Shown here: piece by piece, positions 1-64,000 of the stretch
Numbering within the stretch: the first letter of the stretch is position 1
How the letters are laid out: every line of letters starts with the position of its first letter
Source of the DNA: Rhizobium sp. Q54
Lineage (GTDB): Bacteria > Pseudomonadota > Alphaproteobacteria > Micropepsales > Micropepsaceae
NCBI GenBank assembly: GCA_945882615.1
Contig: CAMCWK010000016.1
Coordinates: 1 to 64,000, forward strand
Direction: 5' to 3'
DNA: 64,000 nucleotides
Made by a program: the position numbers and the translations under genes
Notes under the pieces: model-generated
The model's database searches: none
What the model was told of the DNA's origin: nothing
The model's input: the letters and a program-made list of their open reading frames with translations, nothing else

Positions 1-720
<720 letters not shown>

Positions 721-827
721 GACCTGCGTCCTTGTCTCTTTCGTTTCGTTCGGCTCTCGCCGCATTCTTCAATTCGTTTTTCCGGGCCTTACCGGGCGTC
801 TTCGTCGTCCGGCATCCGCCGGAAGGC

Positions 828-901
828 TGGAGCGGGTGAAGGGAATCGAACCCTCGTCATCAGCTTGGAAGGCTGTTGCTCTACCATTGAGCTACACCCG
901 C
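828..901 (-). tRNA. tRNA-Gly (anticodon TCC)
   Basis: The reverse complement folds as a cloverleaf: acceptor arms GCGGGTG and CACCCGC, D-arm with AGCTCAATGGTAGAGC, anticodon loop CTTCCAA (anticodon TCC), T-loop GGTTCGATTCC, discriminator T and an encoded CCA at 828-830. It sits between tRNA-Tyr and tuf on the same strand. Confidence 0.95.
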
Positions 902-954
902 CGAAGGATCGGCTCTTCGTCTTCACTCGCTTTCGCACTGGCTGAGTGCGGTAC

Positions 955-1039
955 TGGTGGAGGGGGCTGGATTCGAACCAGCGTAGGCGTAGCCAACGGA
1001 TTTACAGTCCGTCCCCTTTAGCCACTCGGGCACCCCTCC
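955..1039 (-). tRNA. tRNA-Tyr (anticodon GTA)
   Basis: The reverse complement gives an 85-nt tRNA with acceptor GGAGGGG paired to CCCCTCC, anticodon loop CTGTAAA (anticodon GTA), the long variable arm expected of class II tRNA-Tyr, T-loop GGTTCGAATCC and an encoded CCA at 955-957. It is the first gene of the tRNA-Tyr/tRNA-Gly/tuf transcription unit. Confidence 0.95.
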
Positions 1040-1164
1040 GGTTAATTTCCCAACTGGTTCAACGGTTTAGAAAAACCAAATACCGGCCGGCGCGTCTGCT
1101 TTCGCTCGTTTATGGTGCGGACGAGCGAAAAAATACCTCCAAAAGGTGTGGCTGCGGATCGCGG

Positions 1165-1193
1165 GTTATTGGTCAACAGGGCCAAGCTGTCAA
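1165..1193 (-). promoter_or_regulatory. Probable promoter of the tRNA-Tyr/tRNA-Gly/tuf unit
   Basis: On the minus strand a perfect -35 TTGACA (1193-1188) is followed after 17 bases by AATAAC (1170-1165), four of six matches to the -10 consensus. Transcription would start about 120 bases upstream of tRNA-Tyr. Inferred from consensus only. Confidence 0.5.
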
Positions 1194-1280
1194 GGGCGGA
1201 TTTCCTAGGAAAATCCCGGGTTTCGGTCGCCTGCTCCCCCGATCACTTTACCCCTGCCCCCACTTCTTTATAAGCGCGCC

Positions 1281-2237
1281 ATGCGCCACAAAGATACCAA
1301 AGGGGATTTCGGCAAAAGCCGGCGTCCCGGCTTCGAAAAAAACCTCGGTAATCCTGAGAAAAAACCGGAAAGGCGCGGCCCCCACCCGGGCGGCAAGACC
1401 GGAGGCAAGCCTGGGTTCAAGGCTGGCTTCAAGCCGGGTTCCAAGCCCGCCGCCAAGCCGGCCCACCAGTCGGGCCGGACCGAACGGCCTCAGAATGACG
1501 GCAACCGCCTGGCGGGGGGCCAGTGGCTTTATGGCCTCCACGCGGTCAAGGCGGCCCTGGCCAACCCCCGCCGCAAGCTCGGCCGGGCGGTCCTGACCCC
1601 CCGGGCGGCCGAAATTTTGGGCGAAAAGCTGCTGCAGCGGGTCCGGGTGGAGATCCTGGAACCCGGCGCCATCGACCGGATGCTCCCCCCCGGCGCGGTG
1701 CATCAGGGGGCGGCCCTGGAGGCCTCCCCGCTCAAATCGCGCGACCTGGACGAAGTGCTGGGGCTCCATCACAGCGGCCGCCGCGTCATTCTGGTTCTCG
1801 ACCAGCTGTCCGATCCACACAATGTCGGGGCCATCCTGCGTACCGCCTGCGCCTTCGGCGTCACCGCGGTGATCGTGCAGGACCGCCATGGTCCGCCCCA
1901 GTCCGGCGCTTTGGCCAAGGCCGCTTCAGGTGCGTTGGACCTCATCCCCTATATCGAGGTGGTCAACATCTCTCGCGCCCTCGACCAGCTGGCGGAGCGG
2001 GGCTTCTGGCGCATCGCCCTGGCGGGCGACGGCACCTCCAGCCTGGCCGAAGCCGTTCCGGTGGGTGACGTCGCGCTGGTTCTGGGGTCGGAAGGCGACG
2101 GCATCCGCCGCCTGGTGCGCGAACATTGCGAGGCGTCCGCCTACATCCCGATCGATCGCACGGTGGAGAGCCTCAACGTCTCCAACGCCGCCGCCATCGC
2201 ACTTTACGAACTGCGGCGCGCGGGAACTTCCCCCTGA
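1281..2237 (+). CDS. rlmB: TrmH/SpoU-family 23S rRNA (guanosine-2'-O)-methyltransferase
   Basis: A SpoU-type methyltransferase, most like RlmB, which methylates the ribose of a guanosine in 23S rRNA. Residues 81-155 form the substrate-binding domain with the GLH (85-87) and HQG (141-143) motifs. The knotted catalytic domain follows, with DQLSDPHNVGAILRTACAFG (N181, R187) and the C-terminal SLNVSNAAAIALYELRR. The first ~75 residues are a low-complexity, basic K/G/P-rich extension with GFKxGFKPGSKP-like repeats, probably disordered and RNA-binding. No strong ribosome binding site precedes the ATG. Assignment to RlmB rather than another TrmH paralogue is by overall similarity. Confidence 0.88.
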   Translation: MRHKDTKGDFGKSRRPGFEKNLGNPEKKPERRGPHPGGKTGGKPGFKAGFKPGSKPAAKPAHQSGRTERPQNDGNRLAGGQWLYGLHAVKAALANPRRKLGRAVLTPRAAEILGEKLLQRVRVEILEPGAIDRMLPPGAVHQGAALEASPLKSRDLDEVLGLHHSGRRVILVLDQLSDPHNVGAILRTACAFGVTAVIVQDRHGPPQSGALAKAASGALDLIPYIEVVNISRALDQLAERGFWRIALAGDGTSSLAEAVPVGDVALVLGSEGDGIRRLVREHCEASAYIPIDRTVESLNVSNAAAIALYELRRAGTSP

Positions 2238-2275
2238 CAGGAAAGTTATCTTCCCGACATAAACGGGAGGATTTC

Positions 2276-2356
2276 ATGCGTTCCTTGCTTTTGTGGGGCA
2301 TCGGCATCCCGCTACCGATCATCATCATCCTGTGGCTGGTCACCGGCCACGCTTAG
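2276..2356 (+). CDS. 26-residue membrane peptide, unknown function
   Basis: A tiny ORF preceded by a good ribosome binding site (GGGAGG ending 5 bases before the ATG). It encodes a short N-terminus followed by one hydrophobic helix containing IGIPLPIIIILWLVTG and ends in GHA, so it is predicted to be a single-span inner-membrane peptide. It lies 38 bases after the rRNA methyltransferase on the same strand and may be cotranscribed. I recognise the IPxPIII pattern from other unnamed small proteobacterial proteins but no function. Support is the ribosome binding site plus the hydrophobic composition. Confidence 0.55.
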   Translation: MRSLLLWGIGIPLPIIIILWLVTGHA

Positions 2357-2366
2357 GCGCGCGAAT

Positions 2367-3572
2367 TTAAAACAACGCGGCGACCATATCCTTGCCGCCA
2401 TAATCCTCGATAAAGATCAGCACGCGATAGCCATCGGTCATTCGCAAGTTCCCATTGCGGCCAACCATCAACGCGCCCTTGTTACTCATGGTGCGCGTGG
2501 CTTTGTTGTAGGCAAAGCGCGGCACTTGCCCACGATAGTTGGCGCGGATCAGGGTTTGTAGTGTCTCGGCATTTTCCGGTGACAGATGGATGCAGCCGGC
2601 GCTGTTGCGCGTGCCAAGCTTTGCGATGTTCTCGCCGCTGGCGGCATGAATGGCCAGGCCCGTCTGCAAACCCTGCCGCTCCCAGTTGAAGAACATGGCG
2701 TTGGGCATGGGCTGGTCCCAGCTGTAAGAGCGATAGCGCCGATACATGCGCTTGGGATCAAGCTGGTAATAGCCAGCAGGCGTGGCGGTGAAACTGGGGC
2801 GGCCCCGCGCGTTGGTTTCGCTCTTCTCGCGCCCCGTCGAGGCCGCCCAATCATAGGCCAACGAAAGCGTGTCACCTTGCGTCTTCTTGAACACATACAT
2901 GCGCTGTGCCAGCGGACCGGACGCCGCCTTGCTGACATACAGAAACAGATCGAAATTCTTCAACATGTCCGGCGAAAGCCCCGCCTTCAGGCGCATGTTG
3001 GCCGCCATAGCGCGGCCCGCCATCGGCGCGTCGGGCAACGGCGGATCGGGAATGCGCCAAGAGGGTGCGGCCTGTTTCGCCGGAACCCCTCTTTCAGGAG
3101 GCTTGGCGATACGAATATCCGGCGCCACCGCGCGCGGCATCCTGGGTGTCGCCAACTTCGGCTCCGGCGGCTCCGGCAGATCGTCAGGCAGGTCGGGCAA
3201 TATCTCGATGATGGCGGACGGGCCATATTCATTTTCCGCCAGGAACGTTTCGGCGGGGGCCAGCGCACGCGGCGCAACAGGAGCAGATGGCCGCGTCATC
3301 AGCAGGCGTTCTTCACCCGGCACCAGGGGCCGAATGGTAAGGCGCGCCACCGGCTCATGGCGCTGATCCAGGCTGTCCAATAGCGCCACGTCATGGTTGC
3401 GAATCCGGTCCAGCGCCGGGTTCAGCACCTGGCGCGCGAACGTGTCGGACAGGAGCTGTCCGCGTGCCCCCAAATCCCGCCAAAGATCGGGATGGGACTT
3501 CACAACACCGGTCAGGGTGAAGACCGATGCCGCAGCAAGGTAGGACAAGGCCAGGAGACGTAAGGTAGACAT
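2367..3572 (-). CDS. L,D-transpeptidase (YkuD domain) envelope protein
   Basis: Predicted periplasmic, membrane-anchored L,D-transpeptidase that forms or modifies peptidoglycan cross-links. Residues 5-22 form an N-terminal hydrophobic signal/anchor. About residues 75-190 are a Pro/Ala-rich linker. The YkuD catalytic domain occupies the C-terminal half, with the family signature around H309 and the nucleophile C327 in NSAGCIHL. The canonical form is S/T-H-G-C; here the residue before Gly is Ala, a modest variation. Convergent with the small membrane-peptide gene, whose stop lies 10 bases from this gene's stop. Substrate specificity cannot be read from sequence. Confidence 0.88.
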   Translation of the reverse strand: MSTLRLLALSYLAAASVFTLTGVVKSHPDLWRDLGARGQLLSDTFARQVLNPALDRIRNHDVALLDSLDQRHEPVARLTIRPLVPGEERLLMTRPSAPVAPRALAPAETFLAENEYGPSAIIEILPDLPDDLPEPPEPKLATPRMPRAVAPDIRIAKPPERGVPAKQAAPSWRIPDPPLPDAPMAGRAMAANMRLKAGLSPDMLKNFDLFLYVSKAASGPLAQRMYVFKKTQGDTLSLAYDWAASTGREKSETNARGRPSFTATPAGYYQLDPKRMYRRYRSYSWDQPMPNAMFFNWERQGLQTGLAIHAASGENIAKLGTRNSAGCIHLSPENAETLQTLIRANYRGQVPRFAYNKATRTMSNKGALMVGRNGNLRMTDGYRVLIFIEDYGGKDMVAALF

Positions 3573-3673
3573 GACACCGGGTGCGCAAAACAGCGGAAAT
3601 TATAGCGAAGGTCTGTTCTTATGTCCCATTCTGGGACGAAATATGACCCGTCTCGGTTAACCCTGATCGTGGC

Positions 3674-5917
3674 TCAATTCTCGCCAAATTTGCCGCTCTT
3701 GGCCCAGCCGCGCGGGACAATTCGGCCCGCCTGGGCACGCTCGCCGCGCCAATCCTTGAGCTCGGCAGACTCGAACAGCCGGCCATTCTCATCCTTCAGC
3801 CCGCTCTTCCAGGTGAAGGTGGCGGCATCGATCAAGCCGCCATCCTTGTAACGCTGCAGATAAACCCCCTGCCCGCGCGCCAGCTCGGGCACTTCGTCCA
3901 GCTTGAAGATCAGCAGCTTGCGGTTCTCGCCCACCACCGCGACGCTGTCGCCGGTCACGGCGCGGCAGGAAATCGCTTCCACGCCCGGCTTCACATTCAT
4001 CACCCGTTTGCCGTTCTTGGTCATGGCGACCGCTTCGTCCTCGTTGGTGACGAAGCCATGGCCGGAGGTCGCCGCGACCAGCAGCTTGCGGCCCGGCACA
4101 TGGACGAACATGGTGACGATGTCGGCATCGGGCGGCAGGTCGATGAAGGTGCGGATGGCTTCGCCATTGCCACGGCCGCCCGGAAGCTTGGAACCATCCA
4201 GGGTGAAGAAGCGGCCATCGGTGGCCAAGAGCATGATCTGGTCGGTGGTCTGGGCGTGGAACCAGAAACGGGCGCGGTCGCCTTCGCGATACTTGTCGTC
4301 CTTGGATTGCTCCTTGTGGCCCGTCAGCGCGCGCAACCAGCCCTTGGCGGAACAGACCACCGTGATGGGTTCGCGCTCCACCGCATTGGCGCGTTCCTCG
4401 ACATGCTCGGCCAGCGCCGACAGTTCGGCGACATCAGCGGCGGCGGCAATCTGGGTGCGGCGCTTGCCGATAACGGTCTTGAGGCCGAACTTGGCGTCCA
4501 CCGCCTTCAATTCGTCAATCAGCCTTTCCGACTTGAGCTTCTCGGAGCCCATCAGTTTGGTGATCTCCTTGCGCTCCTTGGTCAGCGCGTCATGTTCGCC
4601 GCGGATTTCCATCTCCTCCAGCTTGCGCAACGACCGCAGCCGCATGTTGAGGATGGCGTCAGCCTGCACCTCGTTGAGGCTGAAGGCTTTCATCAGCTTG
4701 GGCTTGGGCTCGTCCTCGGTGCGGATGATCCTGATCACCTTGTCGAGGTTGAGGAAGACCGCCAGATAGCCTTCCAGCACTTCCAGCCGCGCCCGTATCT
4801 TCTCGAGGCGGAAGGCGGAGCGGCGCTCCAGCACTTCGCGGCGATGCGCGGCGAAGGCGGCCAGGACCTCCTTCAGGCTCATCACCCGGGGGACGAGCCC
4901 GCGATCCAGCACATTCATGTTCAGCGAGATGCGCGCTTCCAGGTCGGAGGCGCGGAATAGCTGCTCCATCAGGATTTCCGGCTCGACCACCCGGCTCTTG
5001 GGCGTCAGAACGATACGGATATCTTCGGCGCTTTCGTCGTGAATATCGTCCAGCAGCGGCAGCTTCTTGAGTTCCAGCAGTTCGGCGATGCGCTCGATCA
5101 GCTTGGACTTCTGCACCTGATAGGGAATTTCGGTGACCACGATCTGATAGGTGCCGCGCGAGCCCTCTTCCTTTTCCCAGCGCGCCCGCACCCGGAAGGA
5201 ACCGCGGCCGGTCTTGTAGGCTTCGGCCATGCTGGCCTGTTCTTCGACAATGATGCCGCCGGTGGGAAAATCAGGGCCCTTGACGAACTTCAGCAGGCCG
5301 CGGTCCTGCATATTGGGGTTTTCGATCAGCGCGATGGTGGCGGCGCACAGCTCACCCAGATTGTGCGGCGGGATCGAGGTCGCCATGCCGACGGCGATGC
5401 CGTTGGAGCCGTTGGCCAGCAAGTTCGGAAACGCCGCCGGCAGTACTACCGGCTCCTGGGTCTCACCGTCATAGGTGGTGCGAAAGTCCACCGCATTCTC
5501 GTCCAGGCCTTCCAGCAGGGCCTGGGCTGCCGCTGTCATGCGGCTTTCGGTGTAGCGCATGGCGGCGGCGTTATCGCCGTCGACATTGCCGAAATTGCCC
5601 TGCCCGTCCACCAGCGGATAGCGAACGGAAAAATCCTGGGCCAGACGCACCAGCGCGTCATAGATCGCCTGGTCGCCATGGGGATGGAAGCTGCCCATCA
5701 CATCGCCGACCACCTTGGCGGATTTCTTGAACGCCGAATCCGGGTCCAGCCGCAGCAGCCGCATGCCGAACAGGATGCGGCGGTGGACCGGCTTCAGCCC
5801 GTCGCGCACATCAGGCAGCGCCCGCTGGGTGATGGTGGACAGCGCATAGGCCAGATAGCGCTCGGCCAGCGCCTTGCTGAGATTTTCGGAACGGATTTCA
5901 TCGGGAAGAGCAACCAT
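3674..5917 (-). CDS. parC: DNA topoisomerase IV subunit A
   Basis: Type IIA topoisomerase breakage-reunion subunit that decatenates daughter chromosomes with ParE. At 747 residues it has the ParC length. The N-terminus carries the winged-helix catalytic region ending in MRYTESRM with the active-site Tyr122, followed by the tower and coiled-coil regions and a C-terminal beta-pinwheel from about residue 500. The GyrA-box QRRGGKG is absent, which favours ParC over GyrA. It is the last gene of the long minus-strand series, 29 bases after recO. Confidence 0.95.
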
Positions 5918-5946
5918 GACGGACTTTTATTCTGATTCGGGGCCGA

Positions 5947-6669
5947 TCAGCCCAAGATCGAGTCCAGGCGCAGTCTGGCCGGCGGCATATCCCTGCCATG
6001 GGGCCTGAGCACCCGTTCCAGCAGGAAATGCCCGGTCAGCGCCAAACCGGCGCTCACCTCAGCCGGATCAACCTCTCCGCTGCCCCCCGAAAGGAAGCCC
6101 GGGAGCGCAAACAGCCGGCTGGCATAGATGCCGGCGGCATCGCGTGATACCGCGCGCCCCGTCTTGGGCGACACATAGGTCAGATCGTCCTTGACGCCGG
6201 TCGCAGCGCATTCGGAAAGGTCGAGGCCGAAGCCCAGCGCCTCCAGCAGTCCCGCTTCCCAGCGAACATAGAGCGGCAGCCAATGGGCGGCATCATGGTC
6301 CATCATCGCTTCCAGCAGGATTTCGCCGCTGAAGAACACGGGGGCGTATGCCTGGCGTTCGGGAATGGCGGCGCTGGCGACCGCGGTAAAGGCATTCAGG
6401 CCGGCCAGCGCTTCACGCCCGTCCATCAACTCGCCCGCCCGCGCCCGCGCCAGCTCGCAGGTGAAACTGCCCAGCTGTTCCTCCAGCCGCGCCCGCCACT
6501 TCACATGCACGCTGTTGCCCGGCTGGAGCATCGGCTTGACCTTGCGCGAGGCGCCGCCATGGACCAGTCCGGCATGGCGGCCATGGTCACGGGTCAGCAA
6601 TTCCAGCACGGTGCTGGTTTCGCCATGGGCCCGGCAGGACAGAACAATGGCATCGTCGGACCATTCCAT
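5947..6669 (-). CDS. recO: DNA repair protein RecO
   Basis: RecO loads RecA onto SSB-coated single-stranded DNA in the RecFOR pathway. The N-terminal OB fold starts MEWSDDAIVLSCRAHGETSTVLELLT and includes the characteristic GRHAGLVHGGASR segment; the helical C-terminal part follows. The length of 240 residues is normal. It follows era after a 109-bp gap occupied by a palindromic repeat (6676-6773), the only sizeable gap in this operon. Confidence 0.93.
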   Translation of the reverse strand: MEWSDDAIVLSCRAHGETSTVLELLTRDHGRHAGLVHGGASRKVKPMLQPGNSVHVKWRARLEEQLGSFTCELARARAGELMDGREALAGLNAFTAVASAAIPERQAYAPVFFSGEILLEAMMDHDAAHWLPLYVRWEAGLLEALGFGLDLSECAATGVKDDLTYVSPKTGRAVSRDAAGIYASRLFALPGFLSGGSGEVDPAEVSAGLALTGHFLLERVLRPHGRDMPPARLRLDSILG

Positions 6670-6675
6670 CTATCT

Positions 6676-6773
6676 GCCCCCCTCTGTCACAGCTCGGGTC
6701 GGCTTCGCCGACACCTCGCTGCGACATCTCCCCCCGTCATGCGCTGACGCGCGCCGGGGGGAGAAAGCCGGTG
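6676..6773 (+). repeat. Palindromic intergenic repeat, family 2, copy 1
   Basis: Two hairpins in tandem in the era-recO gap: one around GGTCGGCTTCGCCGACAC, and one with CTCCCCCC and GGGGGGAG arms. It shares the ordered blocks CTCTGTC, GACATCT, CCCCC, GGGGG, AGAAAGCC and GTG with the inverted copy at 52063-52150. This is a REP-like extragenic element. Confidence 0.75.
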
Positions 6774-6778
6774 TCTTC

Positions 6779-7699
6779 CTACTCATGAGGAAAATCGAGG
6801 CCAATTTCCTTGTAGTGCTCGCTGTTTTCGGCCCAGTCCTCGCGCACTTTCACAAACAGGAAAAGATGCACGCGGCGGCCGAACAGGGTCTCCAGTTCCT
6901 CGCGCGCCAGGGCGCCGATGGTCTTGATGGTCTGGCCGCCCTTGCCCAGCACGATCGCCTTCTGGCCGTCGCGCTGGACATAGATGATCTGGTCGATCTT
7001 GACCGAACCATCCTTGCGCTCTTCCCATTTCTCGGTTTCCACCGCGCTGGAATAGGGCAGCTCGTCATGCAGGCGCAGATAGATTTTCTCGCGCGTCACT
7101 TCCGCCGCCAGCAGGCGTGAGGGGATATCGGCGGCCTGGTCCTCGGGATAAAGCCAGGGCCCTTCGGGCATCCGCGCCGCCACCCAGCTGGCAACGTCCG
7201 CCACGCCTTCACCCTTCAGGGCCGAGACCAGGAAGACATCCTCGAAGATGCCTTCCGCATGGAAGCGTTCGACCAGCGGTAACAGATCAGTCCGCTTCAT
7301 GCCGTCGATCTTGTTCAGCACCAGCGCCTTCTTCTTGGGCTTGCCGTCCTTGAGGCCCGCCAGGATCGACATGGTATCGCGCGCGCCAAGGCTGCCGGGG
7401 TCGGCGGTCAGGTCGGCGGCATCCACGATCAGCAATATGGCATCGGCGTCCTCCGCTCCGGCCCAGGCACTGGTCACCATGGCGCGGTCGAGGCGGCGGC
7501 GCGGCCGGAAGATGCCCGGCGTGTCGACAAACACGATCTGGGTTTCGCCGGCCATGGCAATGCCGCGTACCGGCATGCGGGTGGTCTGCACCTTCGGACT
7601 GACGATGGCGACCTTGGAACCCACCAGCGCGTTGATCAGCGTGGATTTGCCCGCATTGGGCGCGCCGATGATGGCGGCAAAGCCGCAGCGTGTGGTCAT
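6779..7699 (-). CDS. era: GTPase Era
   Basis: Essential GTPase that binds the 3' end of 16S rRNA during 30S maturation. The chosen start MTTRCGFAAII places the P-loop GAPNAGKST at residues 12-20. DTPG (G3) and NKID (G4) follow, and the C-terminal KH domain contains VLGKGGQTIKTIG. The reading frame is open further upstream, but those extra residues are a shadow of rnc. The start overlaps the rnc stop by 4 bases (ATGA), so the two are probably translationally coupled. Length is 306 residues, normal for the family. Confidence 0.95.
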   Translation of the reverse strand: MTTRCGFAAIIGAPNAGKSTLINALVGSKVAIVSPKVQTTRMPVRGIAMAGETQIVFVDTPGIFRPRRRLDRAMVTSAWAGAEDADAILLIVDAADLTADPGSLGARDTMSILAGLKDGKPKKKALVLNKIDGMKRTDLLPLVERFHAEGIFEDVFLVSALKGEGVADVASWVAARMPEGPWLYPEDQAADIPSRLLAAEVTREKIYLRLHDELPYSSAVETEKWEERKDGSVKIDQIIYVQRDGQKAIVLGKGGQTIKTIGALAREELETLFGRRVHLFLFVKVREDWAENSEHYKEIGLDFPHE

Positions 7700-8373
7700 G
7701 ACGGTTCCTGTGGCGCGACGATGGCGAGAAGCTTGGCGGCGGCATCCTGTTCGGCCTGGCGCTTGGAGCCGCCCTCGCCCCGCACCGGATCGAAGCCCGC
7801 TACCTGCGCCTCCACCACAAAATGCGGCGCATGGTCGGGGCCGGCGCGTTCCTTCTGGCTGTAGACCGGTGCGCTGGAATCCTTGCCGCGCGCCTGGGCC
7901 CATTCCTGGAGGCGCGTCTTGGCATCGCGCATGTCATGACTGAGTTCGTCGAACTGGTCGGCCCAATAGCGCTCCACAAAAGCGCGCGCCTTTTCCATGC
8001 CGCCGTCCAGATAAAGCGCGGCGATCACCGCTTCGCAAACGCCCGAGAGAATGGCCGGCTTGTCGCGCCCGCCCGCCGACTTTTCCGAATTTGCCAGGAT
8101 CACATGCTCGGCAAGTCCCGCGGCAGTGGCAGCCCGGGCGCAGGCCGCGCCCCGCGCCAGGGCATTGAATTTCAGCGCCAGCGCGCCTTCGGCATCCTGG
8201 GGATACAGCGCGTGGAGTTTCTCGGCCACGATCAGGCCCAACACCCGGTCACCCAGAAATTCCAGCCGCTCATTGGAGGTGACGGCATCGGCGCTGGCAT
8301 GGGTCAACGCACGCTTCAGCAACGCCTGATCCTGGAAGGTGTGGCCGAGCTTTTGGGAAAGCGCTTCCGGCAA
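7696..8373 (-). CDS. rnc: Ribonuclease III
   Basis: Double-strand-specific endoribonuclease for rRNA processing. The RNase III signature NERLEFLGD is at residues 34-42 and the second acidic metal site lies in VCEAVIAALYLDGG. A dsRNA-binding domain with GSKRQAEQDAAAKLL closes the protein. 225 residues is typical. It lies 4 bases downstream of lepB and overlaps era by 4 bases, in the conserved lepB-rnc-era order. Confidence 0.95.
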   Translation of the reverse strand: MPEALSQKLGHTFQDQALLKRALTHASADAVTSNERLEFLGDRVLGLIVAEKLHALYPQDAEGALALKFNALARGAACARAATAAGLAEHVILANSEKSAGGRDKPAILSGVCEAVIAALYLDGGMEKARAFVERYWADQFDELSHDMRDAKTRLQEWAQARGKDSSAPVYSQKERAGPDHAPHFVVEAQVAGFDPVRGEGGSKRQAEQDAAAKLLAIVAPQEPS

Positions 8374-8377
8374 GATC

Positions 8378-9142
8378 TCAGTTCACCAGCGAGAGGATGC
8401 GTGAATAGCGGATGGAGAAAGGCCATTTCCACACTTCCCAGAAGCGTGCCGATCCATCGGTCGAGAAGAAGCGGATGATCGCCTTGCCTTCCAGATTGTC
8501 CGCCGGGACATAGCCCACGGCCTGGCGGGAATCGTCGGAATTGTCGCGATTGTCACCCATCATGAAATAGTGGCCAGCGGGCACGCGGTACAGTTCGGTA
8601 TTGTCCAGTGGGCTTTCGGGATCGCGGTCCAGCGTGAAATAGGTTTTTCCATTGGGCAGCGTCTCTTCATACTGCGGCACATGATGGGGCTGGCCGTCTA
8701 CCGTCTCCACATAATCAGCGACCCGCTTGCGCGGCACGAGCTTGCCGTTGATGTAAAGCTGCCCGCCCTTCATCTGGATGGTTTCGCCGGGCATGCCAAC
8801 CAGCCGCTTGATGAAATCGGTGGAGTTGTCCTGCGGATATTTGAAGACGATGACGTCGCCGCGGTCGGGCTCGCGGCCCATGAAGCGGCCCTGCATCCTG
8901 TCGCCCACTGGCCAGGCGCCGAACGGGAAGGTGTAGCGGCTATAGCCATAGGCGAATTTCTGCACGAACAGGTAATCGCCCACCAACAGGGTGGCTTCCA
9001 TCGAGGCGGAGGGAATGTTGAAGGGCTGGAACAGGAAGGTGCGGATCACGATGGCGATCAGGCCGGCATAGATCACCGTCTTGGCAAGTTCCCCCCAGGA
9101 TTCGCCCGTCTGCTGCTTGGCCGTCATATCTGAATCCGACAT
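8378..9142 (-). CDS. lepB: Signal peptidase I
   Basis: Inner-membrane serine protease that removes Sec and Tat signal peptides. A single N-terminal transmembrane helix (about 21-40) precedes the catalytic box NIPSASMEATL, where Ser47 is the expected nucleophile. The general base Lys112 lies in DFIKRLVGMPGE, and GDNRDNSDDSR matches the conserved box E. 254 residues is typical for alphaproteobacteria. It lies between acpS and rnc in the same operon. Confidence 0.95.
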   Translation of the reverse strand: MSDSDMTAKQQTGESWGELAKTVIYAGLIAIVIRTFLFQPFNIPSASMEATLLVGDYLFVQKFAYGYSRYTFPFGAWPVGDRMQGRFMGREPDRGDVIVFKYPQDNSTDFIKRLVGMPGETIQMKGGQLYINGKLVPRKRVADYVETVDGQPHHVPQYEETLPNGKTYFTLDRDPESPLDNTELYRVPAGHYFMMGDNRDNSDDSRQAVGYVPADNLEGKAIIRFFSTDGSARFWEVWKWPFSIRYSRILSLVN

Positions 9143-9210
9143 CTGCTGTTATTTTCCGGTTCGCGGGGCACAGAAACGGCGCGCCGCCCAATCTGTCAAG
9201 AAATAAGCGG

Positions 9211-9609
9211 TTAATCCTTTACCGCCGAGATGATGACGATGGCCTGGGCCAGCGGAAAATCATCGGTAATGGTGAGGTCGATCTGGGCCCGGTGACCCGC
9301 CGGCGTGAGTTTTTCCAGCCTTTTCAGGGCGCCGCCGGTGAGTGCCATGGTCGGCTTGCCGCCCGGCAGGTTCACCACCCCCATGTCGCGCCAATAAACC
9401 CCCTGATTGAGGCCAGTTCCCAGCGCCTTGGCGCAGGCCTCCTTGGCGGCGAAACGCTTGGCGTAGGACGCGGCGCGCTGGGCGCGGCGGTCGGACTTGG
9501 CGCGCTCGATATCGGTGTAGATGCGGCCAAGGAACCGTTCGCCATGCTTGGCGATGGTCTTCTCGATGCGACGGATGTCGATGAGATCGTTGCCGAGACC
9601 GAGAATCAT
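9211..9609 (-). CDS. acpS: Holo-[acyl-carrier-protein] synthase
   Basis: Transfers 4'-phosphopantetheine from CoA to apo-ACP. The N-terminal [13 protein letters not shown] supplies the Mg-binding Asp8, and [16 protein letters not shown] is the second signature. 132 residues is normal. Its ATG overlaps the pdxJ stop by 4 bases (ATGA), so translation is likely coupled to pdxJ. Confidence 0.94.
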
Positions 9610-10430
9610 TTGCTCGCCTCTTCCGGCCGCTCGCTTGCGCTCGCGGCATTCGGCGCTCGGAACGGTCCACCGGACCGTTCCGTCGGCGGAGCCGACCGCG
9701 CCTCATCCATCAGCCGGCGCATCTCGCGGATCGACGCATCAAGCCCGACAAAGATCGCCTCGCCGATCAGGAAATGACCGATGTTGAGCTCGCGCATTTC
9801 GGCGATGGCGGCGATGGGTTTTACATTGTCATAGGTCAGGCCATGGCCGGCATGAACTTCCAGTCCCATGCGCCCGGCGGCGGCAGCGCCGTTGCGCGCG
9901 GCTTCCAGATGCAGCGCGACGGCCCGCCGGTCGTCGGCGATCACCGCTTCGCAATAGGCGCCCGTGCAAAACTCCACCACCGGCGCGTTCAGCGCATGGG
10001 CCGCTTCGATCTGGCGGGATACCGGATCGATGAACAGCGAGACACGAATCCCGGCCCCACGCATTTTCGCGATCATTGGCGCGAGATGATTGTGCTGGCC
10101 GGCAGCATCGATGCCGCCCTCGGTGGTACGCTCCTCGCGCTTTTCCGGCACCAGGCAGACGGCATGGGGTTTGGTGCGAAGCGCAATTTCCAGCATCTCG
10201 TCGGTGGCGGCCATTTCCAGATTGAGCGGAATGCCGATCTGGGCTGAAAGCTTTTCGATATCGCTGTCGGCGATATGGCGCCGGTCTTCACGCAGATGGG
10301 CCGTGATGGAATCCGCGCCCGCCTTGGCCGCGATCAGCGCCGCACGCAAGGGATCGGGATAGGGCGAGCCCCGCGCGTTGCGCACCGTGGCGACGTGGTC
10401 GATATTGACGCCGAGGCGAAGGTTGCTCAC
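9606..10430 (-). CDS. pdxJ: Pyridoxine 5'-phosphate synthase
   Basis: Condenses 1-deoxyxylulose 5-phosphate with 3-amino-2-oxopropyl phosphate to make PNP in vitamin B6 synthesis. The GTG start gives (V)[20 protein letters not shown], the family N-terminus; the upstream open frame is a pyrE shadow. Further motifs are [14 protein letters not shown] and [15 protein letters not shown] near the C-terminus. The GTG overlaps the pyrE stop (GTGA). The last ~27 residues, after MRRLMDEAR, are encoded by a dispersed palindromic repeat (9625-9682) and look like an added low-complexity tail. 274 residues is longer than the ~240-250 typical of the family. Confidence 0.94.
9625..9682 (+). repeat. Palindromic repeat, family 1, copy A (inside the pdxJ 3' end)
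   Basis: A GC-rich head (GCTCGCTTGCGCTCGCGGC, TTCG) precedes an 11-bp perfect inverted repeat, CGGAACGGTCC and GGACCGTTCCG, with a 3-base centre (9658-9682). It has the same layout as copies at 15533, 44048 and 52958 but lies in coding sequence, supplying most of the PdxJ C-terminal tail. Confidence 0.75.
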
Positions 10431-11011
10431 GCAAGCCCTCTGGAACCCGGCTTGACGGCAGGCTTGTTGCGCAGGTGCAGCGGCAGCTTGTCCGCCGGCC
10501 AGGCCTGCACTTTCCATTCCGCCAGCGCGATCAGCGGCACACCCACCTTCGCCTTGCCACCGGAGCGGTCGATCAGACAGCAGGCGGCGACAACCTTGGC
10601 GCCCGTCTTCTTGATGGCGGCGATGCATTCGCGTGACGACACGCCGGTGGAGATGATGTCTTCCACCATCAGAACCTTCTGGCCGCGCTTGAGGGTAAAG
10701 TTGCGGCGCAGCTGGAACTCGCCGTCCACCCGCTCGACATACATGGCCGGCAAGCCCAACTGGCGGCCCATCTCATAGCCCGGCACGATCCCGCCCACCG
10801 CCGGGGAGACGATGGCGGTAATCTCGTCCGGGATTTCCTTCTTCACCTTGGCAGCTAGCGCCTTGCACAGCTTGGCGGTGCGCCTGGCATCCTGGAAGAC
10901 CAGCGCCTTTTGCAGGAATTTGTCGGAATGCAGCCCCGAGGAGAGGATGAAATGGCCCTCGAGCAACGCGCCCGATTTCTTGAATTCGCTTAAGACCTGA
11001 TCGACATTCAC
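10427..11011 (-). CDS. pyrE: Orotate phosphoribosyltransferase
   Basis: Converts orotate and PRPP to orotidine 5'-phosphate in pyrimidine synthesis. The N-terminus has [12 protein letters not shown], and the PRPP-binding motif is [13 protein letters not shown]. 194 residues is normal. It overlaps rsh by 4 bases at its start and pdxJ by 4 bases at its end. pyrB lies 15 kb away in the same window. Confidence 0.94.
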
Positions 11012-13236
11012 TGCACCAACTCCGCCTCGCGCACACGGTCGACCGATTCGACCGTGTCGGATACGCGTAGCGCGCCCAGGATATTCTGCAAATGCGCCAC
11101 GTCGCGCACTTCGATATCCACGGTGAATTCGAAGAACAGCGGATTGCGGGCCGTCACCTTCAAGTTGAAGATATTGCCGCCATTGGCGGCGATGGCCGTC
11201 ATCACCGTGGCCAGACTTCCGGGCGAATTCTTCACCCGCACCATGATCCGCGCCACCGACAGACCCATGTCGGAGGCGCCCAGTCCCCAGCCCACATCCA
11301 GCCAGTCGTCCATGTTCTGCGCCTTGTCCAGTTCTGCGCAGTCGATGGTGTGGATCGTCAGCCCCTCGCCCGGGGTGCGGATGCCGACAATGCGATCACC
11401 CGGCAGCGGATGACAGCATTGGCCCAGCGTGTAGGAGATGCCTTGGGTCAGACCGCGAATGGAGATGGGCTTGACCTCACCCTGTCCCGACTTCTTGGCC
11501 GCCTTGCCGCTGCGCTTGAGTTCGGGAAATACAGCCTGCAGCACTTCATTGCCGCGCAGAGCCCCGCGTCCGACATCGGCATAGACATCCTCGGCCTTGG
11601 GCAGGCGCAGTTTCTTGGCCACGTCCTCAATGGCCTTGTCAGTCAGCTCGCGCTTTTCATCTTCAAAGGCCTTTTCCAGGATCTTGCGGCCAAAGCGGAC
11701 ATGCTCGTCGCGCTGGGCATGGCGCAGGAAGCGGCGGATTTCGGCCCGGGCCCGCCCCGTGACCACGAACTGCTCCCACATCGGCGAGGGCGTGGAATCC
11801 TTGGTGGTGATGATTTCCACCTGGTCGCCATTTTTCAGCGGCGTGTGCAGGGCGACATGGTTGCCGTTGATCTTGGCGCCCACCGCGCTGTTGCCCATGT
11901 CGGTATGGACCGCATAGGCGAAATCGATGGGCGTGGCGCCCTTGGGGAGCGAGATCAGAGAGCCCTTGGGTGTGAAGCAGAAAACCTGGTCCTGATACAT
12001 GGCGAGGCGCGAATGCTCGAGCACCTCTTCGGCGCTGTCGCCGCGCTCCAGAAGATCCACCATGTCCCTGAGCCAGCCATAGGTGACACTGTCCTCTTTT
12101 TTGCCGGTCTCGGGGACATGCTCGCGGTAACGCCAGTGCGCCGCCACGCCCCGTTCAGCGATATCGTGCATGTCCTGGGTGCGGATCTGGATTTCCACCC
12201 GCTGCTTTTCCGGCCCGATCACCGTGGTATGGATCGAGCGGTAGCCGTTGGGCTTGGGCGTGGAAATGAAATCCTTGAACCGCTCCGGCACCATCTGCCA
12301 GCTGGTATGGATGATGCCGAGCGCGCGGTAGCAATCGGCGGTCGAGCTCACGATCACCCGGAAGCCGAAAATGTCGGACAGCTGCTCGAAGGACAGTTTC
12401 TTGGTCTGCAGCTTGCGCCAGATGGAAAAGGGCCGCTTGCCCCGGCCATAGACCCAGGCCTCCATGCCATGCTCGGCCAGTTTGCGCTTGATCTGGTCGG
12501 CGATGCGGCCCACCCGGTCGCCGCCCACCATGTCGAGACGCGCGAAGTGCGTGACGATGGAATTGCGCGCTTCCGAATCCAGTTCCGCGAAGGCCAGGTC
12601 TTCCAGCTCCTCGCGCATGTTCTGCATGCCGATGCGGCCCGCCAGCGGGGCATAGATGTCCACCGTCTCCTGGGCGATGCGGCGGCGCTTGTCCGGCTTG
12701 TCGATATATCCCAGCGTGCGCATGTTGTGCAGGCGGTCCGCCAGCTTCACCAGCAGCACGCGAATGTCGCTGGTGATGGCCAGCATCAGCTTGCGGAAAT
12801 TCTCCGCCTGCTTGGTGCGTTCGGAAAAGACTTCCAGCTGGGACAGTTTGGTGACGCCATCCACCAGATTGGCGATCTCTTCGCCGAATTTTTCCCTCAC
12901 GTCCTCATAGGTAACCAGCGTGTCCTCGATCGTGTCGTGCAGCAGCGCCGTCACGATGGTGGGCACGTCGAGCTTGAGGTCGGTGAGGATGGCCGCCACT
13001 TCCAACGGATGGGCGAAATAGGGATCGCCCGAGGCACGGAACTGCTTGCCGTGCGCTGTCATGGCATAGACATAGGCCTTGTTCAGCAGCGCCTCATCGG
13101 CAGCGGCGTCATAGGCCAGCACCCGCTCGACCAGATCGGTCTGGCGCATCAGCCGGCGGCGACCGCGCGCGGGCGCAGGTACCGGAACCGGTTTGGCGGG
13201 CTTTTCAGCCGCTGTGACAGGGGTGGGCGGGCTCAT
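11008..13236 (-). CDS. Bifunctional (p)ppGpp synthetase/hydrolase, RelA/SpoT homologue
   Basis: Long RSH protein that makes and degrades the stringent-response alarmone. The HD hydrolase domain has YFAHPLEVA and ALLHDTIEDT (with intact HD), so hydrolase activity is expected. The synthetase domain contains FGFRVIV, GYRSIHTTV and EIQIRT. A TGS domain (VFCFTPKGSLISLPKGATPIDFAY) and a C-terminal ACT domain follow. 742 residues matches the single bifunctional Rsh usual in alphaproteobacteria. It is preceded by rpoZ, the common rpoZ-rsh pairing. Confidence 0.94.
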   Translation of the reverse strand: MSPPTPVTAAEKPAKPVPVPAPARGRRRLMRQTDLVERVLAYDAAADEALLNKAYVYAMTAHGKQFRASGDPYFAHPLEVAAILTDLKLDVPTIVTALLHDTIEDTLVTYEDVREKFGEEIANLVDGVTKLSQLEVFSERTKQAENFRKLMLAITSDIRVLLVKLADRLHNMRTLGYIDKPDKRRRIAQETVDIYAPLAGRIGMQNMREELEDLAFAELDSEARNSIVTHFARLDMVGGDRVGRIADQIKRKLAEHGMEAWVYGRGKRPFSIWRKLQTKKLSFEQLSDIFGFRVIVSSTADCYRALGIIHTSWQMVPERFKDFISTPKPNGYRSIHTTVIGPEKQRVEIQIRTQDMHDIAERGVAAHWRYREHVPETGKKEDSVTYGWLRDMVDLLERGDSAEEVLEHSRLAMYQDQVFCFTPKGSLISLPKGATPIDFAYAVHTDMGNSAVGAKINGNHVALHTPLKNGDQVEIITTKDSTPSPMWEQFVVTGRARAEIRRFLRHAQRDEHVRFGRKILEKAFEDEKRELTDKAIEDVAKKLRLPKAEDVYADVGRGALRGNEVLQAVFPELKRSGKAAKKSGQGEVKPISIRGLTQGISYTLGQCCHPLPGDRIVGIRTPGEGLTIHTIDCAELDKAQNMDDWLDVGWGLGASDMGLSVARIMVRVKNSPGSLATVMTAIAANGGNIFNLKVTARNPLFFEFTVDIEVRDVAHLQNILGALRVSDTVESVDRVREAELVQ

Positions 13237-13310
13237 CTACCCAAATATAGGCAGATAAACTGAGAATCAGAACCTAATGGGGACCGAAAAGCCCGGAATT
13301 GGCCGCGAAA

Positions 13311-13694
13311 CTACTCTTCGTAGTCTGCTTCCGGCTCCGGCTGGGGTTCGGCGCGGCGCTGGGCCTCAGTCGTAAGAGCGCGCAGCAGTTCTTCCTCGGT
13401 GACCTGGCGGTGCGAGGGATCCTCGCGGTCGTCGGCCTCGGGGCGGGATTCTTCGGGTTCGTCCACTTCGGCATGCTTTTGCAGCGAGCGGATGTAATCT
13501 TCCTTGGAATCTTCCGGCTTGATCAGCTTGGCGGCGATTTCGCGCAAGGCCACGACTGGGTTCTTGTCACGGTCGCGTTCCAGCATCGGCTCGGCGCCGC
13601 CCGACAGCTGGCGGGCGCGGAACCCCGCGGCCAGGACCAGATCAAAGCGGGTGGGGATCTTGTCGACGCAATCTTCGACGGTGACGCGGGCCAT
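13311..13694 (-). CDS. rpoZ: DNA-directed RNA polymerase subunit omega
   Basis: Small RNA polymerase subunit that helps assemble beta-prime. The N-terminus [20 protein letters not shown] and the [10 protein letters not shown] segment are diagnostic. From about residue 80 the protein has a long acidic, low-complexity tail rich in Glu, Pro and Arg, giving 127 residues. Located between folK and rsh as in many alphaproteobacteria. Confidence 0.95.
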
Positions 13695-13778
13695 AGGAAT
13701 CCTTCAAGTTCAACAGGTTAGCGGCCCGAAAAGCCGCGAACTCCGGGAGATGGCGCCCGAATAACAGAAAAAAACGGC

Positions 13779-14264
13779 TTAAGCGAGCTTTTTGGGGGCG
13801 TCCCGGTCGGGCAGCGCCGCCAGCAGTTCACCAGCCCCCTGCCCCGAAACCGGGTGGCGCCAGCCTGGCGCGACTTCGGCCAGGGGAACCAGAACGAAGC
13901 TGCGCCCGGCCAATCTGGGATGCGGTAGCGTTATGCCATCGTCCATTACCCGACCGTCATGATCCAGCAAATCAATATCCAGCGTCCGGGGTGCGTTCGG
14001 CACGGAACGCATCCGCCCGAACTCAGTTTCCACCCCATGCAAAAGATCCAGAAGTTCAACGGGTTGGAGCGCCGTTTTGAGGGCGGCGACCGCGTTGACG
14101 AAGGGCGGATCGGCGCCCTCCGGCCAGGCCGGGGTTTCATAGAAGGACGAGACGGACAGGATTTTAACGCCCAGCGCTTCCAGCCGGGCAAGGGCGCGGT
14201 TGAGCGTCTCTGCCGGCGGGCCCGCAGCGGACGCCAGATTACCGCCTAGCGCGATCAGGATCAC
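13779..14264 (-). CDS. folK: 2-amino-4-hydroxy-6-hydroxymethyldihydropteridine pyrophosphokinase
   Basis: HPPK transfers pyrophosphate from ATP to the pterin in folate synthesis. The start is taken as the GTG giving (V)ILIALGGNLAS, the usual family N-terminus; an ATG six codons upstream (14282) is the alternative. The signature RTLDIDLLDHDGR and the substrate segment LPHPRLAGRSFVLVPLAEVAP are present. About 161 residues. First gene of the minus-strand run towards recO; diverges from the NYN gene, leaving only about 50 bases for both promoters. Confidence 0.92.
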   Translation of the reverse strand: MILIALGGNLASAAGPPAETLNRALARLEALGVKILSVSSFYETPAWPEGADPPFVNAVAALKTALQPVELLDLLHGVETEFGRMRSVPNAPRTLDIDLLDHDGRVMDDGITLPHPRLAGRSFVLVPLAEVAPGWRHPVSGQGAGELLAALPDRDAPKKLA

Positions 14265-14317
14265 GGGCCCGCACCGGCACATAAGGTGCGCCGCCCTTTA
14301 GATGTTTTGGAGGTCAT

Positions 14318-14884
14318 ATGCTTTTTTATCCGGCCGAGAAGCTCGCATTGTTCATCGACGGCGCCAACCTGTATGGCGCGGCCAAGGGGCTGCAATTCGA
14401 TATCGATTATAAGCGGCTGCTGGAATTGTTCGCGCGCAAGGGCAATCTGGTGCGCGCATTTTATTATACCGCCGTGGCGGAAGACCAGGAGTTTTCGCCC
14501 CTGCGCCCGCTGGTGGACTGGCTGGATTACAACGGCTTTGCGGTGGTGACCAAGCCGCTGAAGGAATTTACTGACAGCCAGGGCCGCCGCCGCGTCAAAG
14601 GCAACATGGACATCGAGCTGGCCATCGACGTGATGGAGATGTCGTCCTGTGTCGATCATGTGGTGATCTTTTCCGGCGACGGCGACTTTCGCCGTCTGGT
14701 GGAGGCGGTGCAGCGACGCGGCAAGCGGGTCAGCGTGGTTTCCACCATCCGCACCCAGCCCCCCATGGTGGCCGACGAACTGCGCCGCCAGGCCGACAAT
14801 TTCATCGAGTTGGATGACCTCAAGAGCCAGATCGCCCGCGACGGTGGCAGCAAGCCCGCGCCGGCGTTTGTGCAAAGCGCGTGA
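14318..14884 (+). CDS. NYN domain (LabA/DUF88-like) putative nuclease
   Basis: A PIN-like NYN-domain protein predicted to act on RNA. The acidic metal-site residues are visible in ALFIDGANLY (N-terminal Asp), NMDIELAIDVME and VIFSGDGDFRRLVEAV, with SGDGDF being the classic third motif. The short C-terminal tail is likely disordered. 188 residues, normal for the stand-alone family. No function is established for this alphaproteobacterial branch. A uracil-DNA glycosylase gene follows 18 bases later on the same strand. Confidence 0.87.
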   Translation: MLFYPAEKLALFIDGANLYGAAKGLQFDIDYKRLLELFARKGNLVRAFYYTAVAEDQEFSPLRPLVDWLDYNGFAVVTKPLKEFTDSQGRRRVKGNMDIELAIDVMEMSSCVDHVVIFSGDGDFRRLVEAVQRRGKRVSVVSTIRTQPPMVADELRRQADNFIELDDLKSQIARDGGSKPAPAFVQSA

Positions 14885-14902
14885 ATTTTGTAGTCGGGGG
14901 AG

Positions 14903-15547
14903 ATGAAATCTCCCCTCACCCCACCGCATGATTGCCCGCTCTGCCCGCGGCTGGTGGCGTTCCGCGAGAGCAACCGCGTCAAATATCCGGACTGGTTCAA
15001 TGGGCCCGTACCAAGCTTCGGTCCCCTCACCGCGCGTATTTTGATCGCAGGGCTGGCGCCGGGGCTGCAGGGCGCCAACCGCACGGGGCGGCCTTTCACC
15101 GGCGACTGGGCTGGCGACCTGCTTTACGACACGCTGCTGAAGCTTGGCCTGGCCAAGGGCGTGTATGACGAGCGCATCGACGACACGCTGGAGCTGGTGG
15201 ATTGCCGCATCGCCAATGCGGTGCGCTGCGTGCCGCCCCAGAACAAGCCCGAACCCAGTGAGATCAAGACCTGCCGCCAGTTCCTGATATCAGAACTGGA
15301 AACCCTGCTGAACGTGAAAGTGATCCTGGCGCTGGGCAAGATCGCCCATGACAGCGTGCTGACCACGCTGGGCGCCAAGATCAGTGCGCACCCGTTCCAG
15401 CACGGCTCGGTCTATACGATTGGAAAGTTCCAGCTGATTTCGAGCTATCACTGCTCGCGTTACAACACCAACACAAGAAGACTGACCACCGAAATGTTCG
15501 AGGATGTGGTTGGCAAGGCGAAGGCGTTGGTCCGGCCACTCGCTTAA
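14903..15547 (+). CDS. Uracil-DNA glycosylase family 5 (UDGb-type)
   Basis: Predicted base-excision-repair glycosylase with a 4Fe-4S cluster. The first Cys pair is in CPLCPRL near the N-terminus and further Cys in DCRIANAVRC and KTCRQF. The catalytic loop GLAPGLQGANRTGRPFTGD is the family-5 motif A, which lacks the usual polar Asp. Motif B is SSYHCSRYNTNTRRLT. 214 residues is normal. The last codons lie in the head of a dispersed repeat (15533-15591), so the exact C-terminus may be recent. Confidence 0.87.
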   Translation: MKSPLTPPHDCPLCPRLVAFRESNRVKYPDWFNGPVPSFGPLTARILIAGLAPGLQGANRTGRPFTGDWAGDLLYDTLLKLGLAKGVYDERIDDTLELVDCRIANAVRCVPPQNKPEPSEIKTCRQFLISELETLLNVKVILALGKIAHDSVLTTLGAKISAHPFQHGSVYTIGKFQLISSYHCSRYNTNTRRLTTEMFEDVVGKAKALVRPLA

Positions 15548-15591
15548 ACTCGCGGCGTTCGGCCGGGCAAAGGTCCACTGGACCTTTTGCC
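15533..15591 (+). repeat. Palindromic repeat, family 1, copy B
   Basis: Head CCACTCGCTTAAACTCGCGG, then CGTTCG, then an inverted repeat GGCAAAGGTCCA against TGGACCTTTTGCC (15566-15591, one extra T). Same architecture as copies A, C and D. It begins inside the last codons of the glycosylase gene and fills the gap to smpB. Confidence 0.75.
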
Positions 15592-15602
15592 AAAAGCCGC
15601 CC

Positions 15603-16076
15603 TCACCCTTTGGCCCGCAGCAGCCGCGCCTTGTCGCGCGCCCAGTCGCGGTCCTTTTCGGTCTCGCGCTTGTCGTGCAGCTTCTTGCCCTTGGCCACGC
15701 CCAGTTCCAGCTTGGCCTTGCCCTTGGCGTTGAAATAGAGCTTCAGCGGGATCAGCGTCATGCCCTCGCGCTGGATGGCGGCCGCCAGGCGGTTGGCTTC
15801 ACGTTTGTGCACCAGCAGCTTGCGGGTGCGCTTGGGCTCGTGATTGAAGCGCGATGCCTGGGTGTATTCGGGGATGTAGCAATTGACCAGCCACAGCTCG
15901 CCGTCCTTGGCGTGGGCATAGGATTCCCCGATGGTGGTCTTGCCGCTGCGCAGGCTTTTGACCTCCGAACCCATCAGCATGATGCCGGCTTCCAGCGTTT
16001 CGCCGATCGCATAGGCGTAGCGCGCCTTGCGGTTGTCGGCGATGATCTTGAAACTGTCTTCTTTCTTTTTGGCCAT
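15603..16076 (-). CDS. smpB: SsrA-binding protein SmpB
   Basis: Partner of tmRNA in trans-translation. The start [20 protein letters not shown] is chosen because everything upstream in this frame is a shadow of dapA. Diagnostic motifs are [24 protein letters not shown] and the basic C-terminal tail [19 protein letters not shown]. 157 residues is normal. Its ATG shares one base with the dapA stop (TGATG), consistent with coupled translation. Confidence 0.95.
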
Positions 16077-16969
16077 CAGTTCTTGATGCCGGCGCCCTGC
16101 ATCGCGGCTTTCACCTGCGCGCGCGCCGCCTCGCTGGCTTCCACCAGCGGCAGGCGGACATCGGCGCTGCAAAGCCCCAGCAGGGACGCGGCATACTTCA
16201 CCGGCGCCGGGCTGGTCTCGTAGAACAGCGCGTCATGTAGCGGCATCAGCCGATCCTGATATTCCCGCGCCTTGGCGAAGTCGCCCGCGGCGCAGGCCGC
16301 CTGGAATTCGGCGCACAGCCTGGGCGCGACATTGGCGGTCACCGAGATGCAGCCCGAACCGCCATGAGCGTTGTAGCCCAGCGCGGTGCCGTCCTCGCCC
16401 GAGATCAAAAGCCAGTCCTTGCCGCAGGCCAGACGCTCGCGGCTGGGGCGCATCAGATCGGCGGTGGCGTCCTTCACCCCGATGATATTCTTGTGCTTGC
16501 ACAAGCGCGCCATGGTCTCGACGCTGATCCCCACCACGGCGCGGCCGGGGATATTGTACAGCACGATCGGAATATCGACGGCATCAGCAATGGCCATGAA
16601 ATGGCGGTACTGACCTTCCTGGGTCGGCTTGTTGTAGTAGCCGGTCACATGCAGGACGGCGTCGCAGCCGACCTCCTTGGCATGGCGGGTGCGCATGATG
16701 GCTTCTTCGGTGGAATTGGAACCCGCGCCAGCGATCACCGGCACGCGGCCCTTGGCTTCCTCGACGCAGATCTCAATCACCCGGGCATGTTCGTCATGGC
16801 TCAGGGTCGGCGATTCGCCGGTGGTGCCACAGGGAACCAGGCCCTGGGTTCCTTCGGCGATCTGCCAGTTCACCAGCTTGCGGAACGCCGCCTCATCCAC
16901 CTTGCCATCCTTGAAGGGCGTGATCAGGGCGGTGATGGAGCCTTTGATGCGGTCGCGGATGCTGGTCAT
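16076..16969 (-). CDS. dapA: 4-hydroxy-tetrahydrodipicolinate synthase
   Basis: Condenses pyruvate with aspartate semialdehyde in the lysine/diaminopimelate pathway. The chosen start gives [20 protein letters not shown]; an in-frame start 12 codons upstream (17005) is less likely. Motifs include [26 protein letters not shown], the VLYNIPGR Tyr-containing segment, and IIGVKDAT with the Schiff-base lysine. 297 residues is typical. Divergent from slt, with about 135 bp between starts. Confidence 0.95.
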
Positions 16970-17105
16970 GGTCGAGTTCCAGTTTTTCTTTTCGGGACCG
17001 GTCACATTTATGCCGGAAGCTTAGGTCCCATTATGGCCTTCCCGGCGGGCATCCGTCTAAGCTGATCCCGACTTTTCAACAAGCCAACAGACCCTAAATC
17101 CGCCC

Positions 17106-19244
17106 ATGTCCTTTTCGCGTGCCTGCCTTTTTTCCCTGCCTTTGTCCGGCGCCCTGATCGCGGGCAGCCTTCACCACAGCCTGGCCCAGAGCCTGCCCGC
17201 CGGGCTGACCCGCAGCGGCGATGTGGTGATGATGCAGCCCATTGCCGACGCCAGCAGCGCCAGCGGGGTTTCCACCACCCGGCAAAGCCGGCTGAAATTC
17301 CTTACCCCGCCCGAGCATGACATTTTCAGCCGCGCCTTTGCGGCCGCGGTGCGCGGCGACTGGGTGGCGGCGCGCTCGCTTGCCGCACAGGGACAGAACG
17401 CGACAGCCAAACGCCTTCTGGAGTGGCGCTATGCGCTGGATCGCAACAGCGGCGCGACCTTCGCCGAAATAGACGCGGTCATCAAAGATACTGACGCCAA
17501 GGGCGCCAGCGCCTGGCCGCTCAGAGGCACGCTGCAGGCCCGCGCCGAGGCCGTGCTTCCCGCCGACATGGCCCCCAGCGCCGTCGTGGCATGGTTCGCC
17601 GGCAAGACGCCCAACTCGGCGATCGGCAAGATCCGGCTGGGCGAGGCGCTGGTCGCCACCGGCGAAAAGACACGCGGCGCAGCGCTGATCCGGACCGGAT
17701 GGATCGAAGGCAGCTTCGACACCCCTGTCGAACTGGAAATCGCACAGAAGGATGCCACCCATCTGACGGCGCAAGCCGATCGCGCCCGCCTGAACAACTT
17801 GATCTGGGCCGGTCAGACCAGCGCTGCCAGGCGGCTGGTGGCACTCGTCGATGGAAAGGCCGCAGACATCGCCAATGCCCGCATCGCCCTGGCTGGCGGC
17901 ATCCCCAAGAACACGGCAGTGCTGGACAAGGTCGCCGATTCCAGCGATCCCGACTTGCTGTTCGATTGGAGCCGGGCGCTGCGCCGGGCGAACCGCGACC
18001 GCGAAGCCAATGCCATGCTGCTGCGCGTGCCGGCGGCGCCGCTGGTCAAGGATCGCGCGGCGCGGTGGTGGAATGAGAGCGCCATACAGGCGCGCGATGC
18101 GCTGACCAGCGGCAATCCGCGCATGGCGCTGGACCTGGTCCGGCATGCTGGCTTTGCCAGCGGCGTACAGTTCGCCGAGCAGGAGTTCCTGGCCGGGTTC
18201 ATCGCCCTGCGCTTTCTGAAAGAGCCGGCGGCCGCGCTGGAACATTTCCGCAAGCTGGAAGCGGGCGTCGCCCGCCCCATCAGCAAGAGCCGCGCCTTGT
18301 ACTGGCAGGGCCGTAGCCTGGAGGCCCCGGGGGACACCACGGCCGCGCTGGGCCGCTACCGGGCGGCGGCGGCCTATCCCGACACCTTCTACGGTCAGGT
18401 GGCGCTGGCACGCACGGATGCCAAGCCGATTTTGCGTCTGACCGACACCATCGTGGAAGCCGCACCGCCCAGTGAGGTGGAAGCCTCCCCGCTGGTCAAT
18501 GAGATCAAGGTGCTCGCCGATCTGGGCCAGGCGGCGAGCCTGCGCAGCTTTGTCGAGCGCCATGTCGAAACCCATTCCGCACCGCGCCAGGTCAAGCGGC
18601 TGATGATGATGCTCAATGACTGGGGTTATCCGGAAATTTCGGTGCGGCTGGCCAAGAGCCTGGGCTATGACGGCGTGCCGATGCCGCAATTCTCCTATCC
18701 GGTCATCACGCTGCCCGCCTATGTGGGTCCGGGCAGCGCGCCTGATCCGGCGCTGGTCCATGGTCTGATCCGGCAGGAAACCGAATTCGACGCCTATGCC
18801 ATTTCCAGCGCCGGCGCGCGGGGCCTGATGCAGATGATGCCGGCCAGCGCCAAGGTCGCCGCCCGGCAGGCGAACCTGCCCTACCGGCCTGACGCCCTGA
18901 TCGGCGACACGGTTTACAACATGCAGCTTGGCATGACGGAATATCGCGTCCATCTGGACCGCTATGGCGGCTCGCTGATCCTGGCGGCGGCTTCCTACAA
19001 TGCCGGTCCCGGCAACGCCCGCAAATGGGTGGCGGCCAATGGCGATCCGCGTACGCCGGGTGTGGACCCGATCGACTGGATCGAGCTGATCCCGTTCGGC
19101 GAGACCCGCAATTACGTTCAGCGTGTATTGGAAAATGCCCAGGTCTATCGCGCCAGGCTGGCGGGCAAGGAGGCTCCCTTGCGGATACTGCCGGATCTGT
19201 ATGCGCCGCAGGCCCCCGGCGTCACGGCGTTGGCGGCGAAGTGA
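17106..19244 (+). CDS. slt: Soluble lytic murein transglycosylase
   Basis: Periplasmic enzyme that cleaves peptidoglycan to 1,6-anhydromuropeptides. An N-terminal signal peptide (about 1-27) precedes a long superhelical U-domain of paired helices and a C-terminal SLT/lysozyme-like domain. The catalytic Glu558 is in GLIRQETEFDAYAISSAGAR, followed by GLMQMMP, AAASYNAGPGNARKW and YVQRVLENAQVYR. 712 residues fits Slt70-like enzymes. The dapA-slt divergent arrangement is common in alphaproteobacteria. Confidence 0.93.
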   Translation: MSFSRACLFSLPLSGALIAGSLHHSLAQSLPAGLTRSGDVVMMQPIADASSASGVSTTRQSRLKFLTPPEHDIFSRAFAAAVRGDWVAARSLAAQGQNATAKRLLEWRYALDRNSGATFAEIDAVIKDTDAKGASAWPLRGTLQARAEAVLPADMAPSAVVAWFAGKTPNSAIGKIRLGEALVATGEKTRGAALIRTGWIEGSFDTPVELEIAQKDATHLTAQADRARLNNLIWAGQTSAARRLVALVDGKAADIANARIALAGGIPKNTAVLDKVADSSDPDLLFDWSRALRRANRDREANAMLLRVPAAPLVKDRAARWWNESAIQARDALTSGNPRMALDLVRHAGFASGVQFAEQEFLAGFIALRFLKEPAAALEHFRKLEAGVARPISKSRALYWQGRSLEAPGDTTAALGRYRAAAAYPDTFYGQVALARTDAKPILRLTDTIVEAAPPSEVEASPLVNEIKVLADLGQAASLRSFVERHVETHSAPRQVKRLMMMLNDWGYPEISVRLAKSLGYDGVPMPQFSYPVITLPAYVGPGSAPDPALVHGLIRQETEFDAYAISSAGARGLMQMMPASAKVAARQANLPYRPDALIGDTVYNMQLGMTEYRVHLDRYGGSLILAAASYNAGPGNARKWVAANGDPRTPGVDPIDWIELIPFGETRNYVQRVLENAQVYRARLAGKEAPLRILPDLYAPQAPGVTALAAK

Positions 19245-19517
19245 TTACTTGAAAATATTGAGCCATTCGCGGGCAAGCTTCTGGGCTTCCGCGATCTGGG
19301 AGGGCTGCATTTCGGCGGCCAGCTGGTTGCGCCAGCTCTTGGCGGCTTCCACGCCGCGCACGGCGGCGAGGTTGAACCATTTGTGGGCCGCGACCATGTC
19401 GACGCCCACGCCCTGCCCGGTCGAATAGGCCAGGCCGAGATTGTAGAGCGCATCGGCGCGCCCTTCCTTGGCATCGCGCTCATACTGCGCGAGAGAGTCG
19501 ATATCGATGCAGGCCAC
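19245..19517 (-). CDS. Small Sel1-repeat protein
   Basis: A 90-residue protein with one or two Sel1-like (TPR-related) repeats: ADALYNLGLAYSTGQGVGVD followed by AAHKWFNLAAVRGVEAA. No signal peptide, so probably cytosolic; such repeats mediate protein contacts. It ends exactly against the slt stop (convergent, no spacer). The function is unknown. The frame is supported by the clear repeat consensus. Confidence 0.8.
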   Translation of the reverse strand: MACIDIDSLAQYERDAKEGRADALYNLGLAYSTGQGVGVDMVAAHKWFNLAAVRGVEAAKSWRNQLAAEMQPSQIAEAQKLAREWLNIFK

Positions 19518-19590
19518 AACACGTTCCTTCCATCACCGCGTGCAGGGGCGAATGCCCCTCGCGCGAGATGATGGTGAACCGAAAGAAACT

Positions 19591-19624
19591 AAGGCGCGGT
19601 AAACGCGCGTTAGCCTTGTTTTTT
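19591..19624 (+). terminator. Possible intrinsic terminator between Sel1 and GST genes
   Basis: AAGGC pairs with GCCTT around an inner GCG/CGC, followed by TTGTTTTTT. Oriented to stop plus-strand transcripts coming through from slt. The stem is short, so the call is tentative. Confidence 0.3.
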
Positions 19625-19654
19625 ACGTCTCGTTAGGACGAGGCAAACAAAGTC

Positions 19655-20413
19655 CTAATTTTTGGACGCGCGCTGGCCGAACAGGACCTTCCTGTCCGCA
19701 TCGGTGATCGGCTTGCGCCGGTCCGCACCCAGGGATTTCGCGCGTTCAACCGCCTTGCGCGCCCCGATGCGATCTTTCCAGGCGGCCAGATGCGGGAACT
19801 CGGCCAAGTCGGTGTATTTGGAAGCCGACAGCACCCAGCTCCAGCAGGCGATATCGGCGATGGAATAGGTCCCAACCAGATATTTGCGCGTGGACAGGCG
19901 CTTGTTCATCACCCCCAGCAGGCGGTGGACCTCATCGGTGTAACGCTGCTTGGCATAGGGCAGATCTTCCTTGGCATAGTTGCGGAAGTGATTGGCCTGC
20001 CCCGCCATGGGGCCGAGGCCACCCACCTGCCAGAACAACCACTCTTCCACCTGAACCCGGGCGCGCTCGTCTTGCGGATAGAAGCGGCCATATTTGCGGC
20101 CGAGATATTGGAGGATCGCGCCGGATTCGAAGACCGAGATCGGCCGGCCGCCCGGCCCGGCCGGGTCAACAATGGCGGGGATGCGGTTGTTGGGAGAGAT
20201 TTTCAGGAAAGCGGGGGCGAACTGCTCCCCCTTGTTGATGTCCACGAAGTGGACCTCGTAGGGCACCCCCAGCTCTTCCAGCATGATGCTGATTTTGTGG
20301 CCGTTGGGGGTGGACCAGTAATAGAGCGCGATGGGCTTGCGGGCCTTGCGGTGAACCGCGCGGGACCTCAAAGGGGCCTTTTTCACACGCTTCCTGGTGG
20401 ATTTTTTCGCCAT
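19655..20413 (-). CDS. Glutathione S-transferase family protein (YghU/Ure2p-like)
   Basis: Thioredoxin-fold N-terminal domain (LYYWSTPNGHKISIMLEELG, then SPNNRIPAIVDP and FESGAILQYLGRKYG) and an all-helical C-terminal domain, as in the nucleophilic-type YghU/Ure2-like GSTs. The N-terminal ~25 residues are a strongly basic Lys/Arg extension (MAKKSTRKRVKKAPLRSR). The start used is the MAKKST methionine; an in-frame start 10 codons upstream (20443) is weaker. Likely substrate class is glutathione-dependent reduction, but this is not determinable here. Confidence 0.85.
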   Translation of the reverse strand: MAKKSTRKRVKKAPLRSRAVHRKARKPIALYYWSTPNGHKISIMLEELGVPYEVHFVDINKGEQFAPAFLKISPNNRIPAIVDPAGPGGRPISVFESGAILQYLGRKYGRFYPQDERARVQVEEWLFWQVGGLGPMAGQANHFRNYAKEDLPYAKQRYTDEVHRLLGVMNKRLSTRKYLVGTYSIADIACWSWVLSASKYTDLAEFPHLAAWKDRIGARKAVERAKSLGADRRKPITDADRKVLFGQRASKN

Positions 20414-20612
20414 ATCCGCTCTCCCTGCGATGCTGCACTGCAAATGGAGAATTTGGGCAGGATTGGCAAGGTCGCTGGCAAAGAGCTGTATCTGCGCCCT
20501 TTAAAAAAGCTTGGCCGCGGCACTTTTGGCGATTTGCCTGGGAGCCGCGGCCTTTGCCTTATTCATCGGATACGTCCTGAGTGAATGTTCAGGGGTAGCC
20601 GTGAAGAATACC

Positions 20613-20632
20613 TAATTGACCGAGGTCAATTA
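20613..20632. repeat. Perfect inverted repeat at the end of the Lys-rich peptide gene
   Basis: TAATTGACC-GA-GGTCAATTA, 9-bp arms with a 2-base centre. On the minus strand its first three bases are the TAA stop of the 21-residue peptide gene. No T-run follows, so it is either a weak RNA hairpin end or a protein site. Confidence 0.5.
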
Positions 20633-20695
20633 CTTCTTCTTCTTCTTGGCGGCCTTCTTCTTAGTCGCCTTCTTAGCCTTTTTCTTCGCAGCCAT
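20630..20695 (-). CDS. 21-residue Lys/Ala-rich basic peptide
   Basis: On the minus strand, ATG at 20695 opens a 21-codon ORF starting MAAKKKAKKATKKK and ending in five lysines before TAA. It contains only M, A, K and one T (14 Lys). AGGAG lies 7 bases upstream of the ATG, a strong ribosome binding site. The composition is that of histone H1-like tails: nucleic-acid binding and unstructured. It has its own 180-bp upstream region with a palindrome and possible promoter. Function unknown. It is too short for routine gene callers. The ORF on the opposite strand at this place is a mirror of the lysine codons and is not supported. Confidence 0.6.
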   Translation of the reverse strand: MAAKKKAKKATKKKAAKKKKK

Positions 20696-20768
20696 GTTCA
20701 ACTCCTCTATCGTTTGTTCGGGTCTGAACGACTCTGTCGCCCCCCAAAACGTCATCAATATGAAGTAC

Positions 20769-20786
20769 TTGCATTTTGAAATGCAA
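20769..20786. promoter_or_regulatory. Palindromic operator-like site before the Lys-rich peptide gene
   Basis: TTGCATTT-TG-AAATGCAA, perfect 8-bp arms. On the minus strand TTGCAT could serve as a -35 with CATATT 18 bases on as the -10, about 50 bases before the peptide's ribosome binding site, so the palindrome would overlap the promoter. Related AAATGC/GCATTT half-sites recur at 20823 and 20911-20922. Confidence 0.4.
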
Positions 20787-20877
20787 CTCTATGGGGGCTT
20801 TCGAAAAACACCGAAAAACGCAAAATGCGGGAAATCCCCATTTTACAAGGGTTATATGCATCATTCCGTATACGGAC

Positions 20878-20934
20878 AAAAAAGCGCGTGATTTGCGGGG
20901 CTGATCCGCGAAATGCGCATTTTGTGCGAATCAC
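20878..20934 (-). terminator. Probable intrinsic terminator of gatB
   Basis: Reading the minus strand, GCGAATCAC-type and GTGATTTGC-type arms (one mismatch) flank an inner GC-rich segment, and TTTTTT follows at 20883-20878. The stem includes the gatB stop codon. Placed at the end of the gatCAB operon, just before the Lys-peptide gene region. Confidence 0.4.
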
Positions 20935-22439
20935 CCCTCGTCGGGCAAATTGAGTCGGGTCTTGAGGGCGGCGTTGACGGCCATGGGATTGGCCTTGCCA
21001 CCCGTCTGCTTCATCACCTGACCGACGAACCAGGCGGCGAGCTTCGGCTTGGCCTTCACCTCTTCCACCTTCGCTGGGTTCGCGGCGATCACCGCTTCGA
21101 TCGCCGCATCGATGGCGCCGGTGTCGGTCACCTGCTTCATGCCGCGCGCCTCGACCACCTGTTTGGGGTCGCCGCCTTCGGTCCAGACGATGTCCAGCAG
21201 GTCCTTGGCGATCTTTCCCGAGATGGTTTGGTCCGCGACCATCCGAATGATGGCATTGTTGGCCGCCGCGCTGACCGGCACCTGCGTGATTGACAGACCG
21301 TCACGATTGAGACGGCCCAGAACTTCATTGTTCAGCCAGTTGGCCGCCGATTTGGCATCCACACCCTTGGCCATCTCTTCATAAAAGTCGGCCAGTTCGC
21401 GTTCAGCGACCAGGACCGAGGCATCATAAGCGCCCAGACCCAGCGCCATGAAGCGGGCTTTCTTCTCGTCGGGGAGTTCCGGCAGGGTCTGTTTGATCGC
21501 TTCGACCCAGGCCGGGTCGAGTTCCAGCGGCAACAGGTCGGGATCGGGGAAGTAGCGATAGTCGTGCGCCTCTTCCTTGGAGCGCATGGAGCGGGTCTCG
21601 CCCTGGCGGCTGTCAAACAGCCTTGTTTCCTGCTGGATGGTGCCGCCACCCTCGATCACCTCGATCTGCCGGCGGGCTTCATATTCCACCGCCTGGGCGA
21701 TGAAGCGCATGGAATTGACGTTCTTGATCTCGCAGCGGGTGCCCAGCGTCTTGAAGCTGCCGGTTTTGCGGAACTCGTCATAGCCACCGACCTTGCAGAC
21801 CGAGACATTGACGTCGGCCCGCATTGAGCCCTCGTCCATGTTGCCATCGCAGGTGCCCAGATAGCGCACGATGGCCCTGAGTTTCTTCAGGAATGCCGCG
21901 GCTTCCTCGCTACTGCGCATATGCGGCTTGGTCACGATTTCCATCAGGGCGATGCCGGACCGGTTCAGGTCGACAAAGGATGAGTCCGGATGCTGGTCGT
22001 GCAGGCTTTTGCCGGCATCCTGCTCCAGATGCAGGCGCTCGATGCCGACCTTGATGGTTTCCCCATCCTTGAGATCGATAAAGACCTCGCCCTCGCCCAC
22101 GATCGGGTCCTTGTACTGGCTGATCTGATAGCCCTGCGGCAGGTCGGGATAGAAGTAGTTCTTGCGGTCGAACAGCGAGCGCAGGTTGATCTGGGCCTTG
22201 AGCCCCAAGCCGGTGCGGACCGCCTGCTCGACGCATTTCTCATTGATCACCGGCAGCATTCCGGGGAAACCCGCGTCGATGAACGACACCTGGTTGTTGG
22301 GCTCGGCCCCGAACTCGGTCGAGGCACCCGAAAACAGCTTGGACTGGGACGACACCTGGGCATGGACTTCCATGCCGATGACGATTTCCCACTCGCCGGT
22401 TTCGCCCTTCAAATTCTTGGATTTTCCTGCCGCGCTCAT
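20931..22439 (-). CDS. gatB: Aspartyl/glutamyl-tRNA(Asn/Gln) amidotransferase subunit B
   Basis: Transamidates misacylated Glu-tRNA(Gln) or Asp-tRNA(Asn) within GatCAB. The start is [20 protein letters not shown], whose ATG overlaps the gatA stop (ATGA). Signatures include [47 protein letters not shown], and the C-terminal YqeY-like tail domain with [10 protein letters not shown]. About 502 residues, full length. Confidence 0.95.
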
Positions 22440-23929
22440 AGGTTCCACCACTTGGCCGGACTGTGCTTGAAATCTGCCGCCGTTTCGACCGCGTAAGCGG
22501 CGCGCAGCAGCGTGGCTTCGTCAAAGGCCTTGCCGATCAGCTGCAGGCCCAGCGGCAGGCCGGTTTCGGTCAGGCCGGCGGGCACCGAGATGCCCGGCAG
22601 CCCCGCCAGGTTCACCGTCACGGTGAAGACGTCCTGCAGGTACATTTCCAGCGGATCGGTGGTCTTGGCGCCCACCGCGAAGGCCGGGCCCGGCGTGGTC
22701 GGGGTCAGCAGCACGTCGCATTTCTCGAACGCCTGGTCGAAGTCGCGCTTGATCAGGGTGCGCAGCTTCTGGGCGCGGGCGTAATAGGCGTCGTAATAGC
22801 CAGCCGACAGAACATAGGTGCCGATCAGGATGCGGCGCTGCACTTCGGCACCGAAACCCTCGCCCCGGCTCTTTTCATACAGGTCGGTGATGTCGCGCGC
22901 TCCGCTCGCACGGTGGCCGAAGCGTACCCCGTCATAGCGCGCCAGGTTGGACGAGCATTCCGCCGGGGCCACGATGTAATAGGTGGGCAGCGCATATTTG
23001 GTGTGGGGCAGCGAGACTTCGACAATCTCCGCGCCTTGCGCCTTCATCCACTCCGCGCCCTTGGTCCACAGCGCGTTGATCTCGGCGGGCACGCCCTCGA
23101 TGCGGTATTCCTTGGGAATGCCGACCTTCAATCCCTTGATGCCGCCTTCCAGCAGCTTTTCGTAATCGGGTACCGGCAGATTGACGCTGGTGGAATCCTT
23201 CGCGTCCACACTGGCCATGGTCTTCAGCATGATGGCGGCGTCACGCACCGTCTTGGTCATGGGACCAGCCTGATCCAGCGACGAGGCAAAGGCGACAATC
23301 CCAAAACGCGAGCAGCGGCCATAGGTCGGCTTCAAGCCGACGCGGCCCGTCACGGCGGCGGGCTGCCGGATCGAACCGCCGGTGTCGGTGCCGGTCGCGG
23401 CCAGGCACAGGTCGGCGGCGACGGCCGCCGACGAACCACCGGACGAACCGCCCGGCACCAGATTGGCGTTGGAGTTGCTGGCGCGCCAGGGATTGAACAC
23501 CGGCCCAAAGGCCGAAGTCTCGTTGGACGAGCCCATGGCGAATTCGTCCAGGTTGGTCTTGCCCAGCATCACCGCGCCGGCATCCCACAGATTCTGGGTG
23601 ACGGTGGATTCGTAAGGCGGCACGAAATTGCCCAGAATCTTCGACGCCGCCGTGGTGCGCACACCCTTGGTGCAGAACAGGTCCTTGATCGCCAGCGGCA
23701 GGCCTTCCAGCGCGCCCATTTCGCCTTTGGCGATACGGCGGTCGGAGGCATCGGCCATCAGCATGGCCTGCTCGCCTGCTTCCGTAATGAAGGCATTGAG
23801 CGGACGCCCGACCTCGATCGCTTTCACAAAGGCGCCGGTCAGTTCCTTGGAGGAAATTTTCTTGGCCTTGATGGCATCGCGCGCCTCGGCCAAGGTCATG
23901 GCGGTCAGGTCTGATGAGATGGGGGGCAT
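22436..23929 (-). CDS. gatA: Aspartyl/glutamyl-tRNA(Asn/Gln) amidotransferase subunit A
   Basis: Amidase-signature subunit that releases ammonia from glutamine or asparagine for GatB. The catalytic Lys lies in [12 protein letters not shown] and the cis-Ser and nucleophile Ser lie in [15 protein letters not shown] and [12 protein letters not shown]. 497 residues, typical. It overlaps gatC at its start by one base and gatB at its end by 4 bases. Confidence 0.95.
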
Positions 23930-24216
23930 TATTCGACCACCTTCGGCACGACAAAGAAATGATCGGTACTCTCCGGCGCGTTGATCATCAGCTCATCGGC
24001 CCTGCCGCCATCCGTCACCTTGTCCTCGCGCCATTTCAGCTTCTGCGCTTCCACCGATGTCATGGCCGGCACACCTTCGACATTCACCTCGCCCAGCATC
24101 TCGACCCACTGGAAGATGCTGTTCAGCTCGCCAGCCATCGGCTCCAGCCGGGTTTCCGGTACGGCCAGGCGGGCCAGTTTGGCGATGCGGCGCACGGTGT
24201 CCTTGTCGACGGACAT
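23929..24216 (-). CDS. gatC: Aspartyl/glutamyl-tRNA(Asn/Gln) amidotransferase subunit C
   Basis: Small GatCAB subunit that wraps around and stabilises GatA-Gat[22 protein letters not shown] and the [18 protein letters not shown] segment match the family. 95 residues. First gene of the gatCAB operon; divergent from ruvX with a gap of about 70 bases or less. Confidence 0.94.
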
Positions 24217-24289
24217 GGGGTTCCTGCTGTGTTAGAGGATGGGTTTGCTAGCAACCGGGGGGTCCGGAGGCAAGCAAAAGGGGGCCATT

Positions 24290-24751
24290 GTGGCGGTCAT
24301 CGGGCTGGAAGAACTGAAACTGCCCCCCGGCCTTCGGCTGCTGGGGCTGGATTTGGGCGAAACAACCATCGGCCTGGCCCTGTCCGATACCAGCCTGTCC
24401 GTCGCCACCCCCATGCAGACCTTGAAACGGGGCAAATTCCCCGCCGATGCCGCCCAGCTGGACATTATAATAAGTGCGCAAGGGGTCGGCGGACTGGTGG
24501 TCGGCCTGCCTTTGAACATGGACGGGACCGACGGCCCCAGCGCCCAGTCGGCCCGGGCCTTTGGGCGCAACTGGGTGAACCGCAGCCCCCTGCCGGTCGT
24601 ATTCCAGGATGAACGCCTCTCCACCAGCGCCGTGACCCGCACCTTGCTTGACGCCGATGCCTCACGCCGACGCCGCGACCAGGTGGTGGACAAGATGGCC
24701 GCCGCCTACCTGCTGCAGGGGGCGCTGGATCGCCTGCGGAATCTGCGATGA
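24290..24751 (+). CDS. ruvX: Putative pre-16S rRNA nuclease / Holliday junction resolvase YqgF
   Basis: RNase H-fold nuclease implicated in 16S 5' processing. LLGLDLGETTIGLALSD has the first catalytic Asp, and VVGLPLNMDGTDG, VVFQDERLSTSAV (Glu) and RRRDQVVDKMAAAYLLQ (final Asp) complete the active site. The GTG at 24290 gives (V)AVIGLEELKLPPG, matching the family N-terminus and preceded by AAGGGGG. The ATG at 24239 is the alternative and adds 17 unlikely residues. The stop overlaps the MFS gene by 4 bases. Confidence 0.9.
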   Translation: MAVIGLEELKLPPGLRLLGLDLGETTIGLALSDTSLSVATPMQTLKRGKFPADAAQLDIIISAQGVGGLVVGLPLNMDGTDGPSAQSARAFGRNWVNRSPLPVVFQDERLSTSAVTRTLLDADASRRRRDQVVDKMAAAYLLQGALDRLRNLR

Positions 24752-26031
24752 GCGACCTTTCCGCGCCCGCGCGTTTCCGCTGGCTGCCGCCCGGCCTGCG
24801 CCCCGATCCCAAACATGGCCCGATGGACCAGCGGCAGGAGCGCGCCATACTGCTGGTCGGTGCGGCGGCGCTGTTTGCCGGCTTCGACCAGAATATCTTT
24901 GGCCTGGCGATACCGCAGATTCAGGTCGAACTTCAGATTCCCGAAAACCAGGTTGGGCTGACCGCAGCCTATTTCCGCATCGCCGCGATCTTCGCGCTGC
25001 TGCTGGCCGCCAGCGCTGACATTATTGGTCGCCGGCAGCTTCTGCTGGTGACGCTTCTGGCCCAGGCCGGCTTTACGCTCCTGACCGCCTTCGCGCCCGG
25101 CTATCAAAGTTTCGTCTGGGCACAATTTTTCACGCGCGTCTTCGGTTATGCCGAAGAGATGCTGTGCTTCGTCGTGGTCGCGGAAGTCGTGGCGGCGCAG
25201 GCGCGGGGCTGGGGCAACGGCGCCTTGAGCGCCATGTATTATTTCGGCGCCGGGCTGGCGTCGCTGGTGTTCGCGGCGGTTAACCTGCTGCCCTATGGCT
25301 GGCGCGCCCTCTATGTGATCGGAGCCCTTCCGCTGTTCGCGGTGGCCTATCTGCGCCGCCATCTGCCCGAGACCGAGCGCTTTGCGGCGCGCGAAGGCAT
25401 GGGATCGAAAAGCGCACAGGCGCTGCGACTGGTCCGCGACATTGCGCGGCAATATCCCCGCCGCGTGGCGCTGGTGGTGGTCGCGGCCTCGGCTTTCGGC
25501 TTCGCCATCTCGCCCGCCACCGTTCTGGCGCAGAAATACCTGCAGGACACGTACCTCTATTCGCCCGGCGAAGTGACGATGCTGCTGATCCCCGGCGGGC
25601 TGATCGGGCTGGCGCTGGCGATCCTGGCGGGACGGCTGTCCGACCGGGTGGGCCGCAAACCGATGGCCTTCGCCATCGTCAGCCTGGTCGCGGTCTGCTT
25701 CTTTCTTTTCTACAACGGCGCCCCGGGATGGGCGATTCCGCTGCTCTGGATCCTGGCCTTCTTCGGCTTCTTCTCGGGCGATGCTTTGATCGCCGGCTTC
25801 GCGCTGGAAATCGTTCCCACCCAGTACCGCGCCACGGTTTCGGGCCTGCGCTACATGCTGGAAATCAGCTTCGGTGCCGTGGCCCTGGCGCTGGAAGGCG
25901 TGCTTTACGATTATTTCGGCAGCCACAGCGCCGCGATCCAGTGCCTGCTGGCAGCTATCCCCATCACTTTGATCGCCATCCTGTTCCTGCCCGAACCGGC
26001 GGGGCGTACACTCGAGGAAATGGCGTCCTGA
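24748..26031 (+). CDS. MFS transporter
   Basis: Major facilitator with 12 predicted helices in 427 residues. The loop 2-3 signature appears as [14 protein letters not shown] and the equivalent in the second half as [14 protein letters not shown], as in the sugar-porter/metabolite:proton branch. The ~30-residue N-terminus is Pro-rich and cytosolic. It starts inside the ruvX stop (ATGA). The substrate cannot be assigned. Confidence 0.87.
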
Positions 26032-26050
26032 ACCGTTAACCGAGCGGGGG

Positions 26051-26079
26051 TTGCCGGACCCGGATTTGAACTTTATAAG
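26051..26079 (+). promoter_or_regulatory. Predicted promoter of pyrB
   Basis: TTGCCG (26051-26056), 17-base spacer, TATAAG (26074-26079). The +1 would fall near 26086, just 3-5 bases before the pyrB ATG at 26090, implying a nearly leaderless mRNA. It also argues against the in-frame TTG at 26051 as a start. Confidence 0.5.
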
Positions 26080-26089
26080 GCCCGCTTTA

Positions 26090-27037
26090 ATGACATCGCC
26101 GGACGCCGCACCGATCCTCAAATCGAGCCATTTGCTCGGGATCGATGGCCTTTCCCCTATCGACATCACCGCACTGCTCGACCTGGCCGAGACCTATGTC
26201 GTGCAGGGCCGCGCCAGCGACAAGAAGACCGCCCTGCTCAAGGGCCGCACTCTGATCAACCTGTTCTTCGAATCCAGCACCCGCACCCAGTCGTCTTTCG
26301 AACTGGCCGGCAAGCGGCTGGGCGCCGATGTGATGAACATGTCGGTCAAGACTTCGTCGGTTTCCAAGGGCGAGACGCTGATCGATACCGCCTCCACCCT
26401 CAATGCCATGCGCCCCGACATTCTGGTGGTGCGCCATCAGGATGCCGGCGCCGCCGAGCTTCTGTCGCGCAAGCTGGATTGCAGCGTGATCAATGCCGGC
26501 GACGGCGCGCATGAGCATCCCACCCAGGCGCTGCTGGACGCGCTGACCATCCGCCGCAGGCTGGGAAGCTTTGAAGGCCTGGTGGTCGCGATCTGCGGCG
26601 ATGTCCTGCACAGCCGCGTCGCACGCTCCAACCTGCGCCTGCTCTCCATGATGGGCGCGCGGGTGCGGTTGGTGGCGCCGCGCACCCTGCTGCCGGCGGC
26701 CGCCGAACGCTTCGGGGTGGAAATCCATACCGACATGAAAAGCGGCCTGGCTGGCGCCGACATTGTGATGATGCTTCGGCTGCAGCTGGAAAGAATGAGT
26801 GGCGCCTTCGTGCCGTCGGCGCGGGAATATTTCCGCTTCTATGGCCTGGACCGCGCCAAGCTGGCGGTGGCCAAGCCCGGCGCGCTTGTGATGCATCCGG
26901 GCCCGATGAACCGGGGCGTGGAAATCGCCTCCGACATCGCCGACGACGTGCAGGTCAGCCTGATTTCCGAACAGGTCGAGATGGGCGTCGCCATCCGCAT
27001 GGCCATTCTGGATGCGTTGTCGCGGAGGCTCGCATGA
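26090..27037 (+). CDS. pyrB: Aspartate carbamoyltransferase catalytic chain
   Basis: Forms carbamoyl-aspartate in pyrimidine synthesis. The start [20 protein letters not shown] is chosen because the promoter-like elements overlap the upstream TTG. The carbamoyl-phosphate loop [20 protein letters not shown] is intact, and [18 protein letters not shown] and [13 protein letters not shown] are present. 315 residues. No pyrI regulatory gene is adjacent; instead a degenerate dihydroorotase follows with a 4-base overlap, as in class A ATCase pairs. Confidence 0.94.
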
Positions 27038-28326
27038 ACCGCCGTATTGCTTTCCGCAACGCGCGTCTGATCGATCCCGCCAATGGTCTGGACGTCAAGG
27101 GCGGCTTGCTGGTTGAGAATGGCAAGATTGCCGATGTCGGCCCGCGTCTGTTCAACGATGCCGAACCCAATGATCCTGAAGTGATCGACTGCCGCGGCCT
27201 GGTGCTGGCGCCCGGCCTGATCGACTGCCGCGTCTTCACCGGCGAACCGGGCGGCGAACACCGCGAAAGCCTGGAATCCGCCAGCATGGCGGCGGCGGCG
27301 GGCGGCGTCACCAGCATGGTGGTGATGCCCAATACCGATCCGGTGATCGACGAACCCTCGCTGGTGGATTTTCTGCTGCGCCGCGCCGCCGCGACCGCCA
27401 AGGTGCGCGTGCTGCCCTGCGCCGCGCTGACACGTGGCCTTGCCGGCGAGACCATGACCGAAATCGGCCTGTTGCAGGAAGCCGGCGCCGTGGCGTTCAG
27501 CGATGGCGACCGTTCCATTGCCAATGCCCGGGTTCTGCGCCGCGCTTTATCCTATGCCGCCACGTTCAACGCGCTGGTGATCGGTCATGCCGAGGATCCC
27601 GAACTGGTTCTGAACGCGTCCGCCACCGAGGGCGAATTCGCCACGCGGCTGGGCCTGCCCGCCGCGCCGGCCATCGCCGAAGCCATGATGGTGGAGCGCG
27701 ACATCCGGCTGATCGAACTGACCGGCGCGCGCTATCACTTCGGCCAGATTTCCACCCGCGCCGCCCTGGAAGCCGTCGCCAGCGCCAAGGCGCGCGGATT
27801 GCCGGTCACCTGCGCCGTCAGCGCCCATCACCTGATGCTGAACGAGCTGGATGTCGGCGCCTATCTCACCTTCCGCAAGGTGAGCCCGCCATTGCGCAGC
27901 GAGGCCGACCGCGCTGCGATGGTCGAAGGCGTGGCCTCCGGCATGATCGATGCCATCGTTTCCAGCCATGAACCCCAGGGCGCCGATACCAAGCGCCAAC
28001 CCTTCGCCGCCGCAGCCGCCGGCACGGTGGGGCTTGAGACCTTGCTCCCCGCCGCGCTGACCCTGGTGCATGAAGGCCATGCCAGCCTGGCGCATGTGCT
28101 GGCGACCCTGACCGCCGCGCCTGCGCGCATCTTCGGCCTTTCCGCCGGCACCCTGGCCAAGGGCGCGCCCGCCGATCTGGTGCTGATCGACACCGGCGAA
28201 CCGCTGGTGGTGGATGCGGAGAAGCTGCATAGCCGCGCCCGCAACACCGCTTTCGAGGGCCGCAAATTCCAGGGCCGCGCCCGCGCCACCTTCGTGGGCG
28301 GCGAATGCGTATTTGACGCAAGATAG
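27034..28326 (+). CDS. Dihydroorotase-like protein, catalytic metal site degenerate
   Basis: Amidohydrolase of the class I dihydroorotase family (430 residues) overlapping pyrB by 4 bases (ATGA). The metal-binding HxH motif (normally DxHxHxRExG) reads [10 protein letters not shown] at residues 64-73, so both His are lost. The later His normally in HxST is Gln (FGQISTRAA), and the catalytic Asp in the DHAPH-type motif reads SSHEPQ. MPNTDP and GHAEDP segments persist, showing true homology. It is therefore best seen as a non-catalytic partner of PyrB, like PyrC' of Pseudomonas; many annotations would call it pyrC. An active enzyme should be encoded elsewhere. Confidence 0.85.
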
Positions 28327-28359
28327 ATTTTCACGCCAAAGGCTGGCATCGTCGCGAGC

Positions 28360-28974
28360 ATGACCATGGCCATTCTGTTCCAGGCTTTGCTGCTCGGTTA
28401 TCTGCTGGGCACCATCCCGTTCGGACTGTTCTTCACCTGGATGTCCGGCGCCGGTGACGTGCGCAAGATCGGCTCCGGCAATATCGGCGCCACCAATGTG
28501 CTGCGCACCGGCAAGAAATGGGCAGCGGCCGCAACGCTATTGTGCGACGGGCTCAAGGGCGCGGTTGCCGTGATTGCCGCGCGCCACATGCTGCCCGCCG
28601 GCGCGGAAATCTTCGCCGCGCTGGGCGCGGTGCTGGGTCATCTGTTTCCCGTCTGGCTGAAGTTCAAAGGCGGCAAGGGCGTCGCCACCTTTCTGGGCCT
28701 TGCCATCGCGCTGGACTGGCCGGTGGGACTGCTGGTGGCGGCTATCTGGCTGGGCGCGGCTTTCACGTGGCGCATCTCCTCGCTGGCCGCGCTGGTCGCC
28801 ATAGCCCTGTCACCCGCGATTTTCCTGATTTTCGGCCATCATGGCTATGCGGCGCTGGCACTGCTGCTGTCGGCGCTGATCGCCTGGATGCACCAGGACA
28901 ATATTCGCCGCCTGCTCAGCGGCGAGGAACCGCGCATCGGCAAAAAAAGCGCTGGGCATGGCACAGCTCACTGA
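28360..28974 (+). CDS. plsY: Acyl-phosphate:glycerol-3-phosphate acyltransferase
   Basis: Membrane acyltransferase for the first step of phospholipid synthesis. [24 protein letters not shown] and [13 protein letters not shown] are the three conserved loops; five or so transmembrane helices fill the 204 residues. Two ATGs (28360, 28366) are possible starts. The 3' end overlaps dprA by 17 bases. Confidence 0.93.
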
Positions 28975-30067
28975 GGGCGAACGCCGCGCCTGGCTACGGC
29001 TTTCGCGCACCGAGCATGTCGGTCCGGTCACCTTTCACAATCTGATCGCACGGTTCGGCTCGGCATCGTCCGCGCTCGAGAACCTGCCGCGCATGGCGAG
29101 CCGTGGGGGCGGCAGGAACTTCGTTCTGCCTGACCCGGCGCAGGCGGAAAACGAGATCGCGCAACTGGCCAAACTGGGCGGACGCCTGATCGCGTCCTGT
29201 GAAGCGGAATATCCGCGCGGACTTAGCGCGCTGGAAGCACCGCCGCCGCTGATCAGCATTCTGGGCCATCCCCATCTGCTGCAAAAGGAGATGGTCGCCA
29301 TTGTCGGTGCCCGCAACGCCAGCGCGCTCGCCCGCAAATTCACCGACATGCTGTCACGCGATCTGGGTTTTGCAGGACTGGTGGTGGCGTCAGGCCTGGC
29401 GCGAGGCATCGACGCATCCGCCCATGAGGCGGCGCTTGCGGTCGGAACGGTCGCGGTCGTGGCGGGCGGCGTGGACATCGTTTATCCGCCGGAAAACCAG
29501 AAACTGTATGAGGCGATCGGCGAGCGCGGCGTGATCGTTTCGGAAATGCGGCTGGGCGAGGCACCGCAGGCGCGCCACTTCCCGCGCCGCAACCGCATCA
29601 TCTCAGGCCTGGCGCGTGGCGTGGTGGTGGTGGAAGCGGCGGAAAAATCGGGCTCGCTGATCACCGCCCAATATGCCCTGGATCAGGGCCGCGAGGTTTT
29701 CGCCGTGCCGGGTTCGCCGCTGGATCCGCGCGCCCGCGGCACCAACCGGTTGATCCGCGAGGGCGCCACCCTGACCGAAAGTGCCGAGGATGTTCTGGCG
29801 GTGTTGCGCCCCATGCTGGGCGGCGGCTTTGGCGAGCCGGATGGCGGCGAAGGCGGGCCCGCGCCATCGGCCTTGGCCGAACTGGAAGCGCAGGCCGACC
29901 TGATCCGCACCCAGGTGGAGGAATCCCTGGGGCCGGCGCCAGTCGAAATCGACGAACTCATCCGTCAGCTCGGCGCCCCGGCGGGTGCGGTTCTGACCGT
30001 TATCCTGGAACTGGAACTGGCCGGACGCTGTGTCCGCCAGCCCGGAAACCGGGTCAGCTGGGCCTGA
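28958..30067 (+). CDS. dprA: DNA-processing protein DprA
   Basis: Protects incoming single-stranded DNA and loads RecA during natural transformation. The Rossmann core includes [72 protein letters not shown] and [12 protein letters not shown]-terminal winged-helix (DML1-like) domain occupies residues ~300-369. Overlaps plsY. Widespread also in bacteria not known to be competent. Confidence 0.93.
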
Positions 30068-30462
30068 TCCGCCCCCGAGATCGGCCCCCGCTGAAATAAT
30101 TTTTTGCGAAAGTTCCGCAGCGACCGCCGGCTAATTACCTGACAGCGGGCAGCAAAAAGCGTCCTTCAGGGCGGTCGCGGCGGTAAAGCTGCCTTTTTTG
30201 CGGATGGGCGGCGTTACGAATTCGGAAAGCTTTTGCGGCTTAACCATGATCGGTCGCAGAACGGAACTACAACTTATGGTTCAATTTCACGCGATTGCCG
30301 CCCAGAAATACACTTATAAGTTGTGTTTCTTAGCCCCGCTCGCGTTGACAGGCGTTGGCGGCTTCGACCAGTGTCCCGCCCCGTTTGCCGGACCCAGCTT
30401 GCAGAGCGCCTCCACGACCCCAGATAAGCCCTTCTTTTCCAACTTTAGGTTCTGATTCCTAT
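30068..30462. other. dprA-topA intergenic region (395 bp) with structured leader-like elements
   Basis: No supported gene. It holds a 9-bp inverted pair GCGACCGCC (30120-30128) with GGCGGTCGC (30170-30178), an overlapping terminator-like stem GGCAGC/GCTGCC plus T6 (30148-30199), and a second 9-bp pair ACAACTTAT (30269-30277) with ATAAGTTGT (30316-30324). TTGACA at 30345-30350 could be a topA -35 but lacks a clear -10. Confidence 0.5.
30148..30199 (+). terminator. Candidate terminator downstream of dprA
   Basis: GGCAGC (30148-30153) pairs with GCTGCC (30188-30193), immediately followed by TTTTTT. The inner segment can form a small GU-containing hairpin. A competing 9-bp pairing (30120-30128 with 30170-30178) would cross this stem. 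Confidence 0.4.
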
Positions 30463-33132
30463 ATGAACGTCCTGATCGTCGAATCCCCCGGCAAGGTCAA
30501 AGCCATCAACAAGTATCTGGGCAGCGATTATAAAGTGCTGGCCAGCTTCGGGCATATCCGCGACCTCCCCTCCAAGGACGGGTCGGTCAAGCCGGACGAT
30601 GATTTCTCCATGGTCTGGGATGTGGATGCCCGGGCCGCCTCCAAGATCAAGGACATCGCGGCCGCCGTGAAGGGCGCCGACAAGCTGATCCTGGCCACCG
30701 ACCCGGACCGCGAGGGCGAGGCCATTTCCTGGCACATATTAGAAGTGCTCAAGAGCAAGAACCTCATCGGCAAGATGCCGGTCGAGCGTGTGGCCTTCAA
30801 CGCCATCACCAAGACCGCGGTGCTCGAAGCCATTCAGCATCCCCGCGAGATCAACCAGGAATTGGTGGATGCCTATCTGGCCCGCCGCGCCCTCGACTAT
30901 CTGGTCGGCTTTACCCTCTCGCCTGTCTTGTGGCGCAAGCTGCCGGGCGCGCGCTCGGCGGGCCGCGTGCAAAGCGTGGCGTTGCGCCTGGTGGTGGAAC
31001 GCGAACAGGAAATCGAGGCGTTCCGGGCGCAGGAATACTGGTCGATCGACGCCGACCTGTCGGCCACCGGCGGAAGTTTCCAGACCCGGCTGGTGCAGCT
31101 CGACGGCAAGAAGATCGAAAAACTGTCGCTGACCAACCAGGCCGATGCCGACCGCGCCGTCGCCGCCATCAAGGCGCAGTCCTTCGCCGTCGCATCTGTC
31201 GAAGCCAGCCCGGTTCGCGACAATCCCAAGCCGCCCTTCAAGACCTCAACCCTGCAGCAGGAAGCCAGCCGCAAGCTGGGCTTCAACGCCAAGCGCACCA
31301 TGCAGATCGCGCAAGGCCTCTATGAAGGCGTGGAGCTCGAAGGCGATGTCACCGGCCTGATCACCTATATGCGCACCGACGGCATCACCATGGTCGGCGA
31401 AGCCATCAACGAGTGCCGCGACGTCATCGCCAGCCGCTACGGCCAGAAGTATGTGCCGGGCAGCGCGCGCACCTATACCAACAATGCCGCCAATGCCCAG
31501 GAAGCCCATGAAGCCGTGCGCCCCACCAGCTTCGCGCGCACGCCCGAACAGATGGCCAAGTTCCTCGATGCCGACGCCGCCAGGCTGTACGAGCTGGTGT
31601 GGAAGCGCGCCATGGCCAGCCAGATGGAAAGCGCCCAGCTGGAACGCACCACGGTCGAAGTCCTGTCCGCCGACAAGAAGATCACGCTGCGCGCCACCGG
31701 CACCGTCACGCTGTTCGACGGCTACCAGGTCCTCTACCAGGAAGGCCAGGACGATGCCGATGACGAAAGCGGCTCGCGCCTGCCCAAGCTGGCCGCCGGC
31801 GACGCCACCAGCGTGGACAGCATCAATCCGGCGCAGCACTTCACCGAACCGCCGCCGCGCTATTCCGAAGCCAGCCTGGTCAAGAAGATGGAAGAACTGG
31901 GCATCGGCCGCCCTTCCACCTATGCCTCGATCCTGTCGACCCTGCGTGACCGCGCCTATGTGAAGATGGACCGCCAGCGTTTCATCCCCGAGGACAAGGG
32001 CCGGCTGGTCACCACCTTCCTGAACAGCTTCTTCAAGCGCTATGTCGCCTATGACTTCACCGCCGACCTCGAAGAAAAACTGGACGAGATCTCCGGCGGC
32101 AAGCTGGAATGGAAGACCCTGTTGCGCGATTTCTGGACCGAATTCTCCGCCGCGGTCGGCGAAACCAAGGACCTGAAGATCCGCGACGTCATCGACGAGC
32201 TCGACAGCGTGCTGTCGACGCACATCTTCCCCGAAGGCGAAGAAGGTCTGGACCCGCGCAAGTGCCCGTCCTGCGAGAATGGCCGGTTGAATCTCAAGCT
32301 CGGCCGCTTCGGCGCTTTCGTCGGCTGCAGCAATTATCCGGAATGCAAGTTCACCCGCCAGCTGGGCGCCAAGCCGGGCGAAGGCGATGCCGGTCCGGTG
32401 GAAATCGGCCTGTTCCCCGACAGCGAGGACATGATCACCTTGCGCACGGGGCGCTTCGGGCCCTACGTGCAGCGCGGCGAAGGTGACAAGCCCAAGCGCA
32501 GCGGATTGCCCAAGGGCACCGACAAGAGCGACGTGGACCTGGAACTGGCGGTTAAGCTGCTCAACCTGCCGCGCGAAGTCGGTATCCATCCCGAAGACGG
32601 CAAGAAGATCACATCCAATTTCGGCCGCTTCGGACCTTACGTCTATCACGACGGTATCTATGCCTCGCTGCCTTCGCCCGAAGACGTGTTCGAGATCGGC
32701 CTGAACCATGCCGTCACCCTGATCGCCGAGAAAAAGGCCAAGGGTCCGGGCCGCCGCGGCGCGCAGCAGCTCAAGGATTTGGGCGCAGCGCCGGACGGCA
32801 AGCCGATCAAGGTGCTCAAAGGCAAGTTCGGTCCTTATGTCAGCGACGGCGAAACCAACGCCACCCTGCCCGAAGGCACCGAGCCCGATTCCGTGACCAT
32901 GGAACAGGCGCTGGCCCTGATCGCCGAGCGCGCGGCCAAGGGTGGGAAGAAGAAGAAAACCGCCAAGGCAGCCAAGCCGAAAGCGGAAAAGCCCAAAACC
33001 GAAAGAAAAGAAAAGGCGGCGCCCAAAAAGGCGACGGCCAAAACCTCAAGCAAAAAGAAAGCTGCCGCCCCCAAGGGCAAGCCTCCGGCTTCCGGCAAAA
33101 AAGCCAAAGAGCCCGAGATGGCAGGCGAATAG
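30463..33132 (+). CDS. topA: DNA topoisomerase I
   Basis: Type IA topoisomerase that relaxes negative supercoils. The start MNVLIVESPGKVKAINKYLG is the family N-terminus; the upstream open frame is spurious. The TOPRIM domain contains ATDPDREGEAISWH and the catalytic tyrosine is Y302 in LITYMRTDG. A single 4-Cys zinc ribbon (CPSCENGRLNL...CSNYPEC) is followed by several GRFGPYV-type C-terminal repeats. The last ~65 residues are a Lys/Ala/Pro-rich basic tail (KGGKKKKTAKAAKPKAEKPK), as in mycobacterial and some alphaproteobacterial TopA. 889 residues. The rnr start follows 3 bases after the stop. Confidence 0.95.
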   Translation: MNVLIVESPGKVKAINKYLGSDYKVLASFGHIRDLPSKDGSVKPDDDFSMVWDVDARAASKIKDIAAAVKGADKLILATDPDREGEAISWHILEVLKSKNLIGKMPVERVAFNAITKTAVLEAIQHPREINQELVDAYLARRALDYLVGFTLSPVLWRKLPGARSAGRVQSVALRLVVEREQEIEAFRAQEYWSIDADLSATGGSFQTRLVQLDGKKIEKLSLTNQADADRAVAAIKAQSFAVASVEASPVRDNPKPPFKTSTLQQEASRKLGFNAKRTMQIAQGLYEGVELEGDVTGLITYMRTDGITMVGEAINECRDVIASRYGQKYVPGSARTYTNNAANAQEAHEAVRPTSFARTPEQMAKFLDADAARLYELVWKRAMASQMESAQLERTTVEVLSADKKITLRATGTVTLFDGYQVLYQEGQDDADDESGSRLPKLAAGDATSVDSINPAQHFTEPPPRYSEASLVKKMEELGIGRPSTYASILSTLRDRAYVKMDRQRFIPEDKGRLVTTFLNSFFKRYVAYDFTADLEEKLDEISGGKLEWKTLLRDFWTEFSAAVGETKDLKIRDVIDELDSVLSTHIFPEGEEGLDPRKCPSCENGRLNLKLGRFGAFVGCSNYPECKFTRQLGAKPGEGDAGPVEIGLFPDSEDMITLRTGRFGPYVQRGEGDKPKRSGLPKGTDKSDVDLELAVKLLNLPREVGIHPEDGKKITSNFGRFGPYVYHDGIYASLPSPEDVFEIGLNHAVTLIAEKKAKGPGRRGAQQLKDLGAAPDGKPIKVLKGKFGPYVSDGETNATLPEGTEPDSVTMEQALALIAERAAKGGKKKKTAKAAKPKAEKPKTERKEKAAPKKATAKTSSKKKAAAPKGKPPASGKKAKEPEMAGE

Positions 33133-33135
33133 GAA

Positions 33136-35394
33136 TTGAAGAAAGACAAAACTCCCACCAACACGCGCGCACTGGACAAGGCGCGGGTGCTCGAACTGCT
33201 GGCCACCAAGGCCGGCGCCAACAAGCGCGATCTTGCCAGACTGCTGGGCCTGAAAGGCTCGGACCGCATCGTACTCAAACGCATCTTGAAAGAGCTGGAA
33301 GCCGACGGCGCCATTGAAGGCCGCCAGAAGAAAGGCTTTATCAAGCGCGGCGAGCTGCCCGAAGTCGGCATCGTCGAGATCACCGGCGTGGACGAAGACG
33401 GCGAAGTGCTCGCCCGCCCCCTGGCCTGGGACAGCAATGAAGAACCGCCCACCGTCTATGTGATACCGCCCAAGGACGGCGCAGCCCCGGGACCGGGCGA
33501 CCGCCTGCTGGCGCGGCTGGAGCGCCGTGGCGAATCTTATGAAGCACGCGTGATCCGGCGGCTGGAACAGGAAACCCAGACCCGGCTGATCGGCGTGTTG
33601 CGCGACGCCCCCTCCACCGGCTGGCGGCTGGTGCCGATCAACAAGAAGGAGCGCACCGAATATGCGCTCGACAAATCCGATCTGGGCGGCGCCAAGCACA
33701 ATGAACTGGTGGCGGCCGAGCCCAAGCCCGGGCGCATTGCCGGTTTCAGCCGCGTGAAGGTCGTTGAGCGCATCGGCAGCATGGATTCGCCCAAGACCAT
33801 CAGCCTGATCGCCATTCATGATCACGGCATTCCCACCGAATTTCCGGGTGCGGTGATCGAGGAAGCCAAGGCGGCACAACCGATTGATCCGCAAGTTATT
33901 GCAAAAGAGGGGCGCACCGACCTGCGCGCCATTCCGCTGGTCACCATCGATCCGCCCGACGCGCGCGACCATGACGATGCGGTGTGGGCCGGCCTGGACG
34001 ATGATCCTCGCAATCCCGGCGGCCATGTCGTGCTGGTGGCCATCGCCGATGTCGCCCATTACGTCACGCCGGGCTCGGCGCTGGACAAGGAAGCGCTCAA
34101 GCGCGGCAACAGCGCCTATTTCCCCGACCGGGTGGTGCCGATGCTGCCCGAGGAATTGTCAGCCGACCTCTGTTCGCTGAAGGAAGGCGTGGACCGTCCC
34201 TGCCTGGTGGCGCGCATGGTGTTCGACCACAAGGGCCACAAGAAAGGCCACACATTCCTGCGGGCCGTGATGCGCTCCGCCGCGCGACTGACTTACGCCC
34301 AGGCCCAGGCCGCGTTCGACGGCAATCCCCATGCCGGCATGGAAGCGATCGTCAAGAAGACGCTGGCGGATGTATGGGAAGCCTACAAATCCCTCACCAT
34401 CGCCCGCAATGTCCGCGACCCCCTAAATCTGGATTTGCCGGAGCGCCGCGTGATCCTGGGCGCCGACGGCAAGGTGGCGTCCATCGCTTATCGCGAGCGG
34501 CTGGAATCCATGAAACTGATTGAAGAGTTCATGGTGCTGGCCAATGTCGCGGCCGCCGAGGCGCTGGAGAAAGCCCGCACGCCCCTGATCTATCGGGTGC
34601 ATGACACGCCGTCGAAAGAAAAACTGTTCGCCTTTTCCGACTTTCTGCGCACCTTGAACATCACCTTCGCCAAGGGACAGGTGATGCAGCCGGGCAGCTT
34701 CAACCGCATTCTGGCAGGCGCGAAGGGCACGCCGCACGAAGCGGTGATGAACGACGTGGTGCTGCGCAGCCAGGCACAGGCGATTTACGATCCCGCCAAT
34801 ATCGGGCATTTTGGTTTGAACCTGGCGAAGTATGCGCACTTCACCTCCCCCATCCGCCGCTATGCCGACCTGATCGTGCACCGCGCCCTGATCCGCGCCT
34901 TTGATCTGGGCGAAGGCGGCCTGACGGATCGCGAGATGGCGACTCTCGGCGCCGCCGCCGAGCACATCACCATGACCGAGCGCCGCGCCATGGCCGCTGA
35001 GCGCGATTCCACCGATCGCTATGTCGCGGCCTTCATGGAAGACCGTATCGGACAGAATTTCGATGCCCGCGTCACAGGCGTCACCCGCTTCGGACTGTTC
35101 GTCCGCCTGGCGGAATCGGGCGCCGAAGGCCTTATCCCCATCCGCAGCCTTGGCGCGGACTATTTCCATCACGACGAAAAGCGCCAGGCGCTGGTCGGCC
35201 AGCGCAGCCGCATTGTCTATGGCATGGGCGCAGCCCTGACAGTGAAGCTGCTGGAAGCGGCCCCGATTACCGGCGGACTCAGATTCGCCCTGGCCGATGG
35301 ATCCGGCGATACGCCCCAGCGGACCGGGAAGAGTCCGGCCCGACGCCCGGGAAAAGGCCCCAAGAAGGACCGTTTCCGGGGCAAAAAACGCTGA
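33136..35394 (+). CDS. rnr: Ribonuclease R
   Basis: 3'-5' exoribonuclease of the RNB family that degrades structured RNA. An N-terminal winged helix (DKARVLELLATKAGANKRDLAR) and cold-shock domains precede the RNB domain with the acidic cluster DPPDARDHDDAVW. A C-terminal S1 domain (DARVTGVTRFGLFVRLAESGAEG) and a basic tail follow. It begins with TTG at 33136, preceded by AGGA and only 3 bases after the topA stop, so coupled expression is likely. 752 residues. Confidence 0.94.
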   Translation: MKKDKTPTNTRALDKARVLELLATKAGANKRDLARLLGLKGSDRIVLKRILKELEADGAIEGRQKKGFIKRGELPEVGIVEITGVDEDGEVLARPLAWDSNEEPPTVYVIPPKDGAAPGPGDRLLARLERRGESYEARVIRRLEQETQTRLIGVLRDAPSTGWRLVPINKKERTEYALDKSDLGGAKHNELVAAEPKPGRIAGFSRVKVVERIGSMDSPKTISLIAIHDHGIPTEFPGAVIEEAKAAQPIDPQVIAKEGRTDLRAIPLVTIDPPDARDHDDAVWAGLDDDPRNPGGHVVLVAIADVAHYVTPGSALDKEALKRGNSAYFPDRVVPMLPEELSADLCSLKEGVDRPCLVARMVFDHKGHKKGHTFLRAVMRSAARLTYAQAQAAFDGNPHAGMEAIVKKTLADVWEAYKSLTIARNVRDPLNLDLPERRVILGADGKVASIAYRERLESMKLIEEFMVLANVAAAEALEKARTPLIYRVHDTPSKEKLFAFSDFLRTLNITFAKGQVMQPGSFNRILAGAKGTPHEAVMNDVVLRSQAQAIYDPANIGHFGLNLAKYAHFTSPIRRYADLIVHRALIRAFDLGEGGLTDREMATLGAAAEHITMTERRAMAAERDSTDRYVAAFMEDRIGQNFDARVTGVTRFGLFVRLAESGAEGLIPIRSLGADYFHHDEKRQALVGQRSRIVYGMGAALTVKLLEAAPITGGLRFALADGSGDTPQRTGKSPARRPGKGPKKDRFRGKKR

Positions 35395-35419
35395 TTTCCG
35401 CCCTTTTTGGCAGATTTGC

Positions 35420-35449
35420 TTGACAGGATAGGGGCTTATCCCCCATTAC
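35420..35449 (+). promoter_or_regulatory. Possible rpmG promoter
   Basis: TTGACA (35420-35425), 18-base spacer, CATTAC (35444-35449). The spacer holds a small GGGG/CCCC hairpin. The -10 is weak (three of six). Confidence 0.35.
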
Positions 35450-35484
35450 CCCGCCCTCTCGACCTGACTTTCTTGGAGTTTCCC

Positions 35485-35652
35485 ATGGCGAAGCCGACCA
35501 CCGCGAAGATCCGCCTCAACAGCGAAAGTGGCAGCGGCTTTTTCTATGTCACCAAGAAGAACACCCGCACCATGACCGAGAAGTTCTCGATCAAGAAGTA
35601 TGACCCGGTGCTGCGCAAGCATGTCGAATTCAAGGAAGGCAAGATCAAGTAA
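35485..35652 (+). CDS. rpmG: 50S ribosomal protein L33
   Basis: Large-subunit protein L33, 55 residues, starting [14 protein letters not shown] with [16 protein letters not shown] and ending KFKEGKIK-like ([10 protein letters not shown]). It is the Cys-free form without a zinc ribbon. TTGGAG lies 7-8 bases before the ATG. The additional 26 residues open upstream are not part of L33. Confidence 0.96.
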
Positions 35653-35692
35653 GCAGTTCGCTTATCGGATCTGAAACGCTAGCCTTGCGCGC

Positions 35693-37306
35693 ATGCAGCG
35701 CGCCCTTTCCCGGCTCTCCAGCGAAACGTTCGACGTCCTGATCATCGGCGGCGGCGCCACCGGCTGTTTCACCGCACGCGATTGCGCGCTGCGCGGCCTC
35801 AAAGTCGCGCTGGTGGAAGCGCGCGATTTCGCCAGCGCGACCAGCGCCCACAATTCCAAGCTGGCCCATGGCGGGCTGCGCTATCTGCGCAATCTGGAAT
35901 TTTCCCTGGTGCGCGAATCCCTGCGCGAGCGGCGCCACCTGATGCGCATCGCGCCGCATCTGGTACGCCCGCTGCCCTTCCTGCTGCCGCTCTATCATGC
36001 CGGGCTGGCCGAACGGCTGAAGCTGCGCGCCGGCCTGACGCTGTATGATCTGCTGTCGTTCGACCGCAACCGTCTGGAAGATCCCGGCCAGCGCCTGCCC
36101 GGCCATCGCTGGATCAGCAAAACGGACGCGGTGACGCGCGAGCCCATTCTGGCGGGCGACGGCTTGGAAGGCGCCTTTGAATATCACGATGCCCAGATGT
36201 ATGCGCCCGAGCGCATCGCGCTGGAATGCCTGATCGACGCCGACGCGCATGGCGCGGCGCTTGCCAACTATGTTTCCGCCGACCGGCTGTTGTTGCGCGA
36301 GGGCAAAGTCGAAGGCGTCACCGCACATGAGGTGATGACCGGCGCCGTTTTCGACATCCGCGCCAGGACCGTGCTGGTGGCCGCGGGCCCCTGGGCCGAC
36401 CTGTTCCTGGAACAGGCGACCGGCCGTCAGGCCGCGCACAAGCTGATCCGCTCCAAGGGGATTCATCTGCTGGTGCCCCAGATCAGCAAGTCGGCGCTGA
36501 CCATCGAGGCTGGCAACAGCCATCTCTTTGCCCTGCCCTGGCGTGGCCACACACTGCTGGCCACCACCGATACGCCTTTCAGCGGTGATCCTTCCACCGT
36601 TGCGGTTGATGAAAGCGATATCGAGGGGCTGCTGGGCAGCTTCCGCAAATATCTGCCGTCCGCCCAGTTGGGTGTCGAGCAGGTGCAATTCTTCTATGCC
36701 GGTCTGCGGCCTTTGGTCAGCGACGGCTCCAAGGACAGCTACAATGTCAGCCGCCGCTCCGAACTGGTGAATCACGGTGCGGACGAACAGCTGGACGGCG
36801 TGTTTTCCGCCCTGGGCGGGAAATGGACCACCTCGCGCGCCTTGGCCCAGACCATCACCGATGCGCTGGTGAAGAAGCTGGGCGCCAAGGCCAATCCCTG
36901 CGCCACGGCCACGACACCACTCCCCGGCGGGCGGTTCGACCGTTTCGATCAGATGGTACGCGGCTATCAGAAGACCTGGCCCGGCATTTCAACCCTGCGC
37001 AACCTTGCCCATATGCTGGGGGCGCGCCTGCCTGCCGCCTTGAAGGGCGCCAAGCTGACCGACCTTGCGAGCTTGGGGAAAAGCGGTGACACCTTGGCCC
37101 AGGTGCGGTTCACGCTGGATGAAGAAATGGCATTGACCCTGGAAGACATGGTGATGCGGCGCACGGGATTGGGGCAGTTGGGCCCACCCAGTCCGGCGGC
37201 AGTGGAAAAAATCGCCAGCCTGATGGCGGCACATTTGGGCTGGAACGAAGAAAAAAAGGCCCGCGAGATCGACAGCCTCGCCCCGATCTACAGGACGGCG
37301 GCATGA
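35693..37306 (+). CDS. glpD: FAD-dependent glycerol-3-phosphate dehydrogenase
   Basis: Membrane-associated flavoenzyme oxidising sn-glycerol 3-phosphate to DHAP and feeding electrons to quinone. The FAD dinucleotide fold is FDVLIIGGGATGCFTARDCALRG at the N-terminus, followed by SATSAHNSKLAHGGLRYL, typical of GlpD. The C-terminal helical domain (from about 400) contains the ALTLEDMVMRRTGLG signature. 537 residues. It overlaps the lipid kinase gene by 4 bases, suggesting a shared glycerolipid role. Confidence 0.92.
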   Translation: MQRALSRLSSETFDVLIIGGGATGCFTARDCALRGLKVALVEARDFASATSAHNSKLAHGGLRYLRNLEFSLVRESLRERRHLMRIAPHLVRPLPFLLPLYHAGLAERLKLRAGLTLYDLLSFDRNRLEDPGQRLPGHRWISKTDAVTREPILAGDGLEGAFEYHDAQMYAPERIALECLIDADAHGAALANYVSADRLLLREGKVEGVTAHEVMTGAVFDIRARTVLVAAGPWADLFLEQATGRQAAHKLIRSKGIHLLVPQISKSALTIEAGNSHLFALPWRGHTLLATTDTPFSGDPSTVAVDESDIEGLLGSFRKYLPSAQLGVEQVQFFYAGLRPLVSDGSKDSYNVSRRSELVNHGADEQLDGVFSALGGKWTTSRALAQTITDALVKKLGAKANPCATATTPLPGGRFDRFDQMVRGYQKTWPGISTLRNLAHMLGARLPAALKGAKLTDLASLGKSGDTLAQVRFTLDEEMALTLEDMVMRRTGLGQLGPPSPAAVEKIASLMAAHLGWNEEKKAREIDSLAPIYRTAA

Positions 37307-38157
37307 CGGCCTTTGTGATCTTCAATCCCAATGCGGCTAGCGGCCAGACCGGCCGGGACTGGCGCGAGATCGAGGAAGCGCTGGAGCGGATATTTCCGCT
37401 GATGTCCTTTTTCGTCACCGCCGCGCCGGCCCAGGCCGCCCACATGGTGCGCGATGCGTTGCGCGACGGGCACATGGAGATTATCGCCGTGGGCGGCGAT
37501 GGCACCATCAACGAGGCCTTGAACGGCTTTTTTGATCGCGGCGCCCCGGTTTCGCCAGATGCAACTTTCAGCTTTGTACACAATGGCGATGACAGCGCCC
37601 TGTGCCGCAAATTCGGCCTGTTGCCGGGCTGGCGCGCGGGGATCGAGCATCTCAAACAGGCGCATGTGCGCAAAGTGGATGTGGCGCGCGTCTCCTGCCT
37701 CAGCGAAAGTGGCGCGCCGGTCTCGCGCCACTTCCTGGGTGTTGCCAGTTTCGGCCTCTCGGGCAGCATCGCGCGCGCCTTGGGCAGCGCGCGCATTGCT
37801 TGGATGTTCGGGCATCGTTTCGCGCAGGCCTGGCACAGCATGATGGCATTGGTCCGATGGCGCACCTGCCGGGTGCGCCTGATCGCGGCCGGCTATGACG
37901 AGATTGCGGGCATCTCCAGCGTGCGGCTTTCGCCTTATGGCGGGCTGCTGGATATCGAAGTCTCGGCGGGTGAATCCCGCCGCCGCATCCTGCAAGCCAT
38001 GAAATCGGCCGGGCGGCGCCTGCGCTCGGCGCGGCTGACCGCCGCCCCGACCCTGGACACCAGCGGGCCGGTTGCCGTGGAGACCGATGGCGAAAGCGCG
38101 GGCGTACTGCCCGCCAGTTTTGAAATATACCCCGCCGCCCTCAACCTGCGCGTCTGA
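37303..38157 (+). CDS. Diacylglycerol/lipid kinase family protein (YegS-like)
   Basis: Predicted lipid kinase with the DAGK catalytic fold. FVIFNPNAASGQT is the N-terminal nucleotide-binding strand and VGGDGTINEALNGF the GGDGT motif. The third loop, normally LGTGND, reads VHNGDDSALCRKFG, a departure that may alter ATP binding. The C-terminal lobe carries the usual beta-sandwich. 284 residues. Its start overlaps glpD (ATGA), and it is followed by an alkyl-DHAP synthase-like gene. Confidence 0.82.
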   Translation: MTAFVIFNPNAASGQTGRDWREIEEALERIFPLMSFFVTAAPAQAAHMVRDALRDGHMEIIAVGGDGTINEALNGFFDRGAPVSPDATFSFVHNGDDSALCRKFGLLPGWRAGIEHLKQAHVRKVDVARVSCLSESGAPVSRHFLGVASFGLSGSIARALGSARIAWMFGHRFAQAWHSMMALVRWRTCRVRLIAAGYDEIAGISSVRLSPYGGLLDIEVSAGESRRRILQAMKSAGRRLRSARLTAAPTLDTSGPVAVETDGESAGVLPASFEIYPAALNLRV

Positions 38158-38183
38158 TCCCGGTTTTGGAGTAGGATCACGGC

Positions 38184-39608
38184 ATGACTCCATGGATTCG
38201 CTGGACCGCCGAGACCGCGCCAGCCGAACCGGCCTGGCGCTGGTTGGCGCAATGTCTGGGGATGCCGGCGCTGCTGGCCACGCCTGCCCGTCCGCGGTCG
38301 GAGATGACGTTGCCTCCCTCGCGCCTTTCCGAGCCGGCGCGGCAGAAACTTGCTGCGCTGCTCGGCGAAGGCCTGCGCCTGGATGATGAAGCGCGCATCG
38401 CTCATATCGCCCAAACGGATGCCGCCAGCTTGCTCCGCCTGCGCAGCGCCGATCTCTCCCACGCGCCTGATGCAGCCCTGTATCCCCGCACCGAAGCCGA
38501 AGTTCTGGCGATGCTGCAAGTCTGCGCCCAAGCCGGCATTGCGGTGGGAAACGGGAAAACCAGACACTCCGCCCGTGTGACCTGCGACCTCAGCGGCATG
38601 AGCGAGATCCTGTCGCTGGATGCCGTTTCCGGTCTGGCCCAGGTCCAGGCGGGCATCACCAGTGCGGAACTGGCGCGCCAGCTCGCGGCGCGCGGGATGG
38701 ACTTCGGTCCGGCGGAGTTTTCCAGCCTCGGCCGCTGGATCGCGCGGGGCATCGGTACGGACGACGTCATGGATGTGTGCGTGGCGACGCCGCAGGGCTT
38801 GGTCCCATCGAGTGCTCTGCCGGTGTCGCCGGTCAGTTTTGGTATCGTCACCGCAGCCACCTTGCGCATCCGTGCCGCACCCGCCAGCACGCTGCATCTG
38901 GACTATCTGTTTCCCGACTTTGCCAGCGGGCTTGCCGCCATGCGCGAGACCGGGCGAGAAAGCGTGGCCTGCGCCTCCCTGCGACTGTCAGATGCCGAGG
39001 AAACACGCTTCCACCGCCGCCTGGCAGCCATGACGCAAGCGCCAACGTTGCTGCAGCAGATGACAGAAATGGTTCGCGGGCTGCACCGGCTTGAAGATGC
39101 CGCGGCGGCGCTCCGCATCACCCTCAGCGGCCGGACGGCGGATGTGGAAATTTCGCGCCAGCGTTTTTCCGCCCTGGCCAAAAAACTCGGCGCGCAGGCA
39201 TGGGAAGCACCCCCGCCACCAGATTACCGCCCGCTGCTGCTGGATCGCGGCGTCACGGTGGACAGGATCGGCGCCAGCGTCAGCTGGTCGAACCTGCCGG
39301 TATTGTACGCCGCCTTGCGCACCGCATTGGATCAGGCCATGCGCCTCCACGCTCCGCGCGCGGGCGCCCATGGCCGGGTGCTGACGCATGTCACGGACGT
39401 CCGCCACGACGGCGCGGCGCTGGTTTGCACTTTCCTCTTTCCGCGTGCGCTCAACGGCGATGTGGCGCAGGCCCAAGCCGTCCGCCAAGCCGCACTGGAC
39501 GTTCTGAAAGCGCAAATGCGCAATGACGGCGTGCCGGATTCGGACTTGCGCCGCGCGATCAGGGACGTTCTCGACCCTAACGCCATTCTGACTTCGGACC
39601 AGCCTTAA
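38184..39608 (+). CDS. FAD-binding oxidase, alkylglycerone-phosphate synthase-like, divergent
   Basis: Resembles VAO/PCMH flavoproteins, closest in layout to alkyl-DHAP synthase. YPRTEAEVLAMLQVCAQAG begins the FAD domain and DFGPAEFSSLGRWIARGIG matches the PDSxxFSTLGGWxATRASG segment. The pyrophosphate-binding loop that normally reads GGGTS is degraded to VGNGKTRHS, so FAD binding may be altered. The central substrate domain and the C-terminal HGRVLTHV segment resemble the HHG-type active-site region. 474 residues, somewhat short. The function is inferred from fold and neighbours only. Confidence 0.65.
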   Translation: MTPWIRWTAETAPAEPAWRWLAQCLGMPALLATPARPRSEMTLPPSRLSEPARQKLAALLGEGLRLDDEARIAHIAQTDAASLLRLRSADLSHAPDAALYPRTEAEVLAMLQVCAQAGIAVGNGKTRHSARVTCDLSGMSEILSLDAVSGLAQVQAGITSAELARQLAARGMDFGPAEFSSLGRWIARGIGTDDVMDVCVATPQGLVPSSALPVSPVSFGIVTAATLRIRAAPASTLHLDYLFPDFASGLAAMRETGRESVACASLRLSDAEETRFHRRLAAMTQAPTLLQQMTEMVRGLHRLEDAAAALRITLSGRTADVEISRQRFSALAKKLGAQAWEAPPPPDYRPLLLDRGVTVDRIGASVSWSNLPVLYAALRTALDQAMRLHAPRAGAHGRVLTHVTDVRHDGAALVCTFLFPRALNGDVAQAQAVRQAALDVLKAQMRNDGVPDSDLRRAIRDVLDPNAILTSDQP

Positions 39609-40546
39609 GCGGCGTCCAGGGCTTCGCGCACCGCTTTGGCGGCGCGCGCGACCGCGTCATGGGCCTGGGGCAGCACCGTCTGCAGGTAGATGAAGCAATG
39701 CACCATGTCGGCATAATCGGCGATGGTGACCTTCACCCCGGCGGCGCGCAGTTTTTCCGCATAGGCCAGGCCTTCATCATGCAGCGGGTCATAGCCCGCC
39801 AGCATCACATAGGCCGGCGGCAGGCCGGAAAAATCCTTGCCGCGCAATGGTGACACCCGGGGCGAATTGCGGTCGGCTTCCGGCGGCAGATAGAGCGAAT
39901 GAAAATATTCTATGGCGCGGCGTTCCAGGAAATAGCCCACCGCGAATTCGTTGAGCGAGGATGTGTCGCCGCCGATCTGGGTATTGGGGAACATTAGCAG
40001 CTGGCTGGCGATCTTGATGCCGCCCTTTTCCTTCAGGATCTGAGTCAGGATCGCCGCCAGCATGGCGCCGGCGCTGTCACCGCCCAGCGCGATGCACCCC
40101 GCATCCACGCCCAGCGCGCTGGCATTGGCTTCGATCCACTGCACACTGGCCAGGGCATCGTCCAGCGCCGCGGGATAGACATGCTCCGGCGCCAGGCGGT
40201 AATCGACCGCGATTACTTTGAAGCCACCCTCTGCCGCCAGCAACCGACAGAGGCCATCATGACTTTCCAGACTGCCGGCGACGAAACCGCCGCCGTGGAA
40301 AAAGATCAGCGCCGACAAGGGACCGCTGGCCGCGACGGGCGCATAGGCCCGCGCGCGAATTTCGCCGCCCGGACCAGGAATGGTGAAATTGTCGATTTTG
40401 CCGACCGGGACATCCTTGGGGGCGGTCAGTTGCATCATGCCGGCAAAAGCCTGACGCGTGATTGCGGGTGGCACATCCCACGCCTTGGGGCGCGGGATCG
40501 CGGCGGCCTTGTCGAGAAAGGCTTTCACCTGGGGATCGAGCGGCAT
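39605..40546 (-). CDS. Alpha/beta hydrolase (hormone-sensitive lipase-type esterase)
   Basis: Carboxylesterase of family IV. The oxyanion motif HGGGFVAGS, the HSL-type DYRLAPEHVYPAAL segment and the nucleophile elbow GGDSAGAML are intact. Asp and His of the triad are likely in GYDPLHDEG and MVHCFIY. 313 residues, no signal peptide. Its 3' end overlaps the flavoprotein gene by 4 bases, tail to tail. Natural substrate unknown; short-chain esters are typical of the family. Confidence 0.88.
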   Translation of the reverse strand: MPLDPQVKAFLDKAAAIPRPKAWDVPPAITRQAFAGMMQLTAPKDVPVGKIDNFTIPGPGGEIRARAYAPVAASGPLSALIFFHGGGFVAGSLESHDGLCRLLAAEGGFKVIAVDYRLAPEHVYPAALDDALASVQWIEANASALGVDAGCIALGGDSAGAMLAAILTQILKEKGGIKIASQLLMFPNTQIGGDTSSLNEFAVGYFLERRAIEYFHSLYLPPEADRNSPRVSPLRGKDFSGLPPAYVMLAGYDPLHDEGLAYAEKLRAAGVKVTIADYADMVHCFIYLQTVLPQAHDAVARAAKAVREALDAA

Positions 40547-40600
40547 GAAAGGTCCTGCGGATGCGCATGACCATGCTAGCCCATTTCGCCGGGCTTTAGA

Positions 40601-40813
40601 CTAGTGAATGGAGATGCGTCCCTCGGGATCGACGCGGCCCGAATGGATGTCGCCCAAAAGAACCAGCATCACGAACCAGAACTGGGCCCGTTCATGGGCG
40701 CCTTCCGCTTCCAGGGTCATGACGGCGCGGCTGGCATAATCGGAGGCCGCCGGACCATGCTCCGCTGCAAGGTCCCCCGCCAAACGATAAAGGTCTCCGG
40801 TCGTCATCGGCAT
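40601..40813 (-). CDS. Small conserved-looking hypothetical protein
   Basis: About 70 residues, MPMTTGDLYRLAGDLAAEHG, then SRAVMTLEAEGAHERAQFWF and a C-terminal GRISIH. Helical and soluble by composition. The pattern of a short helical protein with EAEGxxxRAxFW feels familiar from unnamed alphaproteobacterial proteins, but I do not recognise a family. The start is uncertain: the frame is open to 40876, and ATGs lie at 40813 and 40807, none with a strong ribosome binding site. It diverges from coaBC. Confidence 0.5.
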   Translation of the reverse strand: MPMTTGDLYRLAGDLAAEHGPAASDYASRAVMTLEAEGAHERAQFWFVMLVLLGDIHSGRVDPEGRISIH

Positions 40814-40891
40814 GCGCAAAGCATGACAGCGCCACATGAATGCAGGCTTAACCGTCAATTTAACGCGTGAATTCAATTGGTTATCAGAGAA

Positions 40892-40921
40892 TTACACTTG
40901 CCTCACGTGATTTGCTATATA
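40892..40921 (+). promoter_or_regulatory. Possible coaBC promoter
   Basis: TTACAC (40892-40897), 18-base spacer containing the palindrome TCACGTGA (40903-40910), then TATATA (40916-40921). About 28 bases separate the -10 from the GTG start. The palindrome between the hexamers could be a regulator site. Confidence 0.4.
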
Positions 40922-40948
40922 CCCCATTCAACTCAGCGTGGATTTTTC

Positions 40949-42145
40949 GTGCGCGGCAAAAGCGTTCTTCTGATCATCGGTGGCGGCATTGCGGCTTACA
41001 AGGCGCTTGAGCTGGTGCGCCGCCTCGCCGAGCGGGGCGTGAAGACACGCGCCATCCTCACCAAGGCGGGCGCGGAATTTGTCACGCCGCTGTCACTCTC
41101 GGCCCTGACCGGCGAAAAAATCTATTCCGATCTGTTCAGCCTGACCGACGAGGCCGAGATGGGTCATATCCAGCTGTCGCGCAGCGCCGATCTGGTGGTG
41201 GTCGCCCCGGCCACCGCCGACCTGATGGCCAAGATGGCGAACGGCCTGGCCAATGATCTGGCCTCCACCGCCCTGCTGGCGACCGACAAGCCGGTACTGA
41301 TGGCGCCCGCGATGAATGTGCGCATGTGGCAAAGCGCTTCGGTGACGCGCAATCGCGATATCCTTGCGAAGGACGGCGTGCTGTTTGTCGGCCCCAATGA
41401 CGGCGAAATGGCCTGCGGCGAATTCGGACCGGGCCGCATAGCCGAGCCGCTGGAGATCGTCGCCGCCATCGAAAGCGCGCTGGCCGTCGAAGGCCCGCTG
41501 GCGGGCATCCGCGCGCTGGTAACCGCCGGCCCCACCCGCGAGCCTGTCGATCCGGTGCGCTTTCTCGCCAACCATTCCAGTGGCAAGCAGGGCTATGCCA
41601 TCGCCGATGCGCTGGCGCGGGCCGGTGCCGACACGACATTGATCTCCGGTCCCGTCTCGCTGGCCGCGCCCCAGGGCGTCAGGCTACAGCGCGTCACCAC
41701 CGCGCGCGAAATGCTGGCGGCCTGCGAAGCCGCCCTGCCCGCCGACGTGCTGGTGATGGCGGCTGCCGTAGCCGACTGGCGGCCCGACGTCGCCGCCAAC
41801 AGCAAGATCAAGAAATCCACGGACCGCGTCGTGCCGCTGATCAAGCTGGTGGAAAATCCCGACATACTGGCGACCCTGTCCGCCCATGCGGCGCGCCCAC
41901 GGCTGGTGATCGGTTTTGCCGCCGAAACCGATGATGTGGTGTCCAACGCTGTGGCCAAACGCACGCGCAAGGGCGCGGACTGGATCATCGCCAATGACGT
42001 GTCAGGCGATGTGATGGGCGGCGAGCGCAATCGGGTGCATCTGATCAGCGAGGCCGGCATCGAAGACTGGCCCGACATGACCAAGAATGAAGTGGGCACG
42101 CGGCTGGCCGCGCGCATAGCGCAAAAGCTCAAAGGGGCGGCATGA
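40949..42145 (+). CDS. coaBC: Bifunctional phosphopantothenoylcysteine synthetase/decarboxylase
   Basis: Two consecutive steps of coenzyme A synthesis. The N-terminal CoaC flavin domain has [31 protein letters not shown] and the [13 protein letters not shown] active-site loop. The C-terminal CoaB domain has [30 protein letters not shown] and GFAAETDDV. The GTG at 40949 gives (V)[12 protein letters not shown], the normal N-terminus and 398 residues; the open frame upstream would overlap the probable promoter. The stop overlaps dut by 4 bases. Confidence 0.94.
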
Positions 42146-42594
42146 AAGTCGGGATCAAGAAGCTTGCAAACGGGGCGGATCTGCCCCTGCCCCATTACGC
42201 CACGCCGGGTTCGGCGGGCCTCGACCTGCTGGCTGCCATCGACAGCGAAATCGCACTGGCGCCCGGCGCGCGCATGGCAGTGGCCACCGGCATCGCCATC
42301 GAATTGCCGCTGGGCGTGGAAGCACAGGTGCGGCCGCGTTCGGGCCTGGCGCTCAATCACGGCATCACCTGCCTGAATTCGCCCGGCACCATCGACAGCG
42401 ACTATCGCGGCGAGATCAAGGCCATCCTGATCAACCACAGCGACACAGTGTTCACGATCACCCGCGGCATGAAGATCGCCCAGATGGTGATTGCCCGCCA
42501 TGAACAGGCGGAGCTGGTCGAAGTGGAAGGCCTGAGCGAAAGCGCGCGCGGCGCGGGCGGGTTCGGCTCCACCGGCATGACGGCCAAAGTCTGA
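42142..42594 (+). CDS. dut: dUTP diphosphatase
   Basis: Trimeric dUTPase that hydrolyses dUTP to dUMP. All five motifs are visible: [39 protein letters not shown] and the P-loop-like GAGGFGSTG at the C-terminus. 150 residues. It overlaps coaBC (ATGA) and shares a base with the Rrf2 regulator start (TGATG). Confidence 0.96.
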
Positions 42595-43043
42595 TGTTGA
42601 AGCTTTCGCGCAAAACGCTCTTGGCGCTGGAGGCGGTGATCGACATCGCCTTCAATGCCCGGCCCGAGCCAGTGCAGGCCAAGGAAATCACCGCCCGTCA
42701 GGGCGTGCCACAGCGCTATCTGGAGCAGGTGATGCAACAATTGGTGCGCGCCGGCATTCTCAAAGGTGTGCGGGGCCCGCGCGGCGGCTATCGCCTGGCA
42801 CGCGAGCGGCGCCGGATTTCCGTGGGTGACGTGGTGCGGGTGGCGGAAAGCATCGAGGACGACGAGGAAAAGCACACACCCCGCTCCGACCTGGGCCAGC
42901 GCATTGTCGCGCCCTTTGTTGTCACCCTGCAGGACGAATTGATGACGCGGCTGGATTCGGTCTCCATCGAAGACCTGTGCCAGCGGGCGCGTCACGCCGG
43001 CGTCGAAGCCGGCGCCGAAAACAGCGCGGATTTCACCATTTAA
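42594..43043 (+). CDS. Rrf2-family transcriptional regulator
   Basis: Winged-helix regulator of 149 residues. [18 protein letters not shown] begins the [24 protein letters not shown] is the recognition region and [14 protein letters not shown] the wing. The three-Cys Fe-S cluster of IscR is absent; only one Cys is visible, in EDLCQRAR, so it is more CymR-like. cysK follows after 11 bases with an AAGGAG site, so this regulator probably senses sulfur or cysteine status and controls its own operon; that is inference from context. Confidence 0.88.
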
Positions 43044-43054
43044 GGAGCTTCGTT

Positions 43055-44014
43055 ATGGAACAGGGCAAGCCGGGACGCGGACGCATCTATGACTCCATCA
43101 CCCAGACCATCGGCGACACGCCGCTGGTCCGTATCAAGCGGATGCCCGCCGAGGCCGGTGCCAAGGCCGACATCCTGCTGAAGCTGGAATTCTTCAACCC
43201 GATCTCCTCAGTCAAGGATCGCATCGGGGTCAGCATGATCGAGGCCCTGGAAAAGCAGGGCATCATCTCGCCCGGCAAGACCACCCTGATCGAGCCGACC
43301 AGCGGCAATACCGGTATCGCGCTGGCCTTTGTTGCCGCCGCCAAGGGCTACAAGCTGATCCTGGTGATGCCCGAATCCATGTCGCTGGAACGGCGCAAGA
43401 TGCTGATGATCCTGGGGGCGCAGATCGAGCTAACCGAGGCCGCCAAGGGCATGAAGGGCGCCATCGCCCGCGCCCATGAGCTGGTGGCCGAACATCCCGG
43501 CGCGGTGATCCCGCAACAGTTCGAGAACCCCGCCAATCCGGAAATTCACCGCCAGACCACGGCGGAAGAAATCTGGAACGACACGCAAGGAAAGGTCGAT
43601 ATCGTGATCAGCGGCATTGGCACCGGCGGCACCATCACCGGCGTCGGCCAGGTGCTGAAGGCCAAAAAGCCATCGGTGCAGATGATCGCGCTGGAGCCGG
43701 AAGACAGTCCCGTCCTGTCGGGCGGCGCGCCGGGTCCGCACAAAATTCAGGGCATCGGCGCCGGGTTCGTGCCCGCCATCCTGGACCGCAAGGTGATTGA
43801 CGAGGTCATCACCATTTCCAACGAAACCGCGCTGGCGACGGCGCGCAAGGCGGCGCAGCTGGAAGGCATTCCGGTCGGCATCTCGTCTGGTGCGGCGATC
43901 GCGGCGGCGCTGGAAGTGGGCGCGCGTCCCGAGAATGCCGGCAAGACCATCGTGGCGATCATCCCGTCATTCGCGGAACGCTATTTGTCCACGGCGCTGT
44001 TTGAGGGGTTATGA
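43055..44014 (+). CDS. cysK: Cysteine synthase A (O-acetylserine sulfhydrylase)
   Basis: PLP enzyme making cysteine from O-acetylserine and sulfide. The PLP lysine lies in [15 protein letters not shown], and [31 protein letters not shown] and [12 protein letters not shown] are the phosphate and substrate loops. The start [14 protein letters not shown] follows AAGGAG; the open frame upstream belongs to the Rrf2 gene in another frame. 319 residues. Confidence 0.95.
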
Positions 44015-44047
44015 GCGGCCTGTCATATTGTTCCCCAAAATGACAGG

Positions 44048-44106
44048 CGAAATGGTCCAGTGGACCATTTCGAGCGAATAACGCCGCGAGCATGGGCGAG
44101 CGGCGG
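44048..44106 (-). repeat. Palindromic repeat, family 1, copy C
   Basis: Perfect 12-bp inverted repeat CGAAATGGTCCA and TGGACCATTTCG around one base (44048-44072), followed on the plus strand by the inverted head GCCGCGAGCATGGGCGAGCGG. Same element as copies A and B in the opposite orientation, in the cysK 3' gap. Confidence 0.75.
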
Positions 44107-44114
44107 GTGGTGCG

Positions 44115-44303
44115 CTAATTCACTCTGATGGTATTCAGCGAACCCAGCACACCAAACGCCTGCAGCAGCCAGATCACCACCGCGATCACCACCACCGCAT
44201 TGAGGATGGACTTAATCTTGCTGTCCATGGGGATGTAGGTGTTGACCAGCCACAGCAGCACGCCAACGACAATCAGAACGACGACAATGGTAACAAGCGA
44301 CAT
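44115..44303 (-). CDS. Small two-helix membrane protein (Thivi_2564-like)
   Basis: 62 residues, MSLVTIVVVLIVVGVLLWLV, then a short hydrophilic turn NTYIPMDSKIKSILN and a second hydrophobic helix VVVIAVVIWLLQAFGVLG. The layout, including YIPMDxKIKxILN between two helices, matches the small family named after Thivi_2564. Function unknown. The start used is the internal ATG; the frame is open 10 codons further upstream. Confidence 0.8.
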   Translation of the reverse strand: MSLVTIVVVLIVVGVLLWLVNTYIPMDSKIKSILNAVVVIAVVIWLLQAFGVLGSLNTIRVN

Positions 44304-44366
44304 GAAAATCTCCCGTAAAATCTGGCTAGGCAACGGCCAGCCGCGCGGGAAGTTCCCTCAACGCCT

Positions 44367-45155
44367 CTAAATCAGGCTTGCCAAAAGGTCCGGGCGATCG
44401 GTGCAGATCGCGTCCAGCCCCTTCAGGCGCTCCATCTCCACCATGCTGTTCACGGTCCAGGCCCCGACTTTCAGGCCTTTCGACCGCGCATAAGCAACGC
44501 TTTGCGGGCTGGCATCGGAATAATGGGGAAACCAGCCCTGCCCATCCGCCTCCGCGATGGCGTCGATCACCGGGCGTGCATCGCCATGCAGCCTGTCCGT
44601 GGTGAACCAGCAAGGCGCGCCGCGCTGGCGGATGCGCGCCAGCGCCCGCCAGTCGAAGCCGACAAAGATCACGCCGGACCGAAAGTCAGCGCCCGCCACC
44701 ACATCATAAGCCGCGTCCGCCAGGACCACGGGATCGGCGCTGTCGGCGCTGGCGTCGCATTTCAGCTCCACGAGCAGGTCGAAGGCGCGCGGCGCACCCT
44801 GTGCCAGCCCGATCACCTCTTCCAGTGTGGGTACAGAGCTTTGGACCGGATGCAGCAATGGATGCCGATGTGCATAGGCGCCGCCCGGCTGCGGTTGACC
44901 GACATCGAAGGCCCGCAACTCGGCCAGGGACAGGTCTTTGATGCGGGGTCCGGGTTCGGTCAGCCACGCGCCATCCTTGCGCGCCATACCCGCCATCAGG
45001 CGAAAATCGTGATGCACCACCACCACGCCATCGCGCGACAATTGCACATCCAGCTCGGCGCCATCGCAGCCGCTGGCAATGGCATCGGCAAAGGCCGCCA
45101 GCGTGTTTTCCGGCCACAGCGCCGCGCCGCCGCGATGGGCAATGTTGAGGGTCAT
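44367..45155 (-). CDS. glpQ: Glycerophosphodiester phosphodiesterase
   Basis: Cytosolic GDPD (no signal peptide) releasing glycerol 3-phosphate from glycerophosphodiesters. The family signature is at the N-terminus: NIAHRGGAALWPENTLAAF, then GAELDVQLSRDGVVVVHHD, with the His, Glu and Asp metal ligands. 262 residues. Its start overlaps the TPR-methyltransferase stop by 4 bases. Its product would feed GlpD encoded elsewhere in the window. UgpQ is an equally good name. Confidence 0.88.
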   Translation of the reverse strand: MTLNIAHRGGAALWPENTLAAFADAIASGCDGAELDVQLSRDGVVVVHHDFRLMAGMARKDGAWLTEPGPRIKDLSLAELRAFDVGQPQPGGAYAHRHPLLHPVQSSVPTLEEVIGLAQGAPRAFDLLVELKCDASADSADPVVLADAAYDVVAGADFRSGVIFVGFDWRALARIRQRGAPCWFTTDRLHGDARPVIDAIAEADGQGWFPHYSDASPQSVAYARSKGLKVGAWTVNSMVEMERLKGLDAICTDRPDLLASLI

Positions 45156-47317
45156 GCCGCTTTCTGCACCCAGAATTGATACATGCCGGCGAAGGTGTCG
45201 GGATTGTCCCGCTCAAATTCCTGCCAGTGCTCCAGATCGGTGGCGGCCGGATCGTCCGCAAAGCGCTGGCGATAGGCCGCCAGCACATCGTCATCGACAG
45301 AAAAGCCGAGCAGGACCAAACCATGATCGTCAAGAAACTGGCCGATGCCCGCCAAGGTCAGATGATGCTCCTGCACATGGAACAGCAGATCGCGGCAGGT
45401 GCTGGTGGTAAAGAAATCCGCGCAAGCCAGCAGGACCTCGCGCTGGTCGCTGGTTTCCAGCAGGTGCTGGCGTTCCCGGCGGACATCATCGGCGCTCTGG
45501 CCCGTAATACGCGGCAGATTCCGGCGCGCCACTTCGCTGTAAAAACCCAGCAGCATCACCCCGCCCGGACGCAGCAGGGACAACAGCACCCGCCAGCCGG
45601 CAAGCGGATCGGCCAGATGATGCAGCACACCGACGGCCTCAATCAGGTCAAAGCGGCGGTCGAGGCTGCCTAGCGCCAAGAGATCGGCCTGGGCATATTC
45701 GATTTCCAGTCCCATCTCGCGGGACTTGCGCGTGGCATGGGCCAGGCTGTTCAGACTGAGATCCACGGCCAAAGTGTGCGCGCCGGTGAATTTCTGTGTT
45801 GTCTCGATGGCATTGCGCCCGGTGCCACAGCCGGCGATCAGGATATCGACACCCGCGCCGGCGCTGACGGGCGCGAGCTTCGCATAGGGGAAGGCCTGCC
45901 TAAGATAAAAGGTCAGGTCTTGCGCCTCCGCTGTCCCGGCCCTGACCCATCGCGGATAGGGATTTTCTTCATATTGAGCCTGAACTGCCTGCGAGCCCGC
46001 ATCTGTAATCTCCGTCAGGCGCGCAATACTGGTGCGCAGGTATTGCTCGTCCTCGGGCTCCCGAATCTGCTGTGTGAGAATGGCCTCGACAGCGTCCGGC
46101 CACGACCTTTCGAGCAGCCGACGGGCCGATGGAAGTGCCCCCAGCGGGAAATAGGCTGCCACCGCGATCAGCCATGCCGCCGGGACGGGTGGGCCCGTTT
46201 CGACGGCCGAAATCATCTTGTCGCGCAGCTCGCGCGCTTGCGCGATCTCGTCTTCGTCATGGCCAAAAACATATTCATTGATAAAGCACTGCTGGGCCAA
46301 CGCACTATAAAAATCCAATGCGCCGGGCTCGTTTCCGTCCATCACGTCGCGAAGGAAATCGCGGCGCGACGCCGTCAGACGCTTCTCCAGTTCGATTTCC
46401 AAGTTCGGCGTCAAACGCAGCAAGGCATGAAGCAAGGTATCACCGGTAAGATCGCCTGCATGTTTGACGGCATCCGCACTGACGCGCGCCAGATCGCCGG
46501 GCCGATCCCAACCTTCCGTGAGAGCGCGCAGCAGCCAGGGACGCAACACCTCAGCTTCACTGGCAAAACGCAGATCCCTGACGCACTGGACAAACAGTCT
46601 TCGGCTTTGCGGCATTTCCTCCAGCGTCAGACCGCGCAGCGCCGCCTCCAGTGCGCGTCTGCGATCGCCCTGCGCCAGATGCGCCAGGGCGAGGTTGCTC
46701 AAAACCTCGGGCTGGGCGGGGTGAATTTCCAGAGACCGCGTCAGGCAGGAAACCGCTTCGACCGGCTTTGCCATCGACCGCAGCACGATGCCGAGATTGC
46801 CGTGCGCAGTTGGCAGGTGCGGCGCCAGGGCGATCGCCTGGCGATAGCACTGCGCCGCTTCTTCCCACTGGCCCTGCTGCATCAGCAGCACGCCCAGATT
46901 GTTGTGAATGTCCGGCTGGCCAGGATCGAGTTTCAGCGCAACGCGGCTGGCGGCAACCGCCTCGTCCATTTGGCCCAACGCGGCCAGCGCCAGTCCCAGA
47001 TGCAGATGATAGGGCGCGGCCACCGCACGCTGCGCAATTGCCTTGCGGATAAGTTCCACGGCAGATGCCGGCTGCCCCGCCTGATAGGCGATCACACCCA
47101 ACCGGTGCAGGCTGTCGGCATGGCGGGGTTCCATCGTCAGCACGCGGCGATAAAGCGTCTGCGCCTCCGCAAGGCGTCCCGCATGATGGAACTGCACCGC
47201 ACGGGCGAAAGTCTCCGGCACGCTCGCTGCGGAGGGCGCAGTCTTGCCGGCGCGGCGCTGCTTGCGGTTCACAACCTGCTCCCAACGGCGGAGAAGAAGG
47301 GCCTTATCTTGCCCCAT
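45152..47317 (-). CDS. TPR protein fused to a class I SAM-dependent methyltransferase
   Basis: About 720 residues. Residues ~35-250 hold at least five TPR units (for example ADSLHRLGVIAYQAGQPASA, DIHNNLGVLLMQQGQWEEAA, PTAHGNLGIVLRSMAKPVEA). A helical linker follows. The C-terminal methyltransferase has VDILIAGCGTGRNAIETTQKF (motif I), LAVDLSLNSLAHA and FDLIEAVGVLHHLADP. Such fusions often modify proteins or glycans held by the TPRs; the substrate is unknown. The start is the ATG at 47317 after AAAAGAAGAAAA; a TTG at 47341 is the alternative. Confidence 0.82.
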   Translation of the reverse strand: MGQDKALLLRRWEQVVNRKQRRAGKTAPSAASVPETFARAVQFHHAGRLAEAQTLYRRVLTMEPRHADSLHRLGVIAYQAGQPASAVELIRKAIAQRAVAAPYHLHLGLALAALGQMDEAVAASRVALKLDPGQPDIHNNLGVLLMQQGQWEEAAQCYRQAIALAPHLPTAHGNLGIVLRSMAKPVEAVSCLTRSLEIHPAQPEVLSNLALAHLAQGDRRRALEAALRGLTLEEMPQSRRLFVQCVRDLRFASEAEVLRPWLLRALTEGWDRPGDLARVSADAVKHAGDLTGDTLLHALLRLTPNLEIELEKRLTASRRDFLRDVMDGNEPGALDFYSALAQQCFINEYVFGHDEDEIAQARELRDKMISAVETGPPVPAAWLIAVAAYFPLGALPSARRLLERSWPDAVEAILTQQIREPEDEQYLRTSIARLTEITDAGSQAVQAQYEENPYPRWVRAGTAEAQDLTFYLRQAFPYAKLAPVSAGAGVDILIAGCGTGRNAIETTQKFTGAHTLAVDLSLNSLAHATRKSREMGLEIEYAQADLLALGSLDRRFDLIEAVGVLHHLADPLAGWRVLLSLLRPGGVMLLGFYSEVARRNLPRITGQSADDVRRERQHLLETSDQREVLLACADFFTTSTCRDLLFHVQEHHLTLAGIGQFLDDHGLVLLGFSVDDDVLAAYRQRFADDPAATDLEHWQEFERDNPDTFAGMYQFWVQKAA

Positions 47318-47421
47318 TTTTCTTCTTTTATAGGACGGCAATCACACTGCGCAAAGGCCGGGAAGTCCGCTATACCCTCCGCCCCATTCGCATCTTTCGC
47401 CAGAAAACACCGCAGTTTGAC

Positions 47422-48831
47422 ATGCCCCTGCCCGATTTGACCTCGCCCGGACCACTGATCCCGGTCCACCGCCATCACGCCTGGCTGCTGGAAAGCCGCG
47501 AGCTGCTGCGTCTGGCGGTGCCCCTGGCCGCCACCCAGTTGGCGCAAATGGCGATCCTGGCCACCGACACCATCATGCTGGGCCATTTCAGCAAGGAAGC
47601 GCTGGCCGCCAGCGCGCTGGGCAACACCGTCTATTTCCTGCTCTGGCTGCTGGGCTGCGGCATTCCCTGGGCGGTGTCGCCGGTGATCGCCCATATCCAG
47701 GGCCAGCACAGCACCAGCAAGGAAGGCCGCGACCGCCGCGGCGTGCGTACTGCCGTGCGCATGGGTCTGTGGTCGGTCGCCATCGTTTCCTTGCCGCTGA
47801 TGGGTATGTTGTTCTTCACCCAGCCCATCCTGCTTTTCTTCCGCCAGCAGCCGGCATTGGCGGCGGACGCCGCTGTCTTCACATCGGCGATTGCCATCGG
47901 TCTGCCCTTTGCCTTGGGCTTTCAGGTGCTGCGCAGCTTTGCGACTGCTTTGTCGCACGCCGTGCCGCCGATGGTGGTGCTGCTCCTGGCCATCCTCTTC
48001 AATGCCCTGGCAGATTATGCCCTGATCTTCGGTCATTTCGGTTTCCCGCGTCTGGGCATCATGGGCGCAGGCATTGCCAGCGCCAGCTCCAACATTTTTT
48101 CCTTTATGATGATGCTGGTGATTGTTTTGGGCTTTCCGGCCCTGAAGCGTTACCGCATCCTGCACCGGCTGACCCAGGCAGACTGGAAAACCTTCCGCGA
48201 ACTGTTCCGGCTGGGCCTGCCCATCGGCATCACCATGGTTTTTGAAGTGGCGCTGTTCAACGGCGCGGCCCTGGCGATGGGCATCTTCGGCCTGGCGTCG
48301 CTGGCGGCGCACCAGATCGCCATCACCATTCCCTCCATCACCTTCATGGTGCCGTTGGGCATAGGGCTGGCGGCCACAGTGCGTGTCGGACTGGCGGCGG
48401 GCGCCGGCGATCCTGCCGGGGCGCGCCGCGCGGGCTTCGTCGCCATCGCCATGTCCGGCCTATTCATGTGCGCCATGGCGGTGGTGCTGCTGCTCTGGCC
48501 GCGCCAGATCGCCGTCTTGTGGCTGCCCGACATTCCGGCCAATGCCGATGTGCTGGCGCTGGCGGTGAGCTTTCTCGCCGTTGCGGCGGCGTTCCAGTTG
48601 ATGGACGGCATCCAGGTTGCCGCCAACATGAGTCTGCGCGGCCTGAAAGATACCGCAGGCCCGATGTGGCTGGCAGGAGGATCCTATTGGCTGGTGGGCG
48701 CGCCGGCCGGACTGCTGCTCGCCTTTACCTTCGGCATGCAGGGCATTGGTATCTGGCTGGGACTGGCGCTGGGCTTGCTGGTGGCGGCGATAACCCTCAC
48801 GGCGCGATTCGCGTTGCTTTCGCGCCGTTGA
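47422..48831 (+). CDS. MATE family efflux transporter
   Basis: Twelve-helix multidrug/toxin extrusion protein of 469 residues, NorM-like. LLRLAVPLAATQLAQMAILATD begins helix 1, MLGHFSKEALAASALGN is the typical first loop, and ELFRLGLPIGITMVFEVALF starts the second six-helix bundle. The start MPLPDLTSPGPLIPVHRHHA is the first ATG before helix 1; upstream reading frame is a shadow of the divergent TPR gene. Coupling ion and substrates not determinable. Confidence 0.9.
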   Translation: MPLPDLTSPGPLIPVHRHHAWLLESRELLRLAVPLAATQLAQMAILATDTIMLGHFSKEALAASALGNTVYFLLWLLGCGIPWAVSPVIAHIQGQHSTSKEGRDRRGVRTAVRMGLWSVAIVSLPLMGMLFFTQPILLFFRQQPALAADAAVFTSAIAIGLPFALGFQVLRSFATALSHAVPPMVVLLLAILFNALADYALIFGHFGFPRLGIMGAGIASASSNIFSFMMMLVIVLGFPALKRYRILHRLTQADWKTFRELFRLGLPIGITMVFEVALFNGAALAMGIFGLASLAAHQIAITIPSITFMVPLGIGLAATVRVGLAAGAGDPAGARRAGFVAIAMSGLFMCAMAVVLLLWPRQIAVLWLPDIPANADVLALAVSFLAVAAAFQLMDGIQVAANMSLRGLKDTAGPMWLAGGSYWLVGAPAGLLLAFTFGMQGIGIWLGLALGLLVAAITLTARFALLSRR

Positions 48832-48858
48832 TTTTTGGTCGCCCGCTTCACGCTCCCG

Positions 48859-50361
48859 TCAAAAAAGCCGCTGCAGCGCGAACAATAGCGCCAGCGCGAT
48901 CACCGCCAGCACCGCAATCAGCGCCATGCGCGTCGGGCGGCTGCGCCGTTCCTGTTCGGCCGCGATCTGGATGGCGGTGTCGGGGTGCAGCCGTACCCCG
49001 CCTTCGGCCACCATCTGCGACAATTCTTCGGCATTGCGCACCAGTTGCGGCAGATCCTGCGCCAGCTTGCCCAGGGCGCCGAAGGTTTCGCCGGCGCGGT
49101 TCAAGGCCGCTTCCGGCCCCATGTTCACCGTCACCCATTTCTCCGCCACCGGGCGGGCGGCTTCCCAGATGTCGAAGTCCGGATCGAGGCCGCGGCAGAC
49201 GCCTTCCACCACCACCATGGTTTTTTGCAGCAGCATCAGCTGCGGCTGCGCCTGCATGTCGAAGCGGCGAGTGGTTTCGAACAGTTGTCCCAAGAGGCGG
49301 GCAATGGAGACCTCGCGTGCGCTACGGCCGAATATCGGCTCGCCGATCGCCCGCAATGCCTGGGCGAAGGTTTCAATGGCATGGCTGGTGGGGACGAAGC
49401 CCACTTCGTAATGCAGTTCCGCCACCCGGCGGTAATCGCGCTGCAGGAACCCTGCCAGGGTACCCGCCATGAAACGCCGCATGTCGGCGTCCAGCCGCCC
49501 CATGATGCCGAAATCCACCGCCGCCAGCCGTCCTTCAGCGTCGATGAACAGGTTTCCGGGATGCATGTCCGCATGGAAAAAACCATCGCGCAGCGCCTGG
49601 GTCAGGAAGCTGCGCATCACCAGCACTGCCACCTGCTTGGGGTCGCGCCCAGCCGCGGCCAGCGCCGCCACGTCGCGCACCGAAACCCCGTCAATCCATT
49701 CGCTGGTCAACACCGATTCCGACGTGCGCGACCAGTCGATATGCGGCACCCGAAATTCCGCCTCGCCCCGCGTGCGTTCATAAAGCTCGGAAGCCGCCGC
49801 CGCTTCCATGCGCAGATCCAGTTCCAGCGCCACGCTCTGCGCCAGGGTTTCCACCAGCGCCATGAACCGCATCCGGCGTGCCTCGGCGGAATATTTTTCG
49901 GCCCAATGGGCGAACAGTGCAAAAGACCTGAGATCGCGCGCGAAGGCGTCGCGCACGCCTGGACGCAGGATTTTCACCGCCACGCGTACCGGCGGGGTAT
50001 CGCTGGTCTGGGCGCGGTGGACCTGGGCGATGGAGGCCGCCGCCAGCGCCGCGCCGAAACTGGCAAATAGTGCTTCCACCGGCCTGTTGAAGGCACGGAC
50101 GATTTCGGCGCGGGCGGTGGCTTCCGCAAACGGCGGCAGGCGGTCCTGCAGATTCTCCAGCGCGGTCGCGACCGGGGCGCCGACAATGTCTGGCCGCGTC
50201 GCCAGCATCTGGCCAAGCTTCACATAAGGAGGTCCCAACCGTTCAAGCGCGGACGAAAGCCGCGTACCGGCATCAGGCTTTCCGGCGCGGAACGCCAGTG
50301 CCGGCCCGGCCAGCACGCGCGCGGCATGGACAAGACGCAGAAAGCTCGAAATCGCGCCCAT
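48859..50361 (-). CDS. ubiB: Ubiquinone biosynthesis protein kinase UbiB
   Basis: ABC1/ADCK atypical kinase-like ATPase needed for ubiquinone synthesis. The KxGQ motif is YVKLGQMLATRPD, the Ala-rich loop AAASIAQVHRA, then VAVKILRPGV, FFHADMHPGNLFID (catalytic loop) and AAVDFGIMG (DFG). A C-terminal transmembrane segment (MALIAVLAVIALALLFAL) anchors it. 500 residues. Its start shares one base with the ubiE stop, the usual ubiE-ubiB pair. Confidence 0.94.
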   Translation of the reverse strand: MGAISSFLRLVHAARVLAGPALAFRAGKPDAGTRLSSALERLGPPYVKLGQMLATRPDIVGAPVATALENLQDRLPPFAEATARAEIVRAFNRPVEALFASFGAALAAASIAQVHRAQTSDTPPVRVAVKILRPGVRDAFARDLRSFALFAHWAEKYSAEARRMRFMALVETLAQSVALELDLRMEAAAASELYERTRGEAEFRVPHIDWSRTSESVLTSEWIDGVSVRDVAALAAAGRDPKQVAVLVMRSFLTQALRDGFFHADMHPGNLFIDAEGRLAAVDFGIMGRLDADMRRFMAGTLAGFLQRDYRRVAELHYEVGFVPTSHAIETFAQALRAIGEPIFGRSAREVSIARLLGQLFETTRRFDMQAQPQLMLLQKTMVVVEGVCRGLDPDFDIWEAARPVAEKWVTVNMGPEAALNRAGETFGALGKLAQDLPQLVRNAEELSQMVAEGGVRLHPDTAIQIAAEQERRSRPTRMALIAVLAVIALALLFALQRLF

Positions 50362-51113
50362 TAGAGCCGCCAGGCGGAATGCATGGCGGCAATGCCGCCC
50401 GACAGGTTTCGCACCTTCACCTGGCTCAGGCCGGCATCGGAAATCATGGAGGCAAACTTCGCCTGGGTGGGGAAGCGACGGATGCTTTCGGCCAGATAGC
50501 GATAAGATTCCTCATCCTGGGCCACCAGCCCGCCGATCTTGGGCATCAGCTTGAAGGAATAGGCGTCATACAGCGTGTCCAGCCCGGGCACTTCCACCTT
50601 GGAAAATTCCAGGCACAGGAAACGCCCGCCCGGTTTCAACACGCGGCGTGCCTCGGTCAGCGCATTCTCGATATGGGTGACGTTCCGGATGCCAAAAGCG
50701 ATGGTGTAGGAATCAAACGAAGCATCAGGGAACGGCAGGCTCTCGGCATTGCCGCACACCCATTCGATGGCGGTTTCGCCTTTTTCCTTCGCCCGGCGCA
50801 CACCCTCGCCCAGCATGTCGGCATTGATGTCGCAGACCGTCACCGCCGCCGCGCCACCGCGCGCACGCACCAAATCCGCAATGCGGAAGGCGATGTCGCC
50901 GGTGCCGCCCGCCACGTCGAGGCTTTTCCAGCCTGGCTGCGGGTTCAGCCATTCCACCATGGCATCCTTCCAGATGCGGTGGACGCCAACGCTCATCAGG
51001 TCGTTCATCAGGTCGTAGCGCGCCGCCACCGACGAAAAGACCTCGCGCACCAGGGCTTCTTTTTCCCCCTCGGGCACGTCGCGAAAACCAAAACTGGCGG
51101 TCTTTTCAACCAT
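50361..51113 (-). CDS. ubiE: Demethylubiquinone/demethylmenaquinone methyltransferase
   Basis: C-methyltransferase of ubiquinone synthesis. [34 protein letters not shown]-type N-terminus is typical, [16 protein letters not shown] is SAM motif I, and [24 protein letters not shown] follows. 250 residues. Divergent from mutM, with about 70 bp between starts. Confidence 0.95.
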
Positions 51114-51183
51114 GCCCGAACATAGCCCGCAGCGGGGGCCATAGGCTACCGCCCCGGCCCGCGACTATTTATAGGGTACTGCC

Positions 51184-52056
51184 ATGCCAGAACTGCCCGA
51201 AGTCGAGACCGTGCGCACCGGCCTGGCCCCCGCCATGGAAGGTTACCGCCTGACCCATGTCGAGATGCGGCGCGGCAATTTGCGCACGGCCTTTCCGCAC
51301 GACTTCGTCGCCCGCACCCAGGGCCGAAAAATCAAGACGCTGCGGCGGCGCGCCAAATATCTGCTGGCCGATCTCGACAGCGGTGAGACGCTGGTGATCC
51401 ATCTGGGCATGAGTGGGCGCATGAGCGTCTATGCCCATGGAAAAAAGCGCCGGCTGGGCGACTATGTCTATGACGCGCCGCCCGATGGCGCGGGAACCGG
51501 CAAGCATGACCATGTGGTGTTCGAGACCGATGCGCCGGCGCGCATCGTCTTCAACGATCATCGTCGCTTCGGCCTGATGGCGCTGGTGGACACAAAAACC
51601 CTCGAACAGGACAAGCTGTTCAAGGGTATCGGGGTCGAACCGCTGTCGGAGGATTTCAACGCCGCCTATCTGGCGAAAGTCCTGTCGGGCAAGAAGACAC
51701 CGATCAAGTCGGCCCTGCTGGACCAGCGGCTGGTGGCGGGCCTGGGCAATATCTATGTCTGCGAGGCTCTGTTTCGCAGCCATATCTCGCCCAAGAAGCT
51801 GGCGGGCGCGATTGCGCGCGAAAAGCTCGCCCCCCTGGTGGCCGCGATCAAGAAAGTGCTGAAGGACGCGATTGCGGCCGGCGGCTCCACCTTGCGCGAT
51901 CATGCCCAGGCCACCGGCGATCCCGGCAATTTCCAGCACTATTTCCTGGTCTATGGTCGCGAAGGCCTGCCCTGCAAACTGGGCTGCAAGGGGACAGTAA
52001 AGCGCATTGTGCAGGCCGGCCGTTCCACCTTCTATTGTCCCAAATGCCAGACATGA
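51184..52056 (+). CDS. mutM: Formamidopyrimidine-DNA glycosylase
   Basis: Excises 8-oxoguanine and FaPy lesions. The N-terminus MPELPEVETVRTGL supplies the catalytic Pro2 and Glu3; the H2TH region contains DQRLVAGLGNIYVCEALF; and the C-terminal zinc finger has the Cys pairs in CKLGC and CPKC. 290 residues. First of the mutM-echA-rpsT-dnaA gene order conserved in alphaproteobacteria. Confidence 0.95.
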   Translation: MPELPEVETVRTGLAPAMEGYRLTHVEMRRGNLRTAFPHDFVARTQGRKIKTLRRRAKYLLADLDSGETLVIHLGMSGRMSVYAHGKKRRLGDYVYDAPPDGAGTGKHDHVVFETDAPARIVFNDHRRFGLMALVDTKTLEQDKLFKGIGVEPLSEDFNAAYLAKVLSGKKTPIKSALLDQRLVAGLGNIYVCEALFRSHISPKKLAGAIAREKLAPLVAAIKKVLKDAIAAGGSTLRDHAQATGDPGNFQHYFLVYGREGLPCKLGCKGTVKRIVQAGRSTFYCPKCQT

Positions 52057-52062
52057 CGCATA

Positions 52063-52150
52063 CACTGGCTTTCTTCCCCCGCATGGCGAAGCCATTGGCG
52101 GGGGAAGATGTCGGCTAGCGGGCTTGCCCGCGTGGCCGACAGATGGGGGC
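52063..52150 (-). repeat. Palindromic intergenic repeat, family 2, copy 2
   Basis: Two hairpins between mutM and echA: CTTCCCCCGC/GCGGGGGAAG and GTCGGC...GCCGAC. Inverted relative to copy 1 at 6676-6773, sharing the GCCCCC, TCTGTC, GACATCT, CCCCC, GGGGG, AGAAAGCC and GTG blocks in order. Confidence 0.7.
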
Positions 52151-52171
52151 ACAAATAAAGAGGCGCCGGGT

Positions 52172-52948
52172 ATGAGCTATCAAAATATCAAGACAGAGGT
52201 GACCGGCGCCGTGGGCATCGCCACCCTCAACCGGCCCGAGGCGCTGAATGCGCTCAACACCCCCCTGCTGAACGAACTGGCGGATGCGCTGGAAGCTTGG
52301 GATCGCGATGACAAAGTGCGCTGCATGATCGTCACCGGCTCCGACCGGGCCTTCGCGGCCGGCGCCGACATCAAGGAAATGCAGCCCAAGACCTATTCCC
52401 AGATGTACCGCGAAAACCTGTACGGCGATCAGTTCGACCGCATTGCGCGGGTGAAAAAGCCCATCATCGCTGCGGTGGCGGGACACGCGCTGGGCGGGGG
52501 CTGTGAGCTGGCGCTGGTGTGCGATTTCATCATCGCTGCTGAAACCGCCAAATTCGGCCAGCCGGAAATCACACTGGGCATCATGCCAGGACTGGGCGGC
52601 AGCCAGCGCCTCACCCGCATTATCGGCAAGTCCAAGGCGATGGATATGTGCCTCACCGGGCGGATGATGGATGCGGCGGAAGCCGAAAGCTGCGGCCTGG
52701 CGGCCCGGGTGGTGCCGGCGGAACTGCTGATGGATGAAGCACTGAAGGCCGCCGGCAAGATCGCGGCCCAGTCCTCCCCCGCCGCCCAGATGGTGAAGGA
52801 GGCGGTCAACCGCGCCCTGGAGACCAGCCTGGCCGAGGGGCTGCATTTCGAGCGCCGTCTGTTCCACGCCATGTTCGCCACCGCGGACCAGAAGGAAGGC
52901 ATGGCGGCCTTCGCCGAGAAGCGCAAACCGGCCTTCAAGGGTGAGTGA
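52172..52948 (+). CDS. Enoyl-CoA hydratase/isomerase family protein
   Basis: Crotonase-fold enzyme, 258 residues, closest in motif content to short-chain enoyl-CoA hydratase of beta-oxidation. DRAFAAGADIKEM is the oxyanion segment with the CoA loop, AGHALGGGCELALVCDFIIA has the first catalytic Glu, and GQPEITLGIMPGLGGSQRL the second. The start MSYQNIKTEVTGAV is preceded by GAGGCGCCGG; upstream open frame is from the mutM end and a repeat. Confidence 0.92.
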   Translation: MSYQNIKTEVTGAVGIATLNRPEALNALNTPLLNELADALEAWDRDDKVRCMIVTGSDRAFAAGADIKEMQPKTYSQMYRENLYGDQFDRIARVKKPIIAAVAGHALGGGCELALVCDFIIAAETAKFGQPEITLGIMPGLGGSQRLTRIIGKSKAMDMCLTGRMMDAAEAESCGLAARVVPAELLMDEALKAAGKIAAQSSPAAQMVKEAVNRALETSLAEGLHFERRLFHAMFATADQKEGMAAFAEKRKPAFKGE

Positions 52949-52957
52949 GCCGGAAAT

Positions 52958-53015
52958 GGCAATCGCCGGCCGGCGATTGCCCGGCGAACGTTCCCGAGCT
53001 TGGGCGAGGGGGCCG
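52958..53015 (-). repeat. Palindromic repeat, family 1, copy D
   Basis: A 24-bp perfect palindrome, GGCAATCGCCGG followed by its complement (52958-52981), then the inverted head with CGAACGTTCC, GAGCTTGGGCGAG. Same head as copies A-C but a different palindrome sequence that stays fully self-complementary. Confidence 0.65.
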
Positions 53016-53027
53016 GGCGGCTAGTCA

Positions 53028-53056
53028 TTGACCCCCGCGCCGTCCGGGGTTATATG
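53028..53056 (+). promoter_or_regulatory. Predicted rpsT promoter
   Basis: TTGACC (53028-53033), 17-base spacer, TATATG (53051-53056). The spacing and hexamers are close to sigma-70 consensus. Transcription would start about 25 bases before the rpsT ATG. Confidence 0.6.
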
Positions 53057-53088
53057 CCCGCCTCTTTTACGAAAAAGCAGGACTGCCC

Positions 53089-53355
53089 ATGCCGAATATC
53101 GCCTCCTCCAAGAAGCGCGTCCGCACCACCGCCAAGCGCACTGCCATCAATACGGCGCGCAAGACCCGGGTGCGCGGCTTCATCCGCAAGGTTGAGGAAG
53201 CCATTGCCTCCGGCGACCAGAAGGCCGCCCTGGCCGCCCTGAAGGCCGCGGAGCCCGAAATCATGCGCGGCGTGTCCAAGGGAATCCTGCACAAGAACAC
53301 CGGCTCGCGTAAGGTTTCGCGCCTCAGCAAGCGGGTCGGCAAGCTGGCCAAATAA
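53089..53355 (+). CDS. rpsT: 30S ribosomal protein S20
   Basis: Small-subunit protein S20, 88 residues, beginning [20 protein letters not shown] and ending [13 protein letters not shown], three basic helices typical of the family. Has its own promoter and a strong terminator, so it is likely monocistronic. Confidence 0.97.
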
Positions 53356-53394
53356 GAAGCTGCTGTAATCCTTGAGGATTACAGAAATGGAACA

Positions 53395-53422
53395 GGCCCG
53401 GAGCAATATCCGGGCCTTTTTT
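53395..53422 (+). terminator. Intrinsic terminator of rpsT
   Basis: GGCCCGG and CCGGGCC arms around a short loop (53395-53416) followed by TTTTTT. A second hairpin, CTGTAATCC and GGATTACAG (perfect 9-bp arms, 53363-53384), lies between the stop codon and this terminator and could be a processing or antiterminator element. Confidence 0.88.
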
Positions 53423-53830
53423 ATTGGTCCGTGTGCTGACATTCACCGAAAAGACACATTTCGGCGTCGCAACACGGACGATTGATCCCCTAAGTGACTG
53501 ATTCAATAAAGCTTGGCCGATAAATGGTATTTTCCGTATACGTCACAACAATTTAGCATACGTCACAAAAGCGAAAAAATTTTCGAATCAGGCCCTTGTT
53601 CGCAGTTTGTCCCCTTGTTTGCGCCCTGAAGCTGGGCGTATCTTAACCAACAGTTGGGGTGAGCGCCGAAAATGCCGAAGATAAAACCAAGTAAAACTGA
53701 AGTATTGATCAGTGATCTTGGGTCATTTAAGCGTCCCACCAAATATAGCCAACCCTGAATTCCGCAAAATATAGCCTTTTAGTGCTGGGCGAAGACCCCG
53801 GCAGTCCTCGAATCGTCTCAAGAGCGCATC
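53423..53830 (+). promoter_or_regulatory. AT-rich control region upstream of rhodanese-dnaA
   Basis: About 400 bp with no convincing gene and much lower GC than its surroundings. It holds two direct repeats ATACGTCACAA 20 bp apart (53538-53548, 53558-53568), two direct repeats AAATATAGCC 26 bp apart (53741-53750, 53767-53776), three GANTC sites (53502, 53585, 53810) and a 28-codon ORF at 53672-53758 of low plausibility. The region most likely carries the dnaA promoter; no TTATCCACA-like DnaA boxes were seen. Confidence 0.5.
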
Positions 53831-54277
53831 ATGGTCCCCCCCTCTTCTCTCAACTATGCCGGCGATATCGACGCCGCTACGGCCTGGGACCGGCTGCGAG
53901 GCGATCCCCAGGCCCAGTTGATCGACGTGCGCACCGTGGCGGAATGGAATTTTGTCGGCCTGCCCGACCTCGCAGACCTGGCCCGCCGGGTTCACTGCGT
54001 CGAATGGCAGAGCTTTCCAGGCGGCGGGCAAAATCCCGGCTTTACCGCTGAAGCGACGCAGGCCCTGGCCGCCGCAGGCGCCGGCAAGTCCGATCCGGTG
54101 CTGCTGCTGTGCCGTTCGGGCGCGCGCAGCCGCGCCGCGGCCATCGCGCTGACCGCGGCCGGTTACGAAAAGGCCCTCAATATCGCGGGCGGCTTTGAAG
54201 GCGATGTTGATGGCGAAGGCCATCGCGGAAATCTGAATGGTTGGAAGGCGTCCGGACTGCCCTGGCGACAGGGCTGA
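53831..54277 (+). CDS. Rhodanese-like domain protein
   Basis: Single-domain sulfurtransferase, 148 residues. LIDVRTVAEWNFVG is the N-terminal CH2A-like motif and the active-site loop is LLLCRSGARSR with Cys94 as the persulfide-carrying nucleophile. The C-terminal NIAGGFEGDVDGEGHRG segment is typical of the YgaP/GlpE-like group. Its end overlaps an upstream extension of the dnaA frame. It sits between rpsT and dnaA, an unusual position. Confidence 0.87.
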   Translation: MVPPSSLNYAGDIDAATAWDRLRGDPQAQLIDVRTVAEWNFVGLPDLADLARRVHCVEWQSFPGGGQNPGFTAEATQALAAAGAGKSDPVLLLCRSGARSRAAAIALTAAGYEKALNIAGGFEGDVDGEGHRGNLNGWKASGLPWRQG

Positions 54278-54351
54278 CGGACGAGCGGACACGAATACGT
54301 GCCGCAGCAACAAAACGGTCCCCAAAGGGCCAGAACAAAGTGGGTAATGAC

Positions 54352-55803
54352 ATGGTGCAAGCAGGAAAATCGATGCCCGACTGGCAGGCGGCCTGGGCGG
54401 CGGTACGCGAGCGGATGCGGCGCGAGCTGGGCGATCCGGTGTTCGACGCCTGGATCGGACCACTGAACCTGGAGTCCTTTGACTCCGATGAGCTCAAGAT
54501 CGGCGCGACGAAACCCTTTGTACGCAACTGGGTGGCCAACCATTATGTCGGCCGCATCGAGAAAGCCTTCATGGCCGAAGGCTTCACGCCCGCCTCGCTG
54601 GCGATTGTGATTTCCGCCCTGCCCCCTACAAATATTGGGCCCATGATCGGCGGCGCCATTCCGCGCGAGGCCCAGCATCAGGGCCTTTCCGACGCATCCG
54701 CCAGCGTTTCCTACCTGCCGCCGCGCAGCGAAAGCCGCGCCAATGAGGATGACCGCGGCCTTTGGAACCGGATGCTGCATCCGCAGCAGACCTTCGAAAG
54801 CTTCATACCGGGCGCCGCCAACCAGTTTGGCCATGGCGCGGCGAAGAGCTTCGCCGACGGCCAGCAGTCCGACATTCCGCTGCTCTACATTCATGGCGGC
54901 TTCGGCTTCGGCAAAACCCATCTGCTGAATGCCGCAGCGCTGGAGTTCCGCAAGCGCGGCAAGCGCACCTTGTTCCTGCGCGCCGAAGACTTCATGCGCC
55001 ATTTCCTGGGCGCGCTCTATCGCAAGGACACGCTGGCCTTCAAGGAAGAGCTGCGCACCGCCGAAGTGCTGATCATCGACGATCTGCAGCATATCTGCCG
55101 TTCGACCGCCACGGCGTCGGAATTCCTCTACACCGTCAACGCCTTTGCCGACCTACGCCGCCGGGTGGTGATCGCCGCCGACCGGCCGCCCCAGGCGCTG
55201 GAAGGCCTGGGCGCCGACGTCAAATCCCGCCTGGGCGGCGGGCTGTGCGTCGGACTGGACAAGCCGGACCGCGACACGCGCCTCGCCATCCTCAAATCCC
55301 GCGCCACGGAGTTCACCCGCCACAAGCCCGATGTGGTGCTGCCGGAAAACGTGCTGGAGCGCATCGCCGACCTGGAAGATGCCTCCCCGCGCGAGCTGAT
55401 CGGCGTCTTCACCAAGCTGGCGACCTATGCCGACCTGACCAAGAAGCCGGTGACGCTGGAAGTGGCCGAGGAAGCGGTTGGCCTGCGCGCCGGGCCGGGG
55501 GCGAAAACCTCCATCGAGGACATCCAGCGCAAGACGGCGGAATTCTACAAACTGCACGTCAAGGACTTCCATTCCCCCCAGCGCGCCCGCCGTGTGGCCC
55601 GTCCCCGCCAGGTCGCCATGTACCTGTCCCGCAAGCTGACCAGCCGTTCCCTGCCCGAAATCGGGCGGCGTTTCGGGGGCCGCGACCACACCACGGTGCT
55701 GCATGCCTGCCGCCGCATCGAGGCCTTGATCGTGGAGGACGCCCTGTTCCGCCAGGAGGTGGATTTTCTCTCCCAGATGCTGCAGCGGCGGCCTGAAATC
55801 TAG
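54352..55803 (+). CDS. dnaA: Chromosomal replication initiator protein DnaA
   Basis: AAA+ initiator of replication. Domain I begins [25 protein letters not shown]. The AAA+ core has the Walker [16 protein letters not shown] (about 180), Walker [11 protein letters not shown] and sensor-I ADRPP. Domain IV contains [18 protein letters not shown] and [16 protein letters not shown], the DnaA-box binding signature. The start is the ATG at 54352; GTG at 54340 and further upstream starts are possible. 483 residues. A strong terminator follows. Confidence 0.95.
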
Positions 55804-55837
55804 GGCGGAAAAATCGGCCTTTTTGACCCTCTGAAAG

Positions 55838-55872
55838 CACGCGGAAAACCCTATTTTCCGCGTGTTTTTTTT
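55838..55872 (+). terminator. Intrinsic terminator of dnaA
   Basis: CACGCGGAAAA and TTTTCCGCGTG form an 11-bp perfect stem with a CCCTA loop, followed by eight T. It separates dnaA from dnaN, so dnaN needs its own promoter within 55873-56011. Confidence 0.9.
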
Positions 55873-56011
55873 AGGTTCCAAGTCCCTTTTCTGCTATGGT
55901 CCGAGCCTTGAGTCTTGGGCCCGTTTTCGGTCCTCCCAAACACAAGAAAACACGGATTTTCGGGCGCGATTTTCGCGCACCGGTGCGGATCTAACAGGTG
56001 GCTGTCGAACC

Positions 56012-57133
56012 ATGAAGATCAACGTCGAACGCGGCGCATTCCTCAAGGCGCTGAACCATGTGCAGAGCGTCGTCGAACGCCGCAACACCATTCCGATCCT
56101 GTCCAACGTCCTGATCGAGGCGGCCAAGGGCCAGCTCAAGCTCACCGCCACCGATCTCGATATCGAGATCGTGGAGGCCCTGCCCGCCGATGTGCTGCGC
56201 AACGGCTCGGCCACCGCGCCCGCCCACATGCTCTACGACATCGTGCGCAAATTGCCCGATGGCGCCCAGGTGCAGGTCGAACTGCTCTCCAGCGAAGGCG
56301 GCCGCCTGGCCGTGTCGGCGGGCACCTCGCGCTTTGAACTGTCCTGCTTGCCGCGCGAAGACTTCCCCCAGATGGCGGCGGGCGCCCTGCCCCACAAGTT
56401 CCGCCTGGCGGCGGACGATCTCAAGCGCATCATCGGCAAGACGCGCTTTGCCATCTCCACCGAGGAGACCCGCTATTACCTCAACGGCATCTATTTGCAT
56501 GCCGCCAAGGACTCCAAGCCGCCGGTGATGCGCGCGGTGGCGACCGATGGCCATCGCCTGGCCCGCTATGAGCTGGAACTGCCGGACGGCGCCGCCGACA
56601 TGCCGGGCGTGATCGTGCCGCGCAAGACGGTGGGCGAACTGGTCAAGCTTCTGGACGATGCCGATGGCGCCATCGACATCTCGCTGTCCGACACCAAGAT
56701 CCAGTTCGGCTTCAACGGCGTCGAGCTGACCTCCAAGCTGATCGACGGCAATTTCCCGCCCTATGAACGCGTGATCCCGTCCGGCAACGACAAGTCCCTG
56801 GCGCTGGAAGCCCGCGAGTTCGCCCAGTCGGTCGACCGCGTTTCCACCATCAGCGCCGACAAGACCCGCGCCGTGAAGCTGAACCTGTCCAAGGACAAGG
56901 TGACGCTGTCGGTGGTCAATCCGGAAAGCGGCACCGCCACCGAAGATGTCGGCGCCACCTACAGCGCGGGCGCGCTGGAGATCGGCTTCAATGCGCGCTA
57001 CCTGTTGGACATCACCAGCCAGATCGAGGGCAAGGAAGTGCGCTTCCTGCTGTCGGATGCGGGCTCCCCCGCCATTATCGAAGATGCGGAGGACGCGCGC
57101 ACGCTCTACGTCCTCATGCCTCTCAGGGTTTGA
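56012..57133 (+). CDS. dnaN: DNA polymerase III beta sliding clamp
   Basis: Ring clamp tethering the polymerase. MKINVERGAFLKALNHVQSV begins domain I, and the C-terminus ...ARTLYVLMPLRV is the family end with the MPLR-type hydrophobic pocket. 373 residues in three equal clamp domains. The reading frame is open upstream to 55862 but those residues do not belong to DnaN. Confidence 0.96.
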   Translation: MKINVERGAFLKALNHVQSVVERRNTIPILSNVLIEAAKGQLKLTATDLDIEIVEALPADVLRNGSATAPAHMLYDIVRKLPDGAQVQVELLSSEGGRLAVSAGTSRFELSCLPREDFPQMAAGALPHKFRLAADDLKRIIGKTRFAISTEETRYYLNGIYLHAAKDSKPPVMRAVATDGHRLARYELELPDGAADMPGVIVPRKTVGELVKLLDDADGAIDISLSDTKIQFGFNGVELTSKLIDGNFPPYERVIPSGNDKSLALEAREFAQSVDRVSTISADKTRAVKLNLSKDKVTLSVVNPESGTATEDVGATYSAGALEIGFNARYLLDITSQIEGKEVRFLLSDAGSPAIIEDAEDARTLYVLMPLRV

Positions 57134-57152
57134 TTTGACGCTTGCCGCCAAC

Positions 57153-60720
<3,568 letters not shown>

Positions 60721-61135
60721 TGCTGAAGGGCCTGCGCTTCCAGAAGCGGCTGCGCATCTTTCCCGGCCTCAGGATCAACCTGTCCAAGAGCGGGGCTTCG
60801 ACCACCCTGGGGCCGCGCGGCGCCGGCGTGAATATCGGCAAGGACGGCATCACCACCAATGCGGGCATTCCCGGCACTGGCCTGTCCTACCGCCAGAAGC
60901 TTGGCGGTGGCCGGGGCTGGCTCGGCGTGGTGCTGCTGGTCGCTGCGCTGGGCTGGTGGGCTTTCCAGAACAAGGATGTGATCGCCTCGTATCTCGCCCC
61001 CCCAGGCGTTCAGACCGGCGCCCAGATGGGCATCCATGCGCCTGTAAACACGGGGGCGCCCGGGCTGCGCTATGTCCGGCGCGATGGATCGGTTATTCGT
61101 GAAGAACCAAGCACTTCGGCGGCAACTCTCAAGAA

Positions 61136-61143
61136 AGAGTCGA
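61136..61143. repeat. Target site duplication, left copy
   Basis: AGAGTCGA directly abuts the left IS end and is repeated exactly at 62960-62967. Eight base pairs is the length expected for IS1595-family insertions. Confidence 0.93.
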
Positions 61144-61166
61144 GGGGTTTATATAGTATAGTGACC
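61144..61166 (+). repeat. Left terminal inverted repeat of the IS
   Basis: Begins GGGGTTTATATA and ends GTGACC. 18 of 23 positions match the reverse complement of the right end (62937-62959). Confidence 0.9.
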
Positions 61167-61191
61167 TAAGAAATCAGACGGGTCACCCTAA

Positions 61192-62100
61192 ATGCCTACC
61201 GCGCCTAAGGAATTTGCCAGCCTCCTCGAACTGACCACGGCCATCCCGGACGAGGCCGCCGCCATCGCCCATTTCACGGCGATCCGCTGGAAGAACGGCG
61301 AGTACTGCCCCTACTGCGGCCATGACAAGATTTACCACTTCAGCAACCTGCGGTCGCATAAGTGCGCCCAGTGCAAGGCCCGTTTTTCGATCAAAGTTGG
61401 GACCATTTTCGAGGACTCCAAACTGCCCCTCCGCACTTGGATGCTGGCGGTCTGGTTCATCTCCTCCCACAAGAAGGGCATCGCCAGCACCCAGTTGGCT
61501 AAGGACTTGAACGTCACCCAGAAGACGGCTTGGTTCATGATGCACCGCCTCCGCCATGCCGCCCGTACCCGGTCCTTCAATCGCCGCCTCAAGGGCGACG
61601 TAGAGGCCGATGAGACGTTCGTGGGCGGCAAGGACAAGAACCGGGTTACCCGCAAGCGTGGCGACAAGGCCAAGGCTGTGGTCATGGGGATGCTGGAGCG
61701 TAACGGCGAACTCCGCGCCTTCCAGATCGAAAAGGCTTGGGACGTTATCAAGGAAGTGGACAAGCATATTGAACCGGGTTCGCGCCTCCTGACGGACGAA
61801 TATCAGCCCTACCGTAAGGCCGCCCGTCAGACCGGCTTAGACCATGGCGCGGTTAAGCACAGCGGCGGCGAGTATGTCCGTGGCGATGTCCACTGCAATT
61901 CGATTGAGGGTTACTGGTCGCAGTTGAAGCGCCAGATTTTCGGTATCCATCACTGGGTTAGCCGCAAACACCTTAACCGCTATGTTGGTGAAAGCGTCTG
62001 GCGGTATAATCGCCGGGATGTGACCGAGCAGTTCCGGTTCAATGAAATACTCGCGGTCACTTGCGGAAGCCGCCTGACGTACCCGGAGTTGATCGCATGA
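61192..62100 (+). CDS. IS1595-family (ISXO2-like) transposase
   Basis: 302 residues. An N-terminal zinc ribbon has CPYCGHDKIYHF and CAQCKARFS. A HTH-like region follows (ISSHKKGIASTQLAKDLNVT, QKTAWFMMHRLRHA). The ISXO2-type DDE domain has the acidic residues in GDVEADETFVGGK, LLTDEYQPYRKA and CNSIEGYWSQLKRQIFG (Glu as the third residue). ATG is 26 bases inside the left repeat. The stop overlaps the next ORF by 4 bases (ATGA). No frameshift or truncation, so it is likely functional. Confidence 0.93.
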   Translation: MPTAPKEFASLLELTTAIPDEAAAIAHFTAIRWKNGEYCPYCGHDKIYHFSNLRSHKCAQCKARFSIKVGTIFEDSKLPLRTWMLAVWFISSHKKGIASTQLAKDLNVTQKTAWFMMHRLRHAARTRSFNRRLKGDVEADETFVGGKDKNRVTRKRGDKAKAVVMGMLERNGELRAFQIEKAWDVIKEVDKHIEPGSRLLTDEYQPYRKAARQTGLDHGAVKHSGGEYVRGDVHCNSIEGYWSQLKRQIFGIHHWVSRKHLNRYVGESVWRYNRRDVTEQFRFNEILAVTCGSRLTYPELIA

Positions 62101-62327
62101 CCGCCAGACCTCCAAAGGAAGTTTTTCTAGGCTTGGATATGCCCTTCGGTGAGGCCCTGGAACGCTATATCGGCGTCAACCCGAAAGAGTTGGAAGCCAA
62201 TATCGCCAAGGACAAATCGAAAAAGCCGCCGGGTGCCAAGAAAAAGAAGGCACCCGGCGCAAAGGCTAAGAACGTGATTTCACTGAAGGAGCGAAAGACG
62301 GCGCTTCGCCGTCGTGGGCGCGCGTGA
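62097..62327 (+). CDS. Small basic companion ORF of the IS element
   Basis: 76 residues coupled to the transposase by an ATGA overlap. The N-terminal half, VFLGLDMPFGEALERYIGVN, looks like a short folded helix pair, and the C-terminal half is Lys/Arg-rich (KSKKPPGAKKKKAPGAKAK, then RRRGRA). I recall similar MPFxEALxRxxxVxPKEL proteins next to IS1595-type transposases but know no function. Nucleic-acid binding is a reasonable guess from charge. The 3' end overlaps a GACGGCG/CGCCGTC hairpin. Confidence 0.7.
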   Translation: MTARPPKEVFLGLDMPFGEALERYIGVNPKELEANIAKDKSKKPPGAKKKKAPGAKAKNVISLKERKTALRRRGRA

Positions 62328-62936
62328 CGGAAGATTCCGCCAATGCCCAACGACAAGTTCGAGACGGCAGAAGCGGATGCGGTAGTACGGTTCAATCCAA
62401 AGCATGACGTTGGCCCTCCTTAGGCCATAGGGGATCGACCGCCGGAACGTGAGTCGGCACACGCTTGCTTGAGACAAGCGTGTGCGACCGCGCTAAGCGG
62501 TTTGGTTACGTGTTGACGATGGTGAAAGCCCTGATGCGCTCAGGGAGAGCGGGCGCCCGATTACGCCCGGCGGCAGCGCAGCCCGGGAAGCGTCCCGGTG
62601 GCGGTTAGGTTTTTAGACCAGCGAAAACGCGTCGCTATTAACTAAAGGGGAACGGCGTTAAGCGACTGTCCGCGCTAAGGAATCTGACATTCCTCTCAGG
62701 ACTGTGGGGTATGGCTCCGCCAGTGGAGGGTGAAACACCCCGCCACCTTCAGGAACCTAGGCTCCCGCACCAGACGGGAGTCGCCTCCCGATCCAGTACG
62801 ATGCGGTCTTTGCCGGAGTCTTTCTTCTTCTTATGGCGACGCCGGGTGTTCCGCCTGCCCTGATAAGGGCCTCTTTCGAGGAGTCCGAATCTGGGTCAGT
62901 ACCGGAAACCTATGCCCGTTTTGCAAATGCGACAAG
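62328..62936 (+). ncRNA. Candidate large structured noncoding segment of the IS
   Basis: About 610 bases between the small ORF and the right repeat. No ORF fits the genome's codon use. At least seven local hairpins are visible: CACACGCTTG/CAAGCGTGTG (62458-62484), CCCTGA/TCAGGG (62529-62545), GGGCG/CGCCC (62551-62568), CCGGGA/TCCCGG with AGCG loop (62583-62598), GTGG-GGGTG/CACCC-CCAC (62723-62746), CTCCCG/CGGGAG (62762-62780), and tandem GCCC/GGGC and CCTC/GAGG (62857-62881). Transcription and function are not shown by sequence; no known RNA class was recognised. Confidence 0.4.
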
Positions 62937-62959
62937 GGTCACAGTGATATATAAACGCC
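62937..62959 (-). repeat. Right terminal inverted repeat of the IS
   Basis: On the minus strand it starts GGCGTTTATATATCAC and ends GTGACC, pairing with the left end at 18 of 23 positions. Confidence 0.9.
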
Positions 62960-62967
62960 AGAGTCGA
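62960..62967. repeat. Target site duplication, right copy
   Basis: AGAGTCGA, identical to 61136-61143. Confidence 0.93.
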
Positions 62968-63077
62968 AGGGTGCGCAGGTCAGGTTGATCCAGGAAAACG
63001 GCGGCTGGGCCAAGGTGACGGACGGCAACATCACCGGCTTCATGCGCGCCAGCACGCTGGACTCCACAAGGCCCTAA
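62968..63077 (+). pseudogene. DUF4236/SH3 protein gene, 3' remnant
   Basis: Joining base 61143 directly to 62968 gives KKES-KGAQVRLIQENGG and then WAKVTDGNITGFMRASTLD to a TAA at 63075-63077. This completes the bacterial SH3 domain (the GWAKV...GFMRASTL strands are typical) and restores a 177-codon gene with no frameshift. The remnant has no start of its own and is presumably not translated. Confidence 0.88.
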
Positions 63078-63775
63078 GACCGGGCCAGCCGGTCGGCGAT
63101 GATGCGCTGAACCTGCGGGTTGGAGCAGATCGACATGTGCGCCCCGCTCACCTCCACAACCTCCACTTGAGGTCCGGCCTGCGGGCGTGCGGCTTCCCAT
63201 TCGATGATGCCGTCGTCGCGGCTGATGATGGCGGTCAACGGCACCGGCGGCGGCTCGGCGATGGCCGCCAGGTCCCTGATCTCCTGCGCATCCCACAGCA
63301 AAGCAGCGGCCTGGGCCAGCGGCGCCAGCGGCGTCACCACCGGCAGGTGGATGGGGCTGACCACCGTGATCACCCGCGCGATCCGGTCCGGGCAGGCCTT
63401 GGCCACCTGCCGGGCGACGGTACCGCCCAGACTGACGCCCACCAGCGACACGGGCCGGCCTTCGCGTTCCGCCAGATCGCAGATCTGCTTCTGAAGCCCG
63501 GCCATGACATGGCGCACCGGACCCAGATTGACCCCGCTGGTCCAGGATACGGGACGGAAATTCTGCCCGGAGAGAAAATCGCGCAGCCGCCCGGTGGACA
63601 TGTCGGGGGCGAGGAAGCCGGGTACGACGATCACGGGCTGGCCGGCGCCGCGCGCCGCATCGTCCGGAAAAGGGGGCGGCGACAGCGTGGCCTGGGTCAG
63701 GGCCATCATTTCGCGCGCCAGGGTGGCCGGCGAGACGCTGGCGTGAGACGGCGGCCAGACAGCGAAGCCGCTCAA
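63074..63775 (-). CDS. Alpha/beta hydrolase
   Basis: 233 residues. VIVVPGFLAPDMSTGRL starts the fold, the nucleophile elbow is LVGVSLGGTVARQVA, an Asp follows in IISRDDGIIEWEAA, and the His is probably in SGAHMSICSNP. The pattern resembles lipase/PGAP1-like hydrolases. The start is a TTG 4 bases after the argG stop; an internal ATG about 22 codons on is possible. It overlaps the DUF4236 remnant tail by 4 bases, convergently. Substrate unknown. Confidence 0.82.
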   Translation of the reverse strand: MSGFAVWPPSHASVSPATLAREMMALTQATLSPPPFPDDAARGAGQPVIVVPGFLAPDMSTGRLRDFLSGQNFRPVSWTSGVNLGPVRHVMAGLQKQICDLAEREGRPVSLVGVSLGGTVARQVAKACPDRIARVITVVSPIHLPVVTPLAPLAQAAALLWDAQEIRDLAAIAEPPPVPLTAIISRDDGIIEWEAARPQAGPQVEVVEVSGAHMSICSNPQVQRIIADRLARS

Positions 63776-63778
63776 GCG

Positions 63779-64000
63779 CTATTTCCCAACTTTGCGCTTG
63801 CGCATGGCCAGGGTCCGCAGGCGCAGGGCGTTGAGCTTGATGAAGCCCGCCGCGTCCTTCTGGTCATAGGCGCCCTGGTCGTCCTCGAAGGTCACCAGGC
63901 TTTCGCTGTAGAGCGACAGGGGCGAGGAACGGCCCACCACCTCGGTATTGCCCTTGTAGAGCTTCAGCCGGACCGTGCCGGTGACATATTCCTGGCTGCG
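63779..64000 (-). CDS. argG: Argininosuccinate synthase, C-terminal part (runs off window)
   Basis: Joins citrulline and aspartate in arginine synthesis. The 73 visible residues include [31 protein letters not shown] and [15 protein letters not shown] before the TAG stop, matching the ArgG C-terminal oligomerisation region. The N-terminal catalytic part lies beyond base 64000. The hydrolase gene follows closely and may be cotranscribed. Confidence 0.93.

What the first reader, a model, noticed from the sequence alone, without database searches (positions are those of the whole stretch)
62328..62936. About 600 bases of hairpin-rich noncoding sequence carried by the IS element
Simple IS1595 elements are mostly transposase. 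Here a third of the element is noncoding yet dense in GC-rich stems with short loops (at least seven, up to 10 bp perfect), arranged in series from the small ORF to the right end. This looks like a large structured RNA or a folded DNA region retained by selection. It could be a regulatory RNA, an RNA partner of the transposase or small basic protein, or an intron-like segment that lets the host gene be expressed. I do not recognise it as HEARO/omegaRNA, a group I or group II intron, GOLLD or ROOL, but cannot rule these out without a covariance search.
Basis: partly seen in the sequence, partly recalled or inferred. Interest (0 to 1): 0.78.

Follow-up and report, generated by a model that had tools for sequence, protein, structure and literature searches.

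The report
Hairpin-rich cargo tail of IS1595 element
A jumping gene in an alphaproteobacterium carries, at its right end, a tiny protein gene on the opposite strand preceded by about 530 bases of hairpin-rich non-coding DNA; some related elements keep the same layout, but what it does is untested.

Summary
The hairpin-rich stretch is real, but its boundaries and reading must change. The element is a complete IS1595-family insertion (61144-62959, 8-bp target duplication). About 530 nt (62406-62936) remain without coding signal and hold more hairpins than shuffles; the minus strand folds clearly better than the plus. Tails upstream of mORF in 11 distinct elements also fold better than shuffles on at least one strand, without a consistent strand. 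Rfam has no match. One viral-collection contig (L164) shares the strongest hairpin: identical 7-nt loop, 6 of 11 stem pairs changed on both sides; 0 of 200 shuffles gave a shared loop. Of 27 elements with a transposase near 50% identity or more, 9 carry mORF; the rest carry other cargo or are cut or degenerate, so the tail is exchangeable. Best reading: a structured, fast-evolving 5' leader (or leader-derived RNA) of the mORF gene, transcribed inward from the right end. A Shine-Dalgarno-masking switch and target-matching guide RNA were tested and not supported. Function remains inferred.

The parts
61136..61143 (.). left copy of the 8-bp target-site duplication AGAGTCGA
61144..61166 (+). left terminal inverted repeat, GGGGTTTATATAG...
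   Evidence: 15 of 20 bases match the right end; element is 61144-62959, 1816 bp
61192..62100 (+). IS1595-family transposase (zinc ribbon + DDE domain)
   Evidence: Pfam PF12762 E 1.2e-35 and PF12760 E 2.3e-10; NCBIfam NF033547 E 3.2e-58
62097..62327 (+). sORF: 76-aa basic small protein, start overlaps the transposase stop (ATGA); LDMxFGEALxRF module plus KKPPG repeats
   Evidence: alignment of 9 sequences, window included; profile hits in relatives
62280..62405 (-). mORF: 41-codon convergent microprotein gene MLWIEPYYRIR...
   Evidence: codon-position differences 88/42/151 over 10 pairs of 5 homologues; amino-acid identity reached by 0/400 simulations for 9 of 10 pairs, 9/400 for the tenth; profile hits incl. 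L164 (1.2e-17) and L158 (7.4e-16), not in the profile
62415..62420 (-). Shine-Dalgarno AGGAGG of mORF, 9 nt before its ATG; straddles loop and 3' arm of a small predicted hairpin 62411-62427
62406..62936 (-). hairpin-rich non-coding region upstream of mORF, read here as structured leader/ncRNA of the minus strand
   Evidence: minus z -4.54 over 535 nt, plus z -1.65; sliding windows
62457..62485 (-). H1: 11-bp perfect hairpin, loop UCUCAAG on the minus strand, shared with L164
62438..62501 (-). outer stem around H1 (62496-62501 with 62438-62443), entered by CCAAACC
   Evidence: predicted fold; similar arrangement in L164, two sequences only
62760..62782 (.). second strong hairpin, 8 bp (G-T allowed) with loop CACCAGA
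62810..62820 (.). TTGCCGGAGTC, 11 nt also found near the right end of L164
   Evidence: chance not excluded (two sequences)
62937..62959 (-). right terminal inverted repeat, GGCGTTTATATAT... read inward
62960..62967 (.). right copy of the target-site duplication AGAGTCGA

Best explanation
The stretch belongs to an exchangeable right-end cargo module of IS1595-family elements: plus-strand small basic ORF (sORF), then a convergent minus-strand microprotein gene (mORF), then a hairpin-rich non-coding region up to the right inverted repeat or, in some relatives, up to a further passenger gene. Shown: the element and its ends, the coding nature of mORF, the hairpin excess, its recurrence upstream of mORF in relatives, and one shared hairpin with compensatory changes (two sequences). 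Inferred: a transcript starts just inside the right end and runs leftward. Its first ~500 nt form a structured 5' leader (possibly also accumulating as an RNA of its own), and the Shine-Dalgarno and mORF follow. This RNA is antisense to the end of the transposase-sORF transcript, so it may set the level of mORF and of the transposase operon together. The structure is under weak sequence constraint, so it diverges fast while hairpins are kept.
For: mORF is coding: codon-position differences 88/42/151, and its Shine-Dalgarno score is high (mean 4.55 of 6 over 11 mORFs, vs 3.28 over 103 automatically placed transposase starts; perfect in the window). A gene on that strand needs a transcript through 62406-62936 or a promoter within it. 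In the window the structure excess is on the minus strand. Tails upstream of mORF in 11 elements: mean z -3.68 (-) and -3.78 (+), against -0.73 for 62 control values (31 places of the window, both strands); Mann-Whitney p 1.1e-5 (-) and 6.0e-6 (+); each of the 11 reaches z -2.19 or lower on at least one strand. H1 is shared with L164: same 7-nt loop, starting 63 and 62 nt before the mORF start (positions); 11 Watson-Crick pairs in both after leaving out one bulged A of L164, 6 changed on both sides; 0 of 200 shuffles of the 11 tails gave any shared loop of 6 nt or more in stems of 7 bp or more. sORF and mORF are also found in L066 and L164, where tblastn finds no transposase in the locus.
Against: No transcript data. 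No sigma-70-like promoter was found in 61140-63000 by consensus scan. Across the 11 tails there is no strand preference (paired p 0.70), so DNA structure or plus-strand RNA is not excluded. Single strands are weak in places: L164 plus z -1.29 (10/100 shuffles as low), L069 minus z -1.17 (14/100), window plus 4/100; and 19% of the control values also lie below -2, the lowest at -3.92. L063, a degenerate mORF copy, shows no hairpin excess (z +0.66 and +1.43); it was left out. A Shine-Dalgarno-masking switch was tested and not supported: SD unpaired 0.36 vs 0.36 in shuffles, 0 of 11 in the lowest tenth, and in the window and L067 the site is more open than in nearly all shuffles. The homology of the hairpin rests on two sequences. 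On the MAFFT alignment, in which a gap shifts the outer pairs, covariation is reached by 65 of 500 shuffles.
Confidence: 0.42

Rival explanations
1. Plus-strand RNA: the stretch is the structured 3' end of the transposase-sORF transcript, protecting it or being cut into a small RNA.
For: Plus-strand folds are as strong as minus-strand ones over the 11 tails. By eye several relatives (L002, L072, L075, L082, L158) have a hairpin followed by a run of T on the plus strand; no scan was run on them.
Against: In the window the plus strand is close to background and the scan reports no plus-strand terminator in 61140-63000.
Confidence: 0.2
2. DNA-level palindromes: binding sites for the element's basic small proteins or the transposase, or single-strand hairpins used in transposition.
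For: Hairpins are strong on both strands across relatives; the 11-bp perfect palindrome in the window and long ones in L002 and L075.
Against: Positions and sequences differ between elements. 18 of 27 elements with a similar transposase show no intact mORF by profile or by eye (two of them incomplete, one degenerate), so it is not needed for transposition in general. Minus-strand excess in the window argues for RNA.
Confidence: 0.17
3. A trans-acting structured RNA that forms a complex with the basic mORF and/or sORF proteins, a selfish or regulatory ribonucleoprotein.
For: Two basic small proteins sit beside it; the group is found without a detectable transposase in the L066 and L164 loci.
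Against: No Rfam match; primary sequence is hardly conserved (blastn matches of the window tail to relatives end at or near the mORF start). No RNA-binding domain is recognised: Pfam and NCBIfam empty for both proteins.
Confidence: 0.1
4. Neutral remnant: decayed cargo gene whose GC-rich DNA happens to fold.
For: Tail content differs often among relatives; 19% of control values of the window also lie at z below -2.
Against: Hairpin counts exceed dinucleotide shuffles; recurrence in 11 elements; shared hairpin with compensatory changes; no trace of a gene.
Confidence: 0.11

Closest known systems
IS1595-family elements with passenger genes
   Same: Zinc-ribbon plus DDE_Tnp_IS1595 transposase, inverted repeats, 8-bp duplication. 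PMC8101967 (passages seen) gives usually 8-bp duplications and a single transposase gene for the family.
   Different: Here the cargo is a small-ORF/convergent-microprotein pair with a hairpin-rich region; three relatives checked by Pfam carry DUF3800 (L005), RhuM (L085) or a HARE-HTH-like protein (L158, below the cut-off; this one beside the module).
IS200 tnpA structured leader, sRNA and antisense RNA
   Same: An insertion sequence with a structured leader and an antisense transcript (PMC12594629, passages seen).
   Different: There the leader belongs to the transposase and hides its ribosome-binding site; here it would belong to a convergent microprotein, and masking of the site was not supported.
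IS110 bridge RNA
   Same: Long non-coding end of an insertion sequence with structured RNA (PMC11208160, abstract and passages seen).
   Different: Different transposase class; no match between tail and target site clearly above shuffles in five elements tested; many transposase relatives lack the segment.
HEARO/omegaRNA, GOLLD, ROOL, group I and II introns
   Same: Large structured RNAs, several linked to mobile elements (recalled).
   Different: No Rfam match in the window stretch.

Membership tests
IS1595 family | DDE_Tnp_IS1595 domain and N-terminal zinc ribbon | tested here: met
   PF12762 E 1.2e-35, PF12760 E 2.3e-10; NF033547 E 3.2e-58
IS1595 family | terminal inverted repeats and 8-bp target duplication | tested here: met
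   15 of 20 end bases match, AGAGTCGA on both sides
Rfam families (HEARO/omegaRNA, GOLLD, ROOL, group I/II introns) | covariance-model match at gathering score | tested here: not met
   none at E<=1 in 60000-64000; best in 62380-62960 is E 2.6
IS110 bridge RNA | loops that pair with target and donor DNA | tested here: not met
   best ungapped target-tail match reached by 24/100 shuffles in the window; L002 74, L164 93 (right flank only), L083 93, L067 7 of 100; target side only, donor pairing not tested
Ribosome-site-masking leader (IS200 type) | upstream sequence pairs with the Shine-Dalgarno more than chance | tested here: not met
   0 of 11 mORFs in the lowest tenth of shuffles; mean 0.36 vs 0.36
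cis leader of mORF | minus-strand transcript covering region and mORF | not testable with these tools
   no RNA data held; consensus promoter scan empty
Conserved structured RNA | covariation over many homologues | tested here: inconclusive
   two sequences only: 6 of 11 pairs changed on both sides when anchored on the loop; 65/500 shuffles on the MAFFT alignment

The most novel reading that the evidence does not exclude
A hitherto undescribed mobile ribonucleoprotein module: a fast-evolving structured RNA of ~250-550 nt next to a basic, probably RNA-binding microprotein (mORF) and a second basic small protein (sORF), exchanged as a unit among IS1595 elements and also found in viral-collection contigs where no transposase was detected beside it.
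Probability: 0.13. Interest if true: 0.75.

Novelty: new variant of a known kind. Interest (0 to 1): 0.42.

Why it matters
Insertion sequences are usually treated as a transposase with ends, and IS1595 cargo as protein genes. A recurring unit of two small ORFs and a structured non-coding region, with other cargo in its place in relatives, would add a non-protein part to this cargo and a conserved microprotein gene that is easy to miss. It gives a concrete test: does the minus strand of the right end make a structured RNA, and does it control mORF or transposition? If the answer is no, the case still warns that 'non-coding' ends of such elements can hide coding sequence on the other strand.

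Tried and rejected
Not supported after tests: Shine-Dalgarno masking by the leader (first suspected by eye); target-matching guide RNA; tRNA or tmRNA in 61000-63100; decayed cargo gene; known Rfam class (also 20 of the loci then held, where only an RNase P and a tRNA outside the elements matched). RAGATH-25 at E 5.2 is a chance-level match. The block just after the small ORF that first looked like conserved RNA (blastn) turned out to be the minus-strand mORF.

Led nowhere: DNA searches for the segment, a match in 1 of 96 genomes of the order and 1 of 385 of the class, in both cases only the own genome; phages none; plasmids two short weak matches of about 40 nt, E 0.2 and 0.8; L164 tail in plasmids and phages, none; sORF in plasmids and mORF in plasmids and phages by tblastn, none. 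Pattern scans for the right-end motif or the shared hairpin returned L164's own contig and two contigs that look unrelated. A hand-made idea of a minus-strand promoter near the right repeat (TTGTCG/TAGGTT) rests on my eye only; the scan did not report it. One row was dropped: L063 (degenerate mORF), tested, not used. An early automatic mORF start in L158 was replaced by a later start.

Full report
What the element is. The window carries a complete IS1595-family insertion at 61144-62959 (1816 bp) with terminal inverted repeats and the 8-bp duplication AGAGTCGA on both sides. Its transposase has the zinc ribbon and DDE domain of the family. It interrupts a gene whose front part is DUF4236 (PF14020, E 2.3e-22) and whose rear part resembles SH3_3 (E 2.3e-5, 24.9 bits, just under the curated cut-off of 27). 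One copy was found in the genome. The host is inferred to be an alphaproteobacterium: a genome listed as 'same class' (G967) has the same match coordinates as G662, which came from the order of the genome holding L002, a record titled Hyphomicrobiales.

What the finding got right and wrong. Right of the transposase come a 76-aa small basic ORF (sORF, 62097-62327) whose start overlaps the transposase stop, and then the stretch of the finding. Its first 78 nt are not non-coding: on the minus strand they encode MLWIEPYYRIRFCRLELVVGHWRNLP, the front of a 41-codon gene (mORF, complement 62280-62405). Five homologues differ at codon positions 1/2/3 by 88/42/151 over their 10 pairs. In 9 of 10 pairs amino-acid identity exceeds every one of 400 simulations with the same number of changes; in the tenth 9 of 400 reach it. 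A profile built from nine mORFs finds L164 (E 1.2e-17) and L158 (E 7.4e-16), which were not in it. In all, 11 distinct elements carry mORF at E below 1e-10, on the strand opposite to sORF and right behind it; weaker hits are L031 (6.3e-5, degenerate), L091 (1.2e-4) and, on the plus strand, L089 (5.4e-4, not followed). Pfam and NCBIfam give nothing for the window's mORF; PHROGs gives phrog_21154, a 47-position family of unknown function, at E 0.0024.

The non-coding remainder. 62406-62936 has no coding signal (flat G+C by codon position; no Pfam match in the 10 of 17 fragments given). It is rich in hairpins beyond shuffles. In the window the excess is on the minus strand: 535 nt fold with z -4.54 (0/60) on minus and -1.65 (4/60) on plus. 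In 120-nt windows the strongest is 62406-62525 on minus, z -5.22 with 100 shuffles, against a background mean of -0.30. For the 11 tails upstream of mORF (203-300 nt each), z averages -3.78 on plus and -3.68 on minus, against -0.73 for 62 control values (31 places of the window, both strands; p 6.0e-6 and 1.1e-5), with no strand preference (p 0.70). Every tail reaches -2.19 or lower on at least one strand, but L164 plus (10/100) and L069 minus (14/100) are unremarkable, and 19% of control values lie below -2. The degenerate copy L063 shows no excess and was not.

A shared hairpin. In L164, an IMG/VR contig, the tail holds a hairpin whose 7-nt loop is identical (CTTGAGA on plus, UCUCAAG on minus) and begins 62 nt before the mORF start, against 63 nt in the window (positions). 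With one bulged A left out, 11 stem pairs are Watson-Crick in both; 6 are changed on both sides and 5 are the same. No loop of 6 nt or more in stems of 7 bp or more was shared between any of the 11 tails in 200 shuffles; the real set shares this one only. On a MAFFT alignment, where a gap displaces the outer pairs, 3 of 10 pairs change on both sides and 65 of 500 shuffles do as well. Two sequences cannot prove an RNA. An 11-mer, TTGCCGGAGTC, also lies near the right end in both.

Distribution. By profile 8 of the 20 and 1 of the 7 carry mORF. L078 is cut by its contig end, L108 matched only part of the transposase, L031 has a degenerate mORF, and L168 was judged by eye. Among close ones, L168 in the same genus (63%, 59% by tblastn) carries other ORFs instead, while L082 (59%, slightly better E-value) has the module. 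In L082 and L083 other sequence lies between transposase and sORF. Many more distant relatives carry protein cargo by ORF listing; Pfam confirms DUF3800 in L005. In L085 the sORF front module is fused to a RhuM-family protein. tblastn found no transposase in the L066 and L164 loci; in L164 sORF lies some 557 nt from the contig's end, so that element may be cut. The tail is therefore exchangeable cargo rather than transposition machinery.

How it most likely works. mORF needs a transcript from the right, and it has a perfect AGGAGG 9 nt before its start. The simplest reading is a long structured 5' leader transcribed inward from the right end, antisense to the end of the transposase-sORF transcript. 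That the leader regulates mORF is inferred. The specific idea that hairpins hide its ribosome-binding site failed its test: 0 of 11 in the lowest tenth of shuffles. Matching of the tail to the target site is within shuffles in the five elements tried, the best being L067 with 7 of 100. No sigma-70-like promoter was found by consensus, which is weak evidence in this class.

Literature. Seven searches of the held library (IS1595 with passenger and ISXO2; DUF3800 with RNA motif; IS1595 subgroup names; non-coding or structured RNA; fold-back inhibition, no paper; passenger and bridge RNA; small ORF and passenger genes) showed no title or abstract start describing this module among the papers listed. 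Several of the lists were capped, and only three papers were opened. Passages were read of PMC12594629 (IS200 leader, sRNA and antisense RNA), PMC8101967 (IS1595 and Merlin) and PMC11208160 (bridge RNA).

Verdict. It is a new variant of IS1595 cargo; its molecular role is open.

Noticed in passing
62280-62405, minus strand: Conserved 41-codon microprotein gene convergent to sORF; weakly like phrog_21154 of unknown function (E 0.0024).
   Followed up: yes
L085:4891-5943; L068, L073, L076 after the transposase: The LDMxFGEALxRF front of sORF is fused in frame to passenger proteins; RhuM family in L085 by Pfam (E 1.5e-68), the others by eye.
   Followed up: partly
L158:5549-6064; L072 about 3000-3400: HARE-HTH-like passenger gene (PF05066 E 0.0013 for L158, below the curated cut-off) beyond the hairpin-rich gap upstream of mORF; L072 judged alike by eye.
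   Followed up: partly
L072 about 2760-2880 and L158 about 5330-5400, plus strand: The gap between mORF and passenger holds a hairpin followed by GTCCGGTRACC and a terminator-like hairpin in both; possibly a separate small RNA (seen by eye).
   Followed up: no
transposase starts in 103 loci: Used as a control: 28 of 103 transposase starts (placed automatically) had a Shine-Dalgarno no more open than the lowest tenth of shuffles, about 10 expected; perhaps masking of the transposase start in this family.
   Followed up: no
L066:540-1110: sORF-mORF-hairpin unit in a viral-collection contig; no transposase in the locus and no clear right repeat found.
   Followed up: partly
60720-61142 and 62961-63074: Host gene with DUF4236 front and SH3_3-like rear is interrupted by the element; the joined reading frame is open.
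   Followed up: yes
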